A DNA stretch of 64,000 nt from Ilex aquifolium (Eukaryota > Streptophyta > Magnoliopsida > Aquifoliales > Aquifoliaceae). Position numbers and translations under genes: made by a program. The notes beneath the pieces were generated by a model. That model saw only the letters and a program-made list of their open reading frames with translations. It made no database searches and had not been told where the DNA came from. The stretch covers positions 40,291,173 to 40,355,172 of the forward strand of contig OX637395.1 in NCBI GenBank assembly GCA_951799425.1, given 5' to 3'. Of this stretch, positions 1-64,000 are shown piece after piece (positions within the stretch are counted from its first letter, which is position 1; every line of letters begins with the position of its first letter).

Positions 1-799
1 AATTCATGGGGTACATAAAACTGTCATTATGCGTAAATTCAACCCCATTATGCTTCAAAATCTTGGTAATTAATATTGAAAATGGAAGACATGGCCTGCA
101 ATCCTCGACGGTAGATGATTCGCGAACATGGTTGAATATGTAAAGGGGTAGATCAATAATAACCCGATTATCACCAATAGCATGTAATAGTTGGGCCGTA
201 TCGTATCCAATCTCAGCAGTATGCCCCCTTGGATGAATATTACAAGCAACAATTCGGTTTATCATCCTAAACGTTAGATTAAGGTCAATGTGAGCAATTT
301 TGCTTTTCTCATTCACCCAATTGACACTCCCAATACAAATATGTCGAATAACCGTCGACATTTCAGGAACTTGCTCCTTACTTGAGTATGGAAAGACAAT
401 GGAATTCTCAGGAATGACTGGTCTATCAATTTTTATTATTTTTGAGATAACATCAGGCAAAACAGTTATGGCTTTCTTCCTAACCATTGTCTTAAATGTC
501 AGCTCATTCTCTTTGTAGTCATGAATATTTGCATAAAAATACCTAACAAGATCAACAAATGCTTTATTTTGCACATTCACTTCAAACAAAGGATCCCATT
601 TTCGTTCCCGGAGTATTTCTGGGCAATCCACACTTCCTATTAGCTCATCAAGGTGAACACCACGCTCAAGTATAAAAGGACGTTTAACAATTAATGTATC
701 ATACCTCTTCTTCGCATCATTATCCACAAACTGTTTCGCATTGCCAGCACTGCCCCCCGTAGCCACCTTCTTCCGTTTCTTCGTCTGTTCACCCGACAT
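1..799 (-). CDS. Putative plant transposon protein (PF20167-like), 3' end cut by window edge
   Basis: Reading the minus strand from the ATG at 799-797 gives an uninterrupted frame of 266 codons that runs off the left edge. It begins MSGEQTKKRKKVA, a short basic stretch, then shows LIVKRPFILERGVHLDEL, RKWDPLFEVN and LVRYFYANIHDY. Further on comes a hydrophobic part ending LPFSILITKILKHNGVEF. The order 'ERG..L..L, W..LF, V..FYAN, L...ILITKI...GV' is what I remember of the 'putative plant transposon protein' domain (PF20167), which accompanies plant mobile elements and has no established biochemical role. An in-frame TGA lies a few codons upstream of the ATG, which supports this start. No intron is needed. 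The neighbouring satellite-like arrays fit a transposon-rich setting. The family call is from memory of motifs; that the frame is open and coding-like is seen directly. Confidence 0.72.
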   Translation of the reverse strand, partial: MSGEQTKKRKKVATGGSAGNAKQFVDNDAKKRYDTLIVKRPFILERGVHLDELIGSVDCPEILRERKWDPLFEVNVQNKAFVDLVRYFYANIHDYKENELTFKTMVRKKAITVLPDVISKIIKIDRPVIPENSIVFPYSSKEQVPEMSTVIRHICIGSVNWVNEKSKIAHIDLNLTFRMINRIVACNIHPRGHTAEIGYDTAQLLHAIGDNRVIIDLPLYIFNHVRESSTVEDCRPCLPFSILITKILKHNGVEFTHNDSFMYPMN

Positions 800-824
800 C
801 AGCAAAGCTCCAAAGGGATTCACA

Positions 825-905
825 ACGAACAATGCAAGATTCACAATGGCAGATTCACAATGGAAGATTCAAAACGAACAATGGAAGATTCACAATGGAA
901 GTAGT
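825..905. repeat. Short imperfect repeats upstream of the transposon protein gene
   Basis: A unit close to GATTCACAATGG recurs about five times in tandem (with CAAAACGAACAATGG variants), just upstream of the minus-strand transposon protein start. The rest of 906-1200 shows no convincing gene: the two small plus-strand frames there have no recognisable content. Confidence 0.6.
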
Positions 906-1219
906 GTGTGTAGGCATCGCATTTCTGTACCCGATCTCATGAAAGGTATTTCGGGTGGTTGGCGATTTTGGGTTTATGGAATTCGGAGATTTTGATTGGG
1001 TTTTGTAGGATTTGGAATTGGTTTTTCAGTATTTGGAATGGGTTTTTCTTGGTGTACAGGATTTGGAAGGGATTTTTGAATGGCTTCGGTTGGTGCGAGT
1101 TGATTAGGGCTTATTTCCTACGATTTGGGGATTTATTTGTGGATACTGCGAGTTAATTTACTACAATACCCCCATTACAACGCTTCAATCAATTCCTCTT
1201 TGAGGGCATTTACGTAAAT

Positions 1220-2270
1220 ACATAATACCTGATCGGTCATATTTACTTTCGATCGATCAAAATTCCACTTCCCATTCAACTTCTACCTCAGTAACTCAAA
1301 TGATCGATCAGGCATCCCTTGTATGATCGATCAGATGTCCCCAGTCAATATGAATTCTGATCTGTAACATTTTTGATCGATCAATATAAATATTTGATCG
1401 ATCATATATCACAGTATTAAGATCTGCAACCAACTGATCGATCAAATACATATATCTGATCGATCAGATGTCCCCAGTTCTTCAGAGTTCTTATCTTCAA
1501 CAACTGCAACTATTTGATCGATCATAATAAATATATGATCGATCAGATGTCCCCAGTACTTATGAGTTATGGTCTGTAACATTTTGATCGATCAATATAA
1601 ATATTTGATCGATCATATATCACAGTATTAAGATCTGCAACCAACTGATCGATCAAATACATATATCTGATCGATCAGATGTCCCCAGTTCTTCAGAGTT
1701 CTTATCTTCAACAACTGCAACTATTTGATCGATCATAATAAATATATGATCGATCAGATGTCCCCAGTACTTATGAGTTATGGTCTGTAACATTTTGATC
1801 GATCAATATAAATATTTGATCGATCATATATCACAGTATTAAGATCTGCAACCAACTGATCGATCAAATACATATATCTGATCGATCAGATATCCCCAGT
1901 TCTTCAGAGTTCTTATCTTCAACAACTGCAACTATTTGATCGATCATAATAAATATATGATCGATCAGATGTCCCCAGTACTTATGAGTTATGGTCTGTA
2001 ACATTTTGATCGATCTATATAAATATTTGATCGATCGTTTTCAAAAAATGATAGATCAAATAAGTATTCTGTGATGGATCAAATTCGAGTTTTGTACATA
2101 TTTGATCAATCATGTTTTTATACGATCGATCAGACCGCCACAGTACTTTTAATCTCTGATTGAAACAACTGTGACATTCTGATCGATCAGACTTTATGTT
2201 TGATCGATCTATTTCATGTAAATCGATTTTGCTCCTTCACAGAAAGTATATTGATCGATCGAACATATAA
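1220..2270. repeat. 211-bp tandem repeat array rich in paired GATCGATC palindromes
   Basis: Near-identical 211-bp units start at 1375, 1586, 1797 and (partial) 2008, giving three full copies and degenerate flanks. Each unit holds three pairs of the 8-bp palindrome GATCGATC. Members of a pair lie 21, 22 and 21 bp apart centre to centre, while spacing between pairs is 40, 58 and 49 bp. The units also share the phrase CAGATGTCCCCAGT. Copies differ by only a few bases, so amplification is recent. Nothing in the array looks coding. It could be a satellite or the subterminal repeat block of a transposon. Confidence 0.9.
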
Positions 2271-3640
2271 TATGATCGATCATGGACCATCAAAAATTGT
2301 AAAAAAATACCATTCCTTTAGTAAATGCTTCCCCTCATTAGTTGTAAATATTCCCATAAAAGTGGTAAACGATCCATTAAAGTTGTATATATTATTGGAT
2401 ATTCATTACTTACGAACACCCATGAGTGCCATGATCGATCGAACATCTTATGTGATCGATCATGGACCATTAAAACTTGTAAAAAAATATCATTCCTTTA
2501 GTAAATGCTTCCCCCATTAGTTATAAATCGTCCTGTAAAAGTGGTAAAAGATCAATTAAAGTTGTATATATTATTGGATATCCATTAGTTACGAACACAC
2601 ATGAGTGCCATGATCGATCGAACATATTCAATGATTGATCATGGACCATTAAAACTTGTAAAAAAATACCATTCCTTTAGGAAATACTTCCCCCCATTAG
2701 TTTTAAATATTCCCATAAAAGTGGTAAACGATCCATTAAAGTTGTATATATTATTGGATATCCATTAGTTACGAACACCCATGAGTGCCATGATCGATCG
2801 AACATCTTATGTGATCGATCATGGAACATTAAAACTTGTAAAAAAATACCATTCCTTTAGTAAATACTTCCCCCCATTAGTTGTAAATATTCCCATCAAA
2901 GTGGTAAACGATCCATTAAAGTTGTATATATTATTGGATATCCATTAGTTACGAACACACATGAGTGCCATGATCGATCGTACATCTTATGTGATCGATC
3001 ATGGACCATTAAAACTTGTAAAAAAATACCATTCCTTTAGTAAATGCTTCCCCCCATTAGTTGTAAATATTCCCATCAAAGTGGTAAACGATCCATTAAA
3101 GTTGTATATATTATTGGATATCCATTACTTACGAACACACATGAGTGCCATGATCGATCGAACATCTTATGTGATCGATCATGGACCATTAAAACTTGTA
3201 AAAAAATACCATTCCTTTAGTAAATGCTTCCCCCCATTAGTTGTAAATATTCCAATCAAAGTGGTAAACGATCCATTAAAGTTGTATATATTATTGGATA
3301 TCCATTAGTTACGAACACACATGAGTGCCATGATCGATCGAACATCTTATGTGATCGATCATGGACCATTAAAACTTGTAAAAAAATACCATTCCTTTAG
3401 TAAATGCTTCCCCCCATTAGTTGTAAATATTCCCATTAAAGTGGTAAATGATCCATTAAACTTGTATATATTATTGGATATCCATTACTTACGAACACAC
3501 ATGAGTGCCATGATCGATCGAACATATTCAATGATCGATCATGGACCATTAAAACTTGTAAAAAAATACCATTGTTTTAGTAAATACTACTCCCTGTTAG
3601 TCGTAAATATTCCCATAAAGTGGTAAATGATCCATTGAAA
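2242..3640. repeat. 180-bp tandem repeat array with the same paired GATCGATC motif
   Basis: The landmark ATGAGTGCCATGATCGATCG recurs at about 2422, 2601, 2781, 2961, 3141, 3321 and 3501, a 180-bp period (the first step is 179). Most copies contain GATCGATC, a 13-bp spacer, then GATCGATC again, 21 bp apart centre to centre as in the preceding array; the rest of the unit is unrelated to the 211-bp unit. Because 180 is divisible by three, several copies read as open frames with a repeating 60-residue peptide. That is a consequence of the period, not evidence for a gene. 180 bp is close to the monomer length of many plant centromeric satellites, but seven copies do not show centromeric identity. 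Confidence 0.9.
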
Positions 3641-3800
3641 TTGTAAATTTTCCTATAAAAGCGGTAAATGATCCATTCCCGTGGTAAATGATCCATTGAA
3701 GTTGTAAATATTCCTATAAAAGTGGTAAATGATCCATTGACGTTGCAAATATTCCCTTAAAAGTGGTAAATGATCCATTGAAGTTGTATATCCTCTTGGG
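3600..3800. repeat. Degenerate short repeats at the tail of the 180-bp array
   Basis: About four copies of a 40-45 bp phrase (GTTGTAAATATTCC, then AAAGTGGTAAATGATCCATT) follow the last 180-bp unit. The phrase is a sub-segment of that unit, so the right edge of the array has been rebuilt from a shorter piece. GATCGATC is absent here. Confidence 0.75.
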
Positions 3801-3907
3801 TTACTCATATCTTACGTTAGAATCTGGCAGAAGGCTACAGGTCACTCCGGTTGCCTTTGCTCTACCTTTACACGTGTCCCTCTTTGCATCATGCTGCAGA
3901 GTTTTAT

Positions 3908-4892
3908 TCAGCTTTTAGCCTGCACAGTGGATTTCGGTACCATACCGAAAAGTGAAATGGCTGTACCGTAGTCGCCTCCTAATATTGCAGTGGCTAATAA
4001 CTTTGCTTGTTTCCTGCCATTAGCAAATCCTGGTACTTCTGTCCACAGAGGCCATCTATATGACTTGGCCGCCAGTACTATACAAACTAAAAACGGCAGA
4101 GGGGAATATGATCGATGCTTCCCAAAAACAGAAGTTCCAACCATAACTTCAACAGTAATCTCCAAAACAGCATTTGGAATTCCTAGATACTGAAATGTAT
4201 CAGGTAATAGGGATAATCCGTGCCTGAAGGCACAATGCAACTAAAAAAAATTGAACATTAAATTTGAACGCAAAATAATCAAACACTGAACTCGGACACG
4301 TACTAAACTGAAAGCCTAAACTCGACCTATATCACGTGTCTGAAAGCACTGTACATAGTTCTTAAACACGAAATAATCAAACAATAAATATAAACATGCA
4401 TTAAGCTGAAAATCGTTTGGTTATTTTTAATGTCACGACTTTAGTGAAATAAAAAGAGTCAAAATGTGAACACTCTATAAGAAACTTTCAATTTTTCGGC
4501 AGAGTGTCTTCTGAAAATATGATGCCACAAATATATCAACCTGTCTACAAAACTTATATATTTCATAATCATAATCAAATCATGTCATATGCACATTGAA
4601 ATCCAACTATGTACCAATTACCACAACACCATTCTTTCTACACAAACAACTATATCCATACTTGTAAAAGTGACAGACAGATCATAAGATTCTTAAAAAT
4701 ATAAATAACCTCAAACATGAGGACTCCTAGGGTGTGCCATTTCTTCCCAGCAGACCATGTTGTGTGGATTTCCTCGCCTACTTCGATATAGTTGTGTAAT
4801 TTCTTCAAATCACATAGCAAATATAAATAAGCTATTGGTTATAACAAATCTACACTATAGTACTCCATAATTTTCTCAGCCAATTCAATTAC
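3908..4892 (-). CDS. 3' exons of an unidentified multi-exon plant gene
   Basis: Three minus-strand exons join in phase 0 and end in a TGA. 4892-4854 (13 codons, VIELAEKIMEYYS) follows a GAACAG acceptor. 4802-4710 (31 codons) contains KLHNYIEVGEEIHTTW and ends GVLMFE before a GT donor. 4240-3908 starts LHCAFRHGLSLLPDTF after a TTTTTTAG acceptor. The last exon has a moderately hydrophobic middle (PLPFLVCIVLAA) and ends STVQAKS. Clean splice sites, consistent phase and protein-like composition argue for a real gene. I do not recognise the family. Further exons should lie upstream on the same strand. Possible ones are near 6065-6135 (YFDYGRNCISVDELRSRIR before a GTGAG donor), near 8517-8567 and near 9101-9139, but these are tentative and leave gaps. 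Confidence 0.6.
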
Positions 4893-6349
4893 CTGTTCAA
4901 ATGAAAAGAACCCAACACAAATTCTATCTTATAATCTCATAGAGACCTCAAAATATTATGGAGAAGCGTAAAAAAAAAAAAAAAGGAAATGCAATGCAAT
5001 ATAAAAAAATACTTCCAAGAATTTCCCTTAATTTCGAAATTCTGTGCAAAAAATTGGTAGCTTCCACCTTCAATATTCAACATAAAAGTTAGTTCTATCA
5101 ATGATAAGAGTTTCAGTTTATAATACAACACATCTGCCTACCAAAATGATTTGTTTGATGCTTGGGTTTGGGTCAACTCTTTTAATAGATATAACACAAA
5201 TTTATGAGAGAGACTTCAAAGAAATAACTGAGTAAAAGATAAGAATCTTGATAGCAATTTTGTCTAGTAATAACTCGTACTTAAAGACACTTTGTAACTT
5301 TAAAAAACCATTCAATTTGAAATAAGTTTTCCTTCATTTGTTTTAATTAAAGAAATTGAAATCAATGTAACTCTTGTTATATCTAATTGTATGTATCATT
5401 GTCCAACACAAACCATTGCATTGCCCAATACAAATTATTGCATAACCAAACAGAAACCATTATACTTACTAATATTAGCATACTCCTTATATAGCATAAC
5501 AATTTGAATCCAACAAATTTTAGCGTAATGATTATCAATCCACCCATTGAGATATTTCATGCGACACATATTATACTAACAAATATCAATCCACTACATA
5601 GAAATGTGGGCCACCAAAATGCCCTTCCAAGCCATATTTATCAAAGTCTAGCTATTGATCATGGATTGAATGTCGTACCCATCTTCCACACTCGCTAAAT
5701 GCAAGATAATGCTTATACACAAAACCACCAAGTGTTACTGCAAAGCTCACCATTTAATACAACAAAGTACATCTAAAAAAATTAAATTTTATCAAAATTC
5801 AAATATAGTAGAAAAACACCATGCTAGAGAATCAAACTAAATCAATAAGATATCAACAAAGAATGATCAAAGTAAGGTATAGCTACTGTAGAAAATAGTA
5901 TTTGCAAAAATATTCCAAGCAGCCAAAACTTTTCTAATGTACACATTAGGTATGTGCACTTTCAAGTATAAACACAATCTTATGACATAATTATTATATG
6001 AAACATTCTATTCCTACTTGATATTAAAAACTTGTAATGCGAAAAGCCAAGCGTAAGGAAATCTCACCCACGAATACGACTTCTCAACTCATCAACTGAA
6101 ATACAATTCCTTCCATAATCAAAGTATGAACTTCATTTGGTTGTAAGACTCCTTGTGAATGCCAAAGCCATTCAAAGTTAGCATACCAGTTGCAAGTTTC
6201 TTTGAAGTTTTGAAAAAAAAAAAATTACCTGAAAAATAAAGATTCACACTAATTTAAAATACACGCTCACATGCACTTTGAAGCCCAACATATTCAACCA
6301 CCCAAAAAAAATTAATTTCAAACTCACATTGACAAATCATATAAAAGAG
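4893..6349. other. AT-rich probable intron DNA of the unidentified minus-strand gene
   Basis: No confident complete exon is seen. The best candidate lies on the minus strand at roughly 6135-6065, where YFDYGRNCISVDELRSRIR is open and followed by GTGAGATTT, a good donor; its acceptor is weak. Another weak minus-strand coding-like patch is near 5100-5000. The remainder is AT-rich with homopolymers. Confidence 0.4.
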
Positions 6350-6776
6350 TAAGGGCCTGTTTGGTTTGCGTTTCAAAAACAGGTATCCGAAAACAGTTTT
6401 TGAGAAGAGTTTTGAGAAAATGGTTTTGATATTTTTTGAGATAAAAAACTTGTTTGGTTAGATGATTTCAAAAACAGTTTTACAGAACAGAAAATAGTAA
6501 AACCTGTTTGGACAGCCTAAATATATGTTTGAACAGTAATTCAAACATTAATAAAAAAATATAAGAAAGTTATTTTTAGATTGATAATTTCATAAAAAAA
6601 AAAATTCAATAAACCAAACTTTAAAATATAATATATCTTATAATATAATATAATATATTATATTATAATATTCTATTATATATTATATATTATATAATAT
6701 ATAATATTTATATATATTATATTCTATTATATTATATAATATATTTACACATATATATATTATATTATATTATATA

Positions 6777-6831
<55 letters not shown>

Positions 6832-7873
6832 TTATACATATATGTATTTATACATATATATACATATACATATATGTATAAATATATATGTATATATATA
6901 TTAGGAGAGAGAGGAAGAAGTAAAAAATGTATATGTATATATATGTACATATATATGTAGATATATACCTATTTATACATATATATAATATATTAATACA
7001 TATATAATATATATATAATATAATATATATATTTATACATATAAATTGGTATATATATGTATATATATGTACATATATGTATGTATTTGGGTGTACATAT
7101 ATATATGTACATATATACCTATTTATACATATATATAATATATATATACATTATGTATATATATATTATATATATGTATAATATAATATATATATTTATA
7201 CATATATATACATATAAATATATATATATATATATATTTATACATATATGTATAAATACATATATGTATATATATATATGTAATATGTATGTATAATATA
7301 TATATATTATATGTATATGTAATATGTATATATATATGTAATATGTATATATATATATACATATATGTATATGTATACATACATAATATGTATATATATA
7401 TATGTAATATGTATGTATACATATACATATATGTATATATATATATACATATTACATATATGTATATGTATATATATATATATATGTATTACATACATAT
7501 ATATACATATACATATATGTATATATATATATATACATATACATATATGTATAAATATATATATATATATTTATATATATATATATATATTAGGAGAGAG
7601 AGGAAGAAGTAAAAAAAAAAATGAATGAAAAAATTTGCTGCTAAGGAGATTCGAAGGGCAGACCTCATTAAAGTCCAAAATTGTTCTCCTTGTTTTCAAA
7701 ATTTTCAAAGAAAACTCCGAAAACAAGTTAAACTTGTTTTCTATTTCTTTGACTCAAATCTCATTTTTTCCGAAAATTTTGAGAACAAAAATGCTAAACA
7801 AACAGGATTTGGGTGTTTTTAAAATTTTGAGAACAAAAAACTGTTTTGCAGACGCAAACCAAACATGGCCTAA
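6350..7873. mobile_element. PIF/Harbinger (Tourist-like) MITE enlarged by an internal microsatellite
   Basis: The left end GGGCCTGTTTGGTTTGCGT (6353-6371) is matched by the inverted right end ACGCAAACCAAACATGGCC (7852-7870), one mismatch in 19. TAA flanks both sides (6350-6352 and 7871-7873), the TWA target duplication of PIF/Harbinger elements. Next to both ends are sub-terminal segments rich in TTTTGAGAA/TTCTCAAAA. The interior is dominated by a TA/CA/TG microsatellite, and the phrase TTAGGAGAGAGAGGAAGAAG occurs twice (about 6900 and 7590), which suggests internal duplication. No transposase is encoded, so it is non-autonomous. Confidence 0.82.
6775..7600. repeat. Long TA/CA/TG compound microsatellite inside the MITE
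   Basis: About 800 bp of alternating purine-pyrimidine sequence: a CA run at 6779-6812, then TATATG/TATACA mixtures up to 7590. The many open frames here, all Tyr/Ile/Met/His peptides, are artefacts of TAT/ATA/CAT/TGT composition. Large parts are self-complementary and could extrude cruciforms. Confidence 0.9.
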
Positions 7874-8512
7874 GTTTTTTTTTTGTTGTTGATCAAGATC
7901 AAAGAGTAAGGTTACTTACGGGTTTCTATGTTTGAGTCTTTGACGGGCAACCCAACAATTATTGGAGTAAGAATAATTTTATCGCCACCCATTTTTATAC
8001 ACATCATGCATAAATCATGTGAGTGTCTATTGTGCTAAAATAAGGAAGCAAGAAACATTAAAACCCAGAAAATGAAAAATGGTATTTTTTTCTTCACTCA
8101 GACATTTCATCGACAACCTAGAATGCAAGGCGTTGGTTTCTAGTTTCAGCTTTTGTCAAGAATCATATTTCTTCTCGTTGACATTTTGTCAACCACATAA
8201 TATGCATAAAAGGTAAAGGGTGGAGGCGTTAATACCAAGGACTTGAACATTTGATAACTAATGACGACAAACTCAAGAAAGTAGTTATGAGGAGATCAAT
8301 CAACACCTTTCTCCAATATTATCCAATCTTCACCACCATCACATAATAATGGAATCACCATTCGAATATTTTGAAAATAAAAAAACTACGAAAATAAAAA
8401 TTTGAAACCTTTGAATGCACACACTTTAGAGGTTTCAATAAATGAGTTTATGAAAGTTATGAAAAATCCTAAATGAGTATATATCCATAGGAAAATAAAG
8501 AATAGCAAAGTC

Positions 8513-8915
8513 TCACCAATAAGCCCCTAAACTTCTTGCATTTAGTTTTCTTGGGCAGCACTTAGCTGAAATCACAACATTCAAATAGAACCACAAAAAG
8601 AGAAGATTAGGTTCACTCTTTTGCAAACATCTGAAAACCCACAAAATATGTAAGTGTATGAGTGTTGTGTGAGCACCAGTACCGAAGGGGGAGGGAAAGG
8701 GGAACTTTGGCACAAAATCAATTACCTCAGTGAATTTGAAGATATGAGAACCCCTCTATTTTTTTCGTCTCTCGAACACCTAGCATGCATCAAGAAAGAG
8801 AGAGTGATGGAGATATGAAGAGGTTTTTGTGAGCTTGTTGTCTATGTGTTCGTGCTCTGTGTTGTGCGTGTGTTGTGTTGGGTTGTGTGTGCCAACTGCG
8901 TGTTTGCACTCTGTG

Positions 8916-8956
<41 letters not shown>

Positions 8957-9140
8957 GTGTTGGGTGTATGTGTGGTGTCTTTATGCTCTTTCCATGAGTT
9001 GAAATGTATGCAGAATACTGCTACTTATGTGCGTCAGTTAAATAATGGTCATTGAAAGAATACCTAAAGGAAAAACATCAATAGCAAAGAACATTGTTAC
9101 CTCAGTGACCGGATCGTCGTAATCACGCAATTCATTAAAC
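8513..9140 (-). other. Candidate coding exons on the minus strand
   Basis: Near 9139-9101 the minus strand reads FNELRDYDDPVTE before a GTAACA donor. Near 8567-8517 a segment after a GATTTCAG acceptor reads KCCPRKLNARSLGAY before a GTGAGA donor. Both have sensible splice sites and non-repetitive peptides, and they lie upstream of the exons at 4892-3908 on the same strand, so they may be upstream exons of that gene. Linkage and phase were not proven. Confidence 0.35.
8846..8960. repeat. (TG)n microsatellite and TG-rich stretch
   Basis: A TG dinucleotide run of about 18 repeats near 8920-8954 sits in a longer TGTGT-rich region. The apparent Cys/Val frame across it is a composition artefact. 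Confidence 0.9.
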
Positions 9141-9817
9141 ACTTAAAAGGGAAAAACAATTCTAAAAAAAAAAACAGTTCAATGGATCAAGAATAATTAA
9201 TACTATTAGCTTTAAATTCAAACTGATTCATGAATGTAGTGTTGTAGAGCAAGGTTCTAACCAGAGTTAAAAGCTAAATTTACCAATTTTAATGGTAGGT
9301 GCTACTTGCTAGCAAGCAAAACATAGCTCTACCCAAGACAACAAAGAATGGACACTGTGTGCTTGGCCTTGCTAACCATAGCTCCACCTTGCTAACCAAC
9401 ATATGATCATGGCAACAACAAAAATTAGCCTTAGAAAGATAGATTACATGAAAATGTTAGGTAAAATGAACAAACAAATGAGAAAAAAAGATACACAAAT
9501 GAAGTCATATTTGTTTCAAACACAATCCTTAGTGTAATCTTCCCAGATCAATCATCTTCAGTCCAAATAGGCAATGCAAGAGCAACTCATTAAACAACTA
9601 TAACCAAATTTCAACTAACAATTCAACTCCCAGTAAATTAATTCCTAAATTAACATAACCTTGCTCTACAACACTAAATATTATCCATTCTTCACCAGAA
9701 CATAAGATTCTTATACTTGCTCAAACATGCAAGATAAAAGCTCATGACTTTACATGTTATAGTGTACAGAGAAGAGACAATCCAAAAGAAGCATACAAAG
9801 AAACACATAGGCATTAA

Positions 9818-9920
9818 AAATAGGCATTGGGTTCAATGTAAAACATGAGAAACCATATAGCTGCACAATATGAGAATTAAACAAATAGGCATTAAAAATA
9901 GGCATTGGGTTCAATGTAAA
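9818..9920. repeat. Short tandem duplication in a gene-free stretch
   Basis: The phrase AGGCATTGGGTTCAATGTAA occurs twice about 80 bp apart, each time preceded by GGCATTAAAAAT. The surrounding 9160-10380 is AT-rich with no convincing gene; short phrases such as AATTCCCAGCTACTCCA and AAATTCGAATTGTTTTGTGTG are also locally duplicated. Confidence 0.65.
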
Positions 9921-10379
9921 AACAGAGGAATTAAAAAAACCATAACTTATTATATCTAGCATGACATATTTGTTCACTAAGTATATAGCAGCAAACCATC
10001 GACAGTTATGAGAACTAAACAGTTCCCAACTACTCCAAAAAAAGCTTTGACAAAATTCCCAGCTACTCCACTAAGTCTATTGAAACACATAATTCCCAGC
10101 TACTCCAAAAAAAATTCTAATTACTCTCAAATACTAATTCCAATAATCTCATAATCCTAATTCCAATAGTTAGTTCCAATTAAATACTAATTTCAATAAT
10201 CCCAAAAACTAACGGATACACATATCATAATAGAATTCAAATTGAACATAATCAAACCACATTCAAATTGAACCTAATTAAACCAAATTCAAAGTGAACC
10301 TAGTGAAACCAAGTTCAAAAAATCCAAATTAAACAAAATTCGAATTGTTTTGTGTGGGTGAAGGAAAGGGTGTGGGGCA

Positions 10380-11340
10380 TTAAACAAACCAAATTCGAAT
10401 TGTTTTGTGTGTGATGGGTATTTGTGTGGGTATTATTATTATTATTTTTTTTGGAGAGGGGTCGTTGGGCATTTTTTTTTGGGCGGTGGGTTGCGCAGAA
10501 GGGAAGAGGGGGAAAGGGGGGGTTTGCGAAAGAGGGGAGTTTGGGGGGGGGGAGGTGTTCTCTGTGTGTGTTCTGGGGGTGGGTTGCGGGAGAGGGTGTG
10601 CCTGGTAGAACACTCAACCTCCTTCCGAATAGCAACTGATTGCTTTTAGAGAGAGAAGATATGTATCAGAAGCATTGAACAGATATGTACCAAAGCACTG
10701 AAGATCTATTATTCAATTTCAACCATGCGAAGAAATGAAAAAGACATACAGAGAGTGAGAGAGTCAAAGATGGGGGTGGAAGGGGAGTTACCTGTGGTGG
10801 TGGCAGCGAATGTAGTTTGTTCATGGCTCTTTGAGAAATTTCATCGAACATGTGGTGGCTGTGGCTATGGTGGCTGTGGTTGAAATTTCATCCAACTACA
10901 AATGTGTTTGTAGAGGAAAAGAGAGTGATATGAGAGTGTTTGGGGAGAGAGGATGTGTTGGGTGTGTGTATGCGTGCTGGGTGTGTGAGTGGTGCATGAT
11001 GTATGGTGAATTTTGTGGAGGAACAACTGAGAAGAGAAAGAGAATGGGGGGGGGGGGGGGGGGAGAAGTAGACTAACCTTGGAGGGTGAGAGGTTGGCCG
11101 GAGTTGCTTGATCGCCACAGAGAGATGAGAGAAACGGGTGGAAGAGAAGAAACAGAGGAAGAGATAGAGGAGAAAGTTCTGTGTGTGACAGAGAGAGAGA
11201 GGAAGGTAGGGGGGTTAGCGTACAGAAATGGGTTAACAGAGAGGAGGGTTTGTGTGTGTCAGGCCTGCTTCGTTGGGAGCTGTGTGAGTCAGGGACCGTT
11301 GAGTGTGATGAGCTTTGGATTAGAGATTTTTGAATTTGAA
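10380..11340. repeat. G-rich/GA-rich low-complexity region
   Basis: The plus strand is strongly G-rich (GGGGG runs at 10500-10560, a 17-G run near 11046-11063, and GAGAGA tracts at 10745 and 11190). Overlapping frames on both strands encode only Gly/Arg/Trp or Pro/Ser/His low-complexity peptides. A donor-like site is visible on the minus strand near 11077 (CCAAG before GTTAGT). It could belong to a 5' exon of the minus-strand gene, but I cannot support a product. Confidence 0.55.
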
Positions 11341-11519
11341 TGAGATGTATTGTGAGCCTTCGGATGTTGAAGCCTTTGGATAATAAAGACCGTAGGATCG
11401 GCTTGTTGAAGCCCCGCTCTGTTTTATATTATAGATGTCATCTCTATCAATCAGTACCGTCCCCACAATCTTGGTCATGATCTTCCACCGAACTGTATCT
11501 GTTAGAATGCACAAATTAG

Positions 11520-12135
11520 GTTTGCACATCACTTGTCAAGTAATCAGTAATAAAATACAGTAATAAAGTAGAGAAAGATAATAAGTTAAATGAGACAAGA
11601 ATTTATAGTGGTTCGGTCAGCGTGACTTACGTCCACTTTGAAGGGTTAGGGTCGTCTGAGTATTTTATTACTTCAAGGAGTGTATGGAGAGCAGGGAAAT
11701 ACAAGTTATGAGATAGAGAGGAGAGTGATAGCAATGTATGCAATTGAGTGTGTGATGCCCTTAAGTGTTGGCGGGACTTACAATTTATTGTCGTCATCCT
11801 AACAGATTAAGGCGACTTATTAGTAACTAAGTGGTTAATCTGGTGGAGTTGGCGCCATCTTCTCAACGGATGGGACAATTACGGTGTTTTCCATAAGATC
11901 TGGTCAAAAAATGACGTGATGATTGACTCTTTCCAATGCGGCGTGTATGAGGCTCTTGGATGACCCTATTTACTCCATTGGTGATGTAGCTCCTCGAATC
12001 CTGATGAACTTGACTGGGCGTGGACCCCTTTGGGCTGGACTTACTGAATCTCTTTAAGTTGAACTCTTAATTTAAACTGAATTTACAACGTGAATTGGAC
12101 CCTTAGACTTGACCCATCAACACTCACTGCAGATA
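11520..12135. mobile_element. Dispersed LTR-like repeat, copy A
   Basis: This stretch (TATAGTGGTTCGGTCAGCGT, then CGTCCACTTTGAAGGGTTAG, later GCGGGACTTACAATTTATTG and CATCCTAACAGATTAAGGCG) has a diverged relative at about 28385-28870 in the same orientation, with the same blocks in the same order. The block GTGGTTCGG...CGTCCAC is a phrase I associate with non-autonomous plant LTR elements; a related phrase occurs at 13100. Termini and target duplications were not resolved. Confidence 0.55.
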
Positions 12136-12209
12136 TATAGACACTCGGTGATCCTTAGAGGTGTCCTCCCCGGAGTACTTACCCACAATTCTAAGCAATG
12201 GTAACTTGA

Positions 12210-12711
12210 CCAGTAATCACCACAAGAGCATTTGCCATCCTTGAAAATGGTGAAACCTTTTGCTGTCTCTAACTATCAATTCACGCCAAACAATCCTGGA
12301 CATTATCTTGATAACATTTTGACACTCACCACAGACACGGAGGTTCTTAAGGATCCTTAGACGCGTCCTTGCTGGAGTACTAATGGCAGATTGTTTCTTA
12401 GGTGGTGGTGTGCGGATCTTATTAGTAACAACCTTCAAGGTATCAAGACCAACCATCAACTCCTCAGCATTGTCTTCAAGATCAATATCTCCATGAATCC
12501 GAGCATAATTCATCAAGGCCTGCCAAATTGCCGCCGTTGGTTCAAACGGTAAGTTCTCAATAAACTCCTTAGCCTCATCAACATGCCTAGGTTTTCCAAG
12601 AACATCAAGAAGACCCAAATAATGCTCCATCCCATACTCAGTCTTGACTGAAGCACAACTCCAAAATACTTCATAATTTTTGAAATTAAAATTGAAAATG
12701 AGAGACTTCAC
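12210..12711 (-). pseudogene. Truncated, frameshifted PPR-DYW protein gene
   Basis: The minus strand encodes an E/E+-like tail (EYGMEHYLGLLDVLGKPRHV, then EFIENLPFEPTAAIWQAL and YARIHGDIDLEDNAEEL). It then has the end of a DYW domain (ARTRLRILKNLRVCGECQN, VIKIMSRIVWRELIVRDSKR, FHHF). Plant PPR-DYW proteins act in organellar C-to-U RNA editing. The segment that should join these parts, including the HSE zinc/catalytic motif, is missing: the frame jumps from PTPPPKKQSAI-like sequence straight to STPART. After FHHF an extra T shifts the frame, and the terminal Gly-Asp-Tyr-Trp appears only in another frame (GAT TAC TGG at 12218-12210). Upstream PPR repeats are absent. Deletion plus frameshift make it a dead fragment. 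It most resembles the short PPR-DYW subgroup including Arabidopsis MEF8 and DYW2-like proteins, from memory. Confidence 0.8.
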
Positions 12712-12989
12712 TGTCTATCTCCGATTTCATGCGCAAAATAATATAATCAAATATTAAATATGATAGATCTATATATACTTCCTTCCCAATCGCATAAAGC
12801 ATATGAGCTCTATCAACTCCAAATTCAAAAAAATATTGATATTGCACGCCATTATACGGTTTAAAATCTTATAAGTCGAAGTAAGGTATTTCTGGTCGAC
12901 TTCCCAAGTAACAAGTCTACCACAAATTTCTCTAATAACATTTTTTCAACTCACGTTCATCTTTCTTGGAATTTTGGTATGAGTAGGTA

Positions 12990-13480
12990 ACTGTATCCTC
13001 TGAAGGGAAATTTTCACAAAATTTTCAAACTTGTGAGAAACAAAAATAAAGAAAACACACGCCTAAGAAAAAACAATCACACGCACAAGATAATATTTAC
13101 GTGGTTCGACAATTTGCCTATGTTCACGAAGCTGCAAGAATTTCACTATATTCAAGAAAGAGTACAGAGCGACCAACAATACATCAAACAAGAACTCTAA
13201 TCACCTCAGAATAATGATTCCAGCGCACAGGGCTACAAAATGGGTCTATCGGCCCCAACCTCCGCTCCATGGACTAAGCCTCAGAAAATTCCATTAAAAA
13301 AACGCAACATTATTTCGGATCGGGTCATCATCCGGATCACCACACAAACTAGATTCTACAAAAGAAACCCAACATCCTCAGCAATGAATGGTCGGGGAAC
13401 CTTCAAGATTTTTGTAATCAAATCCACAGTCACTTCAAACTCTATATTCTTAGCAAAAGACTTAAACTTGTGATCATCTT
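12990..13480. mobile_element. LTR-like dispersed repeat fragment
   Basis: TATTTACGTGGTTCGACAAT with TTGCCTATGTTCACGAAGCT is a phrase common near the ends of non-autonomous plant LTR elements. It lies in the same orientation as the GTGGTTCGG block at 11600, and the PPR-DYW fragment sits between them. Ends are not resolved. The plus-strand frame at 13240-13473 has no recognisable content. Confidence 0.4.
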
Positions 13481-13735
13481 TCTCAATATCACGAACTCAA
13501 TACAATATGAACCTGCCTATATATTGTTATAAAAAAGTCGGGTATGAGTTGAACAAATTTTGGCACAATAAAATTTAGACACAATAGGATCCGATGCGGC
13601 ACAACACATTATCAGCCTAATCCATACCTCTGCATTTGAACAATCTTTTAGCTGTTCTAAAGCAGTTATGATATCCTAGATCAATATGTAGCCATCATCT
13701 ATATGGATATCAAGAAGGTAATAAACATTGAAACA

Positions 13736-14154
13736 TCATAATGCAATGTTATAGACAGCAGACAGAGCCAAACCCTCAATTAGATTACATTGTACAACGT
13801 TCTCTCTCTCTCCACACCAGAAGCTTCCAAATGCAAACTCTCCTCTCTCAGCCAACCTCTCCAATACCTTCTCAACTTCCTCCATACAACATCCAAAACT
13901 ATGGCATTCAGTCACCAAAAATTCTTGTTCTTGAATTCTAAAAGACCCTTCATGAATTCTCAGGTTCTGATCATTACATGGTCTCATTTCTGTCTGTATG
14001 ATCACTTCTCGCTTTCCTTTTCCAAGTTTTTTCTTAGCAGATTCTTTCGTCTTTCGAATAAGTTTCCATGGAAGTCTGAGCAAGATGAATACAAGGACTT
14101 GAAGAATCAGCATTGGCAGCAACATGATATGACAATGCAATCTGCTGCTACCAT
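13736..14154 (-). pseudogene. Small conserved plant protein gene broken by a one-base frameshift
   Basis: From the ATG at 14154-14152 the minus strand reads MVAADCIVISCCCQC and then meets TGA. One frame over, it continues without a stop as ILQVLVFILLRLPWKLIRKT, then a basic stretch (KKKLGKGKREV), CHSFGCCMEEVEKVLERLAE, FAFGSFW, and ends at 13736. An ATG start, Cys-rich tip, one hydrophobic segment, then a charged tail match a family of small uncharacterised plant proteins that I remember as beginning MxxADCxxxSCCCQCL. In intact members a Leu codon follows QC, so one C is missing here. Either the gene is a recent pseudogene or the assembly has a one-base error. No function is known to me. GA-repeat DNA lies in the presumed 5' leader. 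Confidence 0.65.
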
Positions 14155-14167
14155 GTTCCAATCTTCC

Positions 14168-14172
<5 letters not shown>

Positions 14173-14202
<30 letters not shown>
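14173..14202. repeat. (GA)n microsatellite
   Basis: About 15 GA dinucleotides lie just upstream of the broken small gene. CT/GA tracts are frequent in plant 5' leaders. Confidence 0.9.
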
Positions 14203-14205
<3 letters not shown>

Positions 14206-14413
14206 TAATAATAAAGGTGTGGGATTGAAGTCATTTTTGGTGAAGAAAATTAAGTTCCTTCTCCTCTTGGAAGGTTTGATCAAGTGTGAAGCAATTGGAA
14301 TAAATTGTTGCGAAGTTAAAGAAGTCGCTATGAGTCATGACTTGCACATTAGTGCACTGCCAGAATTTCAACGTGGTTTGCAGTAAACGTAAGTTTTCAA
14401 GCCTGTCATAGAC

Positions 14414-14530
14414 TCATAACTTGCTAGGACAGGCCACATTTGTTAATTTATCCAATGAAGTACCACGCTCCACTAACAAAGGCTTCTTAGCAAAGAGACT
14501 ATCATCTAGCTGTTTACATTTTGTGTTGAA
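14414..14530 (-). pseudogene. Possible relic of a PF20167-type transposon protein
   Basis: The minus strand reads KQLDDSLFAKKPLLVERGTS followed by LDKLTNVA, which resembles LIVKRPFILERGVHLDEL in the transposon protein at 1-799 (shared K-P-x-x-x-ERG-x-x-LD-x-L). It is short, has no start in that part, and the rest of the element is not visible. Confidence 0.4.
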
Positions 14531-14729
14531 GAAACATGTGTAGGGATTTGACCGCGGGCTTGGGCAGCATGAGCCGATCCAGCGTTGGTGGATTTTACGG
14601 GCTTTTCTGGGATGAAACCTGGGCTCTTTTTCTGGGCCTGGTTGGGTCTGCACCGAGCTAGGCCCAACCTATGGATAGCCCAGCGGAGTAAGGGGAAAAG
14701 GGCCTAACCTCCCTGAACCGCCTACATTT

Positions 14730-14741
14730 TACCGCCAAACT
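14730..14741 (-). promoter_or_regulatory. E2F-like site upstream of RAD54
   Basis: TACCGCCAAAC on the plus strand is GTTTGGCGGTA on the minus strand, containing TTTGGCGG, which fits the plant E2F consensus TTTSSCGS. It lies about 75 bp upstream of the RAD54 ATG, among GC-rich sequence followed by AGATTTAAATACG. E2F sites are typical of plant DNA-replication and repair genes. Binding itself is inferred. Confidence 0.5.
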
Positions 14742-14810
14742 GAGAGATTTAAATACGAGGATAATGTCCGAATCCGAACACTGAGAGGAACGAAGTGAGA
14801 GGGCATTGCA

Positions 14811-17800
14811 ATGGAAGATGACGCCGTTTCACCCTCCGATCCCAGCGATTCGAGCGAAGAGTTCACCTATGACGACGAAGAAGATCTCAACTACAAATCT
14901 GACGACGATGATAACGATGATGATGAACGATCCACCGTCCGTTCAGCTCCGCCAAATGAAGATCGAAAATCGCAGAACGTGATTGCTCTTCTCAGGTTCA
15001 TAAGCTCGATTTGCTTTTCAATGAAGAATTCTTCTATATTTTTTTAGTTATTTTCTTTATTGACGTCAATTCTCACCATGGGAGCTTTTCGGTTTCAATC
15101 TAGGGTTTGAAACTTCTTCAGTAAATTGTGTAATCCTTTTTGCTATACAGTAATTTCTGCATGCTAATTACTCTCTCTCTCTCTCTCTCTCTCTGTATGA
15201 CAACAAAATGTGCGTACACACATGTTCATACACACGAATGCTTATATTGTACACTAATAATTTCTGAATTGGAGGGTTCAACTAGTATTTTGTTTTGTCA
15301 GAGGCAATATTGTCGTCAAAAGACAGTCGCTACTTCCACGAGTTTATTCAGTAACAGAGACTGCAGCAAATGTTAGAAAGCCCTTTAAACCTCCCTGTTC
15401 TAATGGTTACATCGACAAAAATGAACAATTGGTTCGTCGTCTCTGGGCTCGAAAACGCTTTGTGCCCTGGGGCTCGACAAGGCCGGCCTTAGTTCCAATT
15501 ACAAATCGGCTACATGTTCCTGTTGAAGAAGAACCATCAGAAGAGATTGTGGACTTGCCCCCAGGGTTTGAACCTTTGGTGTTGTGGCAGCCGGAAGATT
15601 TTGAAGAGGGAGACTGTAATGCAGTGTCGATAGCTGTGGAACCTTTGCTTGTTAATTTCCTGCGGCCCCATCAAAGGTATATCATGTGGTAGAGAAATAG
15701 TAGCATTTGGTTTTTGACAACTGAGGTGTGCACCATGCAACCTGATGACATTAATAGGTACCTTATGATGCCAGAAAAGCATCATCACCATCTTAGCTTC
15801 CAGCCTTCCACAACCCCTAACCCAGTTCTATCATTAAACATGCATGGCGAAGGCATGTTTCTGTATCAGTTTGTAAAATTATGTTGCCACAATGTCAGCT
15901 AATGGAACTGATCAGTGCCATGCCACGAGTCTTAAACTTTTCTATGTTTGTACCTTAATTCTGTTAAATATTATTTTTCTATGTTTTTTTATGGATGCTT
16001 GAATTAGTATTGGGATGTAAATGAGGGACAAGTTATCTGATGAAGAGAGAACATTAATAGTTGGAGGCTATCTTGAAATCTGACTTTTCTCTACTTGATT
16101 TTCTGAAAAGCTTTGTTTAACTTTGCTTGCAGAGAAGGGGTCCAGTTCATGTTTGAATGCGTTTCAGGGTTATGCAGTGGTGCCAATATCCATGGATGCA
16201 TTCTGGCTGATGACATGGGGTAGTAATATTACTAGGCATCTCTAGGGCCAATTTGTAACCAAGTATATGGAGTGATTTTCTAATTTATTATGTTTGAAGG
16301 GTTGTTAGCATTCTTGATTAATTTGGTGCAGGTTGGGAAAGACATTGCAGTCAATCACATTGTTGTATACGCTTCTTCGTCAGGGATTTGATGGTAAACC
16401 AATGGTTAAAAAAGCAATAGTCGTCACTCCTACCAGTCTTGTGAGCAATTGGGAGGCTGAAATTAAGAAATGGGTGGGGGAAAGACTTAAGCTTGTTGCT
16501 CTGTGTGAAAGCACTCGGGATGACGTTGTCTCCGGCATTGATAGTTTTATAAGTCCTCACAGTTTTTTACAGGTAAATTGGCAAAATTATTTGGGTTGTC
16601 TAGAATCAATAGTTTATTCATCTGTTCTTCTCCCAGGTATTGATTGTTTCCTATGAGACATTTCGGATGCATTCATCCAAATTCAGTCAAAGTGGATCGT
16701 GTGACCTTCTTATATGTGACGAGGCTCATAGGCTGAAAAATGATCAGACATTGACTAATCGGGTAAGACTTGTTGATTTAATGTTTAAATTGAATTCAAG
16801 TGTTCTTCTATGATTTCTTATTTATTATATCTGTTTTTAAGATTGCTTATGACACTATTTGGATCAGGCATTGGCTGCCCTATCATGCAAGCGACGCATT
16901 CTGTTGTCTGGGACTCCAATGCAAGTGAGAGCCATTTGGGCATGGTTATTGATATGTCTGTTATCAAATTCTTGTTCTTTTTTTTTTTTTTTTGTGATGC
17001 AAACTTTTCTTCACCTTCCACATCTGAAATCCAGAATGATCTAGAAGAGTTCTATGCAATGGTTAATTTTACCAATCCAGGGATCTTGGGTGATGCTGCA
17101 TATTTTCGGCGTCATTATGAGGTGATTTTACCTATTTACCTTTTTCATTATTCGGGACAATGAATATGTACCTTCCGAAAACAAAGACAATGGATATGAA
17201 TCTTACATACTCGTATTCTTGCTGCAACTTAATATTTTCTGGGGTTTACACAATACATCCCTCTTTTGTAATTATGTAGACACTGGATGTGAAATATATA
17301 GTTTGAACTACTACTACCAAGACTTACACTAATTAACTCTGTCAGCCTGTATGGTACACTATTCCATTTCTGATTTTGTTGATTTACCCTTATGAAGACC
17401 CCCATCATTTGTGGTAGAGAACCTACTGCCACTGCAGAAGAGAAGAAGCTAGGTGCTGAGCGTTCTGCAGAACTAAGTGCAAAAGTAAATCAGGTAAATG
17501 TCTAGCTGAATATGATGCAATTCTAGAAGCTGATTTCCATAGTTTGTGATCAGAAAGCATGCCGGCCCTGAACACTGTTCTCTGGGATGCAATTTGCTTT
17601 CCACTTCTAAACAAAGTGTTCTTCTTTGGACCTGATCCATAAGGTTGTGTTTTCAGTTTATATTGAGGAGGACTAATGCATTGCTGTCAAATCACTTACC
17701 ACCAAAGGTAGGGTTATTATCTTAATCTGTTATTCCCCTGTATTCTTCTGATCTTGCATATATAGCACAACATATCAGCTCGCCTCCAGGATTTATTTAA

Positions 17801-20800
17801 CTAATGGAGCAAAAAGTTTTTGCTTGGAAACTACCTACTTTTCTTTTCATATAAATTGTTGTTTATTTCAGTTGTGTTGTGTGCTGTTATGGATGGTACA
17901 AAGTTCAAATAGGCAGTTGTACATGATACCCTCAATAGTTCTCAATACCTCTTTGAAGTATATGTAAGAGTGCTTGGCAAAAATTTTGTTGAGAAATATC
18001 TTCAACTTGGTCGTTATTGCTGCATAAATGGTCGATGCTTTGAGCTTAAAGTTTGAATTTCTTTTGTTGAACTTGCATTTTTGTTCTGTTATCACTCACA
18101 AGGTTTTGCCCCTACAGTATCTTGTCCCCATCCTTTTTTGTGTTTATCCCTGTGGTGTTTGGATTAATGACAGACTTTTTTCCTAGTTGGCTATTGGAAC
18201 AGTGATTTGGAGAGGGGAGTATGTGCATTGCACCAATGAATTTAAATTTCACTTTAAGTTGTCCAAAAAGAAGGTTCACTTAAGGGACATTTCTTTTTAC
18301 GCATCAAAATTAGAATTTGTCCATTTGTGCTGACCAGTTATGGTTGTTATTAACAGTTTAAATAATTACAATTCACCACTTCTGAAATGTAATTGCTCCT
18401 GCAGATAGTTGAAGTTGTTTGTTGCAAGTTGACTCCTCTCCAGTCAGCACTTTACAATCATTTTATACACTCAAAAAATGTAAATTCCAAGTCCTCCAAA
18501 TTGACTATGCATTTAAAGGTGCAAAAGTTTCTGACCAAAAGTGGTATACTTGACACTTCAACTTTTGTTTTTACTCCTAAATACAGGTTAAACAAGCAAT
18601 TACTGAGGAGATGAAGAAATCAAAAATCTTAGCTTACATAACAGCTTTAAAGAAGCTCTGCAATCATCCAAAGGTATAACATTTTGGAAGTATAGTATTC
18701 TTTAGAGTTAGAATTTTCCTCTATGTGATTCCACTTACCTAAGAGTTGAGAAAATGGTGCATCCATAGCCTCGGGTATATTTATTTACATTGCTAAATAT
18801 TTTTGGAGAAGTTTTATATGTGCTCTACTAAGTGTAGCTCAGCAAAACTTTCCATGATGGAATGAGAATAGATACAAACATTTTGAGGATGCTGTAACCT
18901 TTCGGCCACCCATGATATGACATGCATTAGTTTCTCAATGAACTGCCAGGATGAAATGAAAGCATGGTTTGTGGGGATGATTAATGAGAGATTTCGGATT
19001 AGAATCCTTTTTGAGAATCAGGATAAACCCCTGCATTCAACCTATATGCATTCAGTTGGGTACTTGAGTTGAATTGAGTGTGAAGACAGTAGATGAAACA
19101 CATATTACTCCCTAAAAGAAAGGAACAAGGTCATTATAGTTGGTTGTTTCCATTTTTGTTGTTTTTTTCTGAATTTTGTTAAGGCTCTTACAAAGTTTGA
19201 TTCATTTGTGAAAGTTATTTTTGTTTGGGTCACTTTTCCAATGAAGAAAGATGTAGAAACATTTTGTAGTAAACAAAATATATGCATTCACATAGAAGAG
19301 AACTGTGTTGCACTTGCACCTCTACAGAAACAATTTTCACTAGATATGAACTCTTGCAGATGCACAGATGCATCAGAATGATTCACAATGCTGATATTTG
19401 GGGAACATTTGGTTCATTTGGCAGCAGAAACTAGAAAACAAAGTGGGAAATATATATGCACAACATAGATATTGCGTATAGATATATGCATTTAAATGTG
19501 TTTGCTTCTTATGTTCATTCTGTGTAAGATACGGAAACCACTGTTATCTCATGTGAAATAAATATATGCTGAAGCTGATATATGACACAATAAGAAGTGG
19601 GAGTCCAGGAACATCAGCATTTGAGGACTGTTTGCACATTTTTCCTCCAGAAATGTTCTCTGGAAGGTAGGCCATTTGTGATTATATTGTTGTGTATGGT
19701 TTCTTGTCCGTGAATTTCATATTAAGAAACTTAACCCAAAAAAAATCATATTACAAATGTTTGGCATTCTGTTAGATCTGGATCATGGACTGGTGGTGAT
19801 GGTCTTTGGGTTGAACTATCAGGGAAAATGCATGTCTTAGCCCGCTTACTGGCACAGCTCCGTCAGAGAACAGATGACCGAATTGTCCTAGTCTCAAATT
19901 ACACACAGGTATTAAGATGGGTTCTCATCATTATCCATGATTGTATATTCCTAGTACTTTGCATTTGTTATGCCAAGTTCCCATTGTTAGGATATGGATC
20001 TTTTTTCAATCACTTATATCCACTCTTTACTCTGCTTCATAAATCGTCTGTCTTTCATTGATTCCTCTAGTTCAGGGTCTCCACGGATCTTGTCAATTGT
20101 TTATGGTCAGTGGTATGACGTGTATAACAAATAATGATTCTGACTTCTGGGGATAAATTATCGAACCCTGTTGCTAATTGATCCCCTGTCTATTTAGCAG
20201 TTACTTGTATTGTTTACCAGTGAAGAAACTTGCAGTCGATACTTCTCTTTTTTTTGTTAAATATAATAGCTGTGATTCACCAGACACTGGACCTCTTTGC
20301 TCAATTGTGTCGTGAAAGAAGATATCCATTCTTAAGGCTTGATGGAACTACATCAATTAGTAAAAGGCAAAAGTTGGTCAACCATTTTAATGATCCATCA
20401 AAGGTATGTAGATTGTCTGTCCTTCGAATCATTACCTGTTATATGACCTCACCTCTTAAGACAATATGTATTAAGAGCAGCAAGTTTAATGATTCATCTT
20501 CAGGATGAGTTCGTGTTTCTCTTGAGCAGCAAGGCTGGAGGCTGTGGTCTCAATTTGATTGGTGGAAACCGACTGGTCTTGTTTGATCCTGACTGGAACC
20601 CGGCAAATGACAAACAAGTAATCATTTCACTAGACTTTGCACATAAAGCTGTGATGTCAGTCGTAAAAGGAACATAATTTTGCTTAGCATAGAATTGTGT
20701 TCTCTTTTAATCCTTATGCAGGCTGCTGCAAGGGTCTGGAGGGATGGTCAGAAGAAGCGAGTATACATCTATAGATTTTTGAGTACTGGAACCATTGAAG

Positions 20801-23266
20801 AAAAGGTTTGATGTAGCAGTATCTTTAGCCAAAACAATATTTTCTTGGTTTATTGCACTCATAATGCTCTGTGGTCCATCAATAGTGATCCACCTTAAGC
20901 TCAACAGATGCAGTATTTTAATTTTTCGGCAGGTGTACCAGCGTCAGATGTCAAAGGAAGGGCTTCAAACGGTTATTCAGCAGGAACAGACAGATTCTAA
21001 GACCCAGGTACCCGTTTTCCTGCTTTCTTCTTGTCTTATATGTGGCAGTGCTCTTCAAGGCCTAAAATCAAGGGTTCTAATTGCAGGGAAACTTTCTTTC
21101 AACAGAAGATTTACGTGACCTGTTCACATTTCATGATACTGTCAGGTGTGCACTCATTTAATATCTATTATCGAATGCATTAGTGCGAAGTCATCTGTGT
21201 ATGAAAGCAATTTAATGATGAATGAGCAGGTGAAGGGAAAGGTTTTCATGGCTCTACACGTACATGGTTTCTCACTTATGTAAATAGAAGTAAAAAGGTT
21301 TATTTTTATGTTCAAGCCTGTTAAAATTTCCAAGGCAACTTACAGCCTTGATGCAGAAATCTCTCTCTCTCTCAAAACACATTTTATGTTTCAATATTGG
21401 ATATGCTATTACTGATGGCAGTCATGTTGTATGCACTGTTGATGTCCTATGCACTAGAAACAATGATTAGACCTCTGAAACATCCAATGCAACCATACTG
21501 ATTTACAGTCTTCTGAAGTTCATAATTTGTTTCCTTCAGTTGGTTAGTGTCAGACAATTTTTTAGGCTAGTTCCAGGAGCCCCAGCTGTTATGCAATGTT
21601 TATAAATGATTCGTTGAATAAAGGACTAGTGTTTTCCTGATTAACTGGTCTCATGACAGTACAGGAATGAAACAATTATGATGTTCTTCTTCCTTTAAAT
21701 CCAGCTTTCCTACTGTTTTTCATGTTCTGCTTTCAAACTGTGGATTGAAACATGCTCCATCCATAACCTTTCAATACATGCTCTAATTAATGGGTTCTAG
21801 AAATATAGTTTTATTACTCATCTTTGTTAATAGTGTCTTTTCTAATGGACACTGTCTGTATAGATCTGAAATTCATGAAAAGATGAGTTGCAACCGTTGC
21901 CAAAAATATGAGGTAATGCTAGATGACCGGTTTGAGAATATAGATGAGGTAGGGGAAATTAAATCGACAAATGCAGACTGTCAGGCTGATCAGGAGGATA
22001 TAGGGGGATTTGCGAGCATGGTTGGGTGCTTGCATAAGTTAAAAAGCTCAGAGAAACAGGTTTGTGATTATATTATATGCACTGGCACCAAAATTCTTGT
22101 TTAAGTGACATTTTGTTCTTATATGAAGCTATGAACCTTTTTTATTCTAGGTGGGAACTCCGAAAGAAGAAGATTTAGGTAACTGGGGGCATCATTTTTT
22201 CCCCACATCAGTACCTGATGCTATTTTTCAAGCTTCAGCCGGAGATGAGGTGTGCCAAGAAATTAAAAATTTCCAGTGAAGCTGGATTTTTTCTCTTTTT
22301 CACTTTCAGGGAGGATGTCAATTAAAATTCAAAGCCAAGTTCATCAGGGCTTGATAGGTTTCCAATGTTAGAGTTACCACATATAAGGGTCCACTCACAC
22401 ACAATTTTTTAAGATTAACACTAAATTTATGATTACTCATGTTTAGCATAATTTAACTTTTTGTAGTACTTAAAACCTGTAATACCGAAGTGCAAGACCA
22501 GAAAAAAAAAATTGAACCGAAAAGAAAAGAAATTGTACCCCCACTTAAATTGTGATGCATTAAACATAATTTTACCAAGACCAGACTATCAATTATACCA
22601 TCTTTTGCTTTTGAATTGTGATGCATTAAACATCCACTGCTTCCCCACTTAAACCCTTCCAAAATCTTGCCAACAGTCATTTAAAATGTAAATATATCAG
22701 CTTGCCTGCTTGTGTGAAGAATTACATAATTTTCACTAGTAAGAAAAACAAAATCATTGCATGCACTTCACCTTGAATATGAGTAATCATATTTTATGCG
22801 TTTTGATTAATTGTTATTTTTTTATCTCACCAGAGGGAGGTTGGACTAACATAAAACTCCAATATTGTTGTTGTTGCAGGTCTCCTTTGTTTTCACTAAT
22901 CAAGTAGATGGCAAGCTTGTGCCAGTTGAATCAAAAGTAAGGCCAATGGTAGAACTAGTTGAAGGAAACAAGAACCAAACCACTTCAAAGGAAAATCTAA
23001 CACGGAAATTCATGTTACCGTCTCAACGTCAACCCTCACTTCCATCAATCTCTTCCCATGGAATTTCTATGGGGGGCCCATTTCCTGCTTCTTTCAAGCA
23101 TTTGCAAAGACCGTTTACAAAAGTAACAGAAGGTAAAACTCATGTAGCATTGAAACCTACACTCTCTAAAACTCATGTAGCATTGAAACCTAAACTCTCT
23201 CTTGCAAATCAATTACCCCAAAAAAGATTGTCTCCTGACTGTGTCAGTGATGATGATTTTCAGTAA
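14811..23266 (+). CDS. RAD54: DNA repair and recombination protein RAD54 (SNF2 family), 21 exons
   Basis: An ATP-driven DNA translocase that works with RAD51 in homologous recombination in the nucleus. Exons: 14811-14995, 15302-15676, 16133-16219, 16332-16572, 16637-16762, 16868-16924, 17035-17121, 17398-17493, 17657-17707, 18405-18479, 18587-18673, 19575-19666, 19776-19908, 20284-20403, 20504-20617, 20722-20805, 20933-21007, 21087-21145, 21864-22059, 22151-22249, 22880-23266. They total 2826 nt, exactly 942 codons with the stop, close to Arabidopsis RAD54 (about 910 residues). The N-terminus is acidic ([20 protein letters not shown]). ATPase motifs: DDMGLGKT (Lys219), DEAHRLKN (324-327), SGTPMQ, and in the second lobe [41 protein letters not shown] and RVWRDGQKK. 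All expected helicase motifs are intact. The C-terminal exon 21 is Ser/Pro/Lys-rich. All splice sites are GT-AG. Exon boundaries with AAG acceptors (exons 8 and 12) are the least certain. Confidence 0.96.
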
Positions 23267-24370
23267 ATTTTGGGTATTTCAAATTATTATTTTTTCGTTT
23301 CACATGAACATGTGGTTATTAACTAGTTAAAGGTGCTAGATCATCTCAATTTTAAAATTGGCAAGTTTGATCTAGTTCAAGCATCCATCTTTAAATTCAT
23401 TGGACTCCAGTAATAGGTAGGTTTTGACGAGCCTCTTTGAAACCAAATGAGTTTAAGAGCTAACCGAAACCTAGAACATTTTGAAATTGAGAGGATCCAA
23501 ACTTGACTTAGCAAGAGTTAAGCAAGCACCGTGTGAGACTTTGAGCACTTCCAACGATAGGTTCTTTTGTCTCTATTGATGGCTCTTTGGGTATATATAT
23601 ATTTGGACCCAAACTTTTGCCTGTGATTTAGGAAGACAAATGCGTTGGTGTAAGCCATTCCTTAAGTTTGGCTGGTTCTCTTAGTCTTATTGCATGATGT
23701 TGGATAGAGGGAATACTTCAAAGGATATGGCAACATTCATAGCACCGGAGCTCTCCCTTGATCTGACATTGGAAAACGTGCCCAGAACACAAATGTGATA
23801 GAAGATATAGAAGGTTCTTAAATTATTAGTACATACAGACAAAGCCTGCCTAAAGGATAGGAGACCAAAAGTAGACAAGGCCTTAGACCAGGCTTTATTC
23901 CACTTGTTCATTGAGAAAAAGATACTTTTTCATACGAAATGGGACTGCGCCGAAAGTTTTTTTCAGCTATTATATAGGAAGTTACTAGTCTATAGACAAG
24001 TTGCATTTTGATCCCAATTTTGTTGAACCGTCTATCCCCTTGGTCCAATTTCTGTCAAGTTCCCTGAAGAGTTTTTACGGATGTAGTGTTAGGAATCAGC
24101 CACTTGTCACAATACCAGTTGGCAATCCGCCGAAATTCCCTGAGAAGAGGATGAACCATGTGAGAGTCAGTAGTATGATTCAAGGGAAGTGGAATCCTTT
24201 GACTGTACTCCTATTATTTAGTCAGCTTCCCATACTCAGTCTTATTTGTTTTTTCAATAGTCAATCAATGAGAAAGGCTAATTACACGTGAGCTTTAGCT
24301 GTAACTTTAAGTCTTTAATTGCCTCTTTTTGCTATGCATTGTCTTGTGTGTGGACAAGGCTTTTTTTTTT

Positions 24371-24401
<31 letters not shown>

Positions 24402-25950
24402 GGGGCGGAGAAAAGAACTTCATAGAAAATGTAACAGGAATAATTAGCTTAATGTTATTTATACCTAATTTAATTTGATTAGCAATGATCATATTCATTA
24501 TTAGACTCGTTTATTCATAGATAATAGTAAATTGGGTTAAAATACAGTGTTCATAAATAGGATTGAAGTAACATTATCCATTAGTTCATCTTAGTAAACA
24601 TGATACTAGAGGGAAATGTATAATTGGCATGCTTTTGACGGGTAGTTTAAACAGTAACAGGGACGAACTGTAAATTCAGACGTCTTGAGATCAAAGTTTG
24701 TTAATCTATTGGGATTAGGTTATGAGGAATTTATCTCTCATGAATATCTTAGTCTCGGCGTGAATGACCTGTCTTGTCCGAACCAGAAAGGGAATTAGTC
24801 GAAATACGCGTAAGTTAGTCAAGACACTCTTAACTATTGAACCAAAATAATAATAATAATAACAATAATTGGCATGTGATCAGGAGATTTTGCTGATTAC
24901 TTGTGGAGATATCATACTGAGAAGTGGGCTGTACATAAATTCGAAGAGCATATGCTTCCCATGTTCTGCACAACTGTCTTTGACTACCTTTCTCTAGTCA
25001 TCCAATTAGTCTTAAAAGTAGTGATGGTAACTCGTGGATTAGTTGGCACCTCCATTTTGGAACTTAAAACAAAGCAATGTAGCTAGCTCCAATGCAGAGA
25101 TCTGATCTGGGGAAGGCATTATTGGGGGTTTGATTACGATTACATATGAGTCCAAATGTAAAGGGTAAGAAAGGGTAAAGCTATTCAAAGTATTAATTTT
25201 TTTTATTTTTTTAGTTAGAGGGAGTTCAGACTTGTTCTGATTATTCTCTCGAACTCAGTGTATGTTACTATGGTTTAAATTGGGTTAAAAAAAGTATTAA
25301 ACTTTTATGAGAACTACTAATGCATAAATAATGTCAAACTAAGACAGATTTCTGTTTGAATAATTTTCGGTGCAAATTCTTCAAGTAATTGAGAGAGATA
25401 TCAATTTGATTTAATCATTCACATTAATTCGTGATAATTCACATTTATAGTTTGTTGAAAACTTTTGAAATGGCTGCTCAAGTTCAATAATGGTCAGTTA
25501 TAGTGGGGGTGCCCCATGATGGATCTTAGGAGAGGTGGGTCATGGCCAATTGGCCATCGTACTCCAAAGCTTTAGTAAATTCTTTTTTTTTTCTTTTTTT
25601 TAATATAATGATTTATAAATACTTTAAAATTATGTCAGTAAATTAATTGATTAATTTATAAATGCTTTACTACACTAAGGAATACCTTTCTTTTTATCAC
25701 TCAAAAAGAATAAAATACATATAAATTATTTTATTATTATTCATATGTTAATTGTTATGATAAATTAATTAAAAATGGAAGAAAATGAAGAGAAAAAAAA
25801 ATAAAGAGGGATGAATTGTAAATTTAGACACCATCTTTAAAAAAAAACATGAGGTTTTTTTTTAGTTTTTTTGGTGGGGGGTGGCGTGGGGTGGGGGAGG
25901 AGATGTGTGGTGTCAGTTTGTTTTGATGGCACTCAGTTAAAACAAGGACC
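23267..25950. other. Intergenic DNA between RAD54 and the next gene
   Basis: Mostly AT-rich with no convincing gene. A T-run joined to a G-run lies at 24361-24405. Minor frames (23687-23911 minus, 24001-24291 plus, 24901-25086 plus) have no recognisable content. Confidence 0.6.
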
Positions 25951-25956
25951 CCATTG

Positions 25957-25966
25957 TATAAATACT
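25957..25966 (+). promoter_or_regulatory. Probable TATA box of the small two-exon gene
   Basis: TATAAATACT stands 91-100 bp upstream of the ATG at 26057, with AC-rich leader-like sequence in between (about 25990-26050). Position and match to TATAWAWA fit a plant core promoter. Confidence 0.55.
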
Positions 25967-26056
25967 CGCATCTTCCATGTGAGGTCTTACAGTGAACCAG
26001 AAGAAACAAATAGCAAGTGATTGACTGTTCTTCTAAACGCAAAGGCATGTTTAAAC

Positions 26057-27408
26057 ATGTTCAACAACGATCAACAAGCCCTCTGCACTCCCATGGGTCC
26101 AAGAATCTCCTTCTCCAGCGACTTCTCCGATACCCAACAACAAATCACCAAGCACGACACCATCTACAGAGAAGCACCGGTGTCGTCGGATTTCGAGTTC
26201 TCCGTCTCCAGCGACTCAATGATCACCGCCGATGAGCTGTTCTTCAAGGGGAAGTTGCTGCCATTGAAGGATAACTGTGCGAAGATGACTCTGAGAGATG
26301 AGCTACTTGTCGCAGATGATGGTGATTATGAAGATGTGTTGCCGAGACTGCCGAGGAATTCGTGTCGGTGGAAGGAAAAGTTGGGTCTGAAGAGAAATCA
26401 GATTTTTCTGAAGAAATGCAATGGAAATGATAAGAGTTTGGATAGCATAGATGAAGTGAAAGAGCCTGTGTTTGTTCCTCATGAGGAGATCTATGCTGGT
26501 AACTTGACAGGTGAGATTGGCATTTTGTTTAGCTTTGGAATTACAAATTAATATTTGTTGAATCTAAGTTTTTTTTTTGGCTAACTGTTATCGAATCTAA
26601 GTTGTTGATCTAATGGATTGTTATATTTGGATCGGGTGGGTTTGAACATTGATGGCGTTCACAGCTAATCTAATCTAAGTCGTTGATCTAATGAATTGTT
26701 ATATTTGGATCTGATGGGTTCGAACATTGATGGCGTCCACAGCCAATCTAATTTACGTCGTTGATTTGATGAATTGTTATATTTGGATCGGATGGATTTG
26801 AACATTGATGGTGTTCACAGCCAATTTAATCCAAGTCGTTGATAACCGTTGGATTAGCGATGAGTTTCGATATTTAGATGTGATTCATGATAAATACAGA
26901 ACTACAATTCAATATAAAGTGAATGAGGATATACTATGGTAAAACAAAAAAGTTGAAGGAATTCGATTATATCAGTAGATTAAATTAGTAAATTAAATCT
27001 GATAATGAACCCCATAAACTCTTTTGAAAGTAATTTTTATCAAATGATGTTACTTGGTCTTATTTTACTAGTTTAATCCATTATTGTCGTTGATTAACAG
27101 TAAATCTAATTAGTAGACTGGAGTCTACGACTAATTCAACATTATAGCTCAAGTGTTAACATGAACGAACTGTAAATTTAGATGTTTTGAGTTTGAATTT
27201 TGTTAACTCTATTCCTCGTAAATACCTTAATTTGGGCACGGATATTCTACTTTTGATCAGATTGAGAAAAAAATTAGCTACGGTGCACACGTATACTGAT
27301 CCGAATATTACTGACCGTCATCATTGATTGGTTTCTTTCCTATAGGGGTTGTTAATTGTTTGTTTTTCTTTTTGGATTTCTGTCCTAAGTGCAGGAGCTA
27401 AATGCTGA
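26057..27408 (+). CDS. Small plant-specific protein of unknown function, two exons
   Basis: Exon 1 (26057-26510) encodes MFNNDQQALCTPMGPRISFS, then a Ser/Asp/Glu-rich part. APVSSDFEFSVSS is followed by MITADELFFKGKLLPLKDN and LPRNSCRWKEKLGLKRNQ. It ends NLTG at a GTGAGA donor. The best acceptor in phase is GTGCAG ending at 27394, which adds only AKC and a stop, giving a protein of about 154 residues. The segments 'SSDFEF-SVSS' and 'ADELFFKGKLLPL' recur in plant proteins annotated as membrane-associated kinase regulators or unknowns, so a regulatory, disordered protein is plausible, but no function is assigned. I remember AT3G19200/AT1G49500 as possible counterparts beside RAD54; this is unverified. 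The ATG at 26057 was chosen because the frame before it has no other ATG. An out-of-frame ATG lies 11 nt upstream. Confidence 0.7.
26590..26855. repeat. 78-bp tandem repeat in the intron of the small gene
   Basis: TTATATTTGGATC recurs at about 26621, 26699 and 26777, each followed by GAACATTGATGG and CACAGC. That gives a clear 78-bp period over three diverged copies, all inside the intron. Confidence 0.85.
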
Positions 27409-28380
27409 TGAGCAAAGCAAAGGAAGCGCTGCAGAATAACCATGATTTACCTGGAATGAGGACTTTTTGTTTTCGTATATTAGCTCTACTGTGTGAAGAG
27501 TCTGGTAGGCTTTTGGATGAATTTAGAGACATTATGATTTGATTTTTGCTTTAACTGTTACACTCCATCCATAGCAGCTACAGGGGTGTGTAAGTATGTT
27601 AAGGTTCATGATTTGTACAAATATTTGTAGGGCAAAAACTTCTATGTAAAAGTGAAGAGTGAACTCGGTTGCTACAGATAGTCCTCACATGATCCTCGAA
27701 CTAGGTTCCAAATTTCACTCATCTTTATGGTGTAATAAAGTTCTTTCAAAAAAAAACGCTTCCGTGTGTTTGTTAATCTAATCTAATGGAATAATCTCTT
27801 ATTATGTTTCTCTTTTGTCTGAAATTGGGTCTCTTCAAGTGCTACAATATCTCGGATATGAAGTTCATTTCACAGAATTTCAGAACATATAATAGTTTGA
27901 ACTTCCTAGAATCTGATATATATGCCACTTTATATATGATTTTTTTTGGTACTGGACTTTTTCCGAATTATAAGTGGTATTTACACTTTAAAGCACTAGT
28001 GCCACTCTTTTAACTTAAATTTCTTTGGGAGTTGAAATCTAAATGTTCTTATTGATTCCAAGTTGAAAGGCCTTTATTCCTACAGGCCCTAAGACATACT
28101 CTAACACATAGCACAGTTTTATTGTGTTGCTTTTTCGAAAATATCATCTTCAAGTCAATTGTTAATCTAAATTGTTACTCCATCTATTTGAACTTAGGTT
28201 GTTAATTTGATTTGTTGGCTTAATTAATTATTGTCATTAAATCGGTAAATGTATATTGATGATGCTAATTTGATTTGTTGGCTTAATCAATTATTGTCAT
28301 TAAATCGGTAATATATATTGATGATGCACAAATTGATTTTATACACTATCTGTCAAATTCAAATAATTAATGCAGTGAAT
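27409..28380. other. 3' region of the small gene and intergenic DNA
   Basis: Probable 3' untranslated sequence to about 27740, where AATAAA-like GTGTAATAAAGTTC precedes an A-run. A short duplicated phrase, AATTTGATTTGTTGGCTTAAT, appears near 28206 and 28266. No gene is seen. Confidence 0.5.
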
Positions 28381-28384
28381 AAAT

Positions 28385-28870
28385 AAAAAGAGTCAACATA
28401 AGCAAATCACAAATTAAGTAGTTCAATCAAGATGACCTACCCCACTGCGAAGGGTTAGGATGGCCTAAATGTTTTATTGCTTCAAAGAGTGTTGGCGAGA
28501 TACAAGATGTGAGAGATGTCCCCCATGTGTAGGTGGGGCTTACAATTTATAGGTGCATCCTAACAGATTGAGGTGTTTTAACAATAACATAAATGCTGAT
28601 TTGGTAGAGTTGGTGCCATCCTTGCAGCAGGTGAGGCAGTTGCAGAGAGGACGTGGAGATCTCCTCAAGACCAGGTTTTAGGATGGCGTGACTGACTTCC
28701 TCACTCCAGGATGACGTGATTGACTGGGTTCTCGGCAAGCTCGACTATGTTCGAGTCTCTTATGGGGCAGATCCACTGGGTCTGGGTTGAGCCCACTATT
28801 TTAGTTGGCCCTGATCTGAAGCGGACCCATTATCTGAGTTGGGTCTTGGGCCAGACCCATCATATATAGT
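28385..28870. mobile_element. Dispersed LTR-like repeat, copy B
   Basis: A diverged copy of the element at 11520-12135 in the same orientation. Shared blocks in order are GCGAAGGGTTAGG, TTTTATTGCTTCAA, GGGGCTTACAATTTATAG, GCATCCTAACAGATTGAGG, GGTAGAGTTGGTGCCATC and the GGTCTGGGTTGAGCCC-like end. No protein is encoded. Confidence 0.6.
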
Positions 28871-29474
28871 ATTATTGTTCAATCCATATCTTAAGTTGTA
28901 ATATTTGGACATTTGGAGTACGATATAAAATTAGAGAATACACAAACAGCGATCTGAGATGATGATAAAATGAAGAACGTAGACTGAGATATTGGATTTT
29001 TTCTTTTTTTATATATATATAAGTTGATAGATAACTAATGTGATTATTATATTTATTTTGATGCAAGGCAAAAATTCAGACAGTTGGGTTATATGCAAAT
29101 TTGAGAACAATTCTCACAAGCACCACAAGGTTTAGCATATCTCTCTGATCATTAGCATCATATTGACTGAGATTATTACACCATAATAATATAAACAAAT
29201 GGGATTTTTCGTATACAATAAAAAGGATAGAAAGTGAAATATATACTTTGAAATATGAATACATTTCAATCCAATTAGATTTTCGTATACAACAAAGGAC
29301 AGAAAAAAAGGAATATATATTTTGAAACATAATATATTTCAGACGTTATTATTAGATCAAAGTGTCATCTTTATTATTAGATCAAAATGTTGGTAGCAAT
29401 GTCATCTAGTGTCTAAAAATTTACCAAGTACCAAAACTATTTGTAGCCTAAGATTTTAGACAAAACCTATTTAT

Positions 29475-30290
29475 AGCTGAGGGTGTTCAAAATTCTGCTC
29501 GCCCGATCCGTTTCGCAACTTTTCAATTATACTCTATCCGATAATTCAACTCTCGCATTTTTTCAGTCGACTAATAGAATATTTTTTTAGTATTCTGCAA
29601 TTATCGGGTAGGAATGCGGAATACTTACACAATTTTTGTATTCTCACCTGACCCACTTGTATATTTATTTATTTATTTTTAAATAATGTGTGATATAAAA
29701 CGACTAGCGATATCTCGTGACTAAAGTCATTGTATACTGAATTATTACATTGTACATGCATTGGAATGTGTGTTAGAGTGTATGTATGTATGTGCATCTA
29801 TGTGTTGTGGAGTGTGTGTTGGATTTTTGAAATTTGGGAGGAAAAATGTGTGTTGGGTGTGTGAAATTTGGGGGGAAAAATATACCCCCCATAAGTTCAA
29901 ACTCTCATCTGTTTTATTATATAGATATTGTTTTGTTTGTCATAAAACAACGTCGTTTAGGAAACATATGACCCTGATTAAAAAAATAGGAAACATATGA
30001 TTGTGTTTTATTTATGGTGTTTTAGACTATTAGAGAACATATTAATCAGATTTATTGTGTTTTATTTAGTTTTATTAGTTTATTGTGTTGGTTTTATATA
30101 TTTTTATATTATATTTTAACAGTCTAGTTGTAAAAGTAGTCCTAAATTTGGTAATTGAGTTGTTAAAATGACCCAAAAATTAATAATTTAAAGTTTAAAA
30201 TTTTATTAAGCATTATGTATTCCTACCTGACCATCCAAGCCGATTTTTTGACGAAATTCGGCGCGGAATATTACCCTCAATCAGGTAGGG
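29475..30290. mobile_element. Possible degenerate transposon with poor terminal inverted repeats
   Basis: The left end TGAGGGTGTTCAAAATTC (from about 29478) resembles the inverted right end TGAGGGTAATATTCCG (about 30270-30285). The interior has no gene. The match is weak and no target duplication was found. The flanking stretch up to 31035 is AT-rich and gene-free, ending in the promoter of the SDR-MDR gene. Confidence 0.3.
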
Positions 30291-31035
30291 TCAGCCAAAG
30301 AAATAGTCTTCCACAAACTCATCGCCTTAGAACATGAAATCCAAAAAATTGTACCCATCGACTCGGGTGAACAACCTTATTTATAGCCACTTAATGAAAT
30401 TGGAAATTTCATAACACCACATCAAAAAAAAAAAAGAAAAAAAAATTTAGAACTCAACAAACAAAAAAAAAAAAACAAAAAAATGTACCTGGCGTGTAAG
30501 CATATAAATGAATCGTATTTGAGTTATATTTTAATTGTTCTACGTCCGAATTGGATTTAAAATTCTAACTTGAATACTAAAGGATATTTTCTTTCATCAT
30601 ATAGAAAATAGATATTTCAATACAAAAATATAATCCAATTCAATCTGAATACAATTTATTAAATTTTTAACTTAATTCCATCAAATAATTCTATAGATTT
30701 GGTTTCCAATTAGAATATTTATGTGTCTAATTCGATTCAAAATTCAATCAAAATTTTAAAATAAAATCCAATCTATCGGTCCACTAACGTATGAACCCGT
30801 TTTGGTAACATACCCCTAAAATCTAACGGTCCAATGCCGTTTATTCCGCATTTCATCGCCTTCGAAAAGATAGAATTAGAGGCGGCAACTACATAACCGG
30901 ACGGACGTGAAAAAAAAAATTCAAAATAAATACACACAGCTGTGAGGACTGAACCATCAGTCTCACCGCCTTCACTCTGACTTCTTTCCTCCGCTACAGA
31001 CTGTGATCAAACCCTAGGCGGATAATACGAGAACG

Positions 31036-34000
31036 ATGGAGCTCAAGCCTGGCCTATCAGCTTTGGTCACCGGAGGCGCCTCTGGAATCGGTAAAATTTC
31101 ATAGTCTTTCCGATTTGTTGGTTTCTATATCCAATCCGTGTTGATTCAGAGGTACAGTTCTTACATATATTCAACATGTCATCTTCTTTTGGATTCCTTG
31201 CTCTCCATATCGACTGTTTGTATTGATACAGAGATACAGTTGTATGTTTCTCATCTTTTCGATTTCTTGCGATGTACCTTTCTCTTCTTGTTTTCAATTT
31301 TTGATTTCCATTCGCATTGTTTGTGTTGTTACAGGGATACAGGTATGTATTTTTCTCATATTTTGTTTTCCATATCCACTGTTTGTGTCGATGCAGTGAT
31401 AACGTTCAGATATATGTATAATATGAATCTTTTTCATCTTCTTTTGGGTTTCTTGCTTTCCATATCCATTGTTTGTGTTCATATATATGTATAATATGTA
31501 TCTTTCTCTTCTTTTCAATTTCTTGTTTTCCAAATCCACTGTTTGTGTTGATACAGCATATGAGTATCTATGAATATGGATATGTATAATATGTAGATTT
31601 ATCTTCTTCTTTTCAATTTCTTGCTTTCTCTATCCACTGCTTGCATTGATACAGAGATAAAGTTCGTATCTATAAGTATGGATAAAGTTCGTAATTATGT
31701 GTGTTATAGATAATAGGTGAGGATGTTGTATAGACAATAGGTATCTTTCGCATCTTCTTTTCAATTGCTTGCTTTCCATATCCACTATTTGTGTTGATAC
31801 ATCTTCTTTTCGATTTCTTTCTTCCATGTCCACTGTTTTTGTTGATACAGGGATACAATTCACATGTATATGTAATATGTATGTGTTGTGGTGGTTCACA
31901 TGTAGGCAGAGCTCTTAGCTTGGCTCTCGCACAGAAGGGAATTTTTGTTACTGTTGTTGATTTTTCTGAAGAGAGGGGAAAGGAAGTTACATCCCTTGCT
32001 GAAAAGGAGAACGCCAAATTTCATCCAAAGTTGGAATTTCCGACCGCTATGTTTCTAAGATGTGATGTTTCAAATACAAGTGAGTGAAGTTTTGTATTCA
32101 CGATGTGAAAAAAAAAATTCAGCACTTGTTTTGTTTACAAGGCTTGAGATGGAGATGCAACTAATTTTCTACAGTGACTACATTTACATGAAATAGTAAA
32201 TTGTATCATCAAGTTCACTGTTATGTCTCTGCAATGAATAGTGGTGTGTCCTATCTTTTTGTTGAGTCATATTTAGTGTCATGGCCGGTTCATGTGAAAA
32301 ATATGCTTTGCTATTTCTTTGTGCTCTTTAAAGCCTTGTGTTTTCATAGCAAACACACTTTTGAATTTGGTGCTATAATCACAAACATGTGCAACCTTTG
32401 ATCTTGAGGTAGTTGTGATCTTTATATTTGACTCACTTCACATAGATGTCATTCTCAATAGCTTATATTATGCTTGGTTTAAGGTGGAGATTCAAGGAAC
32501 TGAAAAATGATATATAATTCGAAGTATATCAGTCATATGGAGAACCAATGAGTGGTTGTTTTGCTCCCATGGTATCTCACTCAAACTTCCAAGTGATTAA
32601 CATTTACATTATTAGCTAGAGACTGCTTGTCTTTGATAATGTGTCATTGGGGATGTCTAATCGTGCTACAGAACTCACTGGAGTGATAAGATCAAAATTT
32701 TGATTGCAACTTCATTGCCATACGCACCAAGATAAAAGTTGTTTATAAACAGATAGAAGTCTGCCTTTTCATTATTCATGATTAATTCTATTGTGTTGTG
32801 CTTGTCTTTCTACATAGAATAATTCTGCAATATAATATATAGTTGTGTTTTGAAAAATTGCATTAATCTTTCTACTTTAAACAGGAGAACTGAATGCTAC
32901 TTTTAAAAAGCACTTGGAGACATATGGAGGCTTGGACATATGCATTAATAGTGCAGGCATTGGAAATCCAGTGCCATTCCATAAAGATCAAACTGATGGT
33001 TCTGGTTCATGGAGACACACTATAAATGTGAACCTTAATGCAGTTATAGACTGCACGCGCCTTGCGGTAACATTGTTTTCATCACTAGCTATCAATTTGC
33101 TGTCATCGCACTTGTATGTATCCTGTTTACTGGAAGTTCTTGTAATTTGATAGACGAATGTTTATGATATATGCTTTTTTTTTGCATAGAAGTCATTATC
33201 TCCTGAAATAATATTTGCTTGGCACTTGGTGGTAGTATGGTATTAGGGAGGGAGGACAATTTTGTCATAGACTCATTTCTTTTTTGTGTTTCTTTGTACT
33301 ATTTTGACTTCCATATATATGATCTATTATTTGGAGTAACGTCTTCAATACATAGCGACATATCATTATGTTTAATTAGGACATGGCTTTCAAGGTGCTG
33401 AGTTGTATTAGAAAGTGAATTTTAAGCACCTTCTCTGTCTTTGTCATTGTTCATGTTAAGACTGAAAAGTTAACATAAAAGGAGATTTGATTTATCATTG
33501 CTTTAGTTTGGGAGAGGTCTACCCTTTCCTATGCTGAATATAATAGTCTTCTTGTTGTGCCGTTGCTTGAAAGTCTCGTGTACTCTCTCTGCATGGTAAC
33601 TTTTCGTGGTATTATCTGTAATTGTTATTTTAACATTTGACTTGACACAATCTATATTCACTGCCTTTGTGTGGGGAGTGGGGACATATCAGTGATTGCA
33701 TAATCTTTTCCACTCATGGCTTGCAACTAGAATTGGCTTCTTCCTTTGTGACACAATGTAATTTGACTCTCGAAGTTTTCTTTCCATTCTTGTAAGTGGT
33801 TCTGTTATCTGCTTTACTCTTCTTGACTTTTAGCTCTTAATTTTTGAAGGAGTTGCTCTATATTTGTATTGCAATAATTTTCTGTCCCTTCAAAAAAATT
33901 GTGTCTTCATTTTTGTGGAAATTTTACTGACTGACTTTGGTTAAAGGAAGGAACAGATAAGGTTTATTGGTTCCTTGGTTTGTTTGCTCTAAAGATTTTA

Positions 34001-37000
34001 TGTTCTATTTGATTGATATCCTATATTAGCAAGAACCATCATAGCTAGAAAACAATCTTAGAATTTTAAGCTCCCGTGTGTTTCTCAAGTATCACGTAGT
34101 TGTTCTGGAAAAGTGGTCCCTGTAGTGAGATGAAGGATGAGTAAATTTGGTTGAACAGGGCACACATCTTATGCTTTATGATCCATATAGGTTGCTACCA
34201 ATGAAGCAAAAAAGATGGAATATGGTGTTCTCACAGATTCTCTATGTGATAAGTGATAACCCAATATATATATATATATATATATATATCAATGGGTCAA
34301 AGGTGCTTGAATTTGTGGGATAACATGTGAAGAGAGAAAATAGATCGTAATAGTGGCTTAACAAATAAAGAACAGAAGAGAGAACTTACCAATAAAAAAA
34401 AAAAGAGAAGTAACTGACAATGTATCAACGGTGCTTTAGTTAGTGGGATCAGATGTGAAGAGATCAAATGGGTTGTGCTAGTGGGAAAACAAGTCAAGAG
34501 AAAACTTATCGAAAACAAAAGGAGAACACGTGTAGAAAATAGAGAGAAATTAAACGGAATCCCTTATCAGTTTCCTTTAATTATGGACATGATATATTGC
34601 AGAAAATGGTGCCTTGAAAAAAATAGCATACATAATTTTCGTACGGCTCTGAATATATATAAGGGGGTTATGGGTTCCTTTGCAAGGGGGGGGGGGGGGG
34701 GGGGGGGGGGGAGGGAGGGAGGGAGAGAGAGAGATGCCATACGAGAGAAAGGGCTCATAGTTGACATATTATATAGAAAAAAAAGACAGTATGTGAGCCT
34801 AGGAGATAAAGAAGAGGAGAGCTATTTGATCAAAAGATGGAAGGGCTAAATCATGTCCGAATTTTTTTATGGGATTTGGGAGGATTGTTCTTATTACATT
34901 GGTCTTCAAATCCATTGGTTTCAATTGATGAGTTAAGTGATTTATTGCACAATATGCATTCTTATTTAAATCTCTTTGCAAAGAGTTTGTTTTATTGTTA
35001 TCGTCATTGGATTTCGATTGATTATTCAATTGTTGATTTTTTATGTTCGTTTGTAAACTAAATTACCGTTAAATTACACCAAAAATATAGAGCACTAAAA
35101 AGCTCAAAGCAATTAATATAATCCCCCAAAATTGACCGCTATGACTTCAATATTCTTCAATTCTTTCATTGTTCCAATTTCTTTATTATCTGAATTCAAC
35201 TTGCATCTGGGAGATGTTAATGGGAGTGAGCTTGGGAGGCCTAGTAAGTAATTTATAGCACAATATATGAAGACAAAAGATCAAACGATAATCGAACCAC
35301 CAATTGTAGAAGCACATAATAAATTGAACACTTATCCCAAATCCCTTCATAAATCATACAAAATCCAATTGGCCAATCCTTTAAATCACTCGTGGCTTCA
35401 TACTTAGTTCGTCTCAGCTACATGCTAGGCACTACTCAATACATTTCATTCTAACACACCCCTCAGAGCCACATACACATCTTAATACCATAACCATGCC
35501 CCTGAGTGTGCGTGACGAATGTGTCAATGCATCCCAAACAGTCCAGCAACAAAAATATTTACAACACAACAAATACGACACATTTGAACAAACATAAAAA
35601 ATCAATAGTTGAACAATCAATCAGAATTCAACGTCGACAACAACGAAACAAACTCTTTGCAAAGAGATTTAAACAATGTTGCATATTGTGCAATAAATCG
35701 CTTACCTCATCAATCGAGCCCAATGGATGTGAAGACCAATAAATCAAGAACAATCCCCTCTCAAATCCCATAAAATCCGAACATCATTTAGCCCTTCCAT
35801 TTTTTGATCAAACAACTCTTTTCTTTTTTATCTTCTTTGCTCATATTCCATTTTTTTTTTGTATAATATGTCAAATAGACCATTAGCCCTTTATATATCT
35901 CCCTCCCAAAGGAACCCGTAACCCTGCATATATATTCAAATACCTACGGAAATTGTGTATGTTATCATATTCAATGCAACATTTTCTGGCATATATCACG
36001 TCCATAATTGAAGGAAACTGATAAGGGATTCCTCCTAATTTCTCTCTAGTCTCTTCACGTGTTCTTCTTTTGTTTTTATAAGTTTTCTCGACTTGTTTTC
36101 CCAATAGCACAACAAATTTGATCTCTTCCCTTCTGATCCCACTAACTAAAACACCGTTCACACATTGTCAGCTGTTTCTCTGTCTCTTTTTTTTGTTATT
36201 GGTAAGTTCTCTCTTCTATGCCTTACTTGTTAAAGCCACCGTGACAATCTATTTTCTCACTTTTCATGTTATCACCTCTTATCCTTGTTGGTGACTGCTT
36301 CAAATATTTAGTTCCATTTTCTAAGTTCTCGAACAACGATTAATAGACGTAGAGTTACTATTATGCTTCTTGTTGTGAGTTATTTGTATTGATGGTATTT
36401 TTGTTGAGTTTTCCCTCTACGTCTATCAACTCTAGATTGCATCTGGTTCCGAGATGGTTTGTTCTTTGCTCACATTGTTCATGTTCTGTTTCTTGGTCTT
36501 TCTCGTTTGTCAACTTTTGTATACTGATCTAAATGTGGTGAGCAGATTCAAACAATGCAAACTGCACAGAAGCCTGGTGTAATCATAAACCTTGGGTCTG
36601 CTTCAGGACTTTATCCAATGTATACGGATCCGATCTACTCAGCCTCCAAAGGTCTGTTGTTTTGTGCTGCTCCACATTATTGATTATTCTGTTTATAGTT
36701 TTAACCTTTTTCCTTTTTCTGTAATTAGTTTTGACTGACGATTTGTATTTGTCCATGATACACTTAATGCATATGTACCTCGCAGCAAATACACAAGTTT
36801 TGATTTGTCTCTTAGTATTGTTTTTGGGCCTTGATTTTTTTTCCTGAATTCTAAACAGGGGGTGTGGTACTATTTACCAGATCACTTGCTCCTTTCAAGC
36901 GTCAAGGAATTCGTATTAATGTACTTTGCCCTGAGGTAAAAGTTGTCTTTATAATTGTGGATACATCTGTTTGCTAGCAAGAAACAAAAGTTACCTCCAG

Positions 37001-40000
37001 AAGCCATATTAAAAAAGAATCCTGTTTCTAGTTATAAGCGCAGATATGCATTATAACACATGCATACAACTACATATGTATCTCATGTATGACTTCTTCA
37101 GGAGTCCTCACCAATTTGGTGAGACATCTCCGTTTATTTTATAATACCTCGAGTTTACTCATCTATCAAATAATAAGCTGATGTGCTACTGCTAAATAGC
37201 TTACTTTTTCGTATTAACAAATGAATCTGCTGCAATGAAACTTCATCTATCTAAGATGACATATTGACTGCTGACCAGCCCGATGAGTAATTAACTTTGT
37301 TTGAATAACAAACATTTTTTCCGTTCACATTGGAAATAGTTTCTTCGAATGCCAGAAATATGACCGTTTTTCTCCTGATGCTTAACTAATCTCAGGTATA
37401 GGTTAACAATCATAGGTATGCTATAAGCAAGCTGACTCACATGCCGTGTGGGTCACTTGGTAACTTTTTCCGGATTTGGAGGCAAATCACCATGTATATG
37501 TGTTATAGCTATACTCATCTTTTATGTGCAAAGAATTTATTCAATCACCTCCTCCCCCTTTTATCATTATATCTTCTGGTATCTATTTCAAGTTTTAGTT
37601 CGATGAACTTGTTTTAACCTTATTATCCACGGGGCTTCATCTCTATCTCTAGTGCAAAGCAGTCGTCAATCAGATCATTCCAATATGATTATATGGTGAT
37701 CGGTAGATGTTGTGCAGGTTACAGGGTTCTTATGTGCTGATCCAAGCAATTATTCATGCCTTTAATCATTTGAGTTGTTGCAGAATTTGTTATGTTGACA
37801 TGCTATTCTGCATGCAGTTTGTTGAAACTGAGTTGGCCGCAAAGGTGGGTTCTAAGTTTATTGGTCTAATGGGAGGATATGTTCCTATGGAGATGGTGGT
37901 GAAAGGTATCTTCACTTGTTCTCCCTCCCAAGTGTGTGCCCATCTATATCTCTCCGCTGATTGCATGAGTTCAACCTTTGCAACTATAAACTTGAATATT
38001 TACATATCAGGCTGCAAATTCTGATGTCAAAAACAATGTTGCATGATTCAAGTAAGGGAACTTCATAGGTGGATGTACTGTTATTTTTTTCCCTGAAAGA
38101 AAGTCATAGATTCATAGGTGGTTAACAACCTAATACAGATTTTTATTTAAAGTAGAAATAAGCAAGGATATAACCTTCACTTGCATCAATACATTATCGA
38201 TCTCCCTGGCTAGAAGTTGATATCCAGGGTGAGATACGACTAGAATAGATTTGTTCGCAATAAGGGAACTTCTATAAAGTATATCATTATCTGCCAACCT
38301 CAGCCTATATTTCCAATTTTGATGCTCCAATCTTTGACTTCTCAGGTGCCTTTGAGCTTATCGGTGATGAGAGTAAGTCTGGATCCTGTTTATGGATTAC
38401 TAAACGTAGAGGCATGGAATATTGGCCAACTCCTATAGAAGAAGCAAAGTACCTGGTGCATTCTACGAAATTGAGAAGAAAATCTTCGTTCACAGTCCCG
38501 CTGAATGTGCAAATACCGGAGAGCTTCGATAAGATGTAAGTGAAAGTCTCTGCAAAGCTTTTGGTTTGCTTTGAGAAAGAGGAAAGTTACAATTCTAGTT
38601 GTCTTTTTGGATAGTTCTTTTGTTGGACATGGTGAATCTATGAACTACACTTTCACCATATGGATCCAACAAAAAAGGGGCCCTTCTTCACATGAGTTTA
38701 AAACCTAAGTTCTTTTAAGTGGTGAATAACAATGAACACTAGGTTTCAGTTGAGTAATCTTCACTGAAGCAGATCTATAGTCTGCAGCAGCATATGCCTC
38801 TCATTTTTCTGGTTCACTCTTTTACTAGATGTGTCTTCCCATACAATTACATCTTGCCTTTCTGCAAGCATGCTTTTAATTTTTTGGTTCTTCATGGTTA
38901 TGCAATCCCCAACAGATTGCTTGATTATTTTTTTTAACATTTGTTTTTATTTTTCTTGCTTTCTAGAATTGTACACACGCTGAGTCACAATTTCCGTAGT
39001 GCTACAAGCATAGTGCGCAGGCTGTTGAGATTACCAGTCAAACCAGATCATGTCCTTTTGAAAATCATATATGCTGGTGTTAATGCTAGTGATGTAAGTT
39101 TGTGCACACTCAAATCTATTTTGCATTTTTCTGTTTTAATTAGGATCAACATAGATATTCTGATTCTCGACTAGCCTTTTCTCGTGTGACAAAAGGCTTG
39201 AGACTACGTGACTAACGTGTAGTTTCTGTTATTTATTTTTATGTACTTAGTAGGTGGTTGAAGGGGAAATTCAGTTTATCCTTTCTCGGTCACGTTATTT
39301 TGACTTTGATGCCTCTAGTTCTTGTTTTGAATTTCAATAAGCCTGTTAAGTCCCAAGTGTATTTGGAAATCAGGTTTCACTATAGGACTTAGATGTAAAT
39401 GGAGTCTATTTTCTGCAGCATTTAAGCTATTCTCGGAACTCAAATCAGCTCCCCATCATTTGCCTTAATCCTCCTTTTCTTTGTGGCTAATATAAACAGC
39501 CTCCTACCCCTATTATAACCATTAGATGGACACACAGCTGTAGATTATTTATTCACTTGATACCAGGAGGAATGATCCACTAATTGTTTGGTGAATCTCT
39601 AGTGATTGTGTGGGAGATGTTGCACTTTTGACTAGCCCTCACAATCGATGATGAAAGTGAATATAACTTAAACCCCACATCGAAAACAAGTTTGGTTTAT
39701 ATTGTTGAGAGGTATTTTCATTCCTAGTCAATTGATTTTGGGTTGAATGCTTCAAAACTGATATTGGATTTTGGCCTTGCATGTTTTTCTAGCTATTTCT
39801 GGGATAAAAATTTTGTTTTGGCGTATTATTTCGGTCACTTAGAAAAGGGAAACATTTCAAAAATATTTTTTGAACATTTCGGTAATAGAATGGAAACAAA
39901 TAAAAAATTGGGAATTTATTTCCAAAATATTGGTCGAAATTTATTGAAATATTTTAAAACACCTTGAAATATGCCGAAATATTTTGAAATATTCTGAAAC

Positions 40001-43000
40001 ACCTCGAAGCATTGGAATGTTGCTAGATTCGTTTTGGTAAAATCGTTTCGGCCGTTTCATGTGGGGAGTTTGTCTGTCTATTTCGATTTGATTTGCTGGT
40101 TTGTGTGCGAGCTCCAGTCTCATGTGGGGAGGGTGTGAAGAGAGCTTGTATTCCGCAATCCTATCCACTTATTGCCAATGGGCTTTAGGCTTAATGTCTC
40201 TAATATGGTATCAGGCAGGCCTTGGCAGGTTTTGAAGTTGTTTACCCCATTTAAATCTTTGATATGCATTTTTTTGTTTGTTTGTTTGTTAGGCCACTTG
40301 GGGGCCCGGGTCTCCCGTGAGGGAGGGTGTAATCTCGTATCCCACTTCGGAAGGTTGAGGGATATCTCTAGTCTCTACTTCCTTGACAATTAGTTTTGGC
40401 TTGTATTTCTCTAGCAAAAAAGATGTGTCAAAGTTGCAGTATGAGGAATAATATGAAAATATTTAGGTGGAGAACATGATACAACAGAATTATTACAATT
40501 TCTCATTTTTTACTCGAGTTTGTTTTTATGCTTTTTTTTTTCTTTCTAATTTGGCCCCCCTTCCTCAGTGAGCATAATCTCTGTATACTATGTACATCAC
40601 TTAAACATGTGGCACCATTCAGATTTACAGTTTTTTTTTATTAGACATACAGAATTTACTGCTTGTGTATTTTCACTTTTTTTGTTAGACTTGAACTGAC
40701 ATTGGCCAGCCAACATCTTTATTGGTGACCAACATCTCTCTTCGGGTAGAATTGTTCACTAACATGGGCATTTTGTGACAGGTGAATTTTAGCTCAGGCC
40801 GTTATTTCAGCGGCAACAGCAAAGACATTGGCGCTCGTCTCCCATTTGATGCTGGTTTCGAGGTGCATAGAAAATACTTAATACTCCTTGGTGTGTTGAT
40901 GCTGATCTTATTATTATTTCATAAATTGATCCAACATGTGGAAGTGATTCTATTTTTGTGCTTATATTTTTCTTACAATATTCTATTTATGGGCTTGGTA
41001 CACAATGTTATGATGAGCTTATTTCTGTTCATGAAGCCTAATTAACCTCTATACCTCTTCAAGGTAAGATTTTGACAAATTTCTATTCGATATGTCATTA
41101 TCTTAGCCAAAGCAGAATTGAATGTTGATTTTTTTCCTTCTTTTGTTGTTAAAGAGTATTTGCGTTCATTGTCCAATATTATGGTGATTTTGATTTTTGT
41201 TCCTTTTTCTTTAAGAAAAAAAATCCTCTCTCCCTGCGTATATGTCTACATTATTCTGTAATCTTCCGAGTTTTCCACAAACAACGATTGATTGTGGTCT
41301 CACAGTCACTGATGCAGAATATTTGTGTTAGGTTTATGATTCAGTGGCCATCGTTATTAGGTCAGCTTTTGTAAGTACTTTTTCTTGGCGGTGGTCTCTA
41401 GGTTTGCTGCCATGGGGGAAAAATTAACCCATCCTGCCCTTCTTAGCGTGGCCTTGGGGGAACAATTAATCTGGGCACTTAGTATGGTGGGTGTGGAAGA
41501 GAAGTGAAAACCCAATCTTGGTTCTTCGAGACAGGGTCAGGATGGGTGAACCCCGCCCTTGCCCTGGTTGTTTGTACATTATATAACAGTGCTTGCACCA
41601 AGAATTTCCTCGCTTGCTTCCGTAATTAAGAGGGGGAGAGAGTTAATTTATACAACTGGGTGATATTTGATGTTCTGTTGTTGAACTTCAAGATGAAAGT
41701 TAATTAACATTAAAGACGTGTTAAATAGCTAGGATATGTGGGGTCCCAAGTTGCACTATTCATAAATGCTTTTGATACAATGTTTTATTGTGTGACGGTA
41801 ACAAATGATGACAAAATGGAATGGTGATGAAGTGGGTGTTTTGCCATTAGGGGCTTGGCACGGTTTGACTAAACTTGTCGCAACTCAAGCATTGCCAGTC
41901 TTGTACAGTATGTATGTTTGTACTCTCTTATGTTCTTGCTCTGTTCGAGCAACAAGATCTAAACATGCTCAATTTAGCATTGGCTGTGTGCTGGGCTTAC
42001 GAGTCATTTGAATTCATTATGCACTTGGCTTTCTTTGTTAATACTTTCTTTTCTAGAAATATCTAGGTAGTGTTGACATTTATCTTGCATGTTGGTGTGT
42101 GTTGGTAATTGTTATGTATTGATGTTGCTTGGAAGCAGAAAAGATGACAATTCGTTGACTGAGAATCCCTCTTGATATTTTAAAATTTAGACAAAGATAA
42201 TGGTTAAATGAAACATGTGTGTATTGTGCTGGCATGTTTATATAGATGTATATAAAGAGAGAAATTTTGATATCTATTCAAGCCTTTGTAAGGTTTGACA
42301 GATGCAATAAAGTGCGTACAATCTTTTCTCATGGGTGTACTTGTGCTTATATGTCAGGTTTATGTGTCATCGATCTATTTGGTTTCAGTTTCCATCTAAT
42401 GTCTGTGGCAATATTACTGTACTTTTTTTGTGGTCAAAGTGGTTACTGTACTTCATAATGCTGTAACTATCGATTTGCTAGATAGATTTCATAGGTGGTA
42501 AGCCTAAAGCAAAACCTGTAGGGTCCATGAATGAAGTCCATAATTATTTTAATATCGAGTTAGTTAGCAGATGCAATACAGCATACAATCTTTTCTCGTG
42601 TGTGCACTTTTGCTTGTGTCTCAGATTTACGGTTATTGATCTATTTTTGGTTTCAGTTTCCCTTTCATGTCTGGGGCAGTATTGATTGTTACTGTATTTC
42701 ATAATGTTGTAACTACTGATTGGCTAGAAAGATCTCCTAGGTGTCAAGCTTAAAGCAAAATCTGTGGCCTTCATGAATAAAGTCCTTAATTGTGTTAATA
42801 TTGAGTTAGTTGCTGCTGCGCTTATTTACAATTTTAGGAGTGGAAGGTTAGTAAATTTGGATCGTACATGGGTTGCCAGAAAGGTCAACGGGTCTTATTA
42901 TAGGTCAAGTAAAGTTATTGGCTCTTTACATGGAGAATTTGCTTGGTCCAGAATGGTCTTAGTGGTCAAAGTTTCCTATTTCGTAATCTTAGCCTCATTA

Positions 43001-46000
43001 GCAGGAACAGTGCAACAGTCTATGAAGTAGTACTTAATAGAGCTGAATTTGAGAAATTGAGATAAGTTTTTTAAGACGTGTGAAATACTGTTATGTGCCG
43101 TCAACTATAACCTTATTTAGCTCAGCGGCTCAGCCTTAAAATCACCACATTTCCTGTTGCTAGTTTTGGTGACCAATGGTGCATGGGTAATCCTCTAGTA
43201 AATCCTTTTCCCTGTTCACAAAATTCTATCTTTGGCTCTTTGCATGTTGTAGGCTGTGGGAGTAATTGCTGCAGTTGGCGATTCTGTTAAGAACATTAAA
43301 GTTGGCGCTCCAGCTGCAATCATGACTTTTGGAGGTTATGCTGAATTCACGATGGTACACTTTTGACCAAAATACATGTTTTATTTCTTTTGGGTTCATC
43401 CTTTGAAATATTTAATGAATACAATCATACATACTCACAATAGGTTTGATGATTGGTTTTGTAAACATTAGCTTTTGTTTAACTTAGGTACCCTCAAAGC
43501 ACGTCCTTCCTGTGGCAAGACCAGATCCAGAAGTCATTGCCATGCTTACATCTGGACTTACGGCATCAATTGCTCTAGAAAAGGTTTATTGCATCAAATT
43601 TTTATCATCTTGTTAGGATTCTTTTCCTTAGTTTTCATTCTTTTCTACGCCTTTATTCTGTATTTATGGTGTTGTTTGAGAGTAATTATCCTTTACCCCC
43701 CCCCCCCCCCCCTCCCCCCAAACTTCTTCTCTTCCCTTTTTGTTCGAGACTTTGACACAATAATTTGAAGTTGGTCCCCTGTGATGTTCAACAGTATCTG
43801 AGTTTTCAGCTATTGTAACAAGACTTTTGGGTTGAAGTATAAATACTTAATTTGGTAATATCTTGGTGGTTCACCACAATACTATACTTAAATTTGAGTA
43901 CAAATACTTAAGTTAGTTGTATCATTTCTAACAGCTTAAGCTTTTGGAGCAGATGGTGGTTCAACATTTAGTTGTATCGATCATGTCATTTTTATCCGCC
44001 ACTTAGATCACACATTTCTGTTGACTTTAAATCATGTCCTTTTTTTGAAATTGAAGGCAGCACAAATGGATTCGGGAAAAATAGTTCTGGTGACTGCTGC
44101 TGCAGGAGGGACTGGACAGTTTGCAGTCCAGGTAAATATTTTAAGATGAAAAAATATATGTCATGCAGTATATGGCCGACAACATCCTACACAAAGGACA
44201 ATAATTTAGTGGATTCCTATTTATTTCACTTGTTCAAAAAACCATATCAGATCCTTTTGGGCTTCTAATTCAGTCTTTCTTGTTTCTCCCCTTGCTTCTT
44301 GTGTTTTGTGTAATTGCTTAATCATAATCGTTATCATTTCTTCTTCTTTCCACTTAGCTTATGTTTTTCCCATTCTAGCTCTTGTACTTTCTATGTACCC
44401 CTTGTAAATTTCCCCTACTGACATATTAAGTTCCATAAAAATTGCGAACGAAGACAAATCGGACAGTATATATGACAGTTTTCGAAGTGGGGGGCTCTAG
44501 TTAAGATGAATGTCCACAGTGCTAAAACAGTTAAGTGAAAGTAAAGGTATATATAAGTAGGATTACTTGAAGGTAAACTCTTTTTCCTATTCAAAAGAGG
44601 CAATTCCACTTAAAATAAGAATACTATGGGGGTCATATGAGGAGAAATTTAATCACGGTTTGTACTCTTATATTTTCTCCTAAAACTTTCTGTAGATGGT
44701 CTGTTGATGTGCCATGCCTCATTGTATCATATTTTATTGGATTACGAAATAATGTTCCTTCCTTTTACCCTCATTACGATAACAAGTTAGCTAATACTGA
44801 GCTGTGGTAATCGCAGCTTGCAAAATTAGCTGGAAATACAGTGGTTGCAACTTGTGGAGGTAAAGAAAAGGCTATGCTTTTGAGCGATTTGGGTGTTGAT
44901 CGGGTCATAGACTACAAAGCGGAAGATATCAAAACGGTACGTGGCTCAGATTTATGTAATGCATTCTATGTTTCGTACTCCTTTTTCTTTTGGGGTCATC
45001 ACTGGTTCATTATTTGATTGCAATACATTGGCCAACTAATTCACCTCAGTCGGCTCATTGAGAGATGCATTCTTTTCGAAAGAAAGCTCCCTATGAAGGG
45101 GGATAAAAAACTTGTCCCATTCTCTCGAGCCAGGTTTATAAGGCTACACAAGCTCAAGTAGAAAATTGATTCATAGTACCCCAGATCCTATCTACTCCTC
45201 TTTAAACGTGTAGCAGTTATTGATAAACTTGTCGACTTATTTGGTCAATATATTCCCACAAATGGATTTTTTTGCTATAGATTTACGTGATAAACTTGCA
45301 ATTATAAGGATACTGCTTTGCATTGTATGTCTCTTTTCATGCTACATGTTTTCACGGTGGTGGATCTTCCTAAAGGATTAATTGTGGTAACATGAAGCCC
45401 TCAAGATATTAATTTTATGGCAACATTGGGGATTCCACCCCACTTATTTGACAGAGGTATACAACTCAACGTTTTTATGTGAGTCTGCATGCTGAGTTTT
45501 TGTTGGTCACTTTTCCTTTGTATGGGATCAACCTACCTTATCCTGTGAAGAGAACAACTAATCCAGTGTACACCTAGTTTGTTGGTCAACCCAGCTGGGC
45601 TTGGTGTTCTTGAATATCCATCAATCTTAATGTATCTTTGATATTCCAAATAATGTCTAAACCCAAATGTGGCATTGATACTAAAGGTGTTGACCATATA
45701 TTTGGAGCTTATAACCAAAAATCTGTGTTCTATAGCAACCTTACGACTTGGATAGTATTTCTTTAACTGCATGTGCATAGAATAATTCTCAGTGTGTTTT
45801 TGTTGGAGAATGCATTGGAAGTTGTGGGCTAGTTATTTTCCAGTCTCTATCCTGAGACATGTCATCACATTCCCCTAAGTTCAGAAGTTCACCGAGACTT
45901 CCCCAAGATACCATGATATTACACAGTATGTTCTCAAAATGCGGCATGATTTCTTTCACCATGACTATGTTGTTCCTGTTACTTTATGTGGTTACTCTTT

Positions 46001-49000
46001 TTCCTATTCAATTATATGACGCTTGATCCGACATGAGTTCTCTAGTGATTAGAGTATCCAATAAGTCGATAACCGAATGCAGTTACAGACCTACTTTTTC
46101 CTTCAACCTTCTATTTACATTGCCAACTTCTTGTAAAGAATGGGTGCATCATTATCAGATTACATTTATTGTTTGTCCTCATTTTCATGTCAGTAAAGTT
46201 TTAACTTCAACTTTTCCAGGTTCTAAAAAAGGAGTTCCCAAAAGGTGTTGACATCATCTACGAGTCTGTTGGTGGTGAAATGTTTACTCTATGCTTGAAT
46301 GCGCTAGCAATCTATGGGCGACTAGTTGTTATTGGGATGATTTCTCAGGTAACCTATCAAAAGAAAAAAATAATAGATTCCTCAGGTTGATGTGGTAGTC
46401 ACATCAAATAAATCAATATTTGAATATTATTCCTGTTACAGAGTGTCACTCCTTCCTGCTGCATGATTGTCAGATTCATGAGGGTCAATTCTTTTCATTT
46501 ACATAATTCTGTCAACATTTTAATAAGAAATGTATAAGACACTTCAAAAATTTCTGGAGTTCTGTGTCACGTGACATTCTTTTTGAGGGTAAACAAAAAA
46601 AAGTTTAAGATCATTGTTGCATAGATCCCATTTGAACTGAGTGTTAATGATCATATTCTGAAGTCTAAATTTGTTACATTAGTTTATTCCATGTCGACAC
46701 TGATTGGTAATTCATGATTACGGCTTTCTATTGGTGAACTAATAAGTTGTGGTTTCAGTATCAAGGAGAACATGGATGGAAGCCGTTAAATTATACTGGA
46801 CTATGTGAGAAGATTCTCGCGAAAAGCCAAACTGTGGTATGTACGGTATCTGGTTACTAATTTGATGCACTAGTAGGCTGTACAAAACTGATGTCTCTTT
46901 GCTTCATGATACTTCTTTACATTCTCATGGTGGTCAACGATCAAGATATATAAGTTTAGTTGATAGAGTAACTATAACCTCCAATATATGTTACTGCAAT
47001 CAACTTTCATAGGCTTGAGGACAAACATTATTAAGATATTATAATCTTTATCGTTACATATCATTTTGTGATTATCTTTGTTATGGTAATGACAATGTGC
47101 ATGTGGTGTGGTTTTGGTGCTTGTGTATTGCATAGTTGTTCTGATATTTAATAATATCTGCATCTACCCAAATTCTTTTTGGCTCACTCCCTAATGCAAG
47201 CTAGTTCAATCTCTTTGCTTGGCAAGTAGACATGAAAGAATATTGGAAGTGAAAGAATATTTGAAGCTTATAACGTCATTGTTAGAGTTTCATATGCAGA
47301 CTGTCTAGTGTCTAAGTTAAAGGATGTTCGCAGCATATGTAGTTAGGCTTATCTTACCAAAATACCCCCCCCACCCCCCCCAAAAAAAAGCTAGCATACC
47401 TTACAAGACTAGTATCGGAGCATTTTCACTTCAGAAACTTACATGCCCTTGCTGATGTTTCAAGGATAAATGCTTTTGCCTTAATTATTAGGTTATTTTT
47501 TTCCAAAATGTAAACTTATTGGACTTTATCCAGATAGCCTAACTTTGAATGCATAAAATGAATGATATGGACAATGGGGTCTAGTTCCATATGTATCGGT
47601 CTCCAAATTTGAGTTGTGCATTGAGTGAGGAATTTGTTCCGAGTCTCTAAAAAGTCTTGAAATTTCATGTCTAAATAAATATAAAATATAGATTCGAAAG
47701 GTTTTCTTGATTATCACTGTCATTTATTTTTATCTGCCTCAAATGAGGTTTAAAATTTGGTATTCATTTCAATGACTCCTTTAAGGGATTAGAAATTTAA
47801 AGCACAAGATGTTGCGTTTTTTTTGTCCTCTTGTTATGAAGATTCCAACATTTTCAGGCTGGCTTTTTCCTGGTACAATATACTCACCTATGGCAACAGC
47901 ATCTGGACAGGCTGGTACATCTTTTCGCCGTGGGAAAGCTTAAGGTGATATATATGCCCAACACTGCTTGTTATATTTGTGTTGTGTCCACTCCTAAGGT
48001 TCCATCATGCAATTTCTGTTCAATCATGCAGCTTATTTCTGGAACAACCCAAAAGTCATGCTTATATTGAATGTAAATTTGAATCATCGTTTAGATAATA
48101 GCTACTATTATGCAGAATTGACTCTCACCGACTACAGGTGACTTACTCTAACCCTTGCCTTTTCAGAATTTTATTAAATATTAGTTACCTAGTTCTCTTA
48201 TTTAGACCTGTCTATGAAAGCGCAACATTGAGACCCACCTACTCTAAACAGGCTGGCCGTTCCAGCTCAAATTTTTACAATTCCACCAATAATATGGATC
48301 TGTATGGCATAAAGTTTGGCACTGGTAATTAGCTACTTTTTTGTTCCGTGGGGATAAGTGTGCTCTTCTAGTTTTTGTTTCATTTTTGTAGTAATTAGCT
48401 ACTTTTTTGTTCCATGGGGATAAGTGTACTCTTCTAGTTTGTTTCATTTTCGTACAAGGTGGTTGCCCTGTCCACCTTTATACTTGAATATCTCTAAGAT
48501 CTTATGAAAAGTTTTTGCTTCCAATCAAGCGTACTATATTGTTCTTAATGTGGGTTGCTATCCTTGCACTTGGGGAAAAGGGACCTGTTGTTAATTTATT
48601 TAGGATAAAGTTGATTTGAACCCCAATGCTGACCAAATCTGCTCCATTTCAAGTTTATAATGGAATGTCACAGTACAATCACCATTCTTATGGTGTGGCA
48701 TTGCTGCAACTGTGCGGCTTGCTCCCAGGCTACCTCTGGGAATTGTTGGTAATTGGATTATGAACTTATAATACACACTTACTAATACAACGAAACACAC
48801 ACTTATAATACACACTTACTAATACAACGAAACACACACACACACACACACACTCTAATACACTGAAACACGCATGCACACAAACTAATACACCAATACA
48901 CACACTAAGACACTGAAACACACACATTAATACACCTAAACACTAAAATGGTAGTGTGTATGTATTTTGGTGTATTAGTATATGAGTGTTAAGGTGTATT

Positions 49001-52000
49001 AGTGTGTGTGTGTGTGTGTTTTAATGTATGAGTGTATGTGTGTGTTTGTGTATTAGTGTGTATATTTTGGTGTATTAGTGTGTGAGTGTTTGTGTTTTGG
49101 TGTTAATGAGGATTGTGTAGGAGTTAGATAAATACTATAGATTAATTTTGAGAGTTATTTGTATACTTTTAGAATTTATCTTTGAAGTAATTTCTTTTAA
49201 CTTTTGAGGGTTTATTTGTTATTAACTTATTATTTATTTATTTTGGGTTTTGGTTTCCCTATATAAAAGGATGCATGTAAGGGTTTTATTTAGACTTGAC
49301 TTATTGAATATTATTAAGGCTATTTTGCCTAGATCTCCTTGTTCCCTTCCTCTCTCTCTTCTATTTCTCATCCCCTTAATTTCATTCTTCACTTCTCATC
49401 TCCTTTTATTCTTCTATTCTCATCCCTGTTATCTTCTCCTTGGGCGGGTTTGCAAGGACAACTCCCACGTTCTCCTTTAGGCTCTTTACCCTTTCCAAAT
49501 CTTCAGTAGTGACCAGATAATCATCTTCACGATATTTATCAAGGGAATCAAAATCTTTTATGAGAATTAGATAATCATCTTCTAGATATTCATCGAATAT
49601 CGGGAGTATATCCCAATCAATTTCTAGTTGTGGAGAAGATGAATCATTGTCAAAAAATATCTCTTCTGTGTTCATGTCAAAAAGTTGGATATCCTTAGAG
49701 ATTCTCTCCGGGATCACAGTTTCAACAACTATCTTCCTGTAATGATCTTTCATTTGCCTTCCATCCATGTGAATTGTTGATTTCTGATACGTCATAGGAA
49801 ATTCAGCAGGATCGATTTTGCCCCGAGATGCTGAAATGATTGAGGAAACCTATTTTACACCAAGTACCTTGTCTCTAGGCCTGTCAACGGATCGGATTCT
49901 GACTGATCTGAATTCGAATTCAATAATTCGACGGATTTTATTTTTGTATTTCATATTCGAATTCGTTAATAATCCGAAAATTCGATTCGATCCGATCCGA
50001 TCCGATCCGAATAACTTAATCAACTAAATTTTAACAAATTATACCTAAATTTATTTAAATAATCACTTAATTTCTTTAATATTTATATAAAAATATAAAT
50101 AATTTGGATTGAATCATAATTGGATTGGATAGAGGAATATCCAAATTCGATTCCGTGAAATATAAGATATTGAATTCGAATTATCGGAAAAAAATATTAA
50201 TTCGTACTCGGCTAATTGGATTCGGATCAGAATCCAATCCATTGGCAGGCCTACTTGACGCTCACAAAATGAGACGGGATACGATTGACAGGTTGATAGA
50301 CATCCGTGAATTTATGGACCTGAATAGTCGACGTATTAATCGCTTGTACTAATCGAGTTACATCACCACATACACGCAAGTTGTTAACAGATGTGTTCCA
50401 AGCACCAAGATATCTTCCCAATCAATGTTGTGAAAAGCTCGCCCAGGCGAGAAGCGAAGCGGAGCGGAGCGAGGGTGGCTCGCCTTGAACAACCAAGGCG
50501 AAGTGAACATGACTGAAGCGATGGAAAAGCGAGAAAAGCGAGCGCCTCTCGCTTAAGCGAAAGACGAGAAAAGCAACGCCTTAGTTAAGTTTTTAAAGTT
50601 GTTTTATTTTTTTATTATGGACCATTGAATTGTTTTATTTTTATTAGGACAATTGGAACAAAATTGTGAGATGTCCATACACCCAATAGGCCCCCTTATC
50701 CTAATATATACAACACCCAAACCCTAATTTTGCCTAAAGGTCAGACCATTGCTGGTGCTGCTCCTGCAGGTTTGCCCACTCTCTTCTTCTTCTCTCTTCT
50801 GTTTCTCTTCTTCTTCTTCTCTATTTCTCTTCTTTTTCTTCGACAGAAGCAACATAACAAAAAGCTTTGCATCTGCTGCTTATGTCTTCTTCTTCGACAG
50901 AAAACACCACACAGGTACATTCTTTTTCTCTATTTCTCTCTTCCTTTTCCTCTATTCTTCTTCTTCTACTTTTTTAATTCTTCTTCTCCTGCTTATACTG
51001 CTGCTTCTATCTTCTGTCTTCTTCTTTGACAACAAAGGTATGTTCTCTCCTCTTCTCTTCTTCTGCTGATTTTTCTTCTTCTGGTTATGCTTCCTCTCTC
51101 TTTTTTCTCCTTTTTTGCTTTAGGTTCTGGTTCTTCTTCTCTTCTTCTGCTTCTGGTTCTGTTTCTTGCTTCTCTTTTTTTGATTCTGCTTTTGCTTCTC
51201 TACTTCTGGTTATGCTTCTCTGCTTCTGTTTTTTTTTTCTTTCCATAATGTTGATTCTTCTTTTTTCTGTTTCTATAATGCTGATTCTGTAATGTTTCTA
51301 TGCTTTTGCTTTTATTTTTTTTTATCTGTAATGTTGATTCTGCTTTTTTTCAGTTTCTGTAATGCTTCTCTGTATCTGGTTTTTTTCTGCAATGCTGATT
51401 CTAATTTTCTGTAATACTGATTCTGATTTGTAAAATTAGAATTTAGATATTTAGAAATAATTAAACTAATTTTTTTTTTTTAACTGTTCGCTTCGCATTG
51501 ATGAGGCGTTTCGCATTGCTTCTCGCTTAGGTTTTAGGAGCCTTGGTCGCTTCGGTTTGTTTTACGTCTTAAATAATACTATTCCCAGTGAAGAAGGATA
51601 ATGAAACTAAACCGTTGATTTGCACATAAATATCGATTTAGAATCTTACTTTAGGCTTGTTGATTTACAAGAATACCAGTCCTAAAAGCTTTAATAATAG
51701 GTTTATTCTTACGAATACCAGAATAATTGGGAAGAAAATAGATAACCCTCTCAATACTGTTAATTCATCCACAAATTGTTGAGCCCTAAGAGATACAAGA
51801 GTTTATATAATAGTAAAAACCTACTCAAACTAGGAAAGTAGAATCTAAATTAAACTAGGAAATAAAATAAATTAAAATCCGAATTGATATAAAAAATAAA
51901 ATTAAATAACTTACTGATTAAATTAGGAAGTAAATAAAAATCTCCTAGAAATTGTCCAATTGATCTAATTAGAAAATAATTAGTCCCGTTCAAACGGTAT

Positions 52001-55000
52001 TAACCACATTTATCCAAAATCTCGTCTTTATTCTGCATCAGTGTCGTTGAGAGAAGATTATTCAAGATTTACATGGCAGTGGGTTTGCTGGTCATTTGGG
52101 GCGTGACAAAACAGTGGCTAGTGTTGAGGAGAGGTATTATTGGCCTCAATTGAAGAGAGACGTGGGTAATCTTGTGCGGAAGTGTCCAGTTTGTCAGGTA
52201 GCTAAAGGGCAGTTGCAAAATACGGGCTTGTATATGCCTTGGCCTACTCCCGAAAGTATATGGGAGGATCTAACTATGGATTTTGTGTTAGGACTTCCCA
52301 AGACGCGAAGGGGTGTGGATTCTGTTTTTGTGATTGTGGACATATTTTCTAAAATGGCTCATTTCATTCCGTGTTGTAAGACTTCAGATGTGGTGCATGT
52401 AGCTGAATTGTTCTTTCACGAAATTGTGCAGCTGCATGGAGTTCCAAATTATAGAACATGTGACCGTGACTTAGTTCCTCGGTCACTTTTGGCTCACTTT
52501 ATGGAGGATATTTGATACAAGTTTGAAATAAATTAGTACTGCACAGCCGCATACGGATGGGCAAACAGAGGTGGTCAATTGAACTTTGGGAAGCCTGGTT
52601 CGTTGAATTTGCAAGGATAAACCGAAATAGTAGGATAATGCACTTCCTCAAGCTGAATTTGCCTATAACAGTGCAGTCCACAGTTCTACCGGAATGTCGC
52701 CATTCGCTATTGTTTACAGAAAAATTCCAAAGCAAGCACTTTGACTTGGTCAAATTGCTGAAAGCTCCAGGTCTAAGCATAGCAGGGGGCAACATGGCTG
52801 ATCAAGTTCATTCTGTTCACGCAGAAGTAAGGAAGAGACTTGAGGGGGCTGATGTGAAGTACAAAGCTGCAGCAGATAAGCATAGAAGACACATTGTGTT
52901 CCAAGAAGGAGATATGGTCCTAGTGAGCACCTACAATAAATTGAAGCTGACGAAATATTGTCCCTACACAATTCTGAAAAAGATAAATGATAATGCTTAT
53001 GTGGTGGACCTTCCTGATAGCATGTCAATCTCCAAAACATTTAATGTTGTGGATCTTTATGAGTATTATCCACCAGGAGAGCCACATTATCCCGAAACTA
53101 ACTCGAGGACGAGTTCTCTTCAAGTGGAGGGGACTGATGTAGAACAAGTTGTCGAAGACTTTATGGAGCAGGTGAATCGCCAATGGTCCAAGAAAGCAAA
53201 TAAGGGCAGTAGTGTTTTTTTTTCCTTTAAGGAGTCTATTTTGAATAAGATTCCTAGGAGGTTTCCTGGAATCACTACTTAGCTAAATTTTCTGTTTATC
53301 TGTGTACGTCCTTTTTTTGGATTAATTAAGAATTCTAGTCCTAGTGTGTTTAGGATTTGTCTCTCTATAAATCAGGTTGTAGCCTTATGGCAGGGATTCC
53401 TTAGCCGAATAAATCTTCATTGAAAACTACTTATTTTTCTGATGGATTCCAGGTTTTCTTCCTAGTTCGTGAGGGAGTTTGTCTTGCTAGAACATATCTA
53501 GTCTACTGTGTATCCATAATTCTGATATGTATCAGCATGTCTTAGCAGTTGGGAATGTCAACTGCATTAGCTTGTTTGGGCAAAGCTGGTTGGTGCTAGC
53601 AATGCCTACCAAGTTGGGTTATGACTGCTACTGTAGTCTTTAAATAGGGATTGCTAGGGTCTGTTGGAACCCAAGAGGGAAAGGGGATGTTTTGTAAAAA
53701 CCCTTGTGCTCCGTTTGGTAGGAAGGATAGAAAGTAGAAGGGATGAAAAGTAGGAGGGATACACTTTCTATCTTCTAAAGAAGGAAAGTGTAAAAATAAA
53801 AAACAAAAAATAAAAAATGTACACACTAATATTTGTAAATATGATCACACACCTCCCAACGTGAGTACTATTTTCCTAATGTAAATAAGTAATAAGTTAA
53901 AGGTTAAAAAAGTAAAAAACATATTGTTACCCAACGTGAGTACCATTTTCTTTCCTTTTTCGCCCAATTTTGGAGGGATTGATTTTGGTGAGTTGGAAGG
54001 AAAGTTCATCCATCTACTTTTCCATCTTTCCTATTTTTCTTTCTTATCAAACATGATGTTTTATCTATCCCTCAAACTTTTCATCCTATTTTCCTTTCCT
54101 ATCAAACATGATGTTTTATCTATCCCTCCAATTTTTCATCCTTCTAACTTTTCATCCATTTTTCCATCGTACCAAATGGACCATAAGCCAATTTTTTTTG
54201 TACTTCCTTAAGAAGTATAAAAGTTGGGACATTGTCCTGTAATTTGTCTCTGTGAGCATTTTGAGTGGTTTGGCTGAGACTGAGTTTTGTATGTTAGTGT
54301 TATCACAAGGTGAAAATTTGAGTGCGAATTCAACCCATGTGACAAATATCATAGTAGGCGTAAGACCTCGGGAGCAAACTTGAGCTTGGCCATATGAATG
54401 GGCCAGCCGAGCCCATGTGAAGCTTAAGTCGATAGCAAGTTGAACTAACCTGGCTTGCCCCTAGGTAGGGGTGTTCAATTGTTCCTGGTTTTGGTTATAA
54501 TAGGCTGTTTCTCTTTCCTAATCTTATCTTACCCTCCCCCCTTCCTCTCTCTTTTCGCGTACGTTGACAAAGTCCACACCTTAATTCCTATGTATGGGTT
54601 TACTCTAGCTATATGCATCAAATAAATAGAGCTACAACATCTTTTATAAGGATGAAATATGAAGTTAAAATTGCGAGAAATTTTGAATGTAATCATTTTT
54701 GCTCCATAGCCCGTTGGAATCATAATAACACGACTTCAAGAGTATAGCCAAATGAAGTATGCTTTCAGTATCTACTCTTAGAATTTTTCCATGTGTTTTA
54801 AAGATAAATTGTGGAAGGCTCTTATTTTGAAGCCTTCACAATTTCTTGGGGCTGCTTCCTGAAATTTTGTCTCACCATTAGTCTAATATGCCATTGAACA
54901 AGGAGATGTATGTTTCTTTTAACAATTCACTTTGGTTTGATGGAGATTTTGTGGTATTTCCTCGTGCTTATAGCAGCACCTCAGCATGATTTAAGTCACT

Positions 55001-55889
55001 TATGCACACTGGTACATTCACTGATATTGGCTGCACAAACAGATCATATTGAACAACTTCCTGCTGTCTTGTATCAATTAATGGCCCAGCTTTTTTCTTG
55101 AATGCATTCATCACTTATCCTACTTAGTTGTGTCTCTTATCCATTGGAAGTTCAGAACTCTATAATAACATACGTGTAGTTATTTTCCTGAAATCCATGT
55201 CTCAGTTCTGTTAACACTCTTATCATCATTTCTGCAAATTCTGGTAGGATTATTTTATGGTTTTTATTGATCTCGTCGCATTCAGTGGATTTGTTTCTCT
55301 GCATTCAGTAAATTTGAAGTTTAACAAAAAGAAACAGATCATAACCCATAAGAAGAACTTGACTGTTTAAGAATTATAGAATCTACCTGCCTTCTGGTCT
55401 ATTTAAGGTCTAAGGAGAGAACAACAGGACTGCTCAATTCTGATCTCATCGAAGCAGGCAATCATTTGATATAAACTTCTGTTGAGCATGAGTTTGCCGG
55501 AAAATTGTGTCTGCATAAACAGAAATAGCCTTCTCTTTCGACTTGAATGCTAACTAAATTATTTTTGTCATCTTCCCTTTTAAAGGATTTGCCTGTCTTA
55601 TACATTAGCCGAATGCCTTGCTCATTTGTGTACAACAGGTTGTCATAGATCCGAAAAGATTTTTGGGCCTTCACTCAGTTGCTGATGCCGTTGAGTATCT
55701 TCATTCAGGAAAAAGTGTTGGCAAGGTATGTGAAATTGTTGTGGAATGTCTGTATTTTCTCATATTCTCTCTTATTTATCAACTCTAGTTGCTTCTACAT
55801 GCTTTGATATTTTTTTTTTTAATGGAAAAACCTTACAGGTGGTTGTTTGCATCGACCCCATGTTTAGTGAACAAGTGGCAAAACTATAA
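31036..55889 (+). CDS. NQR: SDR-MDR fusion oxidoreductase (NQR-like), 18 exons over 25 kb
   Basis: Exons: 31036-31090, 31906-32079, 32885-33066, 36546-36651, 36859-36935, 37818-37905, 38346-38535, 38967-39093, 40782-40862, 43253-43354, 43488-43583, 44057-44131, 44817-44936, 46220-46348, 46759-46836, 47858-47944, 55639-55725, 55839-55889. They total 1905 nt, a 634-residue protein, close to Arabidopsis NQR (AT1G49670, about 629). The N-half is a classical [11 protein letters not shown] (12-19), INSAG, catalytic Ser155 and YSASK (Tyr168, Lys172). It most resembles 15-hydroxyprostaglandin dehydrogenases. A linker near 270-300 leads to a zinc-free MDR half of the ZADH2/PTGR3 and quinone-reductase type, with cofactor loop [13 protein letters not shown] (439-451) and VIDYKAEDI. 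Both halves keep their nucleotide-binding motifs. The substrate is unknown; redox of lipid-derived carbonyls or quinones is an inference. No transit peptide is obvious. Introns 3 and 16 (7.7 kb) are filled with repeats. Confidence 0.95.
31120..31870 (+). repeat. Degenerate repeats in intron 1 of the SDR-MDR gene, each with an AG acceptor-like end
   Basis: About eight diverged copies of a roughly 60-110 bp unit: TCTTTTCAATTTCTTGCTTT, CCATATCCACTGTTTGTGTT, then GATACAG and a TATGTATAATATGTAT-like spacer. The (T)GATACAG phrase or a variant falls near 31139, 31216, 31325, 31383, 31545, 31644, 31790 and 31840. Each unit looks like a pyrimidine tract followed by CAG, i.e. a potential 3' splice site. 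The acceptor that keeps the reading frame is at 31905. Confidence 0.75.
34318..36285. repeat. Large inverted repeat (fold-back) in intron 3 of the SDR-MDR gene
   Basis: The left arm (about 34318-35060) and right arm (about 35590-36285, inverted) match over about 700 bp with interruptions. Shared landmarks are AGAGAGAACTTACCAATAA, GTTAGTGGGATCAGA, GGAATCCCTTATCAGTTTCC, ATTTATTGCACAATATGCA and AAATCTCTTTGCAAAGAGTT. The spacer is about 530 bp. The left arm has acquired a G-run (34687-34711) and GGGA repeats missing from the right. No protein is encoded. It may be a fold-back transposon or a duplicated and inverted MITE. Confidence 0.85.
40120..40480 (+). mobile_element. Fragment resembling a TRIM/LTR retroelement with tRNA-Met primer site
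   Basis: TGGTATCAGGCA at 40206-40217 is close to TGGTATCAGAGC, the primer site matching initiator tRNA-Met used by many plant LTR elements, and lies just after TTAATGTCTCTAATA. About 100 bp on, GGCCCGGGTCTCCCGTGAGG leads to TATCCCACTTCGGAAGG, a phrase typical of the purine tract and LTR start of miniature elements. No coding sequence lies between. Ends and target duplication are unresolved. The element is in intron 8. Confidence 0.45.
42301..42840. repeat. 269-bp tandem duplication in intron 9
   Basis: GATGCAATA with CATACAATCTTTTCTC, ATCTATTT-GGTTTCAGTTTCC, CTTCATAATG-type and GAGTTAGTT landmarks occur at 42301 and again at 42570 in the same order. The two copies are diverged by point changes and small gaps, so the duplication is not recent. 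Confidence 0.85.
48326..48455. repeat. Short tandem duplication in intron 16
   Basis: AATTAGCTACTTTTTTGTTC with GGGGATAAGTGTNCTCTTCT and a GTTTCATTTT end occurs twice in a row, about 65 bp each. Confidence 0.85.
48772..49115. repeat. CA-rich/TG-rich imperfect inverted repeat
   Basis: Left half: ACACACA and AATACACCAATACACAC-type phrases. Right half, from about 48950: TGTGTGT and TTTTGGTGTATTAGTGTG-type phrases complementary to the left. The halves could pair as a hairpin of about 150 bp per arm. It lies at the left border of the retroelement nest in intron 16. Confidence 0.7.
49116..49440 (+). mobile_element. LTR-like sequence with internal TATA box
   Basis: After GTGTAGGAGTTAG the sequence is T-rich, has CCCTATATAAAAGGATGCAT (TATA-like) near 49258 and a CT-rich leader. 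This is typical of a plant LTR promoter region, but its partner LTR was not found in the window. Confidence 0.35.
49406..49795 (-). pseudogene. Retroelement-derived ORF fragment of unknown identity
   Basis: The minus strand is open for about 129 codons, including [40 protein letters not shown] and [17 protein letters not shown]. The very acidic, Asp/Tyr-rich composition is like the linker between gag and pol domains of some Ty3/Gypsy elements. No conserved catalytic motif is present. The assignment to a retroelement rests mainly on its position in the element nest. Confidence 0.35.
49876..50253. mobile_element. hAT-like MITE
   Basis: The left end TAGGCCTGTCAACGGATCGG matches the inverted right end TAGGCCTGCCAATGGATTGG, with about 27 bp of inverted repeat and few mismatches. 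The flanks CTTGTCTC and CTTGACGC agree at 6 of 8 positions, suggesting a worn 8-bp target duplication as in hAT elements. The interior is AT-rich with repeated GATCCGATCCGATCC and AATTCGAATT, and has no transposase. Confidence 0.75.
50424..51588. mobile_element. Unclassified element with GCGAAGCG-rich ends and a polypyrimidine core
   Basis: Near 50430-50575 the sequence is full of AGGCGAGAAGCGAAGCGGAG-like phrases. Near 51487-51570 complementary phrases appear (TTCGCTTCGCATTGATGAGG, GCTTCTCGCTTAGG, CCTTGGTCGCTTC). Such complementary ends suggest a non-autonomous DNA transposon. The interior 50760-51430 is a 650-bp strand-asymmetric polypyrimidine tract (TTCTTCTTCT, GCTTCTG, GTAATGCTGATTCTG). 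The Phe/Ser/Leu frames across it are composition artefacts. Confidence 0.5.
51589..52040 (-). mobile_element. Probable solo LTR in antisense orientation
   Basis: The segment starts TGAAGAAGG and ends CTGCATCA, so on the minus strand it runs TGATGCAGAATAAAGACGAG to CTTCA, with TG...CA termini. The interior is AT-rich and LTR-like, including a TATATAAACTC-type TATA box on the minus strand near 51805-51816. It directly abuts the Gypsy integrase fragment. No matching 5-bp target duplication was seen (CCCAG versus GTGTC), so the left edge may be wrong. Confidence 0.45.
52045..53134 (+). pseudogene. Ty3/Gypsy integrase and pol C-terminus, degenerate
   Basis: From 52045 the frame reads [20 protein letters not shown] and [20 protein letters not shown], the HHCC zinc finger of integrase. 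[20 protein letters not shown], with the first catalytic Asp, follows. HGVPN...CDRD should hold the second Asp; normal copies have SDRD. Stops and frame changes follow near 52513 and 52585, where [13 protein letters not shown] is visible in a different frame. A last open part ([49 protein letters not shown]) is the Gypsy pol C-terminal region. Protease, reverse transcriptase and RNase H are absent, so the element is truncated and inactive. It lies in intron 16, sense to the host gene. Confidence 0.88.
53135..53534 (+). mobile_element. 3' LTR of the Ty3/Gypsy element
   Basis: A purine tract (AAGTGGAGGGGAC) is followed by TGATGTAGAAC, and the segment ends TATGTATCA, giving TGAT...ATCA termini about 400 bp apart. 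Inside are CTCTCTATAAATCAGG (TATA box) at about 53361 and CCGAATAAATCTTCATTG (polyadenylation-like) at about 53406. The long frame from pol continues into it by chance. The matching 5' LTR is not present. Confidence 0.75.
53704..54186. mobile_element. MITE in intron 16
   Basis: The left end TGTGCTCCGTTTGGTAGGAA and the inverted right end TATGGTCCATTTGGTACGAT form imperfect terminal repeats. The subterminal regions pair as GGAAGGATAGAAAGTAG versus TTTTCATCC/CTATCCCTCC. CCTATCAAACATGATGTTTT-type phrases occur twice near the right end. No transposase is present. Confidence 0.65.
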
Positions 55890-58027
55890 GCACATGTTCT
55901 TAAAGCACTTTCCATGACATAACAGTGCTTTGAAGAAATAATTGTATGTACCAGCATGAGATTGTGCAGTAATAGACTTGTCCACTGTTATTGTTCGAAA
56001 GGCGAAAACCGGATAGATCAGCCAAAATAAGGAACCACAAGAAACATATACCTAAAAAGAAACAATAAACATGATCCCAACTTACTGCTTTGTTTACATC
56101 TGCTGTCCGAAAATCTTCTTGTTTTTTTTTTATTTTGTTTTTATGTTATAAACAGGGCTTGTGTGGCCTTTTTTTATTTATGGTTGCATCAAAATAATTC
56201 AGAGTTGTATTAAACTATGTACTTTATGTATTATTGTTCTCCACACATTTTGACTAATAAAGAATAAGCCATTTCTGTCTGGAAATCTCTTAGCCTTGTA
56301 TGGATTCATACCTAATTGAGGTCATAATTCTAGAAGCATCTTTTTAAGGTTTGCCATCATATGCTCTTGAATCAGATTTGTAAATTGTTGCCTACCCAGT
56401 GGGAACTCATTTGGATATCCTCTAGATGCTAACATAAATTGTTTTTAAATTTATTTGAAATTGTTTCCTGTGTTGGTACACAATTTGGTTCATCTTGAAA
56501 TCGGAATGGTCATATTTAATTTGCGTGTTAGATGACCTATTGGTTCTCAAATGCATCTAGTTGTGGGTGGTTTTGATTAATTGACGTGCTATTTAATTTG
56601 AAATTCTAGTCTTTCTGATTCAAAAAATTACCTATCTTACATAGCCATGACTTTGAATATAGGGTAGGACTATGGCATCAGAAAGGTTTTTTAGGTAAAT
56701 TTACTTTTTTAGATTTTTGTGTGAAATTATGACAAAATAATAAGGTCCTCAAATATGATCACTATAGCATTTCACTATTAATAATCATTGAATAATTAAT
56801 AAGAGTTTGTAGGACCTCTTGATCCTATGATTCATATTAATTTGAAATTCAAAATTTAGTACAATTTTAGTGAATATAACATTATTGTAATCAAACCACT
56901 CATTGCCATCAAGTCAATGTGGGCCAAAACCCAAATGGGGATGCCTTTCGTTTGAAAACCCTAGTCATTTTTTTTTTAATGACAATCATTTGAGAGCGTA
57001 TCAAGTCACTAAAGGTGTCTCTTATGTTATTCAAACTTTAAATCTAGAGGTATTATCCATTTTAAGCTTGTCATCCAAACTATCCTCACATATTATAGAG
57101 ATACAGCACCTCCAATACTAAAGTAACATTTTGTTATGTTGAAAAATCAACAGATGAGTTGTAGTTAGAGGTAAAATGTCACTTGAACTCAAAGTTAGCT
57201 GATTCTCCTCGAAATGCATTGAGGAACAATAATTGATTGGACATCTAGGAGTAAAAAAAAAAAATTGGTGTAGGCCACAAGAGCAATATCAAATGAAGGC
57301 AAACTCTGAATATAACTGGTAGCATTTCGACAAATATATGATCATTTCTGAGTTGACTGCTCACCTCTATATCAGTTATTCCTCCATATTTGAGTCCATG
57401 CAAAACCCTATATAACCCACATAGATAAACTTTCATTTGGTTTACCATATTCACTATCCCCTCACATAAACATTCAATTGATCAACTACCATACTCCTGA
57501 ACTTCATGACCGAACCAGCAGCTCACTAAACACTCCAAAATGCTTCTCTACCAAAGAAACTGGCGAAAAATTGTGACCCTGTGCACAACCCTCCCGCCTA
57601 GAGTTACTGCCATTTTTCTGTACTCTTTTTTGTGCTTTGTATCATTAGGTATGGTAAACACTTGAAAAAAAACAAGCAGGACAAAGATGATTAACTTAAC
57701 ATCAATGGGATATCTTGCACATACTGCAAAGCTAGAGTACCCAAATAGCAATTACATGAGGATGGGATGCCTGGATAATGGATGTGGTGATAAAAGCATA
57801 ATGAGTCATGGTGTTACAAATTTTATACCAACTGCTCCTTATGCTAAAAAGATCTAACTACCTAGCAGTGACCAACCATGTACTGTTACTTTTTACCTGC
57901 CAAAACAAATCTACATTTGAGGCACATACACTTAATAACAATTGCTAAGGGAAGGAAACTTTAAAATAACTTAGATGTGTAGGCAACAATAAACATTTTA
58001 AGAGAGATTTTATGAATCTTGTACTAG
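55890..58027. other. 3' region of the SDR-MDR gene and convergent intergenic DNA
   Basis: The 3' untranslated region probably ends after 56260, where AATAAAGAATAAGCC is seen. Beyond it the DNA is AT-rich; small frames at 56903-57121 (plus), 57245-57454 and 57548-57751 (minus) have no recognisable content. Any remaining 3' exons of the minus-strand B3 gene would lie here but were not identified. Confidence 0.5.
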
Positions 58028-58647
58028 TAAGACCATCTCCAACCCTAACTCAAACCTTTATTTAAATTTGAGTAAAACTTTGAGTAAAAATCTTGATCTG
58101 ATACGGACTACTCCAATGTATAAACTCAAATCTCTACACAAATCTTTTAAAAAATTCATATTTAGTCGTAAGAAGTCATTCCAGAAAACATGGTACAGAG
58201 CCATAGGAAGTTCAAATACCCAAATCGATTTTAAAAAGCCCTGAAAAGAGGCTTAGATTGTGATCAGGAACAAAAAATGCAAGAAAAAAGAAATACAAAT
58301 TTGCATTTGTTAGGACCACTCTGACAAGGAAGATGGAGAGGGAGAGAAACAGAAGTATAAATCCATGGACAAGGCTTACCTGAAGGTCGAAAAATCTATG
58401 GATGATGTGGTGGATGGTGATGGTGGATGAAGGGAGGCAAAAATGAACTGATTGTGCTGGGTTTGGGTTGAAATCCTACCGTTGGAATTTGAGTAAAACT
58501 TTTGAGTCTCCCTCAATTTGCGTCAAGATTTGGTTTTTCTTTGATTTGATATACGTTTGAGTAAAGGGTTGGAGATGATTTTTATGGTTTTACTCAAATT
58601 TAATTTTGAGTTCAAGTTTGAGGAAGGAGTGGAGATGCCCCCTAAGG
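58028..58647. mobile_element. MITE with CATCTCCAACCC-type ends beside the B3 gene exon
   Basis: The left end ACCATCTCCAACCCTAACTC with AAATTTGAGTAAAAC is mirrored on the other strand from 58647 by GGGGGCATCTCCACTCCTTC with AAATTTGAGTAAAAC. GCATCTCCAAC-type ends are common in plant non-autonomous elements. It begins only about 20 bp beyond the donor of the last recognised B3 exon. The interior carries no transposase. Confidence 0.65.
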
Positions 58648-58668
58648 TCTTGGAGGGAGTGCACTTAC

Positions 58669-61135
58669 TTGCTTTGATTCGTTTTGTATTGATGTCAAGG
58701 GGTGTAACATTGGGAGCCTCATAGTAATCTTCAGTCTGGTTCACTCTTGTAATGTAGACCTGGATTCAACGCAAGGCAATTTAAGGTTATGATTCATGTT
58801 AGTTAAATTACTAATATGACAAGTCATTAGCTAAGAGAGAAGAATGCAGATGACAAGGTAAATCACAAATGAAATTCATGGAGACTGTAAGACACAAAAC
58901 CAAAACTTGAGGTGGCCGAGTTTGAACTAATGTTGCATCATGACATAGCAATGGCATTTGGAAAACAATTATCGAGCATTTTAACAGCATCGATACTCTT
59001 TGATGATGTATAATGATACACGCAAGATATGGTATGTTCTCATTTGGAAGAGAAAAAGTTGTTTCATGACATGTTTAGCATTAGCATCGAGCATGAACAA
59101 TCACAAAGGAAAAATTGATGTTACAAAATATATTGTCTCGGAAATCATATAACCCAAATTTATTATATTATTGTCGTCAAAAAAATAACTTTTGGTGGGA
59201 ATCACAAAAAAGAATTGAAACATAATTGCACCTTAACGGCTATAACTTAGAAAATTGATGTTGGAAACCAACATGAGAAATCCAAAATCCATGCATTAAG
59301 AATTTGTTGAAAATACTGCTTATACTATGCTTTCAGACAGTATAGGTATACACACAAGATCAAAACATTTCAACATTTCAGGGGGGGGAATAAGAAAAAT
59401 AGTTAGTAACCCCAACAAGTTAACCATGACACTAAATTTACATTCAAACATGATTTAGAGCTAGTGATGGTTGTCTAATGTTAAGTACAGAATGAATATT
59501 ACATAATGTATCTGCAATATGAATATGGAATATTTATAAACGCGGTAGGAATGCAGTGCACATAATTGGGACATAACACTTAAAACGTAGTTTGTCATCT
59601 AGAAATCCTCCGGGAGTGCATAAAGTTTGACAAATTACCTTAAATGTTGTAGGCTTAATTAATTGGAAAACCAGTGCATCCCCATCTACTAATTCATGAT
59701 CAATAGCAAATCCTCTCCATCCACCACTCAGCCCTGATTTCATAGCAAGGTACTTTGTGAAGCTTTCATTCCCATCTTCATCAACCAAAGTCAGCGTTTC
59801 ATCGCGTTTTGGAAGGTGTTTCTTGCAAAAATGGTGAGGAAGACCCTATTGGAAAAATGTCGGAATTCAACATCAGAACAATACTCGATGCAAACTTTAG
59901 GTCCTATTTGGTTTGCATCTTAGAAACTATTTTTCTATTTTCGGAAACATTTTTGGGAAAAAAACTGTTTAGCCAACCTTTTTTATTTTTGTTTTTTGAA
60001 AACTGATAACAAAAAGTGGGTAGATTTAGAAAACAAAGGTTATTTTGTGTGTTTTTTGAAACAACTTTTCCAAAATTTAGAAAACACTACTAACACCAAC
60101 ACCACGATGTCCACCACTACCACATTTTCACCATCACTACATTTCTGTTTTCATTGTTTTATGTGTTACTGTCCTAATAAATTTTTCTGTTTTCTATTCC
60201 GTAGAACTATTTTTAAAATTATATAACCAAATAAGTTTTGCAATACAAAACACACTTTTCTAAAACTCTTCCTAAAAATAATTTTCAAATACTATTTTTT
60301 GAGATGTAAACCAAATAGGGTCTAACGTTCACAAGGTGCTCATTTCAAATTTTCAGCAACAAAAAAAAAAAATTCAACTTGCCAGCCAAAATCCACCAGT
60401 AACGTGTGATTGGAGCATTGGCTTCACAAAGCTTGGGAAATTAGGACCTAAACCTGATTCAACTTTCTCTGCTCTCTCAATAGCGTATGTCCTATCTTCA
60501 TCTGAGGCGTATATTCGATTCAACAAATCCCTCCGTTTATAGCTACAAAATAGTCGCAGAAATGCATACAATAAGCAATCGGTATAACATCTATTACTGG
60601 ATAATTGAATTTCAGGGAAAAGTGAAATTCTAGTTGTACCAACCTCCTTGGCCTCCCCAAAGGTTCAATCGGAACCTATCAAGAACAAGAACCAAAGAAT
60701 TTGCGGGTAAATACTAACAGGTGGAACTATTTGAACCCCACATACAGCTATGAAGTATAAACAGACATCCTATAGCAATAGAGAGAGAGAGAGAGAGTGC
60801 TTACTTCCCTGTAATTAGGGGGTGGCTTATCTGCAACACGATTAGACCTTCGGACAGAAGAGAGGTCCATTGGCTCGCGAGGTGTCCGAGGCTTTACCTT
60901 CTTCATCTGTAAAAAGCGAAAGAACCCATTGAAGCCCAGTACAGACACAGACATCCATAGAGGTATATAGGAGAGAAATAGGAGGGAGGAAACTGACTGG
61001 AGAGGGTTTAGGCCCAGCGCTGCTTCGAAGATCTTGAGCGATTTTGTTGAGATTAAGCTCTTCCATTCTCTTCTTGTTCTCTTCCAATCTCTTTTTCCGA
61101 CATTCTTCATATGCAACCTTCTTTGAAACCACCAT
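58669..61135 (-). CDS. B3 domain-containing DNA-binding protein (At5g42700/At3g19184 group), 3' end unresolved
   Basis: A probable nuclear transcription factor. Minus-strand exons: 61135-60998, 60906-60805, 60675-60644, 60542-60383, 59845-59639, 58759-58669, all in phase, about 244 residues so far. The N-terminus MVVSKKVAYEECRKKRLEEN and SVRRSNRVADKPPPNYRE are typical of this subgroup. Start MVVSKK (61135) is preferred to an in-frame ATG 12 codons upstream because family members begin there. The B3 domain spans about 129-222: FPSFVKPMLQSHVTGGFWL, GLPHHFCKKHLPKRDE, SGLSGGWRGFAIDHELVDGD, ALVFQLIKPTTFK, VYITRVN. Intron 4 appears to use a GC donor (60382-60381). The last recognised exon ends at a GTAAGT donor, directly before a MITE. 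The terminal exon was not found, or the transcript reads through to a stop near 58523. It is convergent with the SDR-MDR gene. Confidence 0.88.
59900..60325. mobile_element. Tourist-like MITE inside the B3 gene's GC-AG intron
   Basis: The left end GGTCCTATTTGGTTTGCATC (after TTA) and the inverted right end GACCCTATTTGGTTTACATC (before TAA) form a clear terminal repeat. The interior is about 420 bp, with mirrored TTTTGAAAAC/GTTTTTTGAAAC-type subterminal phrases. It is related in style to the MITE at 6350-7873. No coding sequence. Confidence 0.78.
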
Positions 61136-61171
61136 TGTTTTCTCTCTTTCCAAACTCGAAAGTGGGTTCAC

Positions 61172-62265
61172 ACAGAGGACAGGAAGAGGAAGATGAATTG
61201 CAGAGAATTGGGAAGACCGTAAAACCCTCTCTCTCTCTCTCTCTCTCTAAATGGGCGCCACTTTTTTGGATTTGAAACTTTTGAATTCAAAAAGTTGCTT
61301 TGTATGCCTACTACGGCTAGGTTCTACTATTAACAAAGTAAAGGAGTTGGTAATAATATTGGTACCATTTTTCTCGTGTTAAAACTTTATTAATTTGAAT
61401 TTGTGTTGAGTGTTAGTCAATATTAATTTTAACTATTTAATTAATCTTGTCACGTTCTGATATATACTTAACTTATTAAGCGATCTTATTGTGCTGAGTT
61501 CAACACACACAATCTATAAACTTAATGTCAGAAATCTCTCTCTCAACCAAATCCACCATATATATGTTCTATATAAACTAAAATTTCACTTGACTCACAA
61601 GCTAATAAAATAAAAATTCATATAGAACTAGATCAATAAATAGAAAAAAAAAGTAGGAATTTTTTAGATAAAGTCCAAACTAAACAAATGGTTTTATCAC
61701 GTGAAAATCAAATTTTACGTGTTTGACAATAAATTGACTCGATTAATTGTCTGTATGAGGTTTTTTGTGTTTTTTTTAAGTCCATGTCTCTAGTCAACCC
61801 TAATTCATTAACTTTCTGTTAAATTCATGTCGTGTTAAAAATAATCACCCTTAAAGAGGAATATTATTAAATTTTCATTGATTTATACTACACTTCTATT
61901 AAGTACTTTTTCTTGCCAAAAATAAAATTCAATTCTGTAATTTGGCCTGCAATCCTTCAATTTTGTAGGTTTAATTTGCATTTTTGAAAGGAAAACGTTA
62001 TGATGCATTAAGCACAATTGCTTTGCAATATTCAAGTTATGATATAGCTATGCATTTTTTTTTTTTTTGGTACAGACCAATCTATTGAGCCTACTTCAAA
62101 AACAAAATAGGTTGAAGGCAGTGAAGGTACATAGGGAGATTAATTTAGGTCTCCAAAATGCCAAGGATAATGATTTATTTTCATCATAGAAATCTTGCTA
62201 CAACAATTTTAGCTTCTTTTTTTCCTTTTTCTCGGGTCATGGCACATAATAGCTGGCCTTATTTC
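61172..62265. other. Upstream region of the B3 gene and intergenic DNA
   Basis: A (CT)n tract at about 61229-61248 lies upstream of the B3 gene start. The rest is AT-rich with no gene. It includes a T-run at 62056-62068 that may be the tail of the minus-strand SINE beyond it. Confidence 0.55.
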
Positions 62266-62455
62266 ACAAGATTGGTACACAAAAATCGTACTCAGTGCAC
62301 GAGACTCCTGTCATCCATTACAAGGTCTGATGAAGATTAGATGTACACAACCTTACCTCTGCACACAAAAATGTTATTTTTGTGACTTGAATCCGTGACC
62401 TCCAGGTCACAATGGAGCAACATTACCGTTACATCAAATTCCGTGACAAGGTTCG
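62266..62455 (-). mobile_element. tRNA-derived SINE (Au-like), minus strand
   Basis: On the minus strand the element begins near TTGATGTAACGGTAATGTTG (A box of the RNA polymerase III promoter) and continues CTCCATTGTGACCTGGAGGT. The B box GGATTCAAGTC is at about 62383-62393. CAGAGGTAAGGTTGTGTACA follows, with TCTAATCTTCATCAGACC. This order of phrases is what I remember of the plant Au-type SINE family. The tail end was not fixed precisely. Confidence 0.75.
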
Positions 62456-63029
62456 TACATGGCTATATATATATATACCTTTCTTGGCTTTTTGGCAAAG
62501 TTAAAGTGTACATGGCCATATATAGAGACAGCATACTAGTGATTTTCTTCAAAATCATTGCTCTGTTACAAAAGAATTTACGAGTTGTCAAGGACATTTC
62601 AAGCAATCAGTTCAAACTTCTTCTGATTATATGAAGATGTTGGTGTTAGTGTAGTTCTGCAAAATCACATGTACACTCACAACATACATCAACTTCCATA
62701 TAGAGAATCAGTCTCTTTCCGTAACAAAAGCTCATGCTCTGCCAATATTTACCTTTGGAGCATCAGCTCTAGCATCAAGCCCTTCGGTCACCTTCTGTTC
62801 TTCAAAATGCTTTGCCTTTTCTCTTCTCTTTTGCAAAAAAAAAAAAACAAGTTTCTACTAAGCTTATATTCTCGTTTGATCTTTGAACCCCGTTTCAGTC
62901 AACTGCAAGTCCGACAAGCTGATCCATCTGAGCTCTTAACTTCTCAATGGATTTCTAGGTTTGTAACAAATCACAAAATTTACCATCTAGGAGACAAGAT
63001 TGCAAGCTCCAATCCAAACCTTTAGCAGC

Positions 63030-63594
63030 CTATCTACAGGGGATGCCATTGAGAAGATGATCATGTGAATAAGAACTTTGACAGCAGAACTCATTGTCTT
63101 GAAAGTTGTTGGAGATTTCAGAGTCTACAATGAAACATTTCAGGATTCATAAAGATTCGCTCAATACGAGACATAAAATTTGATCCTAAATTTTGCATAC
63201 CTTCGAAAACCTCCGAGCCAAAACCAATGCTGTTATTTTCAGGTCTATCCGCTTCAAGGCCACTGTTAGTACTTGATACCCTTGGGAAAATCTTTTGAAT
63301 ATTCCCTTGGGGTTGATGGATGTCTAAAGGAAAAGGCTCGTCACACTTCTTGGCTTTTCTCCGCATCTTACTACCTTTCTGTACATAATCTTTTTTCCAA
63401 GTTCGGCATCCAAAGAGAACAAAGCGAAAAATACAAAACCACTTTTGAGGCCACTTATAAGAAAAGCACACAGCACACACAAACAAAGAGGAAAAATTCT
63501 CACCAGAATCTGTTCTTTTTGCATAAGCATCTAAATTCATAAGGCAAAGGGCCGCATCTACCTCATCTAAGCCATACACTCTAACTACGTTCAC
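63030..63594 (-). CDS. 3' exons of an unidentified plant gene
   Basis: Exon 63594-63504 follows a TTTATAG acceptor, reads VNVVRVYGLDEVDAALCLMN, LDAYAKRTDSG, and ends at a GTGAGA donor. The last exon, 63124-63030, joins the middle one at a GTATGC donor (after 63201) and a TTGTAG acceptor. It reads DSEISNNFQDNEFCCQSSYS and ends IPCR and TAG. The middle exon (to 63201) reads RRKAKKCDEPFPLDIHQPQG and NSIGFGSEVF. Its upstream border is unclear: the obvious TACAG acceptor near 63380 would be out of phase, so an alternative acceptor a few bases away must be used, or a part is missing. I do not recognise the protein. A LINE relic lies upstream, so the gene may be interrupted. Confidence 0.55.
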
Positions 63595-63789
63595 CTATAA
63601 AAGAGGCAGTGTGATAATCAAGCTTACAATCTATAATCTTCCGAGAGAAAGAAGTGTAGGGGATGCATCAGACAACCATCAATGGAATGCAGTCATTTCA
63701 GTATTTCCTTTACAAAAAATTGTTTATGACCCATTAGCCTAAAGCGAGATCAGACAATATCTAACCATCAAATTATGCAGGTCTTCCGA

Positions 63790-64000
63790 GACCTGTGCCT
63801 TCTTAATGCAGTTTGACAACAACCTGATCGCCCATTCAAGCAGATTTTATAAACTCTATGTTTCTCATATAATATATGCTGATGATGTGCTCATTTTCAC
63901 AGATAGTCTGTGCCCTTGGCCATCAACTAGAATGAGTTTCACAGCTGGGCAGGTCTTGGGATTGATAAAGCCAAATGCTCAACATCATCCCAGGCCACCA
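63790..64000 (+). pseudogene. LINE reverse-transcriptase relic, frameshifted and cut by the window edge
   Basis: SHIIYADDVLIFTDS begins at 63863 with the YADD catalytic box at 63875-63886. AGLGIDKAKCS begins at 63949 in a different frame (offset two bases). In plant LINE reverse transcriptases the box YADDxLIF is followed by SGLxINxxKS, so both pieces belong to one ancestral domain separated by an indel. Upstream, 63600-63790 shows nothing clear. Confidence 0.75.

Follow-up and report, generated by a model that had tools for sequence, protein, structure and literature searches.

Palindrome pairs spaced 20-21 bp apart in the subterminal tandem arrays of a large Mutator-like element of Ilex aquifolium

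Sequence-specific anti-silencing has been worked out for the VANDAL elements of Arabidopsis, in which VANC21 is described as binding motifs densely placed in non-coding tandem repeats and as lowering methylation there (Hosaka 2017, PMC5735166; Sasaki 2023, PMC10398659). As portrayed in excerpts of those two reports, the VANC target arrays of the VANDAL21/VANDAL6 MULEs offer the closest likeness to the arrays of Ilex aquifolium considered here. Both the VANDALs and the Ilex element are MULEs with a dense, tandemly repeated short motif in non-coding regions, and in both the motif persists although the repeats differ from one related copy to the next (PMC5735166). A second motif of the Ilex element lies mostly in one orientation, as VANC21 motifs do, and contains AGTTGTAA, one base off the VANC6 motif AGTTGTAC. 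VANDALs encode DUF1985-type proteins, and the Ilex element has DUF1985-like matches that fall below the cut-off. TIRs are degenerate in VANDALs but well conserved in the Ilex elements. The VANC motifs are single and non-palindromic (YAGTATTAY and AGTTGT[CA]C), in contrast to the palindrome pairs 20-21 bp apart and the 20.4-bp lattice of the Ilex element, and its palindrome GATCGATC matched none of the known VANC motifs compared (YAGTATTAY, AGTTGTCC, and AGTTGTAC).

Other elements resemble the Ilex element in part, as far as excerpts of the reports on them go. In CACTA/Spm elements a non-transposase element protein, TNPA, binds repeated subterminal motifs that differ between families, and such proteins may serve defective copies in trans (PMC2613891). 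By analogy, the Ilex arrays would belong to a kind already known, the subterminal regulatory array of VANDAL and CACTA elements (PMC2613891). A CACTA/Spm assignment was nonetheless excluded by the terminus, GGAGC... and not CACTA, and by a TSD of 9 bp versus 3 bp, and the transposase is that of a MULE. The long, internally repetitive inverted ends of Galileo provide many sites for an element protein (THAP), but Galileo is an insect element of the P superfamily in which the transposase does the binding, and the excerpted report makes no mention of palindrome pairs (PMC3688188). Sireviruses share clustered short CpG palindromes in plant element non-coding sequence but are retrotransposons with a CGG-CCG core (PMC2829016). 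In literature represented mainly by titles and abstracts, we found no description of a palindrome pair at 20-21 bp with a 20.4-bp lattice, and the titles and abstracts on PF20167 and on MULEs with ULP1/DUF1985 gave no account of the element. Judged by its likeness to the VANC system, the Ilex arrangement would be a set of docking sites in helical phase, at which an element-encoded protein keeps the ends active or protects them from silencing, and we assign this reading a probability of roughly 0.57.

The window, a stretch of 64,000 nucleotides (C5:40291173-40355172), comes from a genome searched over 800 Mb in 103 contigs. The arrays, at window positions 1251-3540, form the right subterminal region of a Mutator-like element (MULE) of 46,147 bp, here called c5 (C5:40249005-40295151). 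The right-hand part of c5 fills positions 1-3979, with the remainder lying to the left of the window, and the element is bounded by TIRs and an exact 9-bp TSD at both ends. Its outer TIR, GGAGGCGACTACGGTACA, occupies 3962-3979 on the minus strand and ends with the final base of the element at 3979. The 9-bp TSD, TAATATTGC, follows at 3980-3988 on the plus strand and is identical to C5:40248996-40249004. The two termini read GGAGCCGACTACGGTACAGCC and GGAGGCGACTACGGTACAGCC, and the arrays recur in inverted orientation at the left end, with 82% identity over 1.8 kb. Within the right TIR, a terminal palindrome, TTTCGGTACCATACCGAAA, at 3932-3950 is a candidate MURA site; with variants, it lies near the element end in the TIRs of the elements examined, as would suit a transposase site. 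Elsewhere in the window, positions 6626-7590 consist of an AT-rich dinucleotide repeat, about 1 kb long and partly self-complementary, and no known RNA family reached its gathering score within the 64 kb.

The element was assigned to the MULEs because of its 9-bp TSDs, its TIRs and its MULE transposase. The interior of c5 encodes a FAR1 domain, a MULE transposase with a SWIM finger, DUF1985-like exons, Ulp1/C48 peptidase pieces and PF20167, with the transposase gene in pieces. In a relative, c1d (C1:7338042-7367511, 29,470 bp, TSD TAGAATGTG), an 801-aa frame scored 95.1 bits for PF10551 (cut-off 27.6), 78.4 for FAR1 and 20.6 for SWIM. The TIR pattern GGAGCNGACTACGGTACA occurs at 54 sites, several of them forming inverted pairs about 29-30 kb apart; c5 spans 46 kb, compared with about 29-30 kb between the TIRs of several copies, because of insertions. 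A nested Ty3-like retroelement lies at C5:40265044-40279292 (element positions 16040-30288), and the 2.1-kb direct repeats around it, 99.5% identical, take in part of a DUF1985-like exon, an unusual feature for simple LTRs. Exact 9-bp TSDs were found for c5, c1d, c1e, c1f (C1:5817215-5837891, TSD TAAGGATAA), four further elements and four short elements. The TSD of c1b matches at 8 of 9 positions, that of c1c is exact only if the right terminus is shortened, and that of c1a is unmatched.

All 41 exact copies of GATCGATC in the window lie within 1251-3540, against an expectation of 0.42 from shuffles, and the exact palindrome is absent from the remaining 60 kb. The inner edge of the arrays (1251-1332) has exact palindromes at 1251, 1302 and 1325. 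A 211-bp tandem array of 3.4 copies, delimited by TRF and motif positions, follows at 1322-2036. Its unit consists of three diverged subunits of 70, 61 and 80 bp (TRF also reported a period of about 70 bp) and contains three GATCGATC pairs, two spaced 21 bp and one 22 bp, the last exemplified by 1436/1458. In the transition zone (2029-2281), perfect and imperfect pairs stand 20-21 bp apart: the palindrome at 2029 is paired with GATAGATC at 2050 (21 bp), GATCAATC at 2104 with the palindrome at 2124 (20 bp), and 2181/2202 and 2253/2274 are both spaced 21 bp. The 180-bp tandem array found by TRF at 2252-3645 comprises 7.8 copies of a unit made of one GATCGATC pair (21 bp) and second-motif copies. 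All seven of its exact pairs, between 2253 and 3533, are spaced 21 bp, and an eighth palindrome (2612) has an imperfect partner, GATTGATC, at 2633.

An earlier, sequence-only reading of this stretch had proposed a spacing of 21 bp. The proposal describes the seven exact pairs of the 180-bp array and is slightly too strict for the 211-bp array, with its one 22-bp pair per unit; overall, a range of 20-21 bp fits better. The same reading's 12-13-bp spacer for the imperfect pairs of the transition zone agrees with 2029/2050 and 2104/2124, and its steps of 40, 58 and 49 bp between pairs were recovered as described. It had also held that the two arrays share almost no sequence, and this was largely confirmed. 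Once the palindromes had been masked, the 211- and 180-bp units gave local alignment scores of 26 in the forward direction (reached by 13 of 500 mononucleotide shuffles) and 22 in reverse (53 of 500), whereas the scores of the unmasked units were reached by none of 500. The units thus have little in common except the motif, with a possible weak residual likeness in the forward direction.

When the genome was scanned with the N13 spacer that the sequence-only reading had described, GATCGATC-N13-GATCGATC was found at 1519 places and the reversed control pattern at none. Forty-eight of the first 50 places fell inside six TIR-bounded elements (c1a 2, c1b 4, c1c 12, c1d 12, c1e 14 and c1f 4). That the arrays sit at the ends of a transposon is in line with the earlier reading. 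The other two were in c1g, where the single TIR within the fetched 10 kb lies 0.4 kb from one N13 site and 8.8 kb from the other. A second sample was drawn from the TIR sites without regard to palindromes: seven of the 54 had already been fetched, and the next 20 of the remaining 47 were taken in list order. Shared exact TSDs join four pairs among these 20 ends (GTGTAAGAT, AATCTTTAA, TTGAATTAT and ATATGGATA). Palindromes were present in 13 of the 20, each with pairs at 20/21 bp.

The spacing was then counted across both sets of loci. Among the first-fetched loci, 112 of 123 neighboring exact palindromes 9-28 bp apart were at 20 or 21 bp (17 bp, 2; 18 bp, 2; 20 bp, 34; 21 bp, 78; 22 bp, 5; 23 bp, 2), a set biased toward 21 bp in that its C1 loci were found via the N13 pattern. 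The TIR-selected ends are free of this bias and gave 114 of 129 at 20/21 bp (17 bp, 8; 20 bp, 15; 21 bp, 99; 22 bp, 5; 23 bp, 2). Both counts take in tandem copies and related elements, and distinct spacers are the safer measure; of these, 51 of 57 in the first set and 34 of 39 in the second were at 20/21 bp. These figures uphold the suggestion that the pair is the conserved unit and that its spacing approximates two helical turns. Overlaps of palindromes by 4 bp (GATCGATCGATC) also occur, as do recurrent steps of 29, 49-51, 54 and 58 bp.

Palindromes lacking an exact partner gave a similar picture. Seven elements together contain 298 exact sites, of which 54 distinct ones lack an exact partner 17-23 bp away; for 40 of these, a partner with at most two mismatches lies at 20 or 21 bp. 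Other two-offset windows averaged 4.1 of 54, the best without 20 or 21 reaching 14 at 48-49.

A second-motif array lies outward of the palindromes at 3603-3788 (minus strand), with a 20/41/61-bp lattice evident from TRF periods of 20, 41 and 61 and from lattice analysis, and the motif TTTAC[AC]ACTTTAATGG reads from the element end inward. Allowing up to three mismatches, we counted 277 copies in 14 element ends versus two in one mononucleotide shuffle, using a consensus read off the very ends in which it was counted. Most copies (245 of 277) run from the end inward. Up to 122 bp, the distances between copies follow a period of about 20.4 bp (best fit 20.25-20.5 over 355 intervals), and in the TIR-selected ends 409 of 523 intervals, tandem copies included, lay within 1.5 bp of a lattice multiple, where chance would give about 15%. 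In 13 of the 14 ends, the leading autocorrelation shifts included 20, 21 or 41 bp. Only six copies were found in c1f. By inspection, the reverse complement of the motif contains AGTTGTAA, which has seven of the eight letters of the VANC6 AC-type motif AGTTGTAC; a match of this kind has a chance of a few per cent by hand estimate, and we treat the apparent likeness as a lead only.

The pairs might instead be additional sites for the MURA transposase, through its FAR1 domain, assembling a higher-order synaptic complex as proposed for Galileo. In keeping with such a role, the arrays are inverted at the two ends and are retained where no transposase frame is listed, and Galileo, in the excerpts of its report, supplies a precedent in THAP sites within tandem repeats (PMC3688188). 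The seven TIR-selected ends without palindromes bear on this point. Four belong to closed miniature MULEs, L033 (434 bp), L037 (431 bp), L038 (409 bp) and L043 (430 bp), which have a related GGAGCA TIR, exact 9-bp TSDs and four to nine second-motif copies per fetched piece, and from which GATCGATC is absent. A fifth, L032, resembles these short elements with its far end unmatched, and L027 and L031 have other interiors. Miniatures with exact TSDs and no palindrome argue against an obligatory transposase site. The earlier suggestion of a dimeric DNA-binding protein or transposase is weakened by them in its second half, while a dimeric or tetrameric binder would still be the natural reading. The palindrome-free miniatures do, however, form a GGAGCA subfamily that might use another transposase: among the TIR-selected ends, all 13 with sites start GGAGCC and all seven without start GGAGCA, with exceptions outside that sample in c1a (GGAGCA) and c1b (GGAGCT), which carry sites. 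On balance we consider the role of the pairs as transposase sites rather unlikely, if still worth keeping in view.

The position of the arrays relative to genes raises another alternative, that a host transcription factor binds the pairs and that the element exploits them as an enhancer for its two outermost genes. In the window, a PF20167 (Transposase_32) open frame runs from 2 to 799 on the minus strand (88.1 bits, cut-off 45) and continues left beyond the window. It begins MSGEQTKKRKK, an NLS-like stretch, and its start codon is about 450 bp from the first palindrome, as the sequence-only reading had noted of a transposon protein gene, so that the array lies upstream of the gene. PF20167 adjoins the inner array edge in all three elements with coding interiors (c5, c1d and c1f). 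In c1d the arrays lie upstream of PF20167 at one end and of DUF1985-like gene B at the opposite end, both genes pointing inward. An enhancer upstream of inward-pointing PF20167 and DUF1985-like/Ulp1 genes would have a precedent in MuDR, whose TIRs are reported, in excerpted literature, to hold promoters and enhancer motifs. Against this stand the 48 of the first 50 (of 1519) N13 pairs that lie within MULEs, and the retention of pairs in copies without a listed gene: in c1a, c1b and c1e, the frame listing gave no frame of at least 90 aa outside array-like sequence, and the TIR and the pairs are kept. Use of the pairs by a host factor is in our estimation improbable.

PF20167 itself was dropped as a marker of the system. 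Among 6661 first-look candidates in the genome there were at least 150 scored matches to the family, the lowest listed at 107 bits, above the 88 of the window copy, and an Athila retrotransposon ORF in sunflower is reported, in an excerpted source, with PF20167. The tie between the palindrome pairs and PF20167 elements that had been drawn from the window was not supported as a general rule; the family is spread far wider, and the element is a MULE by its TSDs, TIRs and transposase.

A further possibility is that the pairs are passengers of satellite-like amplification, the motif surviving by descent or homogenization. The arrays are tandem repeats whose units are common to ends and copies, as that would require. 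The motif was compared with the remainder of the 180-bp unit. The motif-free core of this unit is present in 39 near-full copies in c1d, c5, c1e and c1b, with a mean identity of 91.5%. Of the 94 distinct palindrome slots beside these cores, 84 are exact (the same count with and without a permitted 3-bp shift), eight have one mismatch and two have more. Core 8-mers were exact in 51% on average, and in 29% for the 14 windows holding a CpG. Sixteen of the 127 core 8-mer windows were about as well kept as the palindrome (at least 90%), which favors passenger status, but the 84 of 94 exact slots against 51% for other 8-mers, and the imperfect partners still at 20/21 bp, speak the other way. So do the 51 distinct spacers at 20/21 bp and the 211- and 180-bp units that share little beyond the motif.

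The argument from CpG retention is uneven across elements. With motifs masked, CpG observed/expected was lowest in c1a, c1b and c1c (0.12-0.24). It was 0.37-0.49 in c1e; c5 and c1d each had one end in this range and the other at 0.75-0.78, and c1f reached 1.00-1.18. Window sequence outside the element gave 0.47, much like the 0.37-0.49 group. In 37 distinct imperfect pairs, 25 of 43 changes fell at the central CG, 14 of them C>T or G>A.

The diverged relative c1f has the gene order of c1d, with identities of 73% for PF20167, 81% for MURA, 76% for DUF1985-like A, and 84% and 57% in two parts for B. Its arrays match the inner arrays of c1d piecewise, mostly at 65-79%, and scarcely align with the outer 180-bp array. 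Despite this divergence and undepleted CpG outside the motif, c1f keeps its 20/21-bp pairs, so that the palindromes have outlasted their spacers; this too counts against mere passengers, which we regard as very improbable. Values of dN/dS between c1d and c1f were 0.26-0.68 and are hard to read, as several c1f frames contain stops.

Perfect palindromes in dozens of repeats might also act as DNA structure (cruciform or fold-back), but a palindrome of 8 bp is too short to form a stable cruciform, a structure that needs no fixed 20-21-bp phase, and we give this idea, together with that of an assembly artefact, almost no credence. The artefact was raised by GATCGATC also being a proximity-ligation junction sequence, named as a Chicago library junction in one plant genome paper and present within a primer in another, according to excerpts of both; it was ruled out by the phased tandem arrays at both ends of several TSD-bounded copies.

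We accordingly return to docking of an element-encoded protein at the arrays as the preferred reading, a host-encoded binder being less likely. Each GATCGATC palindrome would be a symmetric site for one protein dimer, and a pair spaced 20-21 bp would align two dimers along a single DNA face. The sites at both element ends would have multiplied through tandem amplification of differing spacers, and the bound protein, modeled on VANC21, would keep those ends active. That a protein binds, that it does so as dimers, which protein it is and that it counters silencing are points we infer from the arrangement of the sites and the VANC precedent.

Several element proteins could conceivably act on TGATCGATCA pairs: the PF20167 protein, both DUF1985-like/Ulp1 proteins, and MURA. 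The PF20167 protein of c1d (366 aa) has a basic NLS-like start, the domain at 65-255 and, by eye, a coiled-coil-like C-terminal stretch, features that make it a candidate binder. A single-sequence structure model of the window PF20167 protein was of too low confidence (pLDDT 28.7) to bear on a DNA-binding fold. The DUF1985-like/Ulp1 proteins are candidates as well; Ulp1/C48-like pieces follow each of the DUF1985-like exons A and B. The DUF1985 matches of the c5 and c1d exons scored 19.5-21.7 bits against a Pfam cut-off of 35.1, with PMD scoring nearly as well in two, and exon A of c1f gave a weak match only to PMD and chance-level families and none to DUF1985.

A bolder and doubtful extension would assign a reader to each motif. 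A PF20167 coiled-coil dimer would read the GATCGATC pairs and the DUF1985-like/Ulp1 protein AGT[TG]GTAA every 20.4 bp, coating the ends on one face for kilobases and keeping out nucleosomes and RNA-directed DNA methylation, while Ulp1 would locally strip SUMO from silencing factors. If true, a second lineage of MULEs would have an anti-silencing system, one whose spacing code goes beyond what the excerpts of the VANC papers describe (PMC5735166, PMC10398659).

The Ilex elements form a very large MULE lineage in which evolution has already parted the signal, a palindrome in a 20-21-bp phase, from its carrier, the repeat unit. The system offers defined sites, candidate proteins and natural controls, in the form of copies with sites but no listed gene and miniatures without sites. 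Such controls may allow tests of the way in which a transposon labels its own sequence for a protein acting in trans.
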